64,000 nt of DNA from Apostichopus japonicus (taxonomy: Eukaryota; Echinodermata; Holothuroidea; Aspidochirotida; Stichopodidae), in NCBI RefSeq assembly GCF_037975245.1, contig NC_092563.1, positions 29,103,960-29,167,959 of the forward strand, read 5' to 3'. The translations under genes and the position numbers were made by a program. The notes below the pieces were generated by a model. The model was not told where the DNA came from and did no database searches. It saw nothing but the letters and a program-made list of their open reading frames with translations. Each line of letters opens with the position of its first letter. Within the stretch, counting starts at the first letter, position 1. Shown here in pieces: positions 1-64,000 of the stretch.

Positions 1-2860
1 CCCCCCCCCCCCCCAAAGCAAGACAACACTTCACCAAAGCATAAACCCATGTGGGTTACAAGAGGAATCAACATTTGATAAAAGCCTTAACATCCTCTCC
101 CCCTCCCCCACCCCACAAATTTTAAGCAGTATGAACAAAAATAAAGGGTGACATAACAACTATGTTCATACTGGTTAACATTTTGGGGGAGGAATTGGTA
201 AGTTTCAAACATCATTCCCTCTCAACCCTGTATATCAGTTAATGTTAATAAAATGTTAATGTATATGCTTTGGTATTGTTGTTGTTGTTGGTATTTTTAA
301 TTTGTATTTTACAGGGGTAACCTATATGAAAAATTACTCCGTCAACAACGATTATGATGGAAGTGAAATTCTTGAAAGTACTCCAATATGTGAGGTTGTC
401 TCTGTCGAGATTTTACATGTGAAGACAATTTAATAGAACTTACACTCGAATAAGTTACCATTTGTAATCATCTTGAAGAACACCATGCCACAACTGTGGA
501 AGAAAAATCAGAATATCAAAGTGAGATTATGAAAGCATAAAATGCTGACTCATTGAAAAATCTTATATTTGGCATGTACATCAAGTATGGTTTTAAACAG
601 GGAAACGGTTGATGTTCTCGCTGAACACCCATCAGTTGTATAACTAGCTTTCACCAACTGCACAAAGTTTATCTGTTATACGGCCAATTATCTGACATCT
701 GTCCCAGTACCAGACTCTGACATTTGAAATATCTTGTAATCGACCTCAGAGAATATGCTGGTCAAGTATCTATTATTTGGCATTTGGCCAAGTATCTAAT
801 CATGTACTTCCAGCATATATATTACCTTGCAGATCTGGCCAAAGTAATGTGTGACATAAATTGACAAAATATCTGTATTTGTGCAAGTATTATCGCTTAA
901 TAAGATGGGATATATATTTAATTTACACGATAATAAACCTCATTTAAGTCCCTTACAGCTATTTAGAGATGTTGAATGCATCCCTGGAAGATGTTTTGAA
1001 CTCATATAATGGCAGAGAAATTGCCATTGATGCCAGAAAGCCAGTTGGCTTTGGGATTCCTTGCTATTTAATTTGCTCAAATTCCACACATCTGACGTAA
1101 TTGTAGAGCAAGTAAGTTAAATTTGTACAAGAATTAAGTGATATAACCATAAAGATCAGAGATATCCTTCTCTTATTTATAGTACTTACTTGTGGGGATC
1201 CTGAAACCAATTAATTCACTAGTAAGGATTTTACAGACAAGCATAGAATTTTATTCCAAAATGTTCCATTATCCAGAAAGAACAGTCTTCCTAGTTGAAA
1301 TATAGACACATAGATGTATGAGCATATGGTCAGTTTCTTTTCCAATTTTGGGAGAGCAAATCAGCTCTGCCACCATCCCTTTACTAATTGTTTATTAATA
1401 AATGAGAGTTGCATGACATTGTTTATACAAATGTCAAAGCTGAAGTAACCTATTGTCCACTTGAGCCAATTTAAGGCCATTTGAGATAACCTGTTGACCA
1501 CTTGAAACTCAGAGTGTAAATACATATAAGGGTTACTTGAGTCTGTTTAACGCTTCCAATACAAGAGTATCAACTATTTGAAGCAGATTTCATTTCCTGG
1601 ATGACTATATAAATAAAGCCAGGAGTGGTCAGGTTGTTGGTGTGGTGACGCCCGTGGGGGGAGATGGCCGGGGTGACACAAATGACTGAGCCAAAGATTG
1701 GTCTACTTGGCAAGCAGTGTATTAACGCTCCCCTCTAGCGAGCTCTAAATGTGAAAGAAGAAAACCACTAGAATAGTTTCTTAAGGAATAAGAAACAGTA
1801 TCGCCTCACCATTCATCATAGGTAACACTCCTTTCATTTATTAGAAACAAATTGGAAGACTCCTTTAATTTGGCTGAGTGAGCTAAAATTAATCTGGCCG
1901 CAGAACAGTACCAATTAATCTGAGACATATCTAGATGATGTTCCTCAGACAAAATGATAACTGGAAAATACAAACAATACATGAGCAGTTTACCCTTTGA
2001 CTGGGGGTCTCACTTTCATAACCCTAATCTTTGCTTCCAACTGTATTACCAAACATATGGGGATTTTCCCCTATAAATGACAGCTCAAAAATTGAATAAA
2101 CATTTGGTTCATTTCAACTCATCCTATACATTACTGAGACAGTTTACTAAGATCCAGTGGGATACAAGTCAGTGCCAACGCCTACACTGTTTTGTGTACA
2201 ACAATTACGTTTAGCGACACATGGGCGCGGCCATTTTAAAACAATGCTTCGGTGAGGACTATCCGAGGGCGCGATTAGCGAACACCTCTACAGTCACTAA
2301 CACATACAGCCTAAGTGTAATTTAACCCGATAGGCTCCAAAGCTTACAATACACTTGCCAGTCTGGTTAATACCTAAACATGTGGACATATACAAGCATA
2401 AATATCGTAGAGGGTCATTTGCCATCCAAGATGCCCATTAAACACTTAGTTAACATAAAATCTCAAGTGACATGTATGCAGTAGTAGAAGAAAAATTAGT
2501 TCCTTTACTATAACTTGTTCCGCCGTTGGAATAGTGAATGTAACTTGAACATTGCTATAATGACAATCTACTAGCCTAGAGAACTCCTTGAGAACTCCTA
2601 GAGAACTTGAGAACTCCTTGAGAGCTCCTTGAGAACTTGGCTCCTAGAATACTCCTTGTTCGAGCCCTTCAACCGATTATAAAAACAAGAGCCCAAGGGC
2701 ACTGTGGTTCCTTGCGTAGGGGTATATGACAATACACATAATATTATCAAGCAAGATTGGGCTCATATAATCCAAGTAATTGTGGTCCTACATGTTCCCA
2801 TAAAGTAACCAACACTATAGCCAACACTTTTGTGATCACAAATATTTGATCAAAAGGCAC
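1..2860. other. Left-edge region without a supported gene
   Basis: The window opens in a run of 14 C. Two short plus-strand open stretches follow plausible acceptors (315-432, ending at a stop, and 958-1099, 45 codons from a TATTTAGAG start), but no family was recognised and no connected exon was found. A small imperfect tandem repeat of the type GAGAACTCCTTGA lies at about 2578-2650. If the kinase gene on the minus strand at 5.1-7.3 kb is intact, its missing C-lobe exons must lie here or beyond the left edge; I could not find them by eye. Confidence 0.4.
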
Positions 2861-2879
2861 TTTTGAGATCTAAATATAG

Positions 2880-4080
2880 CGTCGAAAATGTAAGAAATAT
2901 ACGGTCACCTACAAGCAGGTCAACAGATATGATAACATTGGTGACCTCAGATGACATGACCTTTCAGTTTGAAAATGTTCCACCATCCCATTCACAACCT
3001 GTCCCAAAATATCAACCGTGTCACACCTTGGCATTGAGATTTAATTGCATTAATGTCTAAAAATTAACTTTGAACTTGTATACATAACTTCACACACAAA
3101 GGTCACCGGAGGTCAACCAATTGAAATTTTTGATCAGTGAGACGTGAATATAGCATCAAACTATTAAAATTCAAACATTTTTTTCTTTGCCCATTTCCCC
3201 CCCCCCCCCCAAAATACTAGTTTTTTAACATTAACTGACCTTTGGTGACCTCGGATCACATGACTGTTAAGTTTGAAAATATTCCCCTATACCATTTCCA
3301 ACTTGTCCAAAAATATCAACTGTGTCACACCTTGGAACTGGGAGTTATTGCATTAAATGTCTGAAAATTAACGTTGACCTCGTATAACTTCGCACACGAA
3401 GGTCACACAAGTGTCAACCCATTGACATTTTTGATCGGAAGGTACCTTTGATATCCAAATCTAGCATCAAAACCAAACATTTTCTTTTTTGCTCGTTTCC
3501 TCCCAAAATAAGCACATTTTTTCTAATATGACCTTTGACCTTTTGACCTTGGTTTCAGATGTAGTTTAATCTCCTGATTCCAAAAAACAAAACGACAAGT
3601 CTGTACAGCCATCCTAACTCCGACCGAAAAACTTTGACTCCATATAACTTCCCACAAAAAGGTCAAACAGGGTCAATCTATTGACATTTATGATCAGAAG
3701 GTACCTTTAACATCTGAAAATAGCATCAAAACTGTAAAAATCCCCAAAAACATGTAAAAGGTCACCAGAGGTCAAATTGAGGTCAAGGGTCACCCAGATG
3801 CGGGTCGACAATTGGATTACATTGAAGCAACTCCCAACCCTAACGGACATTTATTTCTCAAGTTATCGCAAAAATACTAGTTTTTTATCATTAATTGACC
3901 TTTGTTGACCTTCGATCACATTACCGTTATGTTTGGAAACGATCCCGTACCTCATTCACAACTACTCCCACAATATCAACCATGTCGGACCCTGTCAATG
4001 GGAGTTATTGCTGTTTTTAATATATTGGTTTTTGGCATCTAACTGACCTTTGGTGACCTTTTCGGGCACCAAAAACAGTA
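2880..4080. repeat. TGACCT-rich repeat, about 300-bp diverged tandem copies
   Basis: Successive stretches beginning near 2940, 3240 and 3890 share the order: GTGACCTC(A/G)GATCACATGAC, a TTTGAAAAT block, a (T)CCCAAAATATCAACCGTGTC block, ATTGCATTAATGTCTGAAAATTAA, then a CACAAAGGTCA block and ATTGACATTTTTGATC. Copies are strongly diverged. Related sequence recurs near 4.7-5.0, 32.8, 44.1 and 45.1-45.8 kb, so this is a dispersed family with local tandem copies. It has no open frame of note. The motif TGACCTTTGACC recurs in it. Confidence 0.6.
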
Positions 4081-4689
4081 GGGATCTTCCTCTTACTATG
4101 GGCTATCCACCCACCAAGTTGGATCATGATACATCATTTCCTTATTGAGATATCGTGTACACAAGCCAAGCGTCACATACACACACACACACACACGCAC
4201 ACACCCACACACGCCAAGTTGAACGCATAGGTTCCTTGCTTTGCAAAAAGCAAGGAACCAAAGAGGGTATTTGCCCTCGAGATAATCAATCTTAGAAATA
4301 ATACAAATGAAATACATATTTACCTCAATAGAGCTTTTAACTTGCCACGCAAAGGTGAAAATAAACATTTTTTGAATCATTGAGAAGGTATCACATGCAC
4401 GCGTAGTAATTACGAGCACTTAATAATAAGTAAAAGTTAACGTTGGTTAGAGACGTTTTGCAGGTGTCCAACCCTCAACCAAAGGACCTGTGGGGAGCCA
4501 AAAAGGTAAAATAATGCGTATTCCCACATATTTGTATAATTGAAGATCACTTGAGATCTACTTTATATTGGGCCTGTTCACTAAATTGAACTGAAATTGA
4601 CAAAAGTATGTTCACCAAAAGAAAATCACAGCATGGTATAACTCACAGATTAATTGTAACTTTAATTTTGGAGCTAAATTGTTTACAGT

Positions 4690-4990
4690 ACAAGGATTAC
4701 ACATATGTTGAACTCATGTGACCTTTGACCTACACCAATTTCGATAGCATTCTTAAACTCACCAAGCTGGATCTACATACAAAGTATGAAGATCAACAAT
4801 TATTTAATTCTTGAGTAATCATGTTTACAAAAGAGTTCATACTTTGACCAAGAGCTGTTGACCCCAAATGACCATTGAACTTGACAGAAAGAAAAGGGTT
4901 CTTGTACTCAATAAGACAGATCCACACACCAAGTATGAAGTTAAGCTACCATGAACTCTTACATGGCATCTACAAGCAATGTCACACACC
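4690..4990. repeat. Dispersed TGACCT-type repeat copy
   Basis: Contains CATGTGACCTTTGACCTACACC, a CACCAAGCTGGATCTACATAC block and a second related block at about 4870-4935 with CACACACCAAGTATGAAG. The same order (TGACCTTTGACC, short spacer, loss or gain of a GGTTC block, then a 'caaatatgaag'-like block) is seen near 45.4-45.8 kb. A C tract and CA-repeat close the copy at about 4991-5015. Identity with any catalogued repeat could not be checked. Confidence 0.5.
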
Positions 4991-5115
4991 CCTCCCCCCC
5001 CCCCCCACACACACACATGCCATCACCATCGCACAGATTCCTCTGCCTCTGGTAAGAATCAAAAAAGCTTTTCTAGAAGAAGAAAAGGAGAAAGGAACAA
5101 GAGCATCAGAAATAC

Positions 5116-7346
5116 CTGTAAATGTCATCAGATTCCTTGGCTGGATCAGCAGGTGAATTCCATCGTTCTGGACTGATATAGAACATTGAACCAGACGGTT
5201 GTATAATAAAACTGTCTTTGTTCGAATTGGTGTGGCTGGATTCATGCTTCGCTAGTCCAAGATCTGCAATCTGTGGAAAATTAAGATGTATTCTCTTACT
5301 TTGATTTATAGTCTTCCTCTGCTACTGCAATGCTCTAAGTTATTCAGTCTCCATGGTTACGACATGAGGTATTTTATATTTTTTTTAAAACTCACTGTGA
5401 AGTAACTCTCAGCTGCCTGGTTCATTTAGCAAAACACAAACCACAATAGATTATTGATAAGGCATTCAGCACATCACAAAGTAGCATGCACTTCTCACTG
5501 TAAACACACATGTTTGTGCATTCTTCAAGACAATGCCTTCTAGGTTAGCCATGATTGTGTCAGATTGTGCTAAGATAGAAATTTAAGATTTCTGTTATGC
5601 ATCTATTTGTTACTGATAGTATCTTCAAGTATACCTTAATGTCTGTAACAGCCAGAATAATTGATTATACATGGTTTGATGTGACAACTTTCCATCAATG
5701 AAAGTCTCATAAGCAAACTTTGCATATTTCTGAAAGGATGTGCAGCAAATTCAAGTTCTGTATTCCCTAAGTTGTACTACATAAGGTTACAATACCTTTT
5801 CTGGGAAACCCAAAGAAATTGGTATTGATGTTGACTCCTCCAACCACTCTGCCCCCCCACCCCCTAATATTGACATCAAGGGTGAGTACTTCTACCGATC
5901 TACATTGTTTACGTTAAAAGGAAAGTTTGAAATTTATAAAGCCTATCATTATCACTCAGTGCCAAAAGAGTTTTACCCAAACATGTGATTGACATCACTA
6001 TCAAATTATTTCCTATGAAGGACCCTCCTCCCCCCACCCCCCCCCCCCAAAAAAAAATAAGGTTGAAATCCTCCATGTTTTTTTCTTTTTTCTTCCTTTC
6101 ATTTTGTTGCATAACCATGCAGTGTCAATCTGTTGTAAAAACAGGGAGCTGCTACTGCTACTCTAGAGTAGCACCTCCCTGGTAATATGGTGGTAATTAA
6201 GGTATCCCAAAGTGTGACATCGCCGATGACCTGCCATCGATGCAGAACATGCATGTCATGTGAACGTTAGAAAAGTACAGTAAGACTTACTTTGCATACA
6301 AAACTGTCAGTTACCATGACATTCTCAAGTTTGATGTCTCTGTGGATGATGTGATTATCATGCAGAAATTCAACCCCACTCATGATTTGTTGCATAAAGT
6401 AGAGGCAGCGTGGCCAGGGTATATAGGTCTTCCCCAGAGTCTTTCTCAACTTAGACAGGCTGTAAGAGCAGTACTCCATGATGATGAGGTTACGATCAGG
6501 ATCAACACCTTTAATTCCGACCACATGTATGTGAGTAGAAAGCTGTACAAGTTTGTCGATTTCCTTCTGCTGAACATCTCTGGAACAAGATACAAGAAAG
6601 AAAAAAAAAGGCCATTGCTTTTCATAGTCTCAATCGTACCCACTCTGCATGTCAGCATTGAGGAGCAGAATAATTATTGTACTAGGATTCTCAAGGAAAT
6701 CTGAAGGCCAAAGCATTTACTGTTACAATCAAAGCGAACACACATACATAAAGGAATGCTATCCTATCTACTTTGTTTCAAAATACTAGTTTATACAAAT
6801 TAAATGTGTGGCCATATGGGGAAAATGTATGGTGGACACATCTTACATAATTTTACAATGGGAATGTGGATCTCTCAACACTTTAATGTTCTTCATGCAC
6901 AAATGTGTCATTCTTCATAATTCTGCCCCTTCACACAATATCATGGCTCCAGATAATTACAAAAACCCAAGAGCAACTTGATGCACTTTCACAGATACAT
7001 ATGGCAGATTCTAGTATTTGAGACCTTGTGCAGTTAAACATGAAAAGTGTATTGAATGTACATTGGTCAGTAAAACCAACTTGACCATTAAAATGCAATG
7101 AGCTATGATCCTATCTATCAACTTCCTATAGTTACACCATGTCTGATATTAAAATGGAAACTATGCATACCTGTACTCTTTGAATAATTCTTTCACTGCA
7201 ACAAAACCATTGTGTTTTTTGCAGTAAGCTTTGTAAACGGTTGCAAAGCTACCATACCCAATCTCTTCCCAGTACTTCTTGGGCTCTAAGTCTTGCTTTG
7301 ATATCCTGAGGTCAAGTTGAACACTGCTGATAGGAGGTTTAGCCAT
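5116..7346 (-). CDS. RIPK/TKL-like protein kinase, N-terminal part (3 exons, partial)
   Basis: Coding exons on the minus strand: 7346-7171, 6579-6291, 5270-5116; junction phases 2, 0, 2 agree. The 206 residues visible make a kinase N-lobe and the start of the C-lobe: glycine-rich loop GYGSFATVY (30-38), VAVK lysine K52, candidate helix-C glutamate E65, hinge IIMEYC (91-96), catalytic loop HRDIKLEN (138-145), then DLG (158-160) where most kinases have DFG, and SPE (188-190) for APE. DLG together with the exon context recalls the receptor-interacting protein kinase branch of the TKL group, which would place it in innate-immune or death signalling; that is inference from motifs, and another TKL family is possible. 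All catalytic residues seen are present, so activity is plausible. The frame continues past a donor at 5115; the remaining C-lobe and any C-terminal domain were not found. The start at 7346 is the first in-frame Met ahead of the kinase fold; a 5' UTR exon further upstream is possible. Confidence 0.82.
5635..5729 (-). other. Possible alternative (frame-breaking) exon in kinase intron 2
   Basis: On the minus strand an open 95-nt stretch begins right after CATCCTTTCAG and ends at AAG|GTATAC, both good splice signals. It reads as a protein-like peptide (begins KYAKFAYETF, ends FWLLQTL). It lies between kinase exons that join perfectly in phase 0 (...VCK|IADLG...), and its length is not a multiple of three, so inclusion would shift the next exon into a stop within a few codons. 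It could be a poison exon, a relic, or chance. Confidence 0.25.
6142..6181. repeat. Short palindrome with CAGGGAG/CTCCCTG ends
   Basis: A 40-bp imperfect palindrome with CAGGGAG at one end and CTCCCTG at the other; its centre (6157-6172, GCTACTCTAGAGTAGC) is a perfect 16-bp palindrome. A related hairpin with the same ends occurs at 57919-57946. It lies in kinase intron 2. Confidence 0.6.
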
Positions 7347-9578
7347 TTAACGTGATATAAAGCACTGCAGATAATATAGAATCAGGTAAAATATGTCTTA
7401 TGTTGAATCTTGATCTCAAAGGAAATATCAGACGATATAGCAGTTGTATGATGTGAGGTTCAGTCAAGATTTGCGATTCAAGATGTGAAATTTGAGATCA
7501 TTCGAGCCCAACTTAGTATTCATATGAACAATGAACATCACTATGCTTTAATTGCATTATATTCATACCTTGGTGATTTAATTGTATCAAACAACAGTAT
7601 AAAACAAAAGGTTATGCAATTTGAAAGTAGCCGGGGGGAAGCAAGCCAAATACAGAGATTTTAAGCTTGGGATCAACAGTGTGGTATAAAGCATTGGTAT
7701 TTTGGGTAAAAGGAATTACTCGCATGAGAACATATGCTATTGTTTAAGATTTGAGTAGGTGAACAGATACCTGGTTTCTCAAATTTGAGTCGTTAGATAG
7801 ATGTTAATAAGTAAGATTAGTTCAGTGAAGCTCACACAGAATGACGTATCATAACGGTATAGGCTTCTGTCACTATACAGGCTAAATGGCTTGAGAGCCA
7901 AACAATGGTAAACTTTCGCATGAATATTAATATATTGATAACAAGTACATTGATAAAAGAAAAAACATAATTTTGGTTTACTCACACATGTGTTTTACGA
8001 AAAGCAATTTGTCCAAAATCGAAATGACTTCTGAACATCGACGGCACAGGTGAATACACATACAGTAGCGAAAGATCTAGTGGTGTAGTAACGAGAACTA
8101 AGGTGTCAAAGTAACGATATTCTGCATGTTGTTAGTTATTTCATTGTAATGTCATTTAAACGCTTCGGTAAATGAATCTGATCTATCACACAGTAAATAA
8201 GTTCGTACGCGCGTACCATGCATGGAGGGTCATGTGATGTGTTCCAGGGTGGTATTAATATATTACTTTCCCCATAACGCATGATGATTTCACCCAACTA
8301 GTACGTAAATGTGTATGCGTGCTTAGAGCAGCAGACGACACCCGTTACCTAGCAATAACCGTGCCTGTAGCCTAACGTGATAGCTATATTCCCGTCGAGC
8401 AGCATTGGGCTCTGTTCCATGGAGAATTCCGTGGTTGCACTGAACTAAACATTTCCCCACAGCAACACGTCCAGGTAAACAATCCTTTTCGACAAAAAAT
8501 CGTTCTTGAAATACAATTCAGACATCGACATTTCCCGCCACAAGCCCAATGTATCTGTACTTGTTCTGTGCCAGCATGTCTAACGTTAGTAATTAGCTAC
8601 GAAGTACTAGTGTAGTTTCCGCACTGCAAACGAGCCTATATATTCCCTCTCACAAAGTGGAACAGCCTACGTATATTGTTTATAGACATGCTGTCGCCCA
8701 ACTTTCTTGCTTTATCTCCACTCCCATTTTAACATTCTGTGACAACGTCGTAGTGCTATTGTGGTGTTGTCGTACGGAAGCGTTTAAATGCCATGACATC
8801 ACAAAGAAATAACTTAACAAAATGCAGAATATCGTTACTTTGACAACTTAGTTCTCGTCAAAACACAGCAAAATGTTATTTTGAAGAGATAATATATCTG
8901 GTGAACGCAACAATTTCTTGCAAATCTGATATGCACACTAACAGTGATCCCGACAATACGGAAGCGTTAGATTACAGATCAGTGGTTAGTGTAGATCAGT
9001 TGTCGGGATTCCCCTTTTGGCATACACATAATGCCAAATACTATGGCCAGCCAAATGCTCAGAAATTAGAACCAGAGAATAAGGAAAAAAACGCCAGGGG
9101 AGGGAGTGCCACCCCTCACCCTCACTTTCACCGTCAGTCAAGGGTGAACGTTCAGACAGGAATAGTATTCGAAATTCGGAAGTAATTATTGGCAGAATCT
9201 GTGTCTTGAGCTTAGACCTGGTTATACACCTACGTTATAGATAGATGATTTCTAGACCTACGTTTACTTATACTTATACTATAGTCTAATGTGCCTCAGA
9301 ATGCACCATTTGAAGTTTAAAGCAACCTCAAACACCCTAAAAAAAATTGCAGGGCCTTGGGGGTTGTAGAAATTGAATTGTTTCCATGAACTTTTAATTT
9401 TTTTTATCAAAGTTTTGACTTTTTGTCTTAATATCGGGAAGCAATCGAAATTCCCGACACATGATTTCCCGCATTTACAATCAATACTTTTTCAATCCCT
9501 TTTCTTGTTGTTGCGTAAAGCCAGCTTGAATCATGGAGTGAATGCAGCACTAACATATGAAATTGAAATTATTTCAAT
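7347..9578. promoter_or_regulatory. Shared upstream region of the kinase and NOP9 genes
   Basis: The two genes are divergent with 2.2 kb between start codons, so their promoters must lie here. No TATA box or initiator could be assigned confidently. A widely spaced inverted repeat (8091-8170 with 8772-8858) occupies the middle. An open frame at 8901-9185 shows no recognisable domain and is more likely 5' flank or UTR than a gene. Confidence 0.5.
8091..8858. repeat. Inverted repeat, ~80-bp arms 600 bp apart
   Basis: The left arm 8091-8170 (starts ACGAGAACTAAGGTGTCAAA) and the right arm 8772-8858 (read in reverse complement, ACGAGAACTAAGTTGTCAAA) match for about 80 bp with a few mismatches and one 6-bp indel, ending in TTTAAACGCTTC(C/G)GTA. 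No clear target-site duplication was seen outside either arm. The inner arm end carries TACGGAAGCG, also the tip of the transposon-like element at 28361. It may be a MITE of 768 bp or two arms of separate insertions facing each other. Confidence 0.65.
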
Positions 9579-12500
9579 ATGGCTGCCCGCATGGAAGAGC
9601 ACAAGGGTGACAAGGGTAATGACTCAAGTTTTAATTGCGAAGATGCAGGTCTTCTGCATGATTCTGGTCGAAAAGGCAGGGTGGAGCATCACGTACTCGG
9701 ATATTACCGTCGAGTACACGAAGCATTACAAGATGGCTTTCAGGAAACCCATGAACAAGGTATTTTAATGTGCAGGTATCAGTCAAAGCCTTACTTGTTA
9801 GGCTAATGATAGCATCATGTTAGGCTAAGTAAGGATAGGACTATGCCTAAGTTGGGCAAGGCCTAAAAATATAACTAATTAAGAGTAGCCTATTACTAGA
9901 ATCAGTATCTGTCCTCATTTAATTAACTTAAAGTTAAACATCAGTTAGCATAGGCCTAACTAATTAGTAAGTATAGGTCTAGGCTTAGTAAAACAAAAGA
10001 AGCTGAATGACATTGACAAGTAACAGAAACTATGTACATACAACAACTGTTTAGTAAAGGCTTCATAATTGACACACCTTCGTACAATTGACCCATCTAA
10101 CAATGATACAGCAGGCAACCTAAACACTTTGCAGTCAAGCAGAGTTACATATTTGATGAGTTTTAATCCATTTCAGGATTAAGCTGATCAAATTGTGTTT
10201 TATTTAAAGCATTTAACATCCTCCCCCAGTTTTGCACATGTTTAGGCACCAAAATTTCCTCAATATCATACCACTACCCTCTGGGATCTGAGCTTAGAGG
10301 CTCACAGCATAGCAAACAGCATCCAAAGTCAATGGATGTATACTTAGGCCTATACTACATTTAATTTATCGACAAGAGTGTCAAATTAGGGGTACAGTAT
10401 GAAAGAATTTGACACAACAGAAATTTGTGGTAAAATTCTGCTCAATTGTATTTTGCATAGACACAGAGCAATAAATATTTAAGATCATTACATATCTGAG
10501 AAAGTATACATCTGAAGAAACGAATGTAGTTGAGTGATTTGGATATTTTGTTGATAGACATCTTTAATCAAATCCTCAAGTGCATCAATTATGAATCCAC
10601 CATGCTACAACTTACAAGGGTAAACATAAGAGGATGAAACAACCTGGGTAAATCATAAGACTTCAGATGTCTTTCCAATTTCAATATGAATTTGTTGAAG
10701 TAAGCTAGGCTATGGCTCAGATGCCTTTTAACATTTACTTCATAATGTTGTAGCTTCATCCAAACCTATTTCAGGTTAAACAATGAAACAATGAGCAAAT
10801 GGACAGGAATGGACAAAGATTTTTACCAATTCATGCAGGTTACTGTGTGCCATACTACAGGTACAAATGCTACATGCAAGTTACTTATACAGTAGGCTAG
10901 GCTATATGTCGTAGGACTCAATACATCACAGTTATCTTCATATCCACTTGATATAGCACAGGAGTAAAATTAGATTCATGTGTCGTTTTGTCATTAATTT
11001 TTTTCACTAGTGAACAAGCCATCATAGCCCCTGCGTGATCAGTAGCAGCTGATGTAAAACAGTATAGTATACATGAAAACTGAGCTGGTTAAAACTCATT
11101 ATATGTCTAAAATATTCAATCCCTCCAGACTTTTATTAAGTTCTTAGTTAGTGTTGTCTTTTTTGTTGTCAAAATAAAGCAATCTTAAAAAAACTAGGTC
11201 AAATTCATTCTTATGAAAAGTGGGAGAACCCTCCTTACAAGTTCTCTAGATCCAATGTCTGGTGTATAAGTCTCTCATCCGGTGCTTCATGCCATTTTTT
11301 TATGCTACAATGTCCCAATTTGAAAGATCCAGATATATGTCAAGAAGTCACAACTTCAACTAAAGACCTTTTTGTATCAGTTATGTAAAAAAAAATGTGA
11401 TGATATGGTTGCTTTTTTTTTCAGAGATGTTTCTTGAAAACGTCTTTAAGCAAACAGAAGAACAAGAGGTGAAACTTTGCCAGAACCAGACAATCAGCAG
11501 AATATTAGAAGAGATACTTCCTCTTGGAAAGAGCTCACAGATTCTCACCTTCTTCAAGGGCCTGCTGTCTGATTCTGAGACCATAATGTATGATCGGTTT
11601 GGAGCCCACGTCTTACAAACCACGATGATGCTCTCTTTAGAATTTGCTGCAAAACAAGATGAAGCTGATGCATTCAATGGGCTGCTTCTGAACCTTAGCC
11701 AAAGTGTCAGAGATCAGCTGGAGTCTGTTGTCATGGATACCTATGCCAGTCATGTTCTGAGAACTTTGCTACAAGTATTTGGCGGATTGCAAGTTGCAGA
11801 GAAAGTAACTCGGAGTAAGCTTTCAAGAGAACAGCAACAAAGAGGTACTTAAGACCAAAACTGAAGTTACACTTTTGATAGAGGCATTTGCATTTCATTC
11901 AGGCCCATCAAAGAATGGAAAGGATTTTCTTAAAGAAGCCTCCCTATTAATAAATTGTAGCCAATAGTGATGAAAAAAAATCCTGGTAATGTAGGCAACC
12001 AAGCATATAGGAAGTCACTGTCAGGCACACAGAGTCATAGCCTTAGATCCCACATAATATATCACTGTTCACAACATGTGTAGTGTAATATACTGGTGTA
12101 TGGAACATACAGTATATATGTGGGTAAAGAGACAAAATATGAGAGAAATCAAGAATTAAAGTAGGCAGCTTATTTTATTGAACTGTATCCTACAAGAGCA
12201 AGTGAACAACTCATATAGAAAGTAACTTAACGTTAGAACAGAGAACATGTGCAACTATGACTTTTTCCAAGAACTGTAGAACACAACCACAGACTCTGCA
12301 TAAACTTGAACAAAGGCTTAAAGTCATTCTGTTTCAAATACTACATGAAAATATACTTAATATATACTACTAGACATGGAGCAAATGTATACTACACATG
12401 AAAATTCAGTTTATATGTTTTAGGATTATGAGAAATGTCATGTACAGAACTTGTTACTGATAACTTTGTTGTATCAGTATGATATCTGGTGTATATTTAT

Positions 12501-15500
12501 TGCCATGTTATTATCTGAATTGTAACTGAGACCTTTTATTTTGATAATTGTCATAATTAAATTAAACCTGTATTTCTTTGTGATAACAACACAATGTACG
12601 TTGTGTCATTGTTTTTCTCATTCCTTTATTTTAGATATGATACAAGAAACAAGAGTGATATTGGAAAACCGGCCTGAAACATATCAAAATGAATTCCTTT
12701 TGCTTCAGAGTGAGCTCATGAAATCAAAGCAACTGGAAGGTATGTCTGTTGTGTTTGGATTTCATGAACCTTAGTGGGGTTTATTATATTGTGCGTGGGG
12801 ATTTCATGAACCTTAGTGGGGTTTATTATATTGTGTATGGGGATTTCATGAACCTTAGTGGGGTTTATTATATTGTGTATGGGGATTTCATGAACCTTAG
12901 TGGGGTTTATTATATTGTGTATGGGGATTTCATGAACCTTAGTGGGGTTTATTATATTGTGTATGGGGATTTCATGAACCTTAGTGGGGTTTATTATATT
13001 GTGTATGGGGATTTCATGAACCTTAGTGGAGTTTATTATTATATTGTGTATGGGGATTTCATGAACCTAAGTGGGATGCTTGATATTGTGTATGGGGATT
13101 TCATTAACCTTAGTGGGGTGTTGATATTGAGTATGGGGATTTTATGAACCTTAGTGGGGTGTTTGATATTGTGAATGGGGATTTCATTTAGCCTAGTGGG
13201 ATGCTTGATATTGTGTATGGGGATTTTATGAACCTTGGGGTGTATGATATTGTGTTTGGGGGAATATGACACAAAAGAGTCACAGTAAAAAAGTCAAAGA
13301 AAAAGATCCAATGGGCTTGGTAACTTTTGTAACTTAAAGTACTTTTATACAATGATAAAATTGTCTTCACATGTATAACATCAGTTATGAAAATGACCTA
13401 GATTTTAACCCTTGTATTTCTTCAATGTTACTATCTTGCTCTCTTGGAAGAACAGTTTAGAGAGGAAGAAACCTTACTACTGAAAGGGGGGGGGGTGTCA
13501 ATAAATAAAACAATATTATAGCTACATGATTGACATACCAAGATTTATGGTTAAAGTGACTTTCGATAGAAGACTTACATGTTTTCAGTGTCTAAGCATT
13601 TCATGTTACATATTTGAAGTTTATGTTGTCTAAGGGAAGTGCAATAGCATAAATGATTTTACTTAAAATGAAATATCTTGTTCAACTATCAAGGTTGTCA
13701 AGTATTTTTTTTTTTTTTAAATGTCACACATATGATTCACAACCCACAAGATGACTTACGATGAATCCAATCCCTCCCTTGGAACATTCTGGTCTCCTTT
13801 AGAATCATTACCTAAAAAGTACTTCATCATTGCAGAATATATTGGCAGTCCATCAGCATGTCCAGTCTTAGCAGTGCTGCTTCTAGTTCTCCAAAAGAAC
13901 GATAAGGACAGTTGTAGGAAAGTTTGTCGTAAACTGATAAAGAAATGCGAACTCAAGCAGGAGCCCTCGTCAGACTCTAAAAGGTATTTGGGAAAAAAAT
14001 AAGGTAATTGTTGAAATCTCATCAAATTTGAAATGAAAGAATGTTAAGTCTTCCTTTTGAGTCTTCAACTTTCGAAGCAACAACTTCATATGCATCCTAT
14101 TCCATGCTCAGTCAAATTTTTTTTTTCCTAGAGGCATGAAATTCTTTGCTTAATTGATCCTGAGAAATTAATCATATTGTTATCATTCTATTTGTGAATA
14201 TATCCCAGTGTTGTGCTGATGCTCAATATGTCAAGTCACTATAAAGCAACTGTCTGTTTTTGCTCAACAATTTGACCATAAAACCTAATCGGTTGGTTTG
14301 GTAAACTTGATAACCCCCCCCCCCAATAAAAAAAAAAAAAAAAAAAATTGAACAAATTGAGACATTTGAACAGACTGTCTTTTCCTCTCATATAAGCTTA
14401 CGACTATTACATAATTAACAATTGTTTTTTTGGGAGGGGAGGAGGGGGTGGGGGTTCAATGAAAATCATGTGATATCTTTATTGTATTTATCTTTATTTC
14501 TTGTTTTCTCTCACATTCTAGGACTCTACCAGATGCGGTGGTCAACCCTATATCAAGTCATTTAATTGAAACAATCATCGAAGTAGCAAGTGATGACATT
14601 CTGAAAGACCTGACAGAGACATGCTTTAATGGCCTACTTCTCAAACTCGCTAAAACTCCTGTGGCAAACTTTATACTTCAGCGACTCATTGCAAAAACAG
14701 TTCAGTCTGAATCTGTAAGTTTATATATGCGAATCAGTTTAAGCGATAATTGAAAGGGACTGACCATGTTTGGTTATTTTTTTTATGCGATACATGTAAG
14801 GTCCCATTATTACATACTGAGGCAGTTACAGAAAAAAAAAAATTCAAAGCTGGAATAAAAGAAGTGTTTTGCAGCCAGTCAATTTATGTGAAAGTACTTC
14901 CATATGATTGTTCTACAGGAATTAGTTCATTGGTAGTCGCCAAAGTTGGTCAAAGGTACTTGTGAGGACTATTGCAGATTGTTTAATCAATTTAAGTTCA
15001 TAGTCTGATGGTCCTTTTGCAGGTCTTTCCATGAAATTCAATCTGTTTCTTACTGCAGTTAATATACTCAGTGACATGACCATAGCGATATATGAAAGAA
15101 GAAAAAACTGTGGCTCAACAAAGGAAATGTGATGTCATAGGTCATAGGTTAAACCATTTTAATTGATATTTACCTCTGAATCACTATCAGTTCTATTTTT
15201 TCTTGTTTGTAGATGGACCAGATTATGACAGAACTTACGAAAGGATTCCATAAGATCTTAGCAGCCAATAACACGGGGGTGCTTCTACAGTTAGCAGAAA
15301 CTTGCTTCTTATTCCCTGCACATCAAGGTAACTGTTTCTTCATCAAATGTAATGATTTACTTTTCATTTGCACACTTTTGTCATTTCATGTGCAGTTTAA
15401 TAGCATCCTTCCTGGGGGAATTGTTCACACTACTTTTGTATTGGTTTTTGGATTTAATTGTCTTATTAATGATGACATTTTCAAAGCCCCAATGTCACTT

Positions 15501-17888
15501 CTTTCCAGGTTTTATTTCACCTATTTACAACCAAATTGAAACAAATGTGGCAATTTCAAGTCGTTAGTATTGCTCCCAAATTTAGCAAAGCTCAAGGTTG
15601 TAATAAAAATTTCCTGATTAACTATATTTGTAATGTTTACATGCAAAATTTTCAAAAACTTTAACTTTCTTTTTTAAATCTTTTTTTGTAATGTTTCTAA
15701 TAAGTTTGCTTTAATTTGAATTTAGTTTAATTATTCTTTTTTTTTTGTTGTTGAAATTTTATATGACAATTTTTTAAAGAGTAAGGAAATTTTGATGAAA
15801 TAATGAAAAGATGTCACTGAAGTTATGTTATGTTATGTTGACAGAGAGTAAATAAAATACAGAGTACTTCCTATGCGTTCAATGCAGCTAATCACTCAGA
15901 TTCTTGGTTTGACTTGACTTCTCTTGTCAGAAACGTTTTTGAAATCTCTGCTTGAAGCATTGAAGGGCTTTACTCCAGAGGAACGTCAGCTCAAGGCTAT
16001 CATTCTCATTGGTTCCCTACAATCATTTGAAGTCCTCTTTCCTTCGGAAGATGATGAAAACTCAAACTCGGGGGTAATTATTCTATGTCTTTTTGAAGAG
16101 GCGATTACTGGAATGATGTTTTGATGACGTAAATGTTTCACTGCTATCCCTGTAAAACGTTTAAGCATGAAGGAAGTGTATGAAAGGGTATCAAATCCTG
16201 TATACATTCCTTAAGCATGAAAGCTTCACAATCAGGTAAAATTTTACCATTTTCATCCACCTTTCTTATTTTTGCCCCCCATTAATCTGAAGTTTTCCAT
16301 TTCAATTAATGTCCATCTATATATAAAACAAAGTGATTGATGTGATAAACATATCCAGCCAAAAAGCATATATCAACTTTCTTTCACCTTTTCTGTCTTC
16401 AGACAGGGGAAGTAAAACCTAAAGGAATCGAGGTGAAGTTACATGGTTCTCTGCTTCTTCAGAGCCTCTTGAAATTTCAAAATAAAAGAATTGTTGTGAA
16501 TGGATTTATGGCACTGAGCACAGAGGAGCTAAAGACGATCATTTGCCAACCAGCAGGGAGCTATCTGCTCGAGCATTTCATGTCCAACGAACGGATTAAA
16601 GATAAGAAAAAAGAGCAACTAATCAACACGATGAAGGTTTGTCTCTTCATGTCCTCACTCACTTTTGTGTGATCTGTGTACCATGTAGCAGAGCTGGTAT
16701 ATCTGGCGATAGTGCAAGGTGCATTATGGGGACATGAGGCTGTGCCTGAGTATTATGGGTTATATAAGGCAGAGATGAGTTACCACTATGGGGCCTGAAA
16801 TGTTTATATGCAGCAAGTGGTGGGGCTGTCTGCAGCTTGGTGCATTAGGGGGAATGAGGCTTTGGCTTATTCTAGGACATGAGGCAACAGTGTACTGTAG
16901 TGGGGATTCATGAAGTGGTTGGAGCTTTCCAGCAGAGGCATCATGAGGCAACAGCCTGCAAATCTAATTTTATGGGACACGAGACAGTTAGTACACTCTG
17001 GGGACATGAGGCAGCTTGTACACTCTGGGGCCCGAACAGTTGTGAGGGACGAGGTCATGGCTCATTCTGGGGTGTAATGCAACAGTGCATTATGAGATCA
17101 TTCATGTAGTGGTAGGAGCTATTGAAAGCTATGGTAAATAAGGCTGTGCAGGGTAAGTTATGGGACGTGAGGCAGTAGAACATTCCCGGACATGAGGCAC
17201 AGTGCTGCATTTTGTGGCATCACACAGTGGTGTGACTAGGTGTAGCAGATACGGAGGGCAAGTTGTCCAAGCTCAGTTATAATCATAGCAATAAACTTAT
17301 CTTTAAATATTCATTAGTCATTTTTTTTTTATTCCATAAAGGTTTCTTTGAAGAAATAGTTGCAAGGGCGTTAAGAAACATTTTGTGAAAAAAATTAACT
17401 TTGAGAATATGACTGATATTGCAGCAAGCAAATGGCTTTCATACGAATCGCAGCATAATCAATCCCCAACACTCTGTGATAAAAATTCATAACATAGATT
17501 ATCGGCCTCTTTCGTGTTTACTTGATTTCATTTCTTTTCATTGTTTTAGAATGATCTATTCTCCATCTGCTGTGATAAGAGCGGAAGCCGCGCAATGGAA
17601 TCTGTCTTCAAAATGTCTTCCATTAAGATGAAGACAATAATTGCGGAGGTGTTAGCCAAGAAGGAAACACAGTTACATTCAGATAGATTTGGCTGTTTCA
17701 TGCATCGGACTTGTCAACTGAGCCAGTTCAAGCATCGACGGAACGCTTGGACTTCAATCATGACTAAAGACGATAAAAAGAGGAAGTTATTTGCTGATTT
17801 AATCGGTGAAGCTCCAAAGGATACAAATAGGACGTTGGGTAACAGGAAGAAACAAAAGAACAGCAGCCATCATGAAGGACCATCTTAG
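9579..17888 (+). CDS. nop9: NOP9, Pumilio-repeat nucleolar protein (9 exons, complete)
   Basis: Exons: 9579-9759, 11425-11844, 12635-12739, 13803-13983, 14522-14714, 15213-15327, 15931-16073, 16403-16636, 17550-17888. All junctions are GT/AG and all phases agree; the joined frame is 636 codons plus stop, the size expected for animal NOP9. The protein is built of Pumilio-type helical repeats; recognisable NOP9 blocks are DRFGAHVLQT and DTYASHVLRT (exon 2), TPVANFILQRL (exon 5), GSLLLQSLLKF and QPAGSYLLEHF (exon 8), and DKSGSRAMESVF and DRFGCFMHR (exon 9). The tail is lysine/arginine-rich (RNRKKQK-like), fitting nucleolar localisation. NOP9 binds pre-rRNA near the 3' end of 18S during 40S ribosomal subunit maturation (known for the family). 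The start at 9579 gives MAARMEEHKG followed by the conserved HHVLGYYRRV region; an upstream Met at 9373 is in another frame. Several introns carry repeats, most strikingly the 42-bp minisatellite after exon 3. Confidence 0.95.
12757..13265. repeat. 42-bp minisatellite, ~12 units, in NOP9 intron 3
   Basis: Units start at 12759, 12801, 12843, 12885, 12927, 12969, 13011, 13056, 13098, 13139, 13181 and 13223. The consensus begins ATTTCATGAACCTTAGTGGG and ends in GTGTATGGGG. The first seven units are nearly identical and exactly 42 bp; later ones are diverged with a 3-bp insertion and shortened spacing, suggesting array growth at the left end. Because 42 is a multiple of three the array is an open frame (GDFMNLSGVYYIVY per unit), which I consider incidental. 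The array begins about 17 bp after the exon 3 donor. Confidence 0.95.
16700..17240. repeat. Degenerate GGGGACATGAGGC-type repeats in NOP9 intron 8
   Basis: The phrases 'gggacatgaggc', 'ggcagtagtacactctgggg' and 'gtgcattatggg' recur in loose order at irregular spacing (for example around 16735, 16855, 16980, 17005, 17035, 17165 and 17190). This is an old, strongly diverged minisatellite. The reading frames across it are by-products. Confidence 0.6.
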
Positions 17889-18410
17889 AAAGAAATGTGG
17901 ATAGAAAGAATGCTTTCAGAGAGAGATACATGATGGAAGAACTTGTCGTGTGAGCACACCAAGATGGAGGAATGCCGGAATAATAGAGGAAAGCCACCAG
18001 TTTAATAGCTGGTTGCCTACCTTAGGTCACAGGTGCTGAGAGAGCCAGGTCGGGTTTCCATGACAACTATTCACTTGGCCTCATTTTTTACCACCTTACT
18101 TGCCCTTAAGTATATTATGAAAATTCTGGTCCCCAAATTGAGCCTGTGCCCGAGGGCTGTACCTTACTTATTTCCTTTGTGATGACAGTGTATCCAGTCA
18201 AAGAATTGAATTTAGCTTGAAAGGTAAATTGTGTGTTAGGAAAGAGAAATTGTTTTTACTAGCCAAAAAGTCTCTGCTTATGTATCTTTGGTAACGTGGC
18301 ACTTGTGAAATAAACCATGCAGTGTATTACCACTGAAGGAAGACCTTCCAGCCAAATGGTGGGATGGAATCGCAGTGTTGACACTTCTATTCTCTAATCC
18401 AATACGACGG
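17889..18410 (+). other. NOP9 3' UTR and flank with poly(A) signal
   Basis: Non-coding sequence following the NOP9 stop. The first canonical AATAAA is at 18309-18314, about 420 bp after the stop, and is a sensible 3' end. A second AATAAA lies at about 19257; if it is used, the 67/70-bp satellite becomes part of the 3' UTR. Confidence 0.6.
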
Positions 18411-19170
18411 ATACAGTTTGCCATGCTAAAGCTACATTATTGTTTGGCATTATCTGCTATCTGATGGTAGCTATCTTAAAATACAGTTTGCCATGCTAAA
18501 GCTACATTAATGTGTGGAATTTGCTACCTGATGGTAGCTATCTTAAGATACAGTTTGCCATGCTAAAGCTACATTTATGTTTGGCATTATCTGCTATCTG
18601 ATGGTAGCCATCTTAAGATACAGTTTGCCATGCTAAAGCTACATTATTGTTAGGCATTATCTGCTATCTGATGGTAGCTATCTTAAGATACAGTTTGCCA
18701 TACTAAAGCTACATTTATGTTTGGCATTATCTGCTATCTGATGGTAGCTATCTTAAGATACAGTTTGCCATGCTAAAGCTACATTAATGTGTGGAATTTG
18801 CTACCTGATGGTAGCTATCTTAAGAGACAGTTTGCCATGCTACAGTTACATTATTGTGTGGAATCTGCTATCTGATGGTAGCTATCTTAAGAGACAGTTT
18901 GCCATGCTACAGTTACATTATTGTGTGGAATCTGCTATCTGATGGTAGCTATCTTAAGATACAGTTTGCCATGCTAAAGCTACATTATTGTTTGGTGTTA
19001 TCTGCTATCTGATGGTAGCTATCTTAAGATACAGTTTGCCATGCTAAAGCTACATTTATGTTTGGCATTATCTGCTATCTGATGGTAGCTATCTTAAAAT
19101 ACAGTTTTCCATGCTACAGCTACATTATTGTGTATCATTATCTACTATCTGATGGTAGCTATCATAAGCA
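18411..19170. repeat. Satellite of 67- and 70-bp units, 11 copies
   Basis: Units start with A(T/G)ACAGTTTGCCATGCTA at 18411, 18481, 18548, 18618, 18688, 18758, 18825, 18892, 18959, 19029 and 19099. The spacings 70-67-70-70-70-67-67-67-70-70 show two length forms: 70-bp units contain TTTGGCATTATCTGCTATC, 67-bp units contain TGTGGAAT(T/C)TGCTA(C/T)C. Each unit ends in CTGATGGTAGCTATCTTAAG, a stretch rich in short palindromes (TAGCTA, CTTAAG). The array sits between the two NOP9 poly(A) signals. Confidence 0.95.
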
Positions 19171-19924
19171 TTAAAGGGAAGATAAGGTACTTCAAACAAA
19201 CTTCCTCATTATAATCTATTATAATCTACAAACTTGTTCATATTTGTTCTGTTATGTAATAAACAGTGTGTTAAAGGAAGGTATCCATTGAAATGTGAAT
19301 ATTTCATGGCTCAGTAAAACTTACAATCCAACACAAGATGAATCTTTTAGATTTTGAACTTCAAATGCCATTTAAGTTTCTTCATACAAATTGGGTGAAT
19401 TTCTTGCATTTGTTAAAGGTTAGGACATGCTGGATTTCAATTAAAATTTGATACGTACAAAATAATACTTTCGTTTTTCTTCTATTTTGACCAAACTAGC
19501 AATCATTTCAGATGAAGACCTTACAAAGTTAAGATAAACTATTATTTGTTCTTACATGACATTAAAATGCAAAGAAAATTCTTCATATGGCAATTCAGTA
19601 AAACATGATAGGAATTTAACTTTGTTTACAAAGATACCCGACAAATGTTAACCTTTTGTCTCCAATACCCTGGAAATTTCTTTCTTTAAAGACTACTAAA
19701 TCTTCACATGGTTTGATATGTGCCATTGAGTTTGTTGCCAACAGCAGTGAAACAATACATTACCACAAGGACCATGATGTCATAAAATATTATACTGTAG
19801 TGAAGATAAGTAATTTAAGTACAAAATTTTTGAGGGCCTGATGTTTCAATTCCAACTGGATCTTCGGGGGAGACTGTTAGTATAACAAGTAGTCATATCA
19901 GTCATGAACACAACAGAAAATAAC
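19171..19924. other. AT-rich spacer between NOP9 satellite and UPF0489 3' end
   Basis: No gene or repeat was recognised. The frame at 19656-19841 has no domain or splice context. The region lies between convergent gene ends. Confidence 0.5.
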
Positions 19925-20268
19925 TGATGTTTCATCCCCAACTCTCTCTCCTTCCCCCTCCCCATCCCCATCCCACCTTCCCTGTATCCTGCTACAAGAA
20001 ACTCATCTAGGTCTGTTATTTGTAGTATTGAGGTTTCATCCCCTTACCTTCAACTCTCCCCTCCCTCCAACTCCACCTTCCCACCACCCCTGCATCCTGC
20101 TACAAGAAACTCACCTAGGTCTGCTATCTGTAGTCTACTGAGGTTTCATTCCCCTCACTACAACTTTCCCCCTCCCTCCCCCACCCCCACCATCCCCATA
20201 TCCTGCTACAAGAAACTCATCTTGGTCTGCTATTTTGTAGTCTACTGAGGTTTCAAGGCTGTTGCAAG
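19925..20268. repeat. Three ~107-110-bp tandem units downstream of UPF0489
   Basis: Three pyrimidine-rich units each run from GAGGTTTCAT(C/T)CCC through CT-rich sequence to TCCTGCTACAAGAAACTCA and a CTAGGTCTG block; the block starts near 20030, 20140 and 20247 give periods of 110 and 107 bp. They abut the stop codon of the minus-strand UPF0489 gene, so they belong to its 3' UTR or immediate flank, where the transcript would be purine-rich. Confidence 0.8.
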
Positions 20269-20269
20269 T

Positions 20270-23200
20270 TCACGTCTTAGTTTCAGAGGAAGTTGATACT
20301 ATTTCATCTTCATAGTCTTTTTGCACCTCGACATCTGTATAGAGATCATTTAACATTTTGATCACAAGTTCCTGGATACGGCCGACTTGCTTCTTTGGAC
20401 AATAATCATCTAGAGATGATCTGAAAGAATGGAGCGGAGAGAAAAAGAGAAAGGCCATTTGACGAGCACAAAAAGCCATCTGAGATATATCCAGTTTAAT
20501 GTGACTCTTGAGGGTAATCAAATGACTGATGAAAATATGTAGATGGAATAATAATTACATTGTTCCATTTTTAATTTCAAACAAGATCAGAGTCAAAAGT
20601 GGGAGGAGTAAAAACAAAGATGCCACCGGGGCAGTATGGGGTTCTGACTTCCTCTTAATTTCCAGCCTGGGGTAATAAGAAATACAATTTTCCTCAGGCA
20701 ATACACATTATTGCCCATCAAAAACTACAAATAATCCTATACATTGTATGTTATACAGAACCCCTGCATTTCCTCTGGGACTACTCGACCTCGATACTCC
20801 TTTGAATTGAGTCACTTAAATCTACTAAACAAGAACTGCAAATAACACAGAGCTCCTACATTATTTAAAAAGTTGGCTGAAAGACTACCATGAAGAAGGC
20901 AGAGAAGAGTTTCTGTGCAGAGAAAAGTAGCATTTATTGGAGTTCCCTGTTTCCTTGCAAACAGTGAAGGTGGTTGACTGGAGAGTTGATTGGGATTAGG
21001 GGGTGAAACTCTTCCCTGCCCCCACAGAAAATAATAAACTCAAGTGCAAGCTGCACATTTTTCTACACTGAAAATATTTTTTGACCGTGGTGTAAAGCTG
21101 ATTGGTTTAGTTACCTAGCAATGGTCACCATGATTGGTTTTGAAATGCCTCTAAGGACCTCTTGAACTTGTTCCATCAATGCTCCAATTTCTTCGTCCGA
21201 ACTGACGTGATGCGGTAAATCATCTTCATCATCGCAGGTCGTCTCTCCTGCCATGTGGAGTAGTTCTCCGTTCAAAGTTTCTGCACTACTGGCTTTCAAA
21301 TCCTTAATCAGTCCTAGCATTTTCTGCCAACTATAAACCAAAACCAGAGGATTTCAGTGAAGAGAGGAAGAAGCTGTTAATACTTTTCAATTTCAAGGTT
21401 GGCCATTTGAGTATACTTTTACATCACCATGTAAGAATTGAAATAAATTTTCATGAATGAACTTCTAAAACTAGACACAACGTTGAACAAATGGTTTTGG
21501 CACATAATGTTACATATGGCTAGGAATGCAAGTGAATAAAATTCGAATACCTCTTTGGAAGATTGTCAGTATCTGTGTGTGCTGATGCTACATCTCCTTC
21601 TAGGCACCAGGTTATTGCATTTTTCAAATCAGATAATTGTGCGGCTCTTTTCTCTTGTATTTGCCTTAGTTCTTCTTTATTGCTACTCTTAGGCACCTCA
21701 AAGTGATACAGTTCCTTTAATATGTTAAATTGATCCTGTCAAGGAGAATAGAAGTTTGTGTTAACTGAAGGCAGTGAAAGCAAGACGTCCATTGATATAA
21801 CTTGAATAACAGAAGAACAAATTTTGGTGAGTAGGTTGCACCCTGAAACAATAAAAAATCCATATCACAATGGGGTTAACAAATAAAGAAGGAGAGTCAT
21901 ATGACATCTTATCTTAACATCATTTGGAAAATAAATAAAATAGATGATGCAAGAAATTTACCACATATTTAATTACAAACAAGTTTCAAATTTTTTGGAA
22001 TGCAACAAGTTCAACGTTGTTAAAAGAGATAAAAAAGTGGGGCATGAAAATACAACAGATCAGATGAAAGCATCCGTAGTTGTTTACATAGTAATTTAAC
22101 CTTTGTGTCACTTGAACGAACTCCCATTTAGGGGAAATTCGTGGGTCATCTCCCACTAAAAATTTGCATGAATACAAAGAAGTTTGCATGAATACAAACC
22201 AAGTCTCGTGCAAATGGCCAAAAAAATGTTTGTGGCTACTTACTAATGTATACTCAAGTTTGAAAGGATTCTGTGTTGAGAAAAAATCTAAGTCTATATC
22301 CAAAATGAAAGCTCCTGCTGTGGAAACAGATTCTTCCACCACTTTAAGTACATTCTGGTTCATGCCAGGCAAATCTCCTTCTTTACACTCCTTGCAATCT
22401 TCTTCCTTTTGATGTTCTGTACAATTTCCAGAAAGACGATCACTTGTCAAAAGTTTGTCAGCGCTCTTTCTCTCAAATGTTTGGCAAGAATCGAGGCTTT
22501 TGCTCTCGGCACTCGTGTGAAGATCATCTCCCTTAATAGTATCTTTTCTGGATTCCTGGTCTTTATTCTCCAATAATTGAACGTCTTCTGCTGTCTGGTA
22601 TTTTAAATAGTCGTGTTTTGTTTTGTATTTCAACGTCACGACATTCACGTCTAGTTGTTTTGAATCAACCATATCCTCCGAATCAGCGTACATTACATCG
22701 CTTAGATAGTACTCATCTGGCCAATTGATCCTGTCAAGGAAGAAGTAAATGTTAACAAGAGATGGCTTGCAGGCTTCCATTAGGATTTCAGACCTCTGAC
22801 CACAGGTATATTCTTAAATATATATGTAATCATATTTATGCCAATCATAGTAACTGTCCTTTTGCAAGATCTGGATACAATGAATAGAAGTTTTTAACTG
22901 AAAGTGTCAACAGAGCTCTACTACTTCAGGGCAAATTTGTAAGGATTTTTCTGGTTCTTCCTTGGACAACAAGGTCTTAGTGTTTGTTTTTTTGTGCCAT
23001 CAAACTACCACTATTTTTATTTTATTTCAGTATCTCCAAAGTGATAAAAGGGTGATACCACCTTATCATTTTACCTATTTGGGTTTATTATAAATTAAAG
23101 TGCCATCTGAATTTGATGTAAACTACTCTAGAATCATTTGGCAGAACCACTAAAGCTGACTTTGGTTGTCCGAATAGAAATTTGGTCATCTAAGATGATG

Positions 23201-24921
23201 GGACAACCATTAAAAATTTGCCTTGTTAACTTAGAAGGAAGTAGATTGGACTTGATGGTTGGTCCATCAGCCTGAATAAGTCATGGAACCAGGGGTGGGC
23301 TGAAGATGATTTGGGCCCTCTGGCTACAAAGGGTCTTCAGACCACCTCCACCAGCACCCTAGCCAGCAGTAAGAAGTGAATAGCCCACTTCCGAGCACAA
23401 CCTCTCTTACATAGGAAAGGTCCAAACTATTCATACAATTCATACGCAAGCATATTGAATATCAACTTTGATAAGAAATTTATGGAAGCTAATGGGTACA
23501 ACCCTATTGCTCTTCGCCGAGGGCCACGGTTGGCCGACCGGGCCACCACTACATGTAGAATGCCATTTGTCTTAATTTTGCGTATCATGTCCTCACTTAC
23601 CTAATTGTGTCATATGTCACATGACGACCTACTGTGACCCGTCTTGGACCTTCTGGCAACTGATCTGCCCAGGGAGGTTTTACCCAAACAAAGTGACTGA
23701 TGTGACCGGCATACACTGCAGGAATAATCCAGTTCTCAATACTCAAGTGTCTGCAACGGAACCAACACTCAAATATGCAACAAATATTTCTCTTGGTAAT
23801 CACTGTGAAATATTGTAACATCAATAACCATCTGGTCAATTCACTCAATTGTAAGGAAATAGAACTTTAAACAACACTATTTACAGATTGAAATAGCAAG
23901 CTTCAACACTACATACAAAAAAATAAATGAATTTCGTTGCTACAATTTGAATTTAACCAATAACAATTATAATTATAAGCAGTGTATAAGTGGGAGCAGG
24001 AGTTCCCTATGGCATTTAAGTATAATTTAGTATACTTTAAGTAATTTTTGTATACTGTAACTGTTTTGCATGACATAGAATGAGAAATTTATTAGTAGAT
24101 ACATACTTGCTCAGCTCTGTTAAATTAAAGACATCTTTTGCAGGAATCTTTGAAGGTATCTGGAGATCTGGATGAGAGTCTAAATGGACCATACTGATGT
24201 TTTCAAATGGTAAATGGCGAGTAGCAATGGCCCGGTAGATATGCTTCAGTACCTGCACATATAAGCAATGTGAAACTGTTTGGATCTTGTGGTTGGTAGA
24301 AACAAACTTATTGTATTTCAACATTCCTACTCCCTAAAGAAATGTTACTGTTACAGGGGCCCTAAATAATTTCCTCTAGCTTTCTTCTGCTGAAGCATAC
24401 ATGTAGTTCACCATCAATCGAGTTCCTGATGAGGAACCTACTTAATGTACCCTAGGCCTATGTTAGATGCAATCACCCAGGTTATTAATGAACTGAGTGC
24501 CTTGGCAAATGTAATGGACTAGCCATGAAATGAGTGTGAATACACCAAGGCTGCATCTGTGGGCAGATTGGTCAATGAAAAGACCATTATTAGTAATAAT
24601 AACATGTTTTGTCGTTTAGGCATGAACCACCAGCATTGTTTTTTGTTGTTGTAAAAACAATCGGCGCTTCCAACGTATGCTACACAATATGGGTTGGATT
24701 CTTGTGGGGAAAACGTCGCGAATACGGTTCCAATGCAAATTAAAGCTGACAAAACATGGGAAGATGGAGTAGCTATTTAAATTTGTGCTAATACGATTAA
24801 AAACGATCATACATACTCATACAACGCATTTTGACTTAATTACCTCCTGATGATCCTCAACAATAATGACAGGTAGCTTGGAGTAAACTCTCTGCTTCTT
24901 CACACGACTGTGGAGTTCCAT
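20270..24921 (-). CDS. C5orf22: UPF0489 family protein, C5orf22 homologue (7 exons, complete)
   Basis: Exons on the minus strand: 24921-24844, 24252-24107, 23750-23601, 22730-22244, 21735-21551, 21330-21115, 20420-20270. All junctions are GT/AG, phases agree, and the joined frame is 470 codons plus stop, close to vertebrate C5orf22. Diagnostic blocks: IIVEDHQEV (about 19-27), [21 protein letters not shown] (47-56), [35 protein letters not shown] (267-276), [11 protein letters not shown] and [12 protein letters not shown] near the C-terminus. The aspartate/histidine blocks HLDSHPD and DIDLDFF are the family hallmark and resemble metal-site motifs of arginase/deacetylase-like folds; biochemical function is not established. 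The part between about 150 and 260 is charged and low-complexity, poorly conserved in the family. Start chosen at 24921 because the preceding in-frame Met (24999) adds residues without family similarity; 24999 remains possible. Confidence 0.93.
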
Positions 24922-25139
24922 GCTGAAGAGCCGGTGGATAACTTGAGTAGGAAAATGTATAGTGGGGTTCGTTCGCAAAACAAAACATTTTGAATCCACA
25001 GTTGAAGTGACCAGTTGCTATCTCTCTAGCATATTAGAAAACATTGGCGTTTGAGCACGATAATGATCGATGATTGCCGTCAGATCTCCGTTAATATTTC
25101 AGAATTTAACTATCAGTAACTATTATTAATATCGACAAC
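24922..25139. promoter_or_regulatory. Compact bidirectional promoter interval
   Basis: Only 218 bp separate the start codons of the divergent UPF0489 gene and the CEP290-tail-like gene, so both 5' UTRs and both core promoters must fit here or overlap the first coding exons. No TATA box is obvious. If the UPF0489 start is 24999 the interval shrinks to 140 bp. Confidence 0.55.
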
Positions 25140-28100
25140 ATGTTCAACCAAATGCCAGAAGTCCATGTTTGTTCAAGGGTAGGCTATATTCCTAAACTGC
25201 CTATCGTTAACGTTAGACTTAATCTTTAAACCATCCAAAAGGTAGACTATAGCATAGGCTAGGCCTAAACTGCAGCCTAGGCCCTAGATGGCATGGAGAC
25301 GTTCATAACGTACACAGTATTATCTGTTTTTGTATTGGCATGTGCAGCATATGTTGGGTGGTCATGGGTACCTGTGGGTGTAGGCTTAGGCCCACTCGAA
25401 ATTAAAGTGAACTGAACACAGTACTGGCAGTAGCCTAACTTCTCTAAGATAACCTATGTTAGGCGTTGGCTAACATAACAAGTAACATGTGATCATGTAG
25501 CCTAGGTGCTCCAGGTCAATTTATTATTGTCACATCCATTTAAGTGTTTGAACTAGAGTAGAATTCCTGTATGGGGCACTATACTCCTAGCCCAAGTGTA
25601 CCTTCCTCAATGAAAGGTTTTTCACTGACAAATGTGCTCTTGTCACATTCACAGTCACCATGGGCATACCACCGGTACTGTAGCTAAGCCATTTTGAGGG
25701 GCTGATCCATAAGATGCACCATGACTTTGACAAAGCAGAACCCTTCTGACAGTGTTATATACTGAAAAGATAATAACTTTACTGTCTACCAACATTTTCC
25801 CCCTCCCCTTGCCCCCCCATTGCTCATCCCTAACATCGTTTGTGGCAGGATTGATGTGAAGGTGCAGATATGATACATACAAACATGTTTAACTGTTGAT
25901 TTAAAGTTTTTCTGTAACTGTAAAAAAAAAAATCATAGTCTCTGTGACAATGGCATTACTTCCTTGGTATGTAAACATTTTTTAGGGTTTAGAATCTTCA
26001 GGAAAGCACTCTAGGGACTTGACTTTTTGTATCCTAAAATTATCATGCTTATTCAGATATAGTACTGATACTGTAAATTTTAGCTCTTCATTCTCCCAGA
26101 AGTTTTGTTCAAGAACATTAACAGAAAGTTTCCTTCTTTTCTGCAATGTTTATTACAAATAGTTGACAGATGAAAATGAACAGTTGATCAGAAAGTTGAG
26201 AAAGCTGAAGAAGAAGAACAATGTATTGGAAGAAGAACTGAGGGATATTAATGAAAAGTTAAAATTTGAAGAATTTGTCAAGCATCACACGTTGACAATC
26301 AGGTACAACAATGTTATCTTCTCTTCTCTCGCATATAACATTTAACAGTATTTAGAATCATTGTTTTAAATCCAGCTGTTAGAATAATAGTAATTAGAAG
26401 CATACCTTATTGATGTCAGTTACAACCAAGTGTTCACTCATTTCCATGATAAAACTTGACAGAACTACTGAAGAATTAAAAGAATTCAGAAATGACATAA
26501 CAACGTATATATGTACCTGTTAGTTTTATGTTGGCTCATCACATTGTCAAAGTTGAGTAGATGGTAATTTCTGTGCAATATTGAGAGTAGTATTGATCCA
26601 TATAATTAAATTGTCACCAATGCTGTTTTGTGTCACTTCTCATTTTAGTATTTACACTTGTTCTGTTAAACTGTCATTTGGAATCGAATGTAATGAATTT
26701 GTGTAAGCATGCTAATGTAGTAGCATCAACCTTAGCAGGGATGTAACAATGTATAAATCCCCACCCCCCCCCATACAAAAAATGGGGATTGGCGAGGGCG
26801 GCCCACTATTATTCTGACAGACAATACCAAAAATTCTTAGTGTATTGTACATAAACATGTAACTGTCAAAAATGATTCAATATTGTTTCAAATGTATAAC
26901 ACCTTTCTGTATATAATTACCCTCAATTTTACCAGAATTCCTCAAAGGGGGGGGGGGGGGACACCCCTCCACTCAGACTTATCATTGAAGCCTCCCGCCT
27001 GCCTTTCCCTTGTACACAAAGACTTTAATTATTTATAAATATTGAGAAGCAAAGCACAGTGCAAAGAAAAATATGATCGAATTGCACCTTTAGAATAACT
27101 CAAGAATTGATAGTATAAGATTAAACAGTTCCAAATAAGTTGAGTAAAATGTGCCATCTGTGAAATTTTGAAAACTGTCTTGTCTGTTAAATATCTGTCA
27201 ATAAATACATGTCCTTTAACCAATAACATTCAATCCCTACAGACCCAATTTCTGGACAGTGCTCAACAAGAGTTACCATAGATTATGCCAAGCATTATTT
27301 TAGTTGTTAGGTGTTTCTACATCCTGATAGTTTGTTAATGGAAATTTTAAGAACAGGCTCTGTGGGATGTTCCGAGATGTTGATTGGAAAGTGCTTTGAA
27401 TTGGATGAAAATCAGGATTTGAAGTTCCTTTGGGAATAGACTGCCATATTCTCTAGACAAAATTGGTTAAGTAATGTTGATGATGAATTAAGACATATTT
27501 TCTAATTTCCTGCAGTGTATGCACCCAGACTGATTTACCAGGATACAAACCACTTGTGATTAAATCCAAACAAGTCAGCAAACAACAAAAGCACACAGAT
27601 GAGCAAAAGAAGCAGATTGACAGGTAAAAGCCTCTCTGGATAGATGTGGGTGAGATGATTAAAGAGGGGGTGGGTGTGGGGGGGGGGGGGGGAAGAGGTA
27701 CCAGAGGGAGGTTGGATGGGCAGAGTTGTGCAGTGCTATGGAATTCAGGATAATTGCATTAAGAAACTAAAATAAGGTGACCAGACATTCCCAATATTCG
27801 AGGACAGTCCACAGATATCACGCCCTGTTCCAGGATGAAAAGTGTTCCCGGAAATGTACCTGTCATTTATTACTGTCCTGAGAATATCCTTGAATTTGAA
27901 AATCGGCCCTGAATAATTTTAATTTCACCTGTTGGGCCTTCCGTTCTCAAAAGCAACTTCAATGTAAACATCCATTGTTTACAATTACATTCACAACTCA
28001 CAGATAAAAGGCATCTCAGGTCACTGAATAATTTCATTGGCTGTCTTTCACATGGAAAATCTCTTTTGAACTTAGTAATATATAAGGAGACTGCTGGTTC

Positions 28101-30894
28101 TTTCGGTATTGTTCTTTTAATGTATTTTGGGCCTGATACACACTTGAGCGTTTGAACAGAATCTTTGAAACATAGCCAAAACACCCAGAGGTCCTCAAAC
28201 TTTAGCTCAAAACCCTTGTTGTGAAAATGAAAGATTGGGGGGGGGGGGGGGAGAGATCACCATCAACAGCATGTCCCTGTATGTATTGGAAAAATTATTG
28301 TCGCCCTCAACTGAATGCAATATTAATATAACCTAAAGTTGTTGTATTGAGTCATATTCCTACGGAAGCGTAGAAGGGACATTGCATTGACGAGTTACCA
28401 ACTTGACAAAACGACAATTATCTGCAAATTGACGAGTTGACGAGATGGTAACGTGACAAAATTCAGAAAATTGACGTTTTGACGAGATAACGGATCTCGT
28501 CAATGCATCAATTTTCTGCAAATTGACGAGTTGCACACTTACTACCATCTCGACAAGCTGACAAAATTCAGAAAATTGTCGTTTTGACGAGATATCGCAT
28601 CTCGTCAATGCATCAATTTTCTGCAAATTGACGAGTTGCACACTTACAACCATCTCGACAAGATGACAAAATTCAGAAAATTGACGTTTTGACGAGATAA
28701 CGGATCTCGTCAAAACGTCAATTTTCTGAATTTTGTCATCTTGTCGAGATGGTTGTAAGTGTGCAACTCGTCAATTTGCAGAAAATTGATGCATTGACGA
28801 GATCCGTTATCTCGTCAAAACGTCAATTTTCTGAATTTTGTCAGGTTACCATCTCGTCAACTCGTCAATTTGCAGATAATTGTCGTTTTGTCAAGTTGGT
28901 AACTCGTCAATGCAATGTCCCTTCTACGCTTCCGTATATTCCAGCAATTTTAAACATTGTAAAATTTATGATCACTTTTGTTTGATATATGCATGAATTT
29001 TCTTTCTCCCCGTAATGCATTTTTTGTCACCAGCTTGCTTAAAATGCACAAAAACCTGATGAAGAAATATCAAAAGGAGTTAAAGCACAATGCCAAACAC
29101 CTTGAAACGATAGCAGGTTTGAATGTAAGTATATCAGGCCTAGAATTTTACACTATTAGCCATGTGCCAATACATGCCAGTGCTTAACAGAATCTATTAG
29201 GTAAAATCAAGTTCTCACCTCGCATTTTACTGGATTACAGCACATATCAGTTACAGTACAGGCTTATGAGAGCAGCCCAATATTAGCTGATAGTAATTGA
29301 GAAGGAAAAACACACACACTTGCCATACCTCATATCAGTACAGCTGTAAGACTTGTTTCTCTTTGTGGTTTGAAACCGAAATTTCTCTAATATTAATTAC
29401 CAAATATTCAGCTATGTTCTTCTCACCTGTTTTCAACACAAGTTAAGAGTGCAAGAGCTTGAGACTCAACTGACCAACTCAAAGCAGAAAGTTGATTATT
29501 TAGAAAGAAATCGTCCTCTGACCACTCCATCCTCCTCTCAGAGGAAGATGAGGAGGACACCAAGAACTCAACGAAGGAGGAGAACTTCATCGACTCAAGA
29601 TGACGCTGAAGGTAAAGCAACCTAGTTACTACGGCTACAAAACACGGATTCTAACGTTTCCTCCCCGTTTTTCAATGACATTTTGCAGATGTAACTGAAG
29701 AAGGGTGAATTTTTTGGGAAATAATTTGTGCTGAAAGTATTTATGTAGTTTTGAGGTTTATGAAGACTGCTTTCCACAAAATGGTTAGTCCTGTGTACAA
29801 AACCTAAAATACATATTTGTCTTTGTGTGATTTTGTGTTGCTATGGGATACCAGTTAAGTTATTCCCTTTTAGTGGTGTTCAGGTGGTGATAAGGGCATG
29901 TTGTGAGAGTAACTTTTGCCTTTCATCTAATGGAGATTTTTTTCTTTTAGTAGGGTGGGGGGGGGGAGTGTGGAGGTGTCTTGCTGTAAGCTTTTTAATT
30001 TTAGCCAGTTTAGTTTAAAATTCATGGACCAAATCTGGCACCATTTTTGTTTTGTCCTCTTCACACCAGATTCTAGTAAATGTATTGTGGCTAGCTGAAC
30101 TAGTAATTTATAGTAAATATATACAATGACAAAATAGTTCAAATAATGGTGTCATTCATTACAAAGGGAAAATAAGGTTTGAAACATTTATACTTTAGAT
30201 CTGAGGTCAGAGGTGAACCAACTACGACAAGAAAAAGAAAGGTTAGCCAAGGACAGAAAATTACTGAAGAAAGAACTTGGAGCTTTAGATGACGTAAGTT
30301 GAATTCAGCCTGCAATGCAAGCAACGTTAGAAGTGTTTTTTCCTTTTGTGCTATACACTAAATAACTAGTGCATTTTGCATCATACTTTTATGGTTGTTA
30401 CATATTGCTTGTCATTCACTACTTCAAATACTGAGGTTCTATGAACAAGAAATACTGTTTGGCTGGTTTGCATAACACACTTCATTATCCCTGCTGCTTG
30501 TCTACATATGTCATTCACATTTGAAGCTTACGGTAAAACTCTACAGTATAATATTTCATAAATCTTCAGGTGTGTCGCAGGCATTTAAGGTAAATACTTT
30601 GAACAACACATTAGTTATCATTAGCTGAATTGATGGCATGGGTACTGCCTTCCAATCCCCCCACCTCCCCACCCCCCATCTTGAATATGACATTTTATAT
30701 GTATCTCTCATATTTTTCCTTCTTTGGAGAAGGATTTCTTTGAAGAGCTCGAAGACTTGAAGTTTGCTCTTCAGCAGTCGGCGAAACTCAATAAGGAATA
30801 TCAAAGGACTCTGGAGAAACTCTCTCAACGGTTTGGATTTCCGCTGCCGGATATTAAAGCCCAACACTCTGAAAGGAGAAGCAGCAAGAGGTAG
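25140..30894 (+). CDS. Short coiled-coil protein with CEP290-like C-terminus (7 exons)
   Basis: Exons: 25140-25178 (first, least certain), 26163-26302, 27516-27623, 29034-29124, 29443-29611, 30199-30293, 30733-30894. Phases agree; the joined frame is 267 codons plus stop. Exon 2 onward is charged heptad-like coiled coil (LTDENEQLIRKLRKLKKK..., SLLKMHKNLMKKYQKELKH, LRVQELETQLTNSKQK), interrupted by a Ser/Thr/Arg-rich linker (RPLTTPSSSQRKMRRTPRTQ, about 150-180). The last exons read LKKELGALDD then FFEELEDLKF...LEKLSQRFGF, closely resembling the extreme C-terminus of CEP290 (SALDPSFFEEIEDLKY...KLSEQLG, recalled). Full CEP290 is about ten times longer; here the upstream neighbour is a complete divergent gene 218 bp away, so a long N-terminal part is unlikely to be attached. 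It may be an independent paralogue or a split gene. CEP290 acts at the ciliary transition zone and centrosome; that role for this protein is inference. Confidence 0.75.
28354..28942. mobile_element. 575-bp palindromic fold-back/MITE with ATATTCC duplication
   Basis: Element 28361-28935 begins TACGGAAGCGTAGAAGGGAC and ends in the reverse complement GTCCCTTCTACGCTTCCGT; directly outside both ends is ATATTCC (28354-28360 and 28936-28942), a 7-bp target-site duplication. The two halves are near-perfect inverted repeats centred near 28703 (GACGAGAT AACGG ATCTCGTC). The left half holds one additional 106-bp unit (starts at 28493 and 28599), so the arms differ in length. The words TTGACGAG and CTCGTCAA recur throughout. 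No transposase; non-autonomous. It lies in the intron 27624-29033 of the CEP290-tail-like gene, and its open frames on both strands are by-products. Confidence 0.93.
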
Positions 30895-32739
30895 CATTGA
30901 ACTTGGCCAAATTTCCGGCGACCTAATTGTCATTGGACAATTTGTGACACACTATTTATCAAGAACCGGAGGACGAATACCATTAATGTTTCATCGTCTT
31001 TATTATATGGAAAATTGAATGACAGACATTGACAAATTTATTAAGATGCCAGAGTTATTCCTCACTGCCCATCTAAATGATGTGTTCCTAAATATAAATA
31101 TGGTTGTTATTACTATTTTTTTATATATTTTTTTTATTGCCAGGTAAACCCTTTGTTGATGGTCTAAACTTTGTGCTCAGAAAATGTTCTTCAAATTTTT
31201 GCTTTCCTTTTTACAAATTTCCTGTTTTCTCAGTAAAATATGGTATATTTGGAAATTTTGCTTTGTCATCACTCTTCTCGAGACTTCCACAGATTCATAT
31301 ATCATCTACCAATAACTTGTACTTTGGAGAAATAACTTATACTTTGTAAGGAAAGGGAAGACATTTTCACCTCATCAAATTCTAAAAATAAATTTATATC
31401 TTTGCTCCGTCTCTAAAGAAGCATCTGTTTAAGAAAAAGAAAAAATCCCTTTTCATGAATCGTGTATTGCATTGGTATGTCAGCATGGTTGCTTAGCATC
31501 GTTATCATGTGTATGATGTTCAGTATTCCCACCAATTTACATAGTGCTAAACATTACTAGATGCTCTGAGATTGGTAAAAGTATAATATGGAAGCAAAAC
31601 TGTTTGATGAAGCTTGAACGTGAGTGACCATTATTTGACCTTCTAGCATATTCTGGAACATTTGCTGATGTTATATAATCTCAATATTGCTCAATTACCA
31701 GCATATTAGCCCAAAAAGGAAAAAAAAACATATTCTTATCCTAGCCTTCATCCTTTTTTGGTCCAAAAATAGAGAAGAAAAAAAAACCTCCACCTTCCTT
31801 GTTTGACAAAGTTCAGACAAGAAACATATTTTTTTTTTGCACATGGCCTTACATGTATGACTGTGGTATATAAAATTATTACCCACAACACTAAACTTGT
31901 TCAACAAATGGTTGAAAGTAACTGTAACTTATCAATTATTTGCTTAATAATTATTTACTAGCTTTAACTAATCATTTTGTAAAACTGATTTTTATTTTCC
32001 CGATATATGAAGTATTGCTGTGTAGATGTGTGTGTCAGTATGGGATAACTTCAGGATAAGAATATATTACTTTGAGTGTTTTTCATCTATTTATTTCTTT
32101 TTCTCAAGTTTTCACTATAAAAATATGAAATCTTTTCATCTCTGTATCTACCGAGTATCGCCAAAATCCATTCATTATTTGCCATATTTTGACATATCTT
32201 TCAAATGTGCACAAATTCACATACCCATCGCCCAAATATGGTTATGGGCATGTGATTGTAATATTGTTATGTTTTACCATATTATATATTTATTGTTAGC
32301 TACTGTATTATCTGAAGTGATATTTTTATAATAAATAATAAAGAAATCAGACTTTCACCGATATTTTTTTCTTTATATAGCAAAAGTATGCCTCTTTCAA
32401 TATCAATAAACGTTCAGTAAAAGAGGATAAGTTAAATACATGGGATCAAAAGAAAATTAAAATTCCATATCTTTTATCTGTCATAATTTCTTTCAGCATG
32501 AATTCTGCGTCAGGTTATTGCTATGTAGGTGTTCTTTCTTGAACAAGAGTGCTGTAACACCATGAAATCCTTCCGTTATTTTATGTGCAAAAATGTTTCC
32601 ACATTAATAAAGCTCCCAGTAGCTTTATGGTGGGAGCTACTCTTTGATATTAAATTTGAGTTAACAGAGTGGTAATGTTATACAAATATGGCTTGTGTGT
32701 GTGAGCGGTAAGCATACAACCAAAATAACATGGGAAATT
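30895..32739. other. 3' UTR/flank of the CEP290-tail-like gene, no other gene
   Basis: AT-rich non-coding sequence. AATAAA signals occur near 31386 and in the cluster near 32331-32342; the true 3' end is unknown. A partial palindrome (AGCTCCCA 32611-32618 with TGGGAGCT 32631-32638) resembles the CAGGGAG hairpins seen elsewhere. Confidence 0.5.
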
Positions 32740-32900
32740 AAATGAAGTGTAGTTGCCTCATTATGCATAGATGAACCTTAGTTTGGTGGAGATCAAAGGT
32801 CAGTAGGGGTCAAAATATGAAAACTGTTTAACACAATAACCGAATAATGGCATTCAACTGAATGGATCTCATACTTTGTATTTGCTCATATTATTTGGAA
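32740..32900. repeat. Copy of the TGACCT-type dispersed repeat (reverse phase)
   Basis: The phrase GGAGATCAAAGGTCAGTAGGGGTCAAA, followed by a block on 'catactttgtat', matches blocks of the copies near 4.7-4.9 and 45.4-45.8 kb. A second CT-rich tract (32950-33110) follows. Confidence 0.5.
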
Positions 32901-33198
32901 TAATTGCCTTATTTTAAGGACCCTTCACATGTCCATAGCCAGGCCAGGGTACAGATACACTCTCCCCCTGCCCTCACCCCCATGCAAACTACTGTGCCCT
33001 CCCCCATCTTCTGTGCAACCACCATGTGTATAAAGCTTCACAAGTTACAGGAAAAGATTATTGTGCCCCTCCTTAAATGTTTGGTGCCCACCCCCCCCCA
33101 CCCCAACTCATGTTCTTTCTCATGTTTTGTGAATCTGCGAAAAGAAAGTAACATATTTTGTGTTCATATCAGGACGATTCTAACCCATTGTTATTTAG

Positions 33199-33299
33199 GC
33201 CGACGGTCCGCAATTCAACGATTTGGTCGGAAAGGAATCTCGATGGGTCTCGAGATCGTTTCAGAAACCGCGGAAAATGTCAACTTATCTGAAGTTAAG
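33199..33299 (+). other. Possible orphan exon upstream of DAD1
   Basis: After GTTATTTAG an open stretch runs to AAG|GTATAGG. It reads RRSAIQRFGRKGISMGLE and on, a protein-like composition with higher GC than its flanks. No partner exon or family was recognised, so it could be a 5' exon of a longer transcript, a relic, or chance. Confidence 0.15.
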
Positions 33300-33745
33300 G
33301 TATAGGGTCCTTGATGGGGACTTGAGTGTCCCTCCTGATCCTTTTTTTCTACTAAACTAAACTAAGGTATCATAACAAGTTTAACACAGTGCCCCTGTGT
33401 GCCAGTCTCAGGGATCATCAACCCAAGATCGACTAACTTTCAGCAAAGAAACAGCCAACCATCGCATAAGCAACATCAATCCAGTGGCATTTTTCATGGA
33501 AGGGAGTGGGGTGATGATCGATGGGTCGTGACCAAAAATTAAAAACTTGGCGGGGTCGTGCGTACTGCCGATTAAGGACATGCAATCCAACGCTTCTTGC
33601 TTATCGACTAGTATATTACAACTATACACCCAACAGGGAATTTACCTATTCTTCCCAGAATGCCCTGTAACTTCCTTTGACACGCAAGCGTAACTCTGCA
33701 ACAGCACACCTCCTCGAAAGCAACCGAAAATTCCCTTTCTTCACG

Positions 33746-35148
33746 ATGTCGGCCAATATAGTTACCGTTTTGAGGAAATTTTATGATGAGTACACAACGA
33801 AGACTCCGAGGAAGCTAAAAATAATTGATGCTTACCTTGCTTATATCATGTTTACAGGGATTATTCAGTTCGTATACTGTGCTCTCGTAGGAACCTTCCC
33901 CTTCAATTCGTTTCTGTCGGGTTTCATCTCATGTGTTGGTTCTTTTATTCTTGGTGGTAAGAAAATTACCTCTGCCTCTATACTTTTCCGTAGCTATTAA
34001 CTGATAATTAGTTGTTCTTTCGTAATGTATAAGTTTTAAGTATACAGTTCAATTGCATGGTGTAGAAATGTGTTTTACTTATTTTAGTCATGGGAGCCTA
34101 GGGCCAATGTTGTATAAGCCTAATAATACTGTGGTAGCAGTTGTGCGAAAAACAGGCTAACTGCGCACAAAAACGCTTTCAACAGTGATGTGATCTATGT
34201 ACGTTTGGGACTTAGGTGCACCGGTTATAATTATGAATGAAATGTATGGGTTACGTACATTATAACTTCATAGCAAATTTTCTTGAGGGTGTTAATTGTT
34301 CTTTTCAGTTTTAGGGCCTAACTTTAGGCTTCAATTTGTTATATAAGTAACAGCTAATGCTTCATTTGTGTCACAGTTAACACTAACAGACAGCTTTTTT
34401 TCCACTCATACGGTATCAGATTACCAAGCACATACATATGCATAAAATTGATAAATTTCAAAAGAACAAAGCTACTGTATACACTTCATACTCAGATTAT
34501 GGAATCATAGAGTTTGGCTGTGAGCAAGCAACTTATGCACAGTAACTTTGATCACTTTTTGTTTTAGCTATCCTTAGGGCTTCAAAGCCTTCATTTGCTC
34601 ATTTGAGACCTAATATATATGTGACCGTTGTGGCTGAACAGTGATTTAAATCAAGCCTGCTCTTTGCAATGCGCATTCAAAAGCAGGCCATGTAAATGTT
34701 CTACCCATTCCTGCTCACTAGACTGACACTTAAAGCCCTCATCCAAGTGACAAGGGTGTACCTCAAGCAGGCTGGTTGTTTACAGTGTGCTTTCATTCCC
34801 ACAGTGACATCTTCAGGAAAATTGGCTGTCACCATTTCTATATTTTCTGTGACAAATTAGACATGAAATGAACAATGCATGAATTGACTTGGTTCTCATT
34901 ATATCATAGCCATGCAAGCTTTAAAAGTGCTTGCTGTCTCCTCTCCTACTATCAGCCCATTTGTCTCTGTATTTTCTTCTGTTTACAAATTCTTTGCGTT
35001 TCTTCTTTCTTTCACAGTGTGCCTCAGACTGCAAGTCAATCCTGCAAATAAATCCGGTTTCCATGGTGTTTCCAACGAGCGAGCGTTTGCAGACTTCATA
35101 TTCGCTAGTATCATTCTTCATTTGGTGGTCATGAATTTTATTGGATAG
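33746..35148 (+). CDS. dad1: DAD1, oligosaccharyltransferase subunit (2 exons, complete)
   Basis: Exons 33746-33956 and 35018-35148; phase 1 junction G|TG making a valine. The protein is 113 residues, identical in length to vertebrate DAD1. Diagnostic blocks: [19 protein letters not shown] (27-45, first membrane helix), [20 protein letters not shown] (48-67, second helix and the near-invariant stretch), [15 protein letters not shown], and [20 protein letters not shown] to the C-terminal glycine (third helix). DAD1 (yeast Ost2) is an integral ER-membrane subunit of the oligosaccharyltransferase that transfers the dolichol-linked glycan to asparagines of nascent proteins, and its loss causes apoptosis in vertebrate cells (established). 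The Met at 33746 ([12 protein letters not shown]) aligns with the family start; an in-frame Met at 33677 would add an unconserved extension. Confidence 0.97.
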
Positions 35149-37320
35149 AAGGAAAAAGCAGGTGAGTGCTACAAAAGGGACAGATTACTCAAGCCCTATT
35201 CACAATAGGGTGAAAGAGTGGGATGAGGTGAGGTGAGGGTGAAGGATCAGAATGAATGAATGGGATCAGTTGTGGGGAGTCTGAAGTGGTGGGATTAGTT
35301 AGGGAGAGGGAAAAGAGATGGAATGAGTCGTGTGGAGTTGTAAAGGGCGTTCAGATATCATGTTGGTGACTGAAAGGTTATCTGATGTCCACATTTTAGC
35401 GACAACCACATATATGTGTTTGCCACTTTCCCTTCACTGAACCACCCCTCATGCTTCTTTGTTCATACTTGTATCGGAAGCAGGACACTTCGCCCAACTG
35501 CCATTTCGCCCAACCTTACCATTTCTCCCAACCAGCCTGGTCATTTCGCCCAACCAGCCTGGTCATTTCGCCCAACCAGCCTGGTCATTTCGCCCAACCA
35601 GCCTGGTCATTTCGCCCAACCAGCCTGGTCATTTCGCCCAACCAGTCTGGTCATTTCGCCCAACCTTGTTTAAATATGATATTTCAAAAGGAAACGTTCG
35701 GGAATTGTTAACGTTACAGGATACGAACCGAATATTAAGGAAACTTGAGGATTGATCAGTGTGTTAGGGGTTAGGTTTGATAGTAAACGTTCGAATATTA
35801 AGGAATATTAAGGAAACTTGAAGTCCTTTACTTTGTATAACTTTAGTAAGGAAACGTTCGGGAATTTTTAACGTTACAGGATACGAACCGAATATTAAGG
35901 AATCTTGAGGATGGATCAGTGTTTTAGGGGTTAGGTTTGATAGGTTTGATATAGTAAACGTTCGGGAATTGTTAACGTTACGGGATACGAACCGAGTATT
36001 AAGGAAACTTGAAGTCGTGGTTAAATTGATTACATATGTGATTACATATGTGGTTACATTGATAAAGTGGTTACATTGATTAAATATAGTAATTCAATAT
36101 TACGGACGGGTTTTATATTTATTTTTTTTTCAATTTAATAAGGAAACGTTCGGGAATTGTTAGTCAGTAGAATGGATCAGTGTTTTAGGGGTTAGGTTTG
36201 ATAGGTTTTATGAAGACCGATTCCCCTGTGTTTGTATAATAATATAACTTCCATTGTATGCGTAAACGCCTAAAGTAGTGTAATCCTCCCATTATACCCG
36301 AAATAACTGCTCAGACTCCGATCGATATCGAGCGGACCTCACTTTTTTTATTTACCTATTACAAAGTAACCTAACCCAAAATAAATCAAATTGAACTAGT
36401 GGAATAGAAAAAGTAATATTATTCTGACTGAATATTAGTGAAAATAAGGTTGGGCGAAATGACCAACACAGTTGGGCGAAATGACCATGCTGGTTGGGCG
36501 AAATGACTATGATGGTTGGGCGAAATGACCATGCTGGTTGGGCGAAATGACCTGGCTGGTTGGGCGAAATGACCAGGCTGGTTGGGCGAAATGGCAGTTG
36601 GGCGAAATGGTTGTTGGGCGAAGTGACTAGAAAGCCTTGTATCATCTTTCTTCTCAATCTTGATTCAATACAAGAATTACAGAAATCAAAGTAATTATTT
36701 GTGTATAGTTTGAAAGATTCCATAAACAGGATAACATTAAACCGGAGTGACCATTGTATGACTCTCTGGCGTATCTGAGGACAATAATTGCTGATGTCTC
36801 ATAGGTGCTAGTCAGTATTGAAATGGTATGTTGCATGAACAATAATAAGCACTTGCCTGCTGCCTAATACAGTTATACTTGAGTTAACAGTATAGTACTG
36901 TAGGTAGACTTGTTTGGATACAGAATAACAGTAAAAAAGTCAAAACATAAATTTAGTATAAATGAAACCTTTTCTGTATTGAAAGAAGCTATTAATAACT
37001 CGCTTTATATAAGTATCCAGTTATTGTTTATGGATTGGTAATGGTTATTGTGCAATGTTTCTCCGCCAATGCAACAGTGCATTGGTCTTCTGGTACTCAT
37101 TTACATACTAGCCTTCCTCAATTGTTTCTTTTTACAGGTCGTAAATCTTTCTTTGGAAACCACACCACAACCAGCTTCTGAGATGGCAGGTTTCTGGCTG
37201 GAAGAATCTGCGGGGAAATGTTCGGTGGAGCGGCAGTACTGACAGAAATTAATTAATAAGTAAATCTCACCGCCACAAAAGATGGGAAAACAAGATAGGG
37301 TATTAAATTTGTAGCAATGC
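35149..37320 (+). other. DAD1 3' UTR with an apparent intron (35162-37137)
   Basis: Thirteen bases after the DAD1 stop is a strong donor, AAAGCAG|GTGAGTG (exon end 35161). A strong acceptor TTTCTTTTTACAG|GTC ends at 37137, followed by about 170 bp and an ATTAAA signal at 37302-37307. Splicing would remove the 1.16-kb fold-back element. Because the stop is 13 nt before the junction, the arrangement would not be expected to trigger nonsense-mediated decay. The splice is inferred only. Confidence 0.5.
35468..36643. mobile_element. 1.16-kb fold-back element with 22-bp repeat arms (TU-like)
   Basis: Left arm 35486-35665 is a tandem array of 22-bp units (CAACCAGCCTGGTCATTTCGCC); right arm 36447-36625 carries the same unit in inverted orientation. 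Both arms end outward in CACTTCGCCCAAC. Exactly 10 bp beyond each arm tip lies CTTGTATC (35468-35475 and 36636-36643), consistent with an 8-bp target-site duplication and terminal 10 bp that differ between ends. The core (35670-36440) contains diverged direct repeats of a GAAACGTTCGGGAATTGTTA block (near 35691, 35850, 35955, 36143) and GGGGTTAGGTTTGATAG. Inverted arms made of short tandem repeats with an 8-bp duplication are the design of sea-urchin TU fold-back elements. No transposase. Confidence 0.88.
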
Positions 37321-40300
37321 ACAAGGAAAAAGAAAATGATTCTATTTTACGTTGTTTGTACTTGAGTTACATTCAACCAGAGTCAGCAGTGGTTAATTAT
37401 TGGCACAAACCTTGGCATTATATTTCAACACCTTCGACTGTCAGAAATGTTGTGGCTAGCTTAGTTGGATGGAATGGTGTGTTTGTTATCTAGTTCTAAG
37501 TCCATCTCAAGCATTTCTGACACCCACCCCTTTCGCCGCCTCTTTTTACCTCACACAAATATTCAAAAGTAGTTATTAGCACAAACGTGCATTTAGAACC
37601 AACTTTTAGTCTATACACGCCTAAGAATGCACCATTTGATGTTTGAATTTTCTCTCTGGGAAAGGACCCTTACACCCCCCCCCCCCTCATTGCCATTGAA
37701 TCTGACCCCTGTGGCCACCCCCTTCTATGTAACAACCTGGATCCACCCCTGTTAAAAGTTATCTATCATTCCAATTTCCTATCCTGAAAGATTCAGTTAA
37801 GTGGAGAAATTTAAAGTAGTGTTTGTTGCCCAGTGTTTGCATTGCTCAAATATATGTATGCAATGAATTGATTATTATGTTAATACAAGTGTCCAAAGAA
37901 GACTTTTTCAGCTGTATTTGTTATCTTTCAAAGAAACTTCAGAGTACAACTTAATTTAGTTTGAAAGCCATTAACATTGCTCTAAGTATGCTAGAAAGTA
38001 AACTAATGTTCACCTGTGCTCAAAACTTGAGAAAGGGCTGTCCTTAGCATTCTCAAACAGACATCAAGGGGCAATTAGAGGGATTGGTTAAATTATAATA
38101 ATTTCTACAACATTCTTGAGAGAATGAGACGACTTCAAATAAGGGATCTGAAAATGTAACTGTTCCCAGGGCTGCCCTGGCTCTTGGCCCCATTCAATAC
38201 GAATGTCATGCAATAAGTTATATGTTTTAAAACCTTTAAGCAACTTCAATATGCTTAAACATACTTGCTAGTAAGGGCGACCTTTAAGTTTTATCTACAT
38301 TTAAATGAAATATTTTACTCAGTTGGAGGGCATGTTTTCATCAAATATTTTGTGACCTCACCCTAAAATATGGAAGGAAAAAGTAGGTGTGTTTGGAAAC
38401 AGCTCATAGAGCATTGACTAGAGCAGGTCTTGAACTAGTGAACTGTAAGTGGTGCAAGTTCCATGCGCTACTAACTAACTGCTGTTGAATAAATGATGGT
38501 GGGGAATGCCAACCTCGAAGGACTGCTCTTCCCTTCCACTTTTAAGAGGAAGCTGGCTACCTTGATCAGGGCATCTTCAGGTCGCAGTCAAGATTCCCTA
38601 TTAAACCACACAAATTCAACGCAGTAGAGATTGTAATTGACTGGGTTGGCAACAGAGAAACAAAATGTTATCTTTTTCAATTTAGATATACCACCATCTT
38701 TTTCAAGCCGTTTACCACAAAATTGTATATTTGATACTTTGATATATAGCAATGTAAGTCTGGCTGTATCGGGCTATGTTAAATTGGGCACAGAGCACTT
38801 AAGTGGTAATAGTGATGTCATAACAAGTTACTTGTTCTTTCTTATATAGACATCGCGACGCCGACGACCCCCTGGCGATAACCCATCCTCTAACTTAGAA
38901 TAGCCTATAATCGTTCTTAGTTTAGAATTGGGGAAGGAACGCTCTGACAATACAATCCCATATGCATCCCTGCCAGCCCCCCCCCCCCTGTTCACTCACT
39001 ACCCTTCGTAGTTATTACGATTCCTTCCATGGCGTTGTTGGTGCCATACAAAATACACAATGAAGAAGAGACGACTTCCGAAACAGGGTTGCAGCATCTT
39101 TATTACAACAGATTGGAAATTTACTCATACAGTTTCAATTGTAAGGAGTTAAATAGAACAAATAATCGTTAGATTATCACTGGTACACACAGTGTACCTG
39201 GTACACACACTGTACCTGGTACACACACTGGTACACACAGTGTACAAACTTCGGAAATAGATCGGGACATGGACGGAATGGAATAAGTAAACAATTTTGA
39301 CTTAAAGAAATATTGAGCATGTGTTAAAATATATGAATTCATAAATAAAGCACATTATGCAGACACCATATAGAAGTGCTTAATTAGACGTACCAAAACT
39401 ATAGATGCATTAAATTAAAATGATTGGCATTTAAGCAACAGAAGACATAATTTGACACGATTTCAAAATACACATATAAAAACAAAATATGTAAAATCCA
39501 AGTATAATTGCTTATTAAATTTACCATTTCCTAAAAAAATCGTGATAAAAAAATTGTTCCACGAAAGCATTGTGTACGTATCCTTGTGTAGTTACCAAAT
39601 CACTAAATTTTGTTGTTTTATGATCGGACAAATCTTTTCCTGTACACCAATAAACGGTTTACCCTACCGTATTGTTATAACTGAAAGAAGAGGGGGGACA
39701 TATTTACCAGCCGGGGGGGGGGGGCAGCATGTACGAGTGCTTACCGAGGATCGGAGTTGGTTCACCCTATGATCCACTCCCACCCACACATGGCCTCCCT
39801 CCCACCAACGGACTACGCCGTCGCGGTACTTACGATCATGTATAGGCTACCATATGACGTATGCGATGAATGATGTTATGAAGTGTGTGCCTAATGCGTG
39901 CCTATCTAGTAACATACTTCCGTGTTTACTTCCAAAAATGGAGTGCAATGTCACAATAATCCTTCAGTTAGGTTATGGAACTTATGAACAATATTTACCA
40001 GGATATGTCATTAACGCATGGTTTATGAGAGGCTTAATACTGACATAAAAACAACTTTTTCTATAAATACAGCTGGGTATTCTCTTTCGTTGGATTACAG
40101 TTTAGATGTAGAAATGAACCCAGATTGTCCATCATGGCGTTCCAAAGAAGTCAACATGTTTATCACAAGTACCTTAGTATAGAGTGCTAATTAAACACAC
40201 AGTGAAGTATATTTAAAAGTGTGCACATTGAAATGAGGTTTATCCTTTTGGACGACCCATATACATGACCTCAACACTTTATCAACACATAAATAGAATA

Positions 40301-41379
40301 TTTGCTATTTCTGAACTTCTCATTGCAAGTCTATTTGCAAATGCTATGTATGTAAAGGCTCCTTTATGTTGGATAAATGCGGATTTTGTAAATATGTTTT
40401 CCTCATTTCCAATGTACTAGACAGTTGACCCTTGTTGTGATTAAGAAACCGGACTAGAAAGAGTTTATGGCAATTATCGGCTACTCCATGTTGTTGTAAC
40501 ACTACACGGTACATAAAGCCTCTCATCAGTAATGTTTACATTACACATTTTATATAATCCCAACACACTAACTGTAGTGCTTTAACATATTGGAGTGCAC
40601 GTTGTCTTGGTAACACTGGATGGTATCACAGGAATATGTTATCATTGTAATTATACGGTTAAATTATCAAAATTACAAGCAGGAAGTGCATAAGAGAATA
40701 ACTGTTTATCTCACTTTTTTATCTTTAAGTCCGTTCAAAGAAGTCTAATTGAATATATCTAGCTTCCTGGACGTTTCAAAGATAAAATCACTCGTATAAC
40801 AAGACAAGATACGGGTGATTTGTGATAGTCTACGGCAAGTAACAATATGCCAGTTAGGTCAAACGTTATTAGTAAACACTAAACAGCTCCTTGGAAACTC
40901 CATATACACACGGTCTTTGCACTACTTCACACAAATAGGAGTAAATACATCCTTATTTCAGCAGAATAAACTTGTTCATTTCATATATTTCAATTAATAA
41001 GTAATTAGGATTATTCGTTCCGATTAATATGGTTCATATTTGGTATTGAAGGAGTTTTTAACTGCGTCCGACACAGCTTTGAACCGCAGCAACGTAGTAA
41101 TTCATGCAGTGGCAATGTACGTATAGTGCAAAGTGTGTCCGAATTTCGAAATGACTTAATTCCGAGAGCCCTTTAATAGTTAATACCCCATTTGGAGCAA
41201 GGGGGACTCAGTTGGATCAGATGGGGAAGGATGGGGGGGGGGGAGGTGTGATGGTGACAGGGTTCCATTTACATTGGTAGTCGGAAAATAACGTTCAGCC
41301 GGTTTTTTTTACATTCAGTCTGTGAGGTATTGCACCATTCTTGCGGGCCCAAGACGACCTTCTAACAGAAAGTCCAAGC
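37321..41379. other. Gene-poor region between DAD1 and the GT47 gene
   Basis: No gene was recognised. Contents: a C tract (37675-37687) with, nearby, an end reading CTGGATCCACCCCTG (near 37738-37752) that looks like one tip of a hAT-type MITE whose other tip I did not find; a short tandem GGTACACACA(C/G)TGTACCT array (39181-39244); a possible tiny terminal coding stretch after TCTTATATAG (38850-38903, TSRRRRPPGDNPSSNLE then stop) without any partner exon; G tracts at 39710-39722 and 41235. Confidence 0.5.
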
Positions 41380-41798
41380 CTCTATACCAGGGTTGTCCAA
41401 CCTACGGCCCGCGGGCCACAGTCCGGCCCGCCGCAGGGTTGCGTCCGGCCCGCCAGAGATGCTCTACGGTGCGAAATTTTAGTGAGCAGATTTATTGATA
41501 ACAATTTGAAGCTATATAATCAATCATTCGAACCTTCTGGGTCCAAAAAACTGCATACAGGTCAGTTTGTGTGACACTCTCTTAGCGGGGGGGGGGGGCG
41601 GCTGAACTTTATTCATCTGTTTTATCAGGAAGGAAAATAAATCAGTGCGCTCCGCGCGCAGTGCTCACATTTTGTTGCCTTGGGCTTCGGGCAAAAAAAA
41701 TCGAAAAATCGAGCGTAGGGTTCATGCGGCCCCCTCCTTCATCATAATCATTCCATGTGGCCCTCCTCTGCAAAAGGTTGGACAACCCTGCTCTATAC
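41380..41798. mobile_element. hAT-type MITE, 403 bp, perfect 8-bp duplication
   Basis: Element 41388-41790 starts CAGGGTTGTCCAACCTACGG and ends in GGTTGGACAACCCTG, i.e. 14-15-bp terminal inverted repeats. It is flanked on both sides by CTCTATAC (41380-41387 and 41791-41798), a perfect 8-bp target-site duplication as hAT transposases make. The interior is GC-rich near the left end (CGGCCCGCGGGCC) and carries a G tract at about 41586-41597; no coding capacity. The clean ends suggest a fairly recent insertion. Confidence 0.95.
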
Positions 41799-42336
41799 CT
41801 ACCTACCTCGAGAGAGCTTAGAAGTTGGTTCCCACCTTCGAATTCCTTTGCACGTGTCAGATGAGATTCCTAAACATCAGCATGATTGGCGGATGAAATA
41901 CTTTAATCATGGAAGTCCCCTGGAGGATAATACTTCTATGCTAAGTTAAACTTGTGTGGAATTCTATAGTTAATTTTCTATAAATTATAAACAATGACGA
42001 AAAATATATCTGAATTGTTGAGCCACGGATAGTCAGTGACGTTCACAGGATTTCAAAGGTTGGGGAATGGGAGGGGGTTGGCACTTGGGTCTTTGAATGC
42101 AAGACCAGTGTGGGGGAGGCGGGGGTGTTCCCACTAGAAAAAAATTAAGTCAAATGGTTCATTCAGCTGAGGCATATTTTACCTGGCTGGATATTCGCCC
42201 GAACCATTGCCCGGACTGACGATCGCCATGCCTCCACTCCCGACCCCACCCCCCCCCCGCCCACCTTGCGTACGCCACTGCGGACTGTGACGCGTCTCAC
42301 ATATACCCGTGACTAAAATAATAGGGTTAGACTCAC

Positions 42337-45300
42337 TTAAGAAGATATCTGTACCATTTCTGCGACTATCATTTCAAAGGCATCGTTTGTGTCTTTACGA
42401 CTTGAATACAACAGCTGGCTTGCATATTGTTTTAACTTTTTCTGCATAATGGCTATTCTAAGCTTCGGTAATGTACTTAGGAACCATGTTGTATTTTGAT
42501 CCCCTGACAACACTTCCTCTGGAGGAATGTTAATTGTGAACGAAGAGTAATCAACCTTATCGTCGAAAGGAAATTGAATTTTATGCTTCTTTTTCTTCTT
42601 CGGTAAAAATGTTACTGGTAAGCAGCCGGCTGCTATTGCATCATAAAAGTACTGTTGAATATGTGTATCTGCGGGTGCAAGCAAACAAAACACCGATCGT
42701 CTCATCCACTGATACGCTGACTGGGATGAACCAACTTGGTTTAAGTTATCGATAAATCGAACTGCAAAGGTATCTGTCTCGGTCGGTGTCTCTGACGACG
42801 ACGAAATGTGAATATTAGTTATCTGTTCCCTCAAACTGGCTCGAACTCCTCTACCAGAAAAAGTATTGTCGTAAAAGAAAGCAAATATATTTCGCGGCAA
42901 TTCACCGCTTGTTATGGGCTCGTGAGCTGGGTACGGGGCCACAATGATCTGGGAAGTTCCTCTGCCGGCGTATTTTCGAAGTTCGACATTGTTTTCCCTA
43001 TCTGGACTTATAAAGATGATGTTGCTCGTATGTTCCTTGTCTCTCAGAAGAGGACATATTTTAGTCCAGTGATACCGTTCTGGTTTACCGAGTACCATAA
43101 AATGTGGTCTGGATGGTTTACCGTTTCGGAAGTATGGAAGCGTTTGGTCAACAAACTGCCACAGTTGACTATGTAAGTCGGCAACGGTCACATTAATCCC
43201 CGAACGACAGTTACATGCTAATGAAGCGTAGAACGGAATAAATAGAACATCCGCCTTCGTCGCATCACTCGTTAAATATTTGCTGCTCAATAATCTACGA
43301 TGGAAGAGCACTTCTAGAGAAGTAACAACGCTCGTAACGTCGTCACCACTGTGCGTGGTTGAAGTGAAACGGTCTTCCGTTCTTTGATAACCGTTATCTG
43401 TGTTATTGATTGCGCAATGTAACAGGTCTGTGGTGAACATTGAAGGAACATCATAAATATATACAAGAAGGGAAGGTCTTGTCGCTGGGCTTTTGGCATT
43501 CTCCAGTCGTTGTGTTTCTGGTTTTGAACTTTCAACGGCATCCCGATGATGCTGGTGTTTAGTCCCTGTAAGAACCGTAGACTCGTCTATGTCAGCTTGT
43601 AACTGTTTCCTGCAAAAAACAAAACACACAAAAAAAGAAACCATAAGACACACCCGGTTTGTGCAATACGTTTGATCGTTAAAGGCAAGAAGAAAATCTA
43701 CATGTAGTTTTTAAATGCGACAATGAAAACAAATGTTAAAAAGCTGGGGGGCACAAAAGCAGTTTTATGTTGGGCTTACCAGTTCATAATTCTGAAACTA
43801 GACGGGAAGGAGTAAACTCCTAATAGTTGCAGTTAAACTGAGAGACCGGTGATCAATTATGTGTGAACATTACATGAATTATTCACCAGAAAGCCAGCAG
43901 GCTTAGTGATTCCTTTCCTTGTAAGTTTAAATTGTATATGGGATCAACTGATTGATAGAGCAACTGAGGACAATGTGTCCTGACAGTCAAGTACCAGAAA
44001 ATCATACCAGATAACTTGATCATCGCAAAGTTATTACCCTTCAAAATGTTGCTGACAGGTTACAGTCATATTTGAGAGTGGAAAACCCTCTCAAAGAGGA
44101 AAGGTCAAATCCTATGACAGTTAGTGACACAGAAATGCCATTCATCATAGAATTGAGTTTACAGGCGTTCAAGGTTTCCATACTTTGTTTGACCTCTGTT
44201 GACTTCAAATGACCTTCCATCAGCATCATATTTGGGTAAATATTTGGACAATATCTGTAACTAAATGCAGTTGTAATAACCAGCACTAAAACGGACAACT
44301 TTAATAGGTTAGGGTCAAGTGCTTGAGAGCAGTTCAAGATATTGTGCAGTATTTCTGGCTAAACTTAGTTACAAATGACATCTTAAACAACAGGATTAAG
44401 CCTGTATCAATCAGGCGCGTAGCGAGAAATTTGCCAAGGGAGGGGCGAACCTGTATATGCAAACTATTGGAGCCGTAGATTCGGTAAAGCGTATCGCCAC
44501 CATGAGTTGGCATGAAGAGTACAAGAAAATTTTTGGCCGAAAATGCCTCCCAGATCGCTAGAAATGGCACTTCCCAGGCCTTGTAAGTTGCATCTAAGCA
44601 TTTTCTATTTTTAAATTACTGGCGATATCATAAAAATATACGGTCGCCCCCCCCCCCCCCATCGCTACGCGCTTGGTATCAGTTAAGTATGGTGAGAGCA
44701 CGGGTGTATTCCAAGGTTGTGAGAGCAATGGAATATTACACTGACATGGTGTAAACTTTAGGAATTATTAATTATGTTCTTAAAACTGCAAATCATTCAG
44801 ACCAATTATGTGCTTTCCTGTACAACATGTCCTTGTACAAAATGTCATGCTGAAACTCTATGCTTAGTACCATGGCCACTCTCTAACTAAGAAGCAAGGT
44901 TTTCAGGGATTGAATTCTGCTAGCTTTAAACAACCATTGGCTTGAAGCAAATTAGAAGTCTCAACCTGAAAATAAACTTATACAGTGCTTTTAAGGTTTT
45001 AACCGCCCCCTCCCCCCCCCCCCCGCTGACCACTAAGAATTACTGGGTTCTTGTTCTCATTATAGGAAAGTCATATGCCAATATTACATCTGATGAAACT
45101 GCCTATCTTATGATAATTCCCAGAGTGTAACCTCTGCTGAACCCAAATGACCTGTACCCTCCACAAAAAAATAGAGTTCTTGAACTCATTATAGAGAAGC
45201 CATAGCCATATATACCAGCTACGCAGTTTTCATTTCCGTAAATATCGTTTTACATAGTGTTCAAGTTTTGACACCTGGTGACCTTAAATGAACTCTGACC

Positions 45301-47704
45301 TATATCAACTTGTGCGAAAACTATAAAATACACAAGGCTATCATACTATGCATATATGAGCTCCTTTTATGTTCTGGCTTTGGAGATATAACAATTTTTA
45401 TATTCATATGTTAGCCTCTGCTGACCCAAAATGACCTTTGACCTCCACCACAAACAATAAGGTTCGCTGAACTAATTACAGGAAATCCACATGCCAAATA
45501 TAAGAACTGCACAGGCGACCTTCCTTGAGATATCATGTTTACAAGATTTTCACACTTTTCCCCCTCTGTTGACCTCAATTGACCCTTCATATTCATATTC
45601 AACACTATATAGATCGTCCACTCACCAACGGCAAGTTGCACACTAAGTTTGAACTTCATGCAACTTCATCTTCTTCTTGAGATATTGTGTGAACAATGTT
45701 TTCACACTTTGACCCGTGCTGACCTCAAATGACCTTTGACCAATACCAACAGCAGTTCCTAACCAGTTCTACCTATGGGGAACCTTCATAACAAATATGA
45801 AATGTACCCCAGTTATCCTTCTGAAGTTAGAGCGTTTACGAGCAAGTGTCACACGCACACAATATACCGTACGCATAGATACCATATGCCATCACAATTG
45901 CATCGATTCCTTCGGCAAGGAATATATAAAGAATGCAGAAAATCCAGCCTATACTTCTTTAAACCTTGAAGATTTTGAATATTCTCAAAACTGAGGAACG
46001 AGTTGTAGAGTTTGGCGACGGCGGTGATTTGGTTCAGCGCCTAACACTCCAGCTATGACATCAAATTATCCTCATCTTTCGCTCGCAATTATCTACAGGA
46101 AATGTTCTTGTTTGTGAAGGATATATTCGAATTTAATGCGTCACTTTGTTCGTGTAAATGCATTTTCTTTTCATATGCCCTCTTTCGCTACTGCCCTCTC
46201 TCCACATGCTTCTTTTGATATGCTTATATTGCTAACCGTGTAAGGTAGTTGTGTGCACGTATTTGTACATAGTTATTTTAGTGACGTCACTTGATTCTTC
46301 AGACCGTATCACTGTAATTATTAGCAGTCTGGTACACCCAAAGAACTCAAAAGTGTTTCTATGGGTACACCTCAATCAATGAAGAACAATGGAACAATGA
46401 CAAATGCAGTGTAACAGTGTTGTAGCCAAATATTTAAACCAATCGCGTCATTTCAGCATTTGTGTGCATTTATCAAGTAACGCAATATGTTATATGTTAT
46501 AACAACATGGATGATAAGCCTAGACGTAACAGCTACACTAATCTAGCTAATTAATCGTAGTGAGGTGAATACAGTTAGTAAATCTTGAGTAATGTTGGTA
46601 TAGCCTATCCTTCCAAACTACACTTCAAACGACCTGTATATTTACATGACAAGCGATGTAACAAACATATAAGGCCGGTATACTAACAATATATACCTCA
46701 AGATAAATTCACATTTTAGAATGATTTGGACAGTGGTTCTATGGGCTTACTATAGTAGTAAGCCTGCCTACTCCTTCAAAGACTAACACGAAATCCATGC
46801 AAATTTGAGCTGACGGTTAATCCGATAAGAAAAGGCCGCGATGGGGTACCGGGAATTTAAGAACGTCCACAAAGTACACGTATTTACAAACAACGATTTA
46901 TACTAGGCAAGCAACAAAATATCAGTCCGACTTAACCTTGACATTCAACATCTTCTAAATTCATTTACGGCTCTCACGCCAGGGAGCTAGGCTTTGCATA
47001 TAGGCTCAGATCTCCGCTCTAAGGAAGTCGAGAACAAAAATCAGCATGTATGATCCCTGAAGAACATGAATAGCTTATGCATATTTAATCCCTTTGAGCA
47101 TTGGTCCAAAGAGATTACACTGTTCGAAATCCAACTTAGCAAAGTAAACGTTTTCGTTTGTAACATCTAAATATCTCTATATACGTAACGTAACACCATA
47201 TAGCAAGGTATTCGCCAAAAATTGATTCACCACCCTGTTGGTAAAATGGCAGGAAGGTTCCGCACATATAATGCTGTGTTAATGTACCCGTTACATTGAA
47301 GTACTTCCTACTATTGTTAACATTGGAGCTAAGATTGTATAGTCGTTAGCAGGCTTATAGATATCGTAGTTCTTATTGCTTTTACGTATATGGATTCATT
47401 ATGAGCCTAAAAGGGAAATGAATCTGTTGGGAATCACTATATATAGGAACAATATATCTGACGATTTGAAAGCTGTGCTTAAAACATTTTCACACGATAC
47501 GTGAAACTGAAGAATTAACATATTGGTAGTCCATGTATATAGGCCAACATACCTTCCCACGTTCCGTGCCTGTACCACTCTATGAGCTCTGGCTTCGGGT
47601 CGTTCATCTCCACTAGTGTTGTAGGCCCGCAATATGAAGAAGGTAACCAGGGTAGTTATAATCACGATATGCCATTTCCTTCTTCTCAACCAACGATACA
47701 TCAT
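42337..47704 (-). CDS. Exostosin-like GT47 glycosyltransferase, type II membrane (2 exons)
   Basis: Minus-strand exons 47704-47553 and 43609-42337; phase 2 junction AG|G gives Arg51; joined frame 474 codons plus stop. The N-terminus (MMYRWLRRRKW, then hydrophobic residues about 12-27) is a basic cytosolic tail plus signal anchor, the Golgi type II topology normal for these enzymes. The catalytic region has exostosin-domain landmarks: LLVYIYDVPSMF (98-109), ADVLFIPFYASLAC (170-183), RPHFMVLG, NIFAFFYDNTFSGRG, and the C-terminal signature SVFCLLAPADTHIQQYFYDA followed by IAAGCLPV (356-382). Family GT47 enzymes transfer sugars from nucleotide-sugar donors in glycan synthesis; the match is to the single-domain exostosin type, without the GT64 domain of EXT1/EXT2, so donor and acceptor cannot be named. 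A 3.9-kb intron separates the anchor exon from the enzymatic exon. Two adjacent Met codons are available at the start (47704 and 47701). Confidence 0.9.
44050..44240. repeat. TGACCT-type repeat fragment in the GT47 intron
   Basis: Contains TTTGACCTCTGTTGACTTCAAATGACC and a companion block of the same family as the copies at 4.7-5.0 and 45.1-45.8 kb. Too diverged to set precise ends. Confidence 0.4.
44404..44683. mobile_element. hAT-type MITE, 264 bp, in the GT47 intron
   Basis: Element 44412-44675 begins CAGGCGCGTAGCGA and ends TCGCTACGCGCTTG, a 14-bp terminal inverted repeat with one mismatch. Flanks are GTATCAAT (44404-44411) and GTATCAGT (44676-44683), an 8-bp target-site duplication with one mismatch. 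A 14-bp C tract (44647-44660) lies just inside the right tip. No coding capacity. Confidence 0.9.
45090..45790. repeat. TGACCT-type repeat, three diverged copies, in the GT47 intron
   Basis: Blocks around 45130, 45270-45430 and 45540-45760 share the order TGACC(T)AAATGACCTTTGACC, a short ACCAACA-like block, GAACT(C/A)ATTATAGG, and a CCATATGCCA/AAATATGAA block ending in GAGATAT. Same family as the copies near 3-5 kb. Spacing is about 150-180 bp. Confidence 0.55.
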
Positions 47705-50700
47705 CTACCCATCAAGAAAGCCGATATATCGCCAAATCTGAATGGTAATAAAAATAAAAATAATATATAAATAGGATAATAGGATTAGGAAGAATTTCAA
47801 CCATCTGTGTTTCATAAATCCTGATATATGAACGCACGGTATCGATATAGATAAGCCAACACAACGGACCGATGACTAAAATGAATTAACTAAACTTGGC
47901 ATGATTACAGTCACATCAAGAATGAGTACAACACCAATCGAAATGGCGAGGTAAGTATTCACCATGTATTGCTGTACCGTTTAACCTTATGGGCTACCAT
48001 ATGGTTTTTGTACCGGTACTATTTCCAATATATACGTCGTGTCTCTCGATTGGGTTTCTAGCTATAAACAGCCACTTGAATAGACTCGAGTACTCCCTTC
48101 CTTCCACCCAACTCTGTAGTTATCCTGGACTACTTTTATTCATAGCAACTACTATATACTGGCAACTGGATGCATTAAGTTTGATAAAGTGACACTGCAG
48201 TGTCTCATACCGTGTACATGGACTCAGAGGTATCGGAGGCGGTTTCCTGATTCTCTTAGCGGAAAGACTTTGGCATTTAGATTGCATAAATATCCTCCTC
48301 ATCTCTTAGGAAAACATTAATATTAACTCCGTTGTAAAGAAAATTGTGTTCTTCCCTGATTGCCGCAACTGCTGATGTTAAGAACTTCCAGGAAACTAAA
48401 TATGATACATTGGGCAATCTATGCCGCACATAAATGACACTTAAAGGTGACCGAGACCGTGATAAACAGTGGAAGCATAATGAGTGCTACTGTAACCATG
48501 GTGTCATGGATAATTATGAGCAATGTCTGCAAAGATAGACTATATAATAATACATGGCGTATGACCACAACGTTTAAGTATTACCTATAGCGTAAATACT
48601 TCACCGGACCAACCATTGGCGTAACCATGACAACGCCTGATGGCATAGAGAAAACTGAACGCTGAAAGATCCGATTTGTTAGATGTGAAGGAACAGCAAA
48701 TTATTATCATATATTTTCTTTGTGGGGCAGTAAAGAAATAAGAAGTTTGGAAAGGGTGATACGCAGCTTTCGATTTTCGAGAACTAACTTATCCCTGTAC
48801 CCAGTAGTACCCAACCACCCAATTCCTGCATCTGAACTTTCATAAAAGGAAAGTCAGCTTTGACCTATAACTTACAAGTGCAAATACGCTTTCACGGTTC
48901 TGTTTGGAAAGCCATTGTGTGTCATAATCTCGACTACGTGTTCAGTAAGACCCATGCAATTTCCCATAAATGTCAGTGACGTCATTCACTGTAAAAACGC
49001 ATATTACATATTGACATGCTTACACAATATATCGAGATCGTGTGTTACCATATATCATATATCATACCAACTTAACACCACATAAATACCCGGATGTTTG
49101 TTAAGATGATATGGTAAGAGTGTGGTAGAGAGTATATATGGTCCACTTACCTTACATTCGCGTCCTAATAAGAATATCATATAACAAAAATAATCAAATC
49201 CTTTCCAGTTTCACAAAAAAAAGCATTCGGTATACGACAGCCGATTAAGTTAAATCGTTACAGACTGCGCAATGGCTGTATACATATATACAAATTGAGC
49301 CTTTAGCTATAACTACACAGATATGACGCCGAGAATGACGATCCTTTATTGGTAACCTTGAATCTCAAAGAATGAATTCCTTACCATTGTTGCGATGTAT
49401 ATAGTATTTAACACTCCCCCATAAAGTTAAACGAGATCACAAATTGATTCTATTTATACCTCTGTTATTAATATGATTACTTTTGTTAGGTCGGCACTAG
49501 ACCGTATCAATACAATGAATGTATACTGTTTTGCACATAGGAGTGGAGAATGAAACCTATATACAAGCAATGCATATTTATACTAGGGTTCCTTCAAACT
49601 AACTATGAAGGAACTCTAATTTATGCCACCGTACGTTTGGTTTTGTTGTTTTCTTGGACGTTTGTCTTACAGGTGTAGGGTTACGATCTTTGTGACGTCA
49701 GAGCAGGGAATTGTTAGGGTACAGCCATTCACTTGTCGAGATTTATTGGTGTTTAACTTAACTGTACTTGAAATATAACCCTGCTGCCATTATTTGTGTT
49801 GTTTTTTGGACTGCATGGTCTCGACAATAAAGCACGATTCAGTTTCACTCCATTTATTTTGATGTTGGTCACCGATACCGTTCGTTATTTTAACTCCTTC
49901 GGCTATGAAATTACGAAATTCTGACAGTATACTAGAGAAATGATGTATTATCGGGCAAAACAAATCAGTGAATATGCACACATCTTTCAGACAAAAAAAC
50001 CTATCAGTTATATATAGCACTAACAGTATACCGTATGCGTGAATACATACTATACCAGTGATGTGAGAGACCAGCAAATGGACACACACAACATACATAT
50101 TTTCCGTTGACATTTGTAATATTTTATCAGTTCTTACAGTTTGTTTGGTGACATGTTAAAAGTTTACATTAATGTTGGTATATGTAATAAACTTTACACA
50201 AAATAACTATTTTCAGTGCAGGTTATTATAATCATACCAATTCTATTTCAAAATGACCATATCAATTTCGGGGGATTAATTCCGGTGAAGTTGATGGGTT
50301 CCGCGTTAAAAGGTTTTTCAGCCCCTCCTACAAAGGTTAATTATGAAAGAGCCTTCTTCAACACATGGAGTCGTGGATTGATGGGAACGTGTTGTCTATA
50401 GAGGCGAGGCGAGGCGAGGCTATATAGTCTTGAAATGTGTGAATTTATAAAACAAACGAAAACACACAAAACTGCGGGGTGTTGTCACGACTACACGCCA
50501 AAAGGTGGGAACAAGTTCATGGGTGGGATAAATTTGACGTAACTGTAATTAAAATCTTTCAGGAATCATCTAGTCAAAATATCTTCAGTAAATCATCAAT
50601 CCATATTGTTACTGCGGATGATTGAAAATAAAGATACCACAAACCAAGCTAGTCAGAGTTGACCTTGCCGTTTCGTAACTCTTTTATGTACTTAGTAATA

Positions 50701-51514
50701 TCTATGTGTATAGGAATGCATGTATAGTTTGTCAGTGTGAACGTTAAGTGAAGTTCAGTAAAGAAATTAACTAGTTCCCTCTAGCAAGTTCATTACACGA
50801 CTGAACAGCTGAATCAATGGGAAAGTGATTAGAACAAGGAAAACAACAATTATTTGATTTGATATAAGGAGGATCCCCTAAATATATTCATTTCTATCCG
50901 GTTTGATCATCGGTATCCACCTCAAATATGGAATTATACACTGATTACATTTGACAATCCTTGCATAACATTTTCAAAACTCTTCTACTCACTGCAGGGA
51001 CAGGGACAAGGGTTGAGATAATAAATGCTTTACAATTTGAAAGAAAATGTCTTCCGACTGAAGGTTTCTCCCCCCCCCCCTCACCCCAAGGCTGCCGATG
51101 GAGGTCGGAGACCTAAAAATAAATCGGTTATGTTGCAAATGTGATCTGCATTAACCATCATCACCTACCGAATGCTAATAACGGAAAGTCCTTGGGCTAA
51201 TTTAAAACCATCATATATGATTTTGTTATCCTATATATGATAAAAGGAAACAGGTTTCGTCCGTCAATTGATGATTAAGAAGCAATAAACAGAATATTGG
51301 CCATTAATACCTGGTAAAAGTTAGTAACTGTATTTGAAATTTAAAAAATTTGGTGGTTTAAAATATGTCGCCAACCGTGTTTTCGATTTCTGGGACAATC
51401 ACTTCTGAATGATAATAATAAGAAGAAGAAGAAATACAGTCTGCGCTGCATAAAACTGACCCATATATTACAGTTTCTTTCTATTATCTGTACGTTTCCG
51501 TCATTTCTTGTCAC
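47705..51514. other. Upstream flank of GT47, no recognised gene
   Basis: The GT47 promoter must lie at the left end (about 47705-48400), but no core element could be assigned. A minus-strand frame at 49790-50113 ends in a plausible hydrophilic tail (SEFRNFIAEGVKITNGIGDQ onward) but has no acceptor I trust and no family. A short GAGGCGAGGCGAGGCG tandem lies at 50402-50418. Confidence 0.4.
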
Positions 51515-51679
51515 TTATGAAATGACTATAAGAAGGAGTTCAATAGGGACTAATAATCTGTGACCACCAGTTTTCAAAATGGTGATAGTGTTTTCACAAT
51601 TACAGCATGTCTGAAGCATTTGTTTGACGGTTTGAGTAATTATTTTCATGTTATGATGAGACTTTGCAAAATTCTCAGC
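51515..51679 (-). other. Possible terminal coding exon (orphan)
   Basis: After a strong minus-strand acceptor (TTTTTTTCAACTGCAG) the frame is open for 54 codons to a TAA: it begins AENFAKSHHNMKIITQTVKQ and ends LLLIVIS, with three cysteines in CCNC. No domain was recognised and no upstream partner exon was found on this strand. Could be a real last exon or chance. Confidence 0.2.
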
Positions 51680-53178
51680 CTGCAGTTGAAAAAAACCCCA
51701 ACCTTTTAATGCGAATACCACTCACTGTGCGGTACTTACATTTCACGCTGCAAAGAATTTGTAGTGACAAAATGAGGAGTTTGGAAGCTTTATCTATAAC
51801 AGAAACAGGATACCGATAATCATAGTTAAATTTCATATGGCTCATATAATGTTCGTTGTATTGTAAAGAACTTATCCTTCCCCCGAAACTATGGAAGCTT
51901 GTAAGGGCACTCAGCTGCTAATACAACTTAAACCAATCTAAACAAACATGTCACATTTCTAATAGTTTAGTTCTGCCCTTATCAAACCCCTCGCCTATAT
52001 TCCCACATCGTTATACCGGTGTGACAGTGTGCAATACCCCCCTGGTTATTCTATCTGCATGGGGGATATTATATACTTGGTATAGACCTACTTTATAGTG
52101 TATAATCTCCCCCAGCATAATGTATGCTATAACGAAAAACCTAGTGGAATTATATCCTTGGATGCCACTACAATTTAGATTTGATTATAAAGTGACATGC
52201 ACCTCTAGTGATTAGTTATACTTGAAAAGTTAAGCTTTGTGGTTCCTTAATAATTCAGTTTTCTTATATCAACGTTTTTAAAATACCAACAAACTCTTTA
52301 GGAAAATTCTTCTGGAACAAAATAGAGGCACAATATAGTTAACGATATAAAGCAGTTTTAGTAAAAAATAAGTTGTGTATATTGGGGAGATCCTATCATA
52401 GGGCAAGACCTGTACGCGGAGAAATTTACACTAAATTAGTACATGTCCGCATAAAGTATACTCGGTTGAAAGACGGGAGTGGGGAGGGGAGGGTTAGGGG
52501 TTGGAAGATGTAATCTATCTCACTGAATACAATATGTCCACAAATTGATTTCAAGTTTCGCAACAACTCCTCATACCCACTTTCTTGACCCGATTCCCAA
52601 TTGCGACTATAATTAGTTCAAAAACCTCATCGATTCGTGGCCAGGTGATAAAATATGTCAAACTTCGAACAACTTCCTCTCTGTATGTGTAACAGTAAAA
52701 TCGTGGCAATCAAAACGAGACAATCATGTCATATGATCAGCATCAAATCAAATTGAATTATTTCCCTTGAAAGATTGTCACTATAGGTCAAATATAGAAG
52801 TGAGGTCGGTTGCATAGGGTCGGCAATTTCTCATTCGAGGGACAGAAACATAAAATAGAACATCACTAAAATCAAGAAACCTATAGTACTTGCAAGAAAT
52901 AGACCAATGTTTAAAACATCCAACATGATAATAAGTTGAAAACTATCTGAAAACAGGAACTATGGGTTGGACCCGCGAGCAGTAAGAATAATGTTACGAA
53001 ACAGACACAAACACCATAGTGACAAACAGGACGAAACTTTGCATATTAAATAAACTTTGCATATTATTAGGTTAGACATTACAATATATGCTATTATATA
53101 TCCGTCTCCTTTTGTTGATTCAGAAATAAAACTAATAAATAATAAAAATAAGTGACTATATTCCCTGTTTGGTTTCAG

Positions 53179-53357
53179 TTATCCCATTTAGATCCAACAT
53201 CTCAAGCAAAACATCAAATACGCCGATATTGTTTTTCACATCTTATGAATGTTACGGGAGCCGCCGTGTTAATGAAATTGGAGAGTATTCTACTGTAGGC
53301 CTAGGACCGTTTATATCATATCAGGTGTCGCGCAGGCTGACTGTAAATATTTCGTAA
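53179..53357 (+). other. Possible orphan exon ending ...RRLTVNIS
   Basis: After GGTTTCAG the frame is open to a stop at 53355-53357; an internal donor TATCAG|GTGTCG is also available. The peptide (IPFRSNISSKTSN, YECYGSRRVNEIGEYST, then RRLTVNIS) has beta-strand-like composition. The last codons AGG CTG ACT GTA resemble the first codons of the stretch at 54131 (CTG ACA GTG), hinting at duplicated modules. No family identified. Confidence 0.15.
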
Positions 53358-54130
53358 TATTCTTTAAGCTGTTTAATTTAATTTTTTTGTTTTGGCATTT
53401 CTTGATATTTCATTTGAATTGTGTCAACTATATATTGAAAAGTTTTCCATTTATTTTAATCGACGTGCCTGTATCCTTAATGACATGTACAGTACCAAAG
53501 CGGTTTAAATTGTTTGCAGAAAGTTAGCAGTTAACTGCACTGTTTACATACGTTATGTATAATAAAATGTCCTTGTTTGAATGTGTTTACAATTACCACT
53601 TTACAAAATTTCAAACCAGACAAGGGAATCTATAAAATAATAACACCAAAAAATTGTTAAGCAAGTTATTTTATAAAATCATATTTGCTATTTGATAAAA
53701 TCATATTTGCTAAGGCCATTGATGTTGTGTACATAGGGAGAATGAATTAAACCTGAATAACACTATATAGAGGAAATGAACAAACTGATACAACCTCATT
53801 TCCGTAAGAAAGGTGAACTCTCGTGAACTCATCGACCTAGTGAGCAATGCTCACCATCATATACCTTCCGTTAGTTGAATTGTGCAGAAAAAAACAAAAC
53901 ATAAATAGCCAAAAAAAAAGTTGGCGTAGAATGTCGAAAGCATATTTCCCGAAAAGGTAGGGTTAACATAAACTTATACAATTCAAGGAGATCACTTCTT
54001 CAACAAACCACCCCACCCACCCCCACCCCTTTACATTCCCCTTCCCCACTCTTATTCTCATCTCTCAACCCGTACATTATTGCTTACCTCCAACACGATG
54101 TTCCAAATACCATGCACTTTTATATTGTAG

Positions 54131-54434
54131 ACTGACAGTGGTTTATATACGTGACTTCAACTTAGGGAGACATTCCTCTGGTTTCACTATAACCACTGAT
54201 GAGAAAACTTGCTGGTTTATGGGTAGACTTAGTATGGCTTGTAACGGAAGTGTAAAAATAACAGAGAGTATTGTTCTTATTGAAACCGTATATACGTGTC
54301 CTGTATTTAATGGCATTCCCATAAAGATAAAGCGTTATCCAGATCTGGTCAACAGAGATGTGTTTCCCGTGTCCCATATTATAGAATTGTCTATATATAC
54401 TGATCGCGATGAAACATCGCTTTTGGATTGGTAG
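54131..54434 (+). other. Possible orphan exon, 100-codon open stretch
   Basis: An acceptor TTATATTGTAG at 54130 is followed by an open frame to the TAG at 54432-54434: LTVVYIRDFNLGRHSSGF at the start and LSIYTDRDETSLLDW at the end. It is one of the longer non-repetitive open stretches in this region; composition is protein-like but no family was recognised. The opposite strand is also open over most of it, which weakens the case. Confidence 0.2.
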
Positions 54435-55450
54435 TTATAACGGATGCCGATAAGGGCTCTTGTCAACCACTGCCCACAACCCCCATCCCTTCAAACAAAC
54501 AAAAACACAGAATTAATTTTCGGCCTGTAGTTAGGTTCTTATTCGAAACGTGTTAAGTCCCTTCTATCAAAACTATACTCAAAACAAATCAGATAGTGTG
54601 TGAGCTAGGCAAACTCCTAACCTCTCCATATACCTCCAACAGTTATCCCATTCCAGTGATCAACGAGCATAGTTCTAAAGAAATTAATCTTTCGAAAGCA
54701 TATACTTATCAATGCAATGTATCGCAGTTCCATCACTCGTTCCACCCCACCCTCTCCCCTTTCGAACTACCGAACAACAGGCAATACGGTCAGTTGATTG
54801 AAGGGACTCTATAATTGTATAATCAAAATGAGCGTGACCTGTGACCTATGCAAAGGTTATCATTAACATACATTTAACCAATCCTCCCTTTGCAACGTGT
54901 CATTCCTTTTATTCCATTGTTACCTTACCTCACCCGTGATATCCCCTTCCCCAAGCATATCGTCTCCTCCCCTACTCCCACCCCCTTTCTTCTCAACCCT
55001 CCCTGGTTTCCTCCCCTAACTCCTCACATATATTTTCGTCCCTTCTTTACCTCACTTTATCATCCCCTACCAATACCCCTTTCCCCTTTCATTCAAATTT
55101 AATCAGGGCTCAATCTATACATCAAAAGTCTGAAGAATCCATTTACATCTGTATTTAATTCCGTCCAGTAAAGATTCTAGATTTGACCTCTCTCTCTCTT
55201 TCATTTTATTGAAGCTACGAGCATCTTAGGAATCTCCAGTAAAAACAGACTTTGACAAGTTTAATTTATATTTACAGTTGTTACTTGAGCGTGTTTTAAC
55301 AATTTCAAATTTTATTCTTCATCCATATTGTGGTCTTGATATTGCTAGTGACTTTTACACTGTTACAGCAATCAGTAAGATACAGTATATCTCTATCGAG
55401 TTTGCAACAATGTCGTTTTCAATACTGTAATGTAGATATTATAGACTGAA
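54435..55450. other. Pyrimidine-rich spacer, nothing recognised
   Basis: CT-rich, especially 54890-55095, which makes spurious proline-rich frames. No gene evidence. Confidence 0.4.
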
Positions 55451-55454
55451 TATA

Positions 55455-56010
55455 ATATACCTCAGGTGTAAAACCTTAAGGAAATGATAAGCATAAAACC
55501 TTAAAGGCAATGAAGGGTATAAAATCCTTAAGGAAATGATAAGTATAAAACCTTAAAGGAAATGATAAGTATAAAACCTTACAGGAAATGATAAGTATAA
55601 CACCTGAAAGGAAACGATAAGTATAAAACCTTAAAGGAAATGTTAAGTTTTAAACCTTAAAGAAAATAATAAGCACAATACATTAAAGGAAATGATAAGT
55701 ATAAAACCTTAAAGGAAATGACAATTTTAATACCTTAAAGGAAATGATAAAGTATGAAACCTTAAAGGAAATGATTATTATAAAACCTTAAGGAAATGAT
55801 AAGTTTAAAATCTTAAAGGATATGATAAGTATGAAACCTTAAGGAAAGGATAAGCATAATACATTAAAGAAACTGATAAGTATAAAACCTTAAAGGAAAT
55901 GTTAAGTTTTAATCCTTAAAGGAAATAATAAGTATAAAACCTTAAAGGAAATAATAAGTATAAAACCTTACAGGAAATGATAAGTATAAAACCTTAAATG
56001 ATATGATAAG
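55455..56010. repeat. 26-bp minisatellite, about 20 units
   Basis: Unit consensus CCTTAAAGGAAATGATAAGTATAAAA, 26 bp, in about 20 copies with frequent point changes and one-base indels (ATAAGTTT, ACAGG, AAGGAAAG variants). No spacers, so not CRISPR. Every unit contains close matches to purine-rich AT sequence; stop codons TAA/TGA recur in all frames. Confidence 0.93.
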
Positions 56011-59000
56011 GTGCAAAGAGATGGTTGCAAGTAATATGGAATAAGATCAGAGACAGAAGGAGTCGTGGGTCTTATATGAAGGGTTGTAATATTACATAAA
56101 TATAGGTTACCATTATATAAGTGTAAAAGAAGAGAATACGCATTAGTATTCAGAAAAATTCACCTCAAGGTAGATAAATTTAGACAGGCTTATACGTCAT
56201 CAGAGGGACCTAAGTGCGACCTAACTTTATACCACTCTGAAAGTAGTTCGATTAAAAGGAAGTTGTTCTGTGGTAGTAACAAGAGGGATGTTAAAGTTCA
56301 TTTGTTCTTCCTTTCCAGCAAATTTAGCAGGACAAATTGTCTGAGATCAATATCAGAAATTATATAATAAATTTCTCAAAGTATGCTATATGCATCACGA
56401 CTTATTTTGCGGTTAATCTCATAACCTGACCGACTTAATTAAAACAATAGTTTGTTGTTTCAAATGAGATGACAGGTCAACTCTGCTGGTCAAAAAATTT
56501 GCTCTACTTTTAAAAAGAAATAATTCAAACTGCTTATATCAAACCTATTGACGGAGTGATGTATAATGGAAAATAGGAACAACACAAATGCGCTCGGGAT
56601 ATATACGCATGCGCGACTGTCTTATATTTTGACATCCAAGGGATATATGTAATGTAGAGAAATGTTTAGGATATTTACTATCAAAATTTGTTTTATAAAC
56701 ATTTTGAGTGTACATGTGTGTTTAGTTAGATAAATCCTCCAGTGTTGTCAGTACTAAAATCCCTTGCGAGTCATGAGTTTGACTTTTATACAGTTTCACT
56801 TCACACGCAAACCGTAAGGACGTTTGAAATAAAATATTCCAATTGAATTCTTACCTTCAGACTGGATTTAGCAGAGACAATCGTTACATTGTATATAGCT
56901 TACGTATCATAAGTAAGATGAAAATCCCTAGATTTTAGCACTACTTTTTGAAGTGTTTAAACATCCAATGAGTAATTTCCAGGAGCCTGTCCCTTTTTCA
57001 AGTTATTCCCAGACACTGAGCAGTTACTCACGCACCAGATACGGGAGTCAAAAAAATAAAAATAACGATGGCTGTAATAATATGAATGCTTGTAGAAGCA
57101 ACCCAGATACATGCAGCTCCCTAATTGGCGAGTTATGTTTAATCCAATTCGGACAATTTCGTGAAATGCTTTGAGTTATTTTATTTTTAAACCTTTTAAG
57201 TTTCAATTGTGCCTTATTTCATATTACCTGGTGAATATTTGTTTCAAGTACCTTCAAAGTAAATTGTACTATGAGACTTGTATAACAACTTCAATGCACA
57301 AGGCATATATAATTGATCTTAATGATTTCAGACTTGTTCCCCCCCCCCCCCCCCTCCTCGAAAATCCTAGCGCTTTATATATCAGAGTTCGAAGAGATGT
57401 AATTATTTCCCAGTAAGATATCAGATTTAACTATAGAGAACCTTAATGAACAGGATCGGTAAAGTAAGTAAAGTACTTTTCTCGGGTCAAGGGCGTCCTG
57501 TCCTTTCCTTCGCGGGTGACTAACTGATGGTAATTATATGTCCGGTCAAGAGAGAACTCGACCGAATGAAATGTATTTGGAGTTTTTAATCAATTCTTGA
57601 AAAGTACAACGGACATTGATATTGGTTGTATGACATTCTATTACATGCAGATGGTGGACCTCACTGACTACTGGTAACTACTAGGCATCTGGCAACACTG
57701 TAGTTACGTTCCTGATATGTCTGTAACTTTAGGGATCTACTCATGTTAATTTGTAGGCTAATTATCCAATGTTCTACACGCACCTTGACAAACTCTCACT
57801 AGGCACGATGTATCCATAATATAGGTCCTATTCTATATTCACAGGGCTAAATTCTCTATATAAAACAGCGATAACTTCATCATATTCAGAACAGCTTAAA
57901 ACTTCACCATCATATATGCAGGGAGTTGTTCCATAACAACTCCCTGATATATGCAGGTGAGTTGCGCAGTTCTCTTCGCCCATGGAGGTCTGTTTTTACC
58001 TCCATGCTTCGCCCGACCAGTGTATTGTTCTGTCTGTGAGTGGGTGAGACCATTGGCTAAATGTCTCTTTAAAGTTCCCTCCTCCGAACTAATTTGTCCT
58101 TTCTTGTTGCGAAGTATCGCTTTCTATTTAGACAAAGCTCGCCCCTGCAGTCTATAGTCATAATTATAGTCTATAGTCTTTAGTCAGACAACAACGACGT
58201 TTGTATATTCCATTGTCCACAGTCAAAACTAAACTCACGACGCGCGTACAGCAAGAATATTACCTCTCACCAGTGGTCCAAGGAGGACCTGCTATATATA
58301 AATATAGTCACCATTTACACTTCAATCAACTTGGCCTTTAATTATATGTAACTATATTTCCTCTTGTACCACGCGTATCATAGATATGAGACAAGGAAGC
58401 TTAAAACAAAAGACATAATAGTACAACAGATTCACTGGACATATGTAGCCATTTACAGTGATTCGTTGACAAATTTATACGCACGCACATAACATTTTTG
58501 TTTTAGTTCGAGTCGACAATATAAAATAATCCCAACATGAACGACATCGTGGTCAAAATGACTCCTTTGTCAGTCCATACCTCTTACTCCAGGACTGCGA
58601 CCACGTGATCATGAGGATAATAGCAGTCGGATTCGGAAATATAACATTCGGATTGTTATGTTCATTTAAAAAAAAAGAAACTTGAGTATGGCACTAAAAC
58701 AGAGTCGTATTAAACGTGTTAGAATGGCCTGGGTGCGTTTGTGCGTAACCGAGGTTGGCGAATTACGAATATACATACAGACATGTTGTCATGACGACAA
58801 CATTATAAACATTATTATACTATACCATACAAGTAAGGCTCAGTGCTACAAATCTTGTAACGTCCAAAAAAAAACACAAACCACACGGAAAAAAAAGAAG
58901 TATGTTTCAAAGGCTGACAATACCAGAAATGCAATACAACAAATATATATTGTCAATTTATAGACATTCCACACCAATTTTACTGGAGTATACAGACATA

Positions 59001-59700
59001 CCCATTTTTTTGGCCTATATATGTCAGTTTTAATCAATTTCAGTCGTTCGTCGTTATTGTGAGGGAAGAAATACCAGGGACACCCACATAAAGTTTATAG
59101 ATATAGTTAGCATTGTTCTTTATTGAGTTGAGCAGGTATGCAAACTTTAATTGTTTCCTTCTCAAATAACGAAAACCTGACAAAACAGTTCAAATTGAAT
59201 GGTGTCGTATAAAATTTACAGTAGATTTAGTATTGATACACTAAAATGTTAATACGACCGAACAGGTAACATATTAGAACCGAACATATAAAGAAATACA
59301 ATCAGTGTATGAATTATGTATTATTCAATCATAATGATGTAGTGCTATATGTAAAATATTATAGGTCCAACAATTGCATTGACACATTGGTCCAACATTG
59401 GCGAATGATTGAGCATAACATGTCCTCTACGATTACCCTTTCTTGGTTATACTGGCGATAACTGGAAATCCCTCTCCACCTCCCTAAACACCCTCCTTCA
59501 CCCAATCTCACCGCCGAAGTGAAACGCGACCCCAAGAAACCTCGAAATGTAAGTGACTCAAGGTAAAACATTAGCAAGGGTTGGTGGAATCGAAACTGAG
59601 TCATAGCTTGACTCTAAATCAAGAGGGAGGGGTGGGGGGGTCTCCCAGTAATTTTCACAAGCGCAGATTTTCACGCGGGTATATGGTGCCGTCACAGACA
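56011..59700. other. Spacer, no recognised gene; one perfect hairpin
   Basis: Open frames at 56953-57174, 57951-58157 and 58682-58963 have no splice context, domain or compositional support. A C tract occupies 57341-57354. The hairpin at 57919-57946 is listed separately. Confidence 0.4.
57919..57946. repeat. Perfect 12-bp hairpin CAGGGAGTTGTT/AACAACTCCCTG
   Basis: Arms 57919-57930 and 57935-57946 pair perfectly around a CCAT loop. Both arms are bordered by ATATATGC-type sequence on the outside (57912-57918, and 57947-57954 as ATATATGC), which could be a duplicated target. Related palindrome with the same CAGGGAG/CTCCCTG ends at 6142-6181. Confidence 0.75.
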
Positions 59701-62700
59701 GCAATTTCAACACCTTTAACATTGGTCTGGGTTCTTCCCCCTCCCATTTTCACATTGGTTGGACTACCCTCCCCAACCCACTCCCTATCATATTATCAAA
59801 CCCGTGGCACAGTTCCTGAAGAAAAGCCTGCACACAAAGCTACGAATTCCATACAAGACGTAGGATTGCAAAATTGTTAAGGAATCGTTTTGAGGGTGAT
59901 GAGAATTTTGCAAACTTCATGGTAACTTTCACCAACTTAGCTGCTCTGAGACTAACGTGACAAAAGACAAACGTTGTGCAAACTGCTCTTCGAAAATCGA
60001 TTCCTACATAATTATGAGGAGAACTTCGGCTGTTCCTTAGGATAGTCGGTCCCCCCCCCCCTCCTCTTAATTATTTATCAGTCGGACCTGCACAGTGTAT
60101 ACCAACCGCTAAGAGGACTACAAGCAGTGCTGTGCACATGGTGGACGATTGGAGTTAAAGGACTTAATAGGTAATAAAATTTAGAAAACGACTGGCCCTC
60201 GCATAATTATATAACTACTATTTGCTGTGTTTGCATCGTGTATGGCCATTGGTCGTGTTAGTTGATGGGCTTAATGCCTCATTTACCTTGGCATATTGAC
60301 TTTATTCGATAAGCTCACACAATCAACTTTAAGGTCAATCACCGAGTTACAGTTTCGTCACAGATTTGAAGAGACAGGCCGATTTATTTAACAATGTATT
60401 ATCAAATGAAGAGTGAAATCAAAGGCCTTGCATTGGCTATAGAATATCATATTTTTTTTATGTCAACTTCACCTTTCGTAGACAGGTGATTGACACCAGA
60501 GAGGTGAAACATATCAACGGATGTTATAGCTGTCGAATTGTCCGTTCAAATGAGGCGGAACAAAGTCGTGTAGATGACTATGTATACAACAACACAACAC
60601 ACAGATATTATTTGTAAAATTTATAAACCATACATAATCGCGTACATTATACAGACTAACAGGGTAGCTTAATGTGATTGGTGAAAGTATTATAAACGGA
60701 AGGCCTGACGGATTGTAAGCAGACTATTTATGAATGTAAGGATATACAGGGATGGGGTCTGGATGATGTATAGCCCACCCCTCTCCCACTCGTATATGTA
60801 ACTCGTAGTTGAAAACTAAACCTATACACTACTTGACAGCTACATAAAGGAATGATATTGTCAATCGTCAAAACGCCGACTTGAAGCAAGTCCATATTTA
60901 GAGCATTGGCATTGCATGGTACCGGGTGTGATGTTGTAAATGATGAAATATATAGCGCCATATGTGGACCAGATGTAATTATAAATGTAATGAAATTTAA
61001 CATGTCTCATGCGCTTAGAGCAATTATAAGGTTTCTTCCTCTTAATTAAATACGATACACGTGCAGAGTATATGGAATTGTCAGAATAGCCACGTGGTAC
61101 ATTTAAATGTAATAAAGCAATCTTCTTGCAGATTGCCTCCCCTTGCATGGTTGATCAGAACAGTCACTGCATGGTAGCATGTCCCTTGGGTGATAACCTA
61201 ATGCGGTAACATTGCTAGGTAAGAGGAATTTGTCGGACGCACATTGGATTTGAGTGTTGAAGCCCGCTGCTTCCCAACCCACCTTACTTTTCCACCCGCC
61301 CCCCCCCCCCCTCCGCATTATCATGATGAGATGCAACTTAATCATACACACTGCTTTCGGCGAGACTAAATGCATATTTTAGTATTTGCTACATGATTAT
61401 GAAGAACTTAACGGTGAGTCGCGCATTTGACTGTTGAATAACCGCCATGTATATTTATGAATGCTAATTTTAAATTTAATCGAAAACACAACTTTTGCCG
61501 CCAACTTGTGTGGAAAAACATTGGATTTGGCGGACGGGACTGGAAAACTCCAAACGCCATCTACGTACGCCCGGCTGCCTGCGCCCTCCCCGTCCCCGCC
61601 CATTATACATGTAGCCTATATAAATGAAGAATCCGATTGTGCACTCACATGTTTCGAAAATCACGATTGAAATTCTACAAACAACTCAGTGCGCAGTCGA
61701 AATAGCATCCCCGCTAGTTCGGAGTAAAAATAAACTTACAACATCAAAGCACAGAACTGATCTATATTTTACCAGGACGATAAGCTTGCTACCCTTGTAA
61801 AGGTAAAAGATGATTTGCATGATCCAAATACTCCTCCATTTGATGGTCAACAACTGTGGGTTGGTTAAAATCGCATTTGTCACGATACCCATCAACTATA
61901 AAACTAAATATCTCTTTAGTAGGCCTCTCTCAAATCACAATACGCGAACGAACTAAAGAATAAAATAATTTATTGTTTACGCCTTAAAACATTGACATCA
62001 AGTCAATTATCGCGCTTTTCGAAATATTCAGAGAGCAATTCACCCATCTGACGTTTTTATCACGGAATGGCTCATAAAATCTTAAATACTGACGGTTTCA
62101 TGCCAGCACATATATAACAAGAAAATCCACAAACGGTTTCGATCTTATAGTGGAGGTTGGTCATTCTCAGTAACTCTGGTTATTAAAGCAATACAACTTA
62201 AAGACAAAAATAATTTAAGATGAATATGTTTAGCCGTATGATCGAATGCAGTACATGTGTGAGAATAAAACATAGATACAGGTCGGAAGAAATTAACCAT
62301 TGAAAACAAAACAAAATGCGCCGGCCAGTTTAGGCAAACCCTTAAAAGTATTTCTCTTCAAATTAACTGCCCGGATGTTTACAAAATTATAAAATCCCGA
62401 AGGTATTCATTTCGACAGAAGAAAAAACAAAATGTAGAAAAGTATAAAAGGAAATGAGCTAATGGATTTTCCGGCTCTCGTAGACAAACATCATTTGAAT
62501 TTTGAAGGTTTTTGCAAGACTATAGATGTACACTTTACCGCATAAACTATTTGTATCTTATAATCTTACCTCTTTATAGTTGAGCTGGATAAGGTATAGC
62601 GATGTTATAGAATAAGCAAACCGTATCGTGTTGATGACCTGCAGGCCTGCTTGGATAAAAACGAGGACTTTGACTTGTCCAACACGATGAACTGCCTTTA

Positions 62701-63959
62701 CACTGAGAATCCAAAAGTATTTGTCGAATCCAAATAAAGTTGAATTAATGTTTGATGGATATGTATCGGATATCAAACAAACCTGCAGGCTTAGTGCAAA
62801 CCAAAACCTGACCAGACCTCAGTCTGTATCTATACACTCGTTATTGTAGGTTTTACGTATAGAATACGTTAGGGTCACTCTCCGACCAAAACAGAAGTGA
62901 TCAAGATTTTACTTGCTCTCAAGTTAGTTCAAGGATCATCGGTCTTACATTATCAGCCGTTAAAGGGAAAGATATATCAAACGTATATATTTACGGTCTA
63001 TATCTGCTAATGCTAATATGCATGCTGTCTTATTCCTAATTTCTCGTATATCCAGTCGGTCGTTCGAAAAATCTGCCGTTGCACACAGGCTTAGTTTTGT
63101 ACACGATCTGAGTTTTCGAAAAGTAGACTGGGAAAACCTTTACAATATCGTAAAAAGAAATATATTTTTTTTAAATTTTATCAACGAATATCGTCTGTCA
63201 TATCGCCTGTTGAGAATCCAACGGTTGGGGGGCGTGCCCTTTAATCCGATCCTGTCGTTTCGCAATTAACAACTGACCAACAGGAATGCGCCAAGACATA
63301 TAGTCAAGCAGACGATACTTTATGAGAACGACAGCCAATCAGATACGTCAATATTAATTGCATTTAGAGCGTATGGTCACCGCATGTGTATCTCAAAAAA
63401 TAAATAGAGCTAAGAGATTATATACGTGGCTTATCATCGTTTGATTTATTCTACAAAACACGGATTTAAAATAATCCCTAGTGAAAATATAACTTCTGTG
63501 TCTAACCTGCGGATATATGAATAGATAAAACCGGGAATAGGGAGCGCTTTGCCGATCGTGATTTACGCTAAATTTACCAACAATAATTGATGTTGCCCCG
63601 TGTGTTCTTTCATAAACCTCAAACAATACTCACATTAGAACGATGAACTCTACAGATACTTTCAATGGATTTCTACTTCAGAATCGAGTGTAAAGCTTGC
63701 GCATGCGCACCACCCTTGCCTCGACCATCATGCCATCTGTAATGCAGCTGATTAGCATGCATGTATTCCACTTTGTTGTTCCTATATAGGTAACGTTTCT
63801 CAATAAGCAAATAAATGCACATGAGCAACTTATATACTTGTGTTATTATATACAGGATTTACGTTAGACCGTGGCACCCCCCCCACCCCCTCCCTACCTC
63901 ACTTTGGCTAATTACTTCATTCTCTATTTTGTTTCTTTATTTTCTTCCTCAAATTGCAG
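59701..63959. other. AT-rich spacer at the right, nothing recognised
   Basis: No coding, RNA or transposon signal that I can support. C tracts at 60051-60061, 61300-61311 and 63878-63885. Confidence 0.4.
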
Positions 63960-64000
63960 TTAGAATACAAGGAACAGCAGACGATCAAATCGGTGGTTGC
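63960..64000 (+). other. Possible exon running off the right edge
   Basis: A long pyrimidine tract ends in CAAATTGCAG at 63950-63959, and the following 41 bp are open in two frames (LEYKEQQTIKSVV, or RIQGTADDQIGGC in another). Higher GC than the preceding flank. Too short to identify. Confidence 0.3.

Follow-up and report, generated by a model that had tools for sequence, protein, structure and literature searches.

The seven exons at positions 25140-30894 (+) of the 64-kb window, that is, of the whole stretch of DNA analysed here, stand about an even chance of forming a free-standing gene for a small coiled-coil protein that has only its C-terminal 50-80 residues in common with CEP290. On this reading, the gene is a tail-sharing paralogue or a member of a small family, rather than the detached end of CEP290. 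The evidence for the shared tail is given first, followed by the structure of the gene, the alternative origins and a possible role for the protein.

Similarity of the last exons to the CEP290 C-terminus

In all sequence comparisons, human CEP290 was represented by an approximate sequence, which contains at least one error and is one residue too long. It agrees with the published Leu2448 and Thr2457 (PMC3048164). PMC6023944 gives a human coding length of 7,440 nt; the protein has 2479 aa. When exons 6-7 (85 aa) were compared to the end of this sequence, the Smith-Waterman score was 127, and 21 of 49 residues were identical in an ungapped alignment. This score was reached by none of 2000 plain shuffles (mean 39, maximum 70) and by none of 2000 heptad-preserving shuffles (mean 44, maximum 77). 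The tail also exceeds other coiled-coil stretches of CEP290. Windows of 105 residues were taken along the approximate CEP290 sequence in steps of 35. Of these 68 windows, the one at the tail scored 115, whereas the 66 windows starting before residue 2300 had a mean of 41 and a maximum of 58 (one tail-overlapping window was omitted).

The carrier of the tail signal is exon 7, which alone scored 77 against the approximate CEP290 tail, with 0/2000 heptad shuffles as high, whereas exon 6 alone scored 51, with 109/2000 as high. The best match of exon 7 among the 52 coding exons compared (exon 8 was omitted as too short) was human CEP290 exon 54. The distance from the FF pair to the C-terminus is 52 residues, compared to 60 in CEP290. 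Counting against the match, BLASTP of exons 6-7 was only marginal (33.9 bits, E 0.067, with composition correction and a 10-Mb database), and tblastn against the window reached no better than E 0.029. When the approximate CEP290 sequence was searched against the window by tblastn, exon 7 was nevertheless the sole hit at E≤10. The initial annotation had matched the last exons to the very end of CEP290, and this claim is borne out by the shuffles, by the other CEP290 windows and by the exon 54 match, all relative to the approximate human sequence.

Exon structure and coding signal

The seven exons join to 804 nt, corresponding to 267 codons and a stop, and all introns are GT-AG with fitting phases, such that the frame is kept throughout. 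A codon score trained on 882 codons from neighbouring genes was used to compare each exon with stop-free stretches of equal length from non-coding DNA at 44.7-64 kb. The coding score is clear for four exons: exon 2 (26163..26302, coiled coil 1) exceeded all 368 null stretches; exon 3 (27516..27623, a likely disordered linker with SVCTQTD and the start of coiled coil 2) exceeded all 680; exon 6 (30199..30293, the start of coiled coil 3) exceeded all 858; and exon 7 (30733..30894, the CEP290-like tail, FFEELEDLKF...LEKLSQRFGFPLP, and the stop codon) exceeded all 251. Scores were weak for exon 4 (29034..29124, coiled coil 2), which 2.6% of 902 null stretches equalled and for which another frame, interrupted by stops, scored higher, and for exon 5 (29443..29611, the end of coiled coil 2 and an arginine-rich linker), which 2.9% of 210 null stretches equalled and for which other frames, also with stops, scored higher. 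Part of the coding signal may come from the amino-acid bias of coiled coils.

The proposed first coding exon (exon 1, 25140..25178, +; 13 aa, MFNQMPEVHVCSR) is an unproven, by-eye choice among ATG-donor pairs, and another ATG lies within it at 25152. A coding signal is lacking, as 40% of 2494 stop-free non-coding stretches reach the score of this exon, and ATG-donor candidates equal to it occur in 42% of 45 overlapping 1241-bp gene-poor stretches. Exon 2 is without an in-frame ATG and is immediately preceded by a stop codon, so the protein must begin either in some exon further upstream or at the first Met of exon 4. Thus, of the seven-exon, 267-aa gene originally proposed, the coordinates, in-frame joining and GT-AG borders hold, whereas exon 1 is a candidate at chance level. 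Two overlapping AATAAA signals at 32330..32342 (+) mark a putative transcript end, and further AATAAA signals are present at 31387, 32405 and beyond. Against the preferred reading, no X-box near the start is better than those found elsewhere: the best matches 8 of 12 positions, and 111 of 169 other window intervals reach at least 9.

Neighbouring genes and repeats

The start codon of a divergent UPF0489 gene lies at 24919..24921 (-), 218 bp upstream of the proposed ATG at 25140, as had been annotated; its product, read from a by-eye join of open stretches, matches PF12640 (E 9.7e-52). We take this neighbour to be C5orf22-like. Overall, pieces of the neighbouring genes match NOP9 (+), UPF0489 (-) and DAD1 (+); a protein kinase gene and an exostosin-type gene lie further out, and the neighbours tested belong to families other than that of the CEP290-tail-like protein.

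Intron 3 contains a 576-bp near-palindrome (28361-28936) with 270-nt arms that are 94% complementary and with the ends TACGGAAGCG/CGCTTCCGTA. A TATTCC hexamer adjoins each end (28355-28360 and 28937-28942). The element resembles a transposon of the fold-back or MITE type whose insertion duplicated a 6-bp target; a 32-base sequence from its ends has no other copy in the window. Tandem repeats are present in other parts of the window: 12 copies of a 42-bp repeat in the NOP9 region (12757-13261); 11 copies of a 70-bp repeat, with 91% matches, in the stretch that separates NOP9 from UPF0489 (18410-19168); two arrays of 22-bp units (35520-35665 and 36448-36593), 6.6 copies each, in opposite orientation and less than 1 kb apart, whose units were judged alike by eye; and about 21 copies of a 26-bp repeat in gene-poor DNA (55469-56010).

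Alternative origins

One alternative is that CEP290 was split in this lineage, its last exons having become a gene of their own and its N-terminal part being located elsewhere. In its favour, exons 2-7 can be aligned in order, with the tail fixed, to roughly 275 residues at the CEP290 C-terminus, at a Smith-Waterman score of 173 compared to 127 for the tail alone. However, that score was reached by 60/1000 heptad shuffles, by 37/1000 plain shuffles and by 17/99 chimeras with other CEP290 stretches, and, when exon orders were compared, the native one came 4th of 24, its score tied with the 3rd, such that 3/23 other orders were equal or higher. Under four other scoring schemes, 8-126 of 400 shuffles and 3-23 of 50 chimeras were as high. 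Exons 2-5 alone scored 72 against CEP290 residues of about 2200-2386, with 29/1000 heptad shuffles as high. Judged from these alignments, there appears to be no clear colinearity with CEP290 upstream of the tail, or at most a faint one. The introns were compared to those of human CEP290 in PMC6023944 (Table 1). The last four phases (2, 0, 1, 0) fit human introns 49|50, 50|51, 52|53 and 53|54 if 51|52 is skipped, and exon 5 (169 nt, border phases 0 and 1) is as long as human exons 51+52 together (74+95) and agrees with them in its border phases. In contrast, exon 5 has no sequence likeness to human exons 51-52 (973/1000 shuffles as high) and exon 4 does not align with human exon 50 (480/1000 as high), and this common length and phase pattern was rejected as support for a split because the sequences do not align. 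Additionally, the last two introns are 15 and 10 codons away from the human ones in the ungapped tail alignment, with equal phases and with human as the one species compared, and intron 2|3 has phase 2 where human 48|49 has phase 0. A split is thus rather unlikely. The initial annotation had offered a split CEP290, a truncated paralogue or a small family sharing the tail; the tail likeness stands, but the split is not favoured, given the lack of clear colinearity upstream and the differing intron positions.

In another, unlikely reading, these exons form the 3' part of a longer gene that continues upstream past or around UPF0489, or lies partly outside the window; the unsupported exon 1 and the lack of an in-frame ATG in exon 2 are in line with it. 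A strict scan of the + strand over the entire 64 kb yielded four coil-rich stretches. Three are exons 2, 6 and 7, and the fourth, at 13.9 kb, falls in the region read as NOP9 (the NOP9 match was checked for the 11.4-kb piece only). Exons 3, 4 and 5 were overlooked, so the scan catches about half of such exons; coil exons upstream are less likely in its light. The tblastn search with CEP290, in which exon 7 was the only hit, also argues against a longer gene, although diverged short exons could escape it. It is improbable that the tail likeness is due to chance or to coiled-coil convergence, with the protein being a member of some unrelated coiled-coil family, ciliary or not. Consistent with such an origin are the marginal BLASTP E value and the Pfam results, in which the weak hits listed for the 267-aa protein were all below curated cut-offs, as were those of the approximate human CEP290 tail among 25 families listed of 50. 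Similarly, searches of PDB by sequence gave weak hits and no convincing relative, the best being the trypanosome mitoribosome factor mt-LAF19 (E 0.0017, residues 47-121), and exon 2 stands out against human CEP290 exon 41 (z 6.4 on 60 shuffles). In contrast, the tail score lies far above those of heptad shuffles and of the 66 coiled-coil windows from CEP290 itself, and the tail match is ungapped and C-terminal in both proteins. A tblastn search at E 1e-3 of viral contigs and prokaryote genomes, where no animal genes are expected, found no relatives. Literature searches on FFEEIEDLK and on CEP290 in sea cucumber gave no match, and a stand-alone tail gene was not noticed in the accessible parts of the matches listed for CEP290 in sea urchin and Strongylocentrotus, or for its orthologs, paralogs and evolution.

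Predicted protein and possible role

The predicted product is an elongated, basic coiled-coil protein of about 32 kDa with a pI of 9.8. A single-sequence AlphaFold model (pLDDT 70, pTM 0.37) places helices at residues 16-54, 81-148 and 176-248, separated by low-confidence linkers at 54-84, where pLDDT is below 50, and at 154-172. The second linker is arginine-rich, with 10 K/R in residues 149-175.

A free-standing protein with a CEP290-like tail would probably act at the ciliary base, competing for or joining the C-terminal partners of CEP290. Its coils may dimerise the protein, a step that LC8, the dynein light chain, would assist at a TQT site; the tail would then dock where the CEP290 C-terminus docks, and the docked protein could extend CEP290 there or compete with it. 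In PMC10914257, a C-terminal fragment of fly Cep290 is located near the axoneme in dependence on Cep131 and Cep162, and mammalian CEP290 C-terminal fragments are cited there as binding themselves or the N-terminus. A broader and rather unlikely proposal is that the gene belongs to a family, so far without a name, of short proteins of the cilium. In these, the CEP290 tail would serve as a docking module that can be moved between proteins; dimerised with the help of LC8, they would tune CEP290 by occupying the sites of its C-terminal partners. If this is a natural stand-alone tail protein, then the tail is shown to work as a module, and the protein is a ready tool for finding the binding partners of the tail. 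If it instead reflects a true split, then CEP290 is able to work as two chains.

Comparison with LC8 clients and CEP290

Clients of LC8/DYNLL carry a motif of the form [D/S]-K-X-[T/V/I]-Q-[T/V]-[D/E] in a disordered segment, often with flanking coiled coils (PMC3078936). The first linker here holds a candidate LC8-type motif, SVCTQTD, in a low-confidence segment between two predicted helices; the residue at -3 is V, where K/R is preferred. The pattern [ST]..TQT[DE], chosen after the sequence was seen, occurs in 0.165% of 20000 shuffles, and TQT alone in 7.4% of 20000.

In comparison to the CEP290 C-terminus (human residues of about 2387-2479), the protein has the same KKEL...D..FFEE.EDLK and, later, KLS...G..L, located at the C-terminus in both. 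In contrast, it comprises 267 aa where human CEP290 comprises 2479, its intron positions differ as aligned, and the rest of its sequence has no clear match to CEP290 beyond the coiled-coil background.
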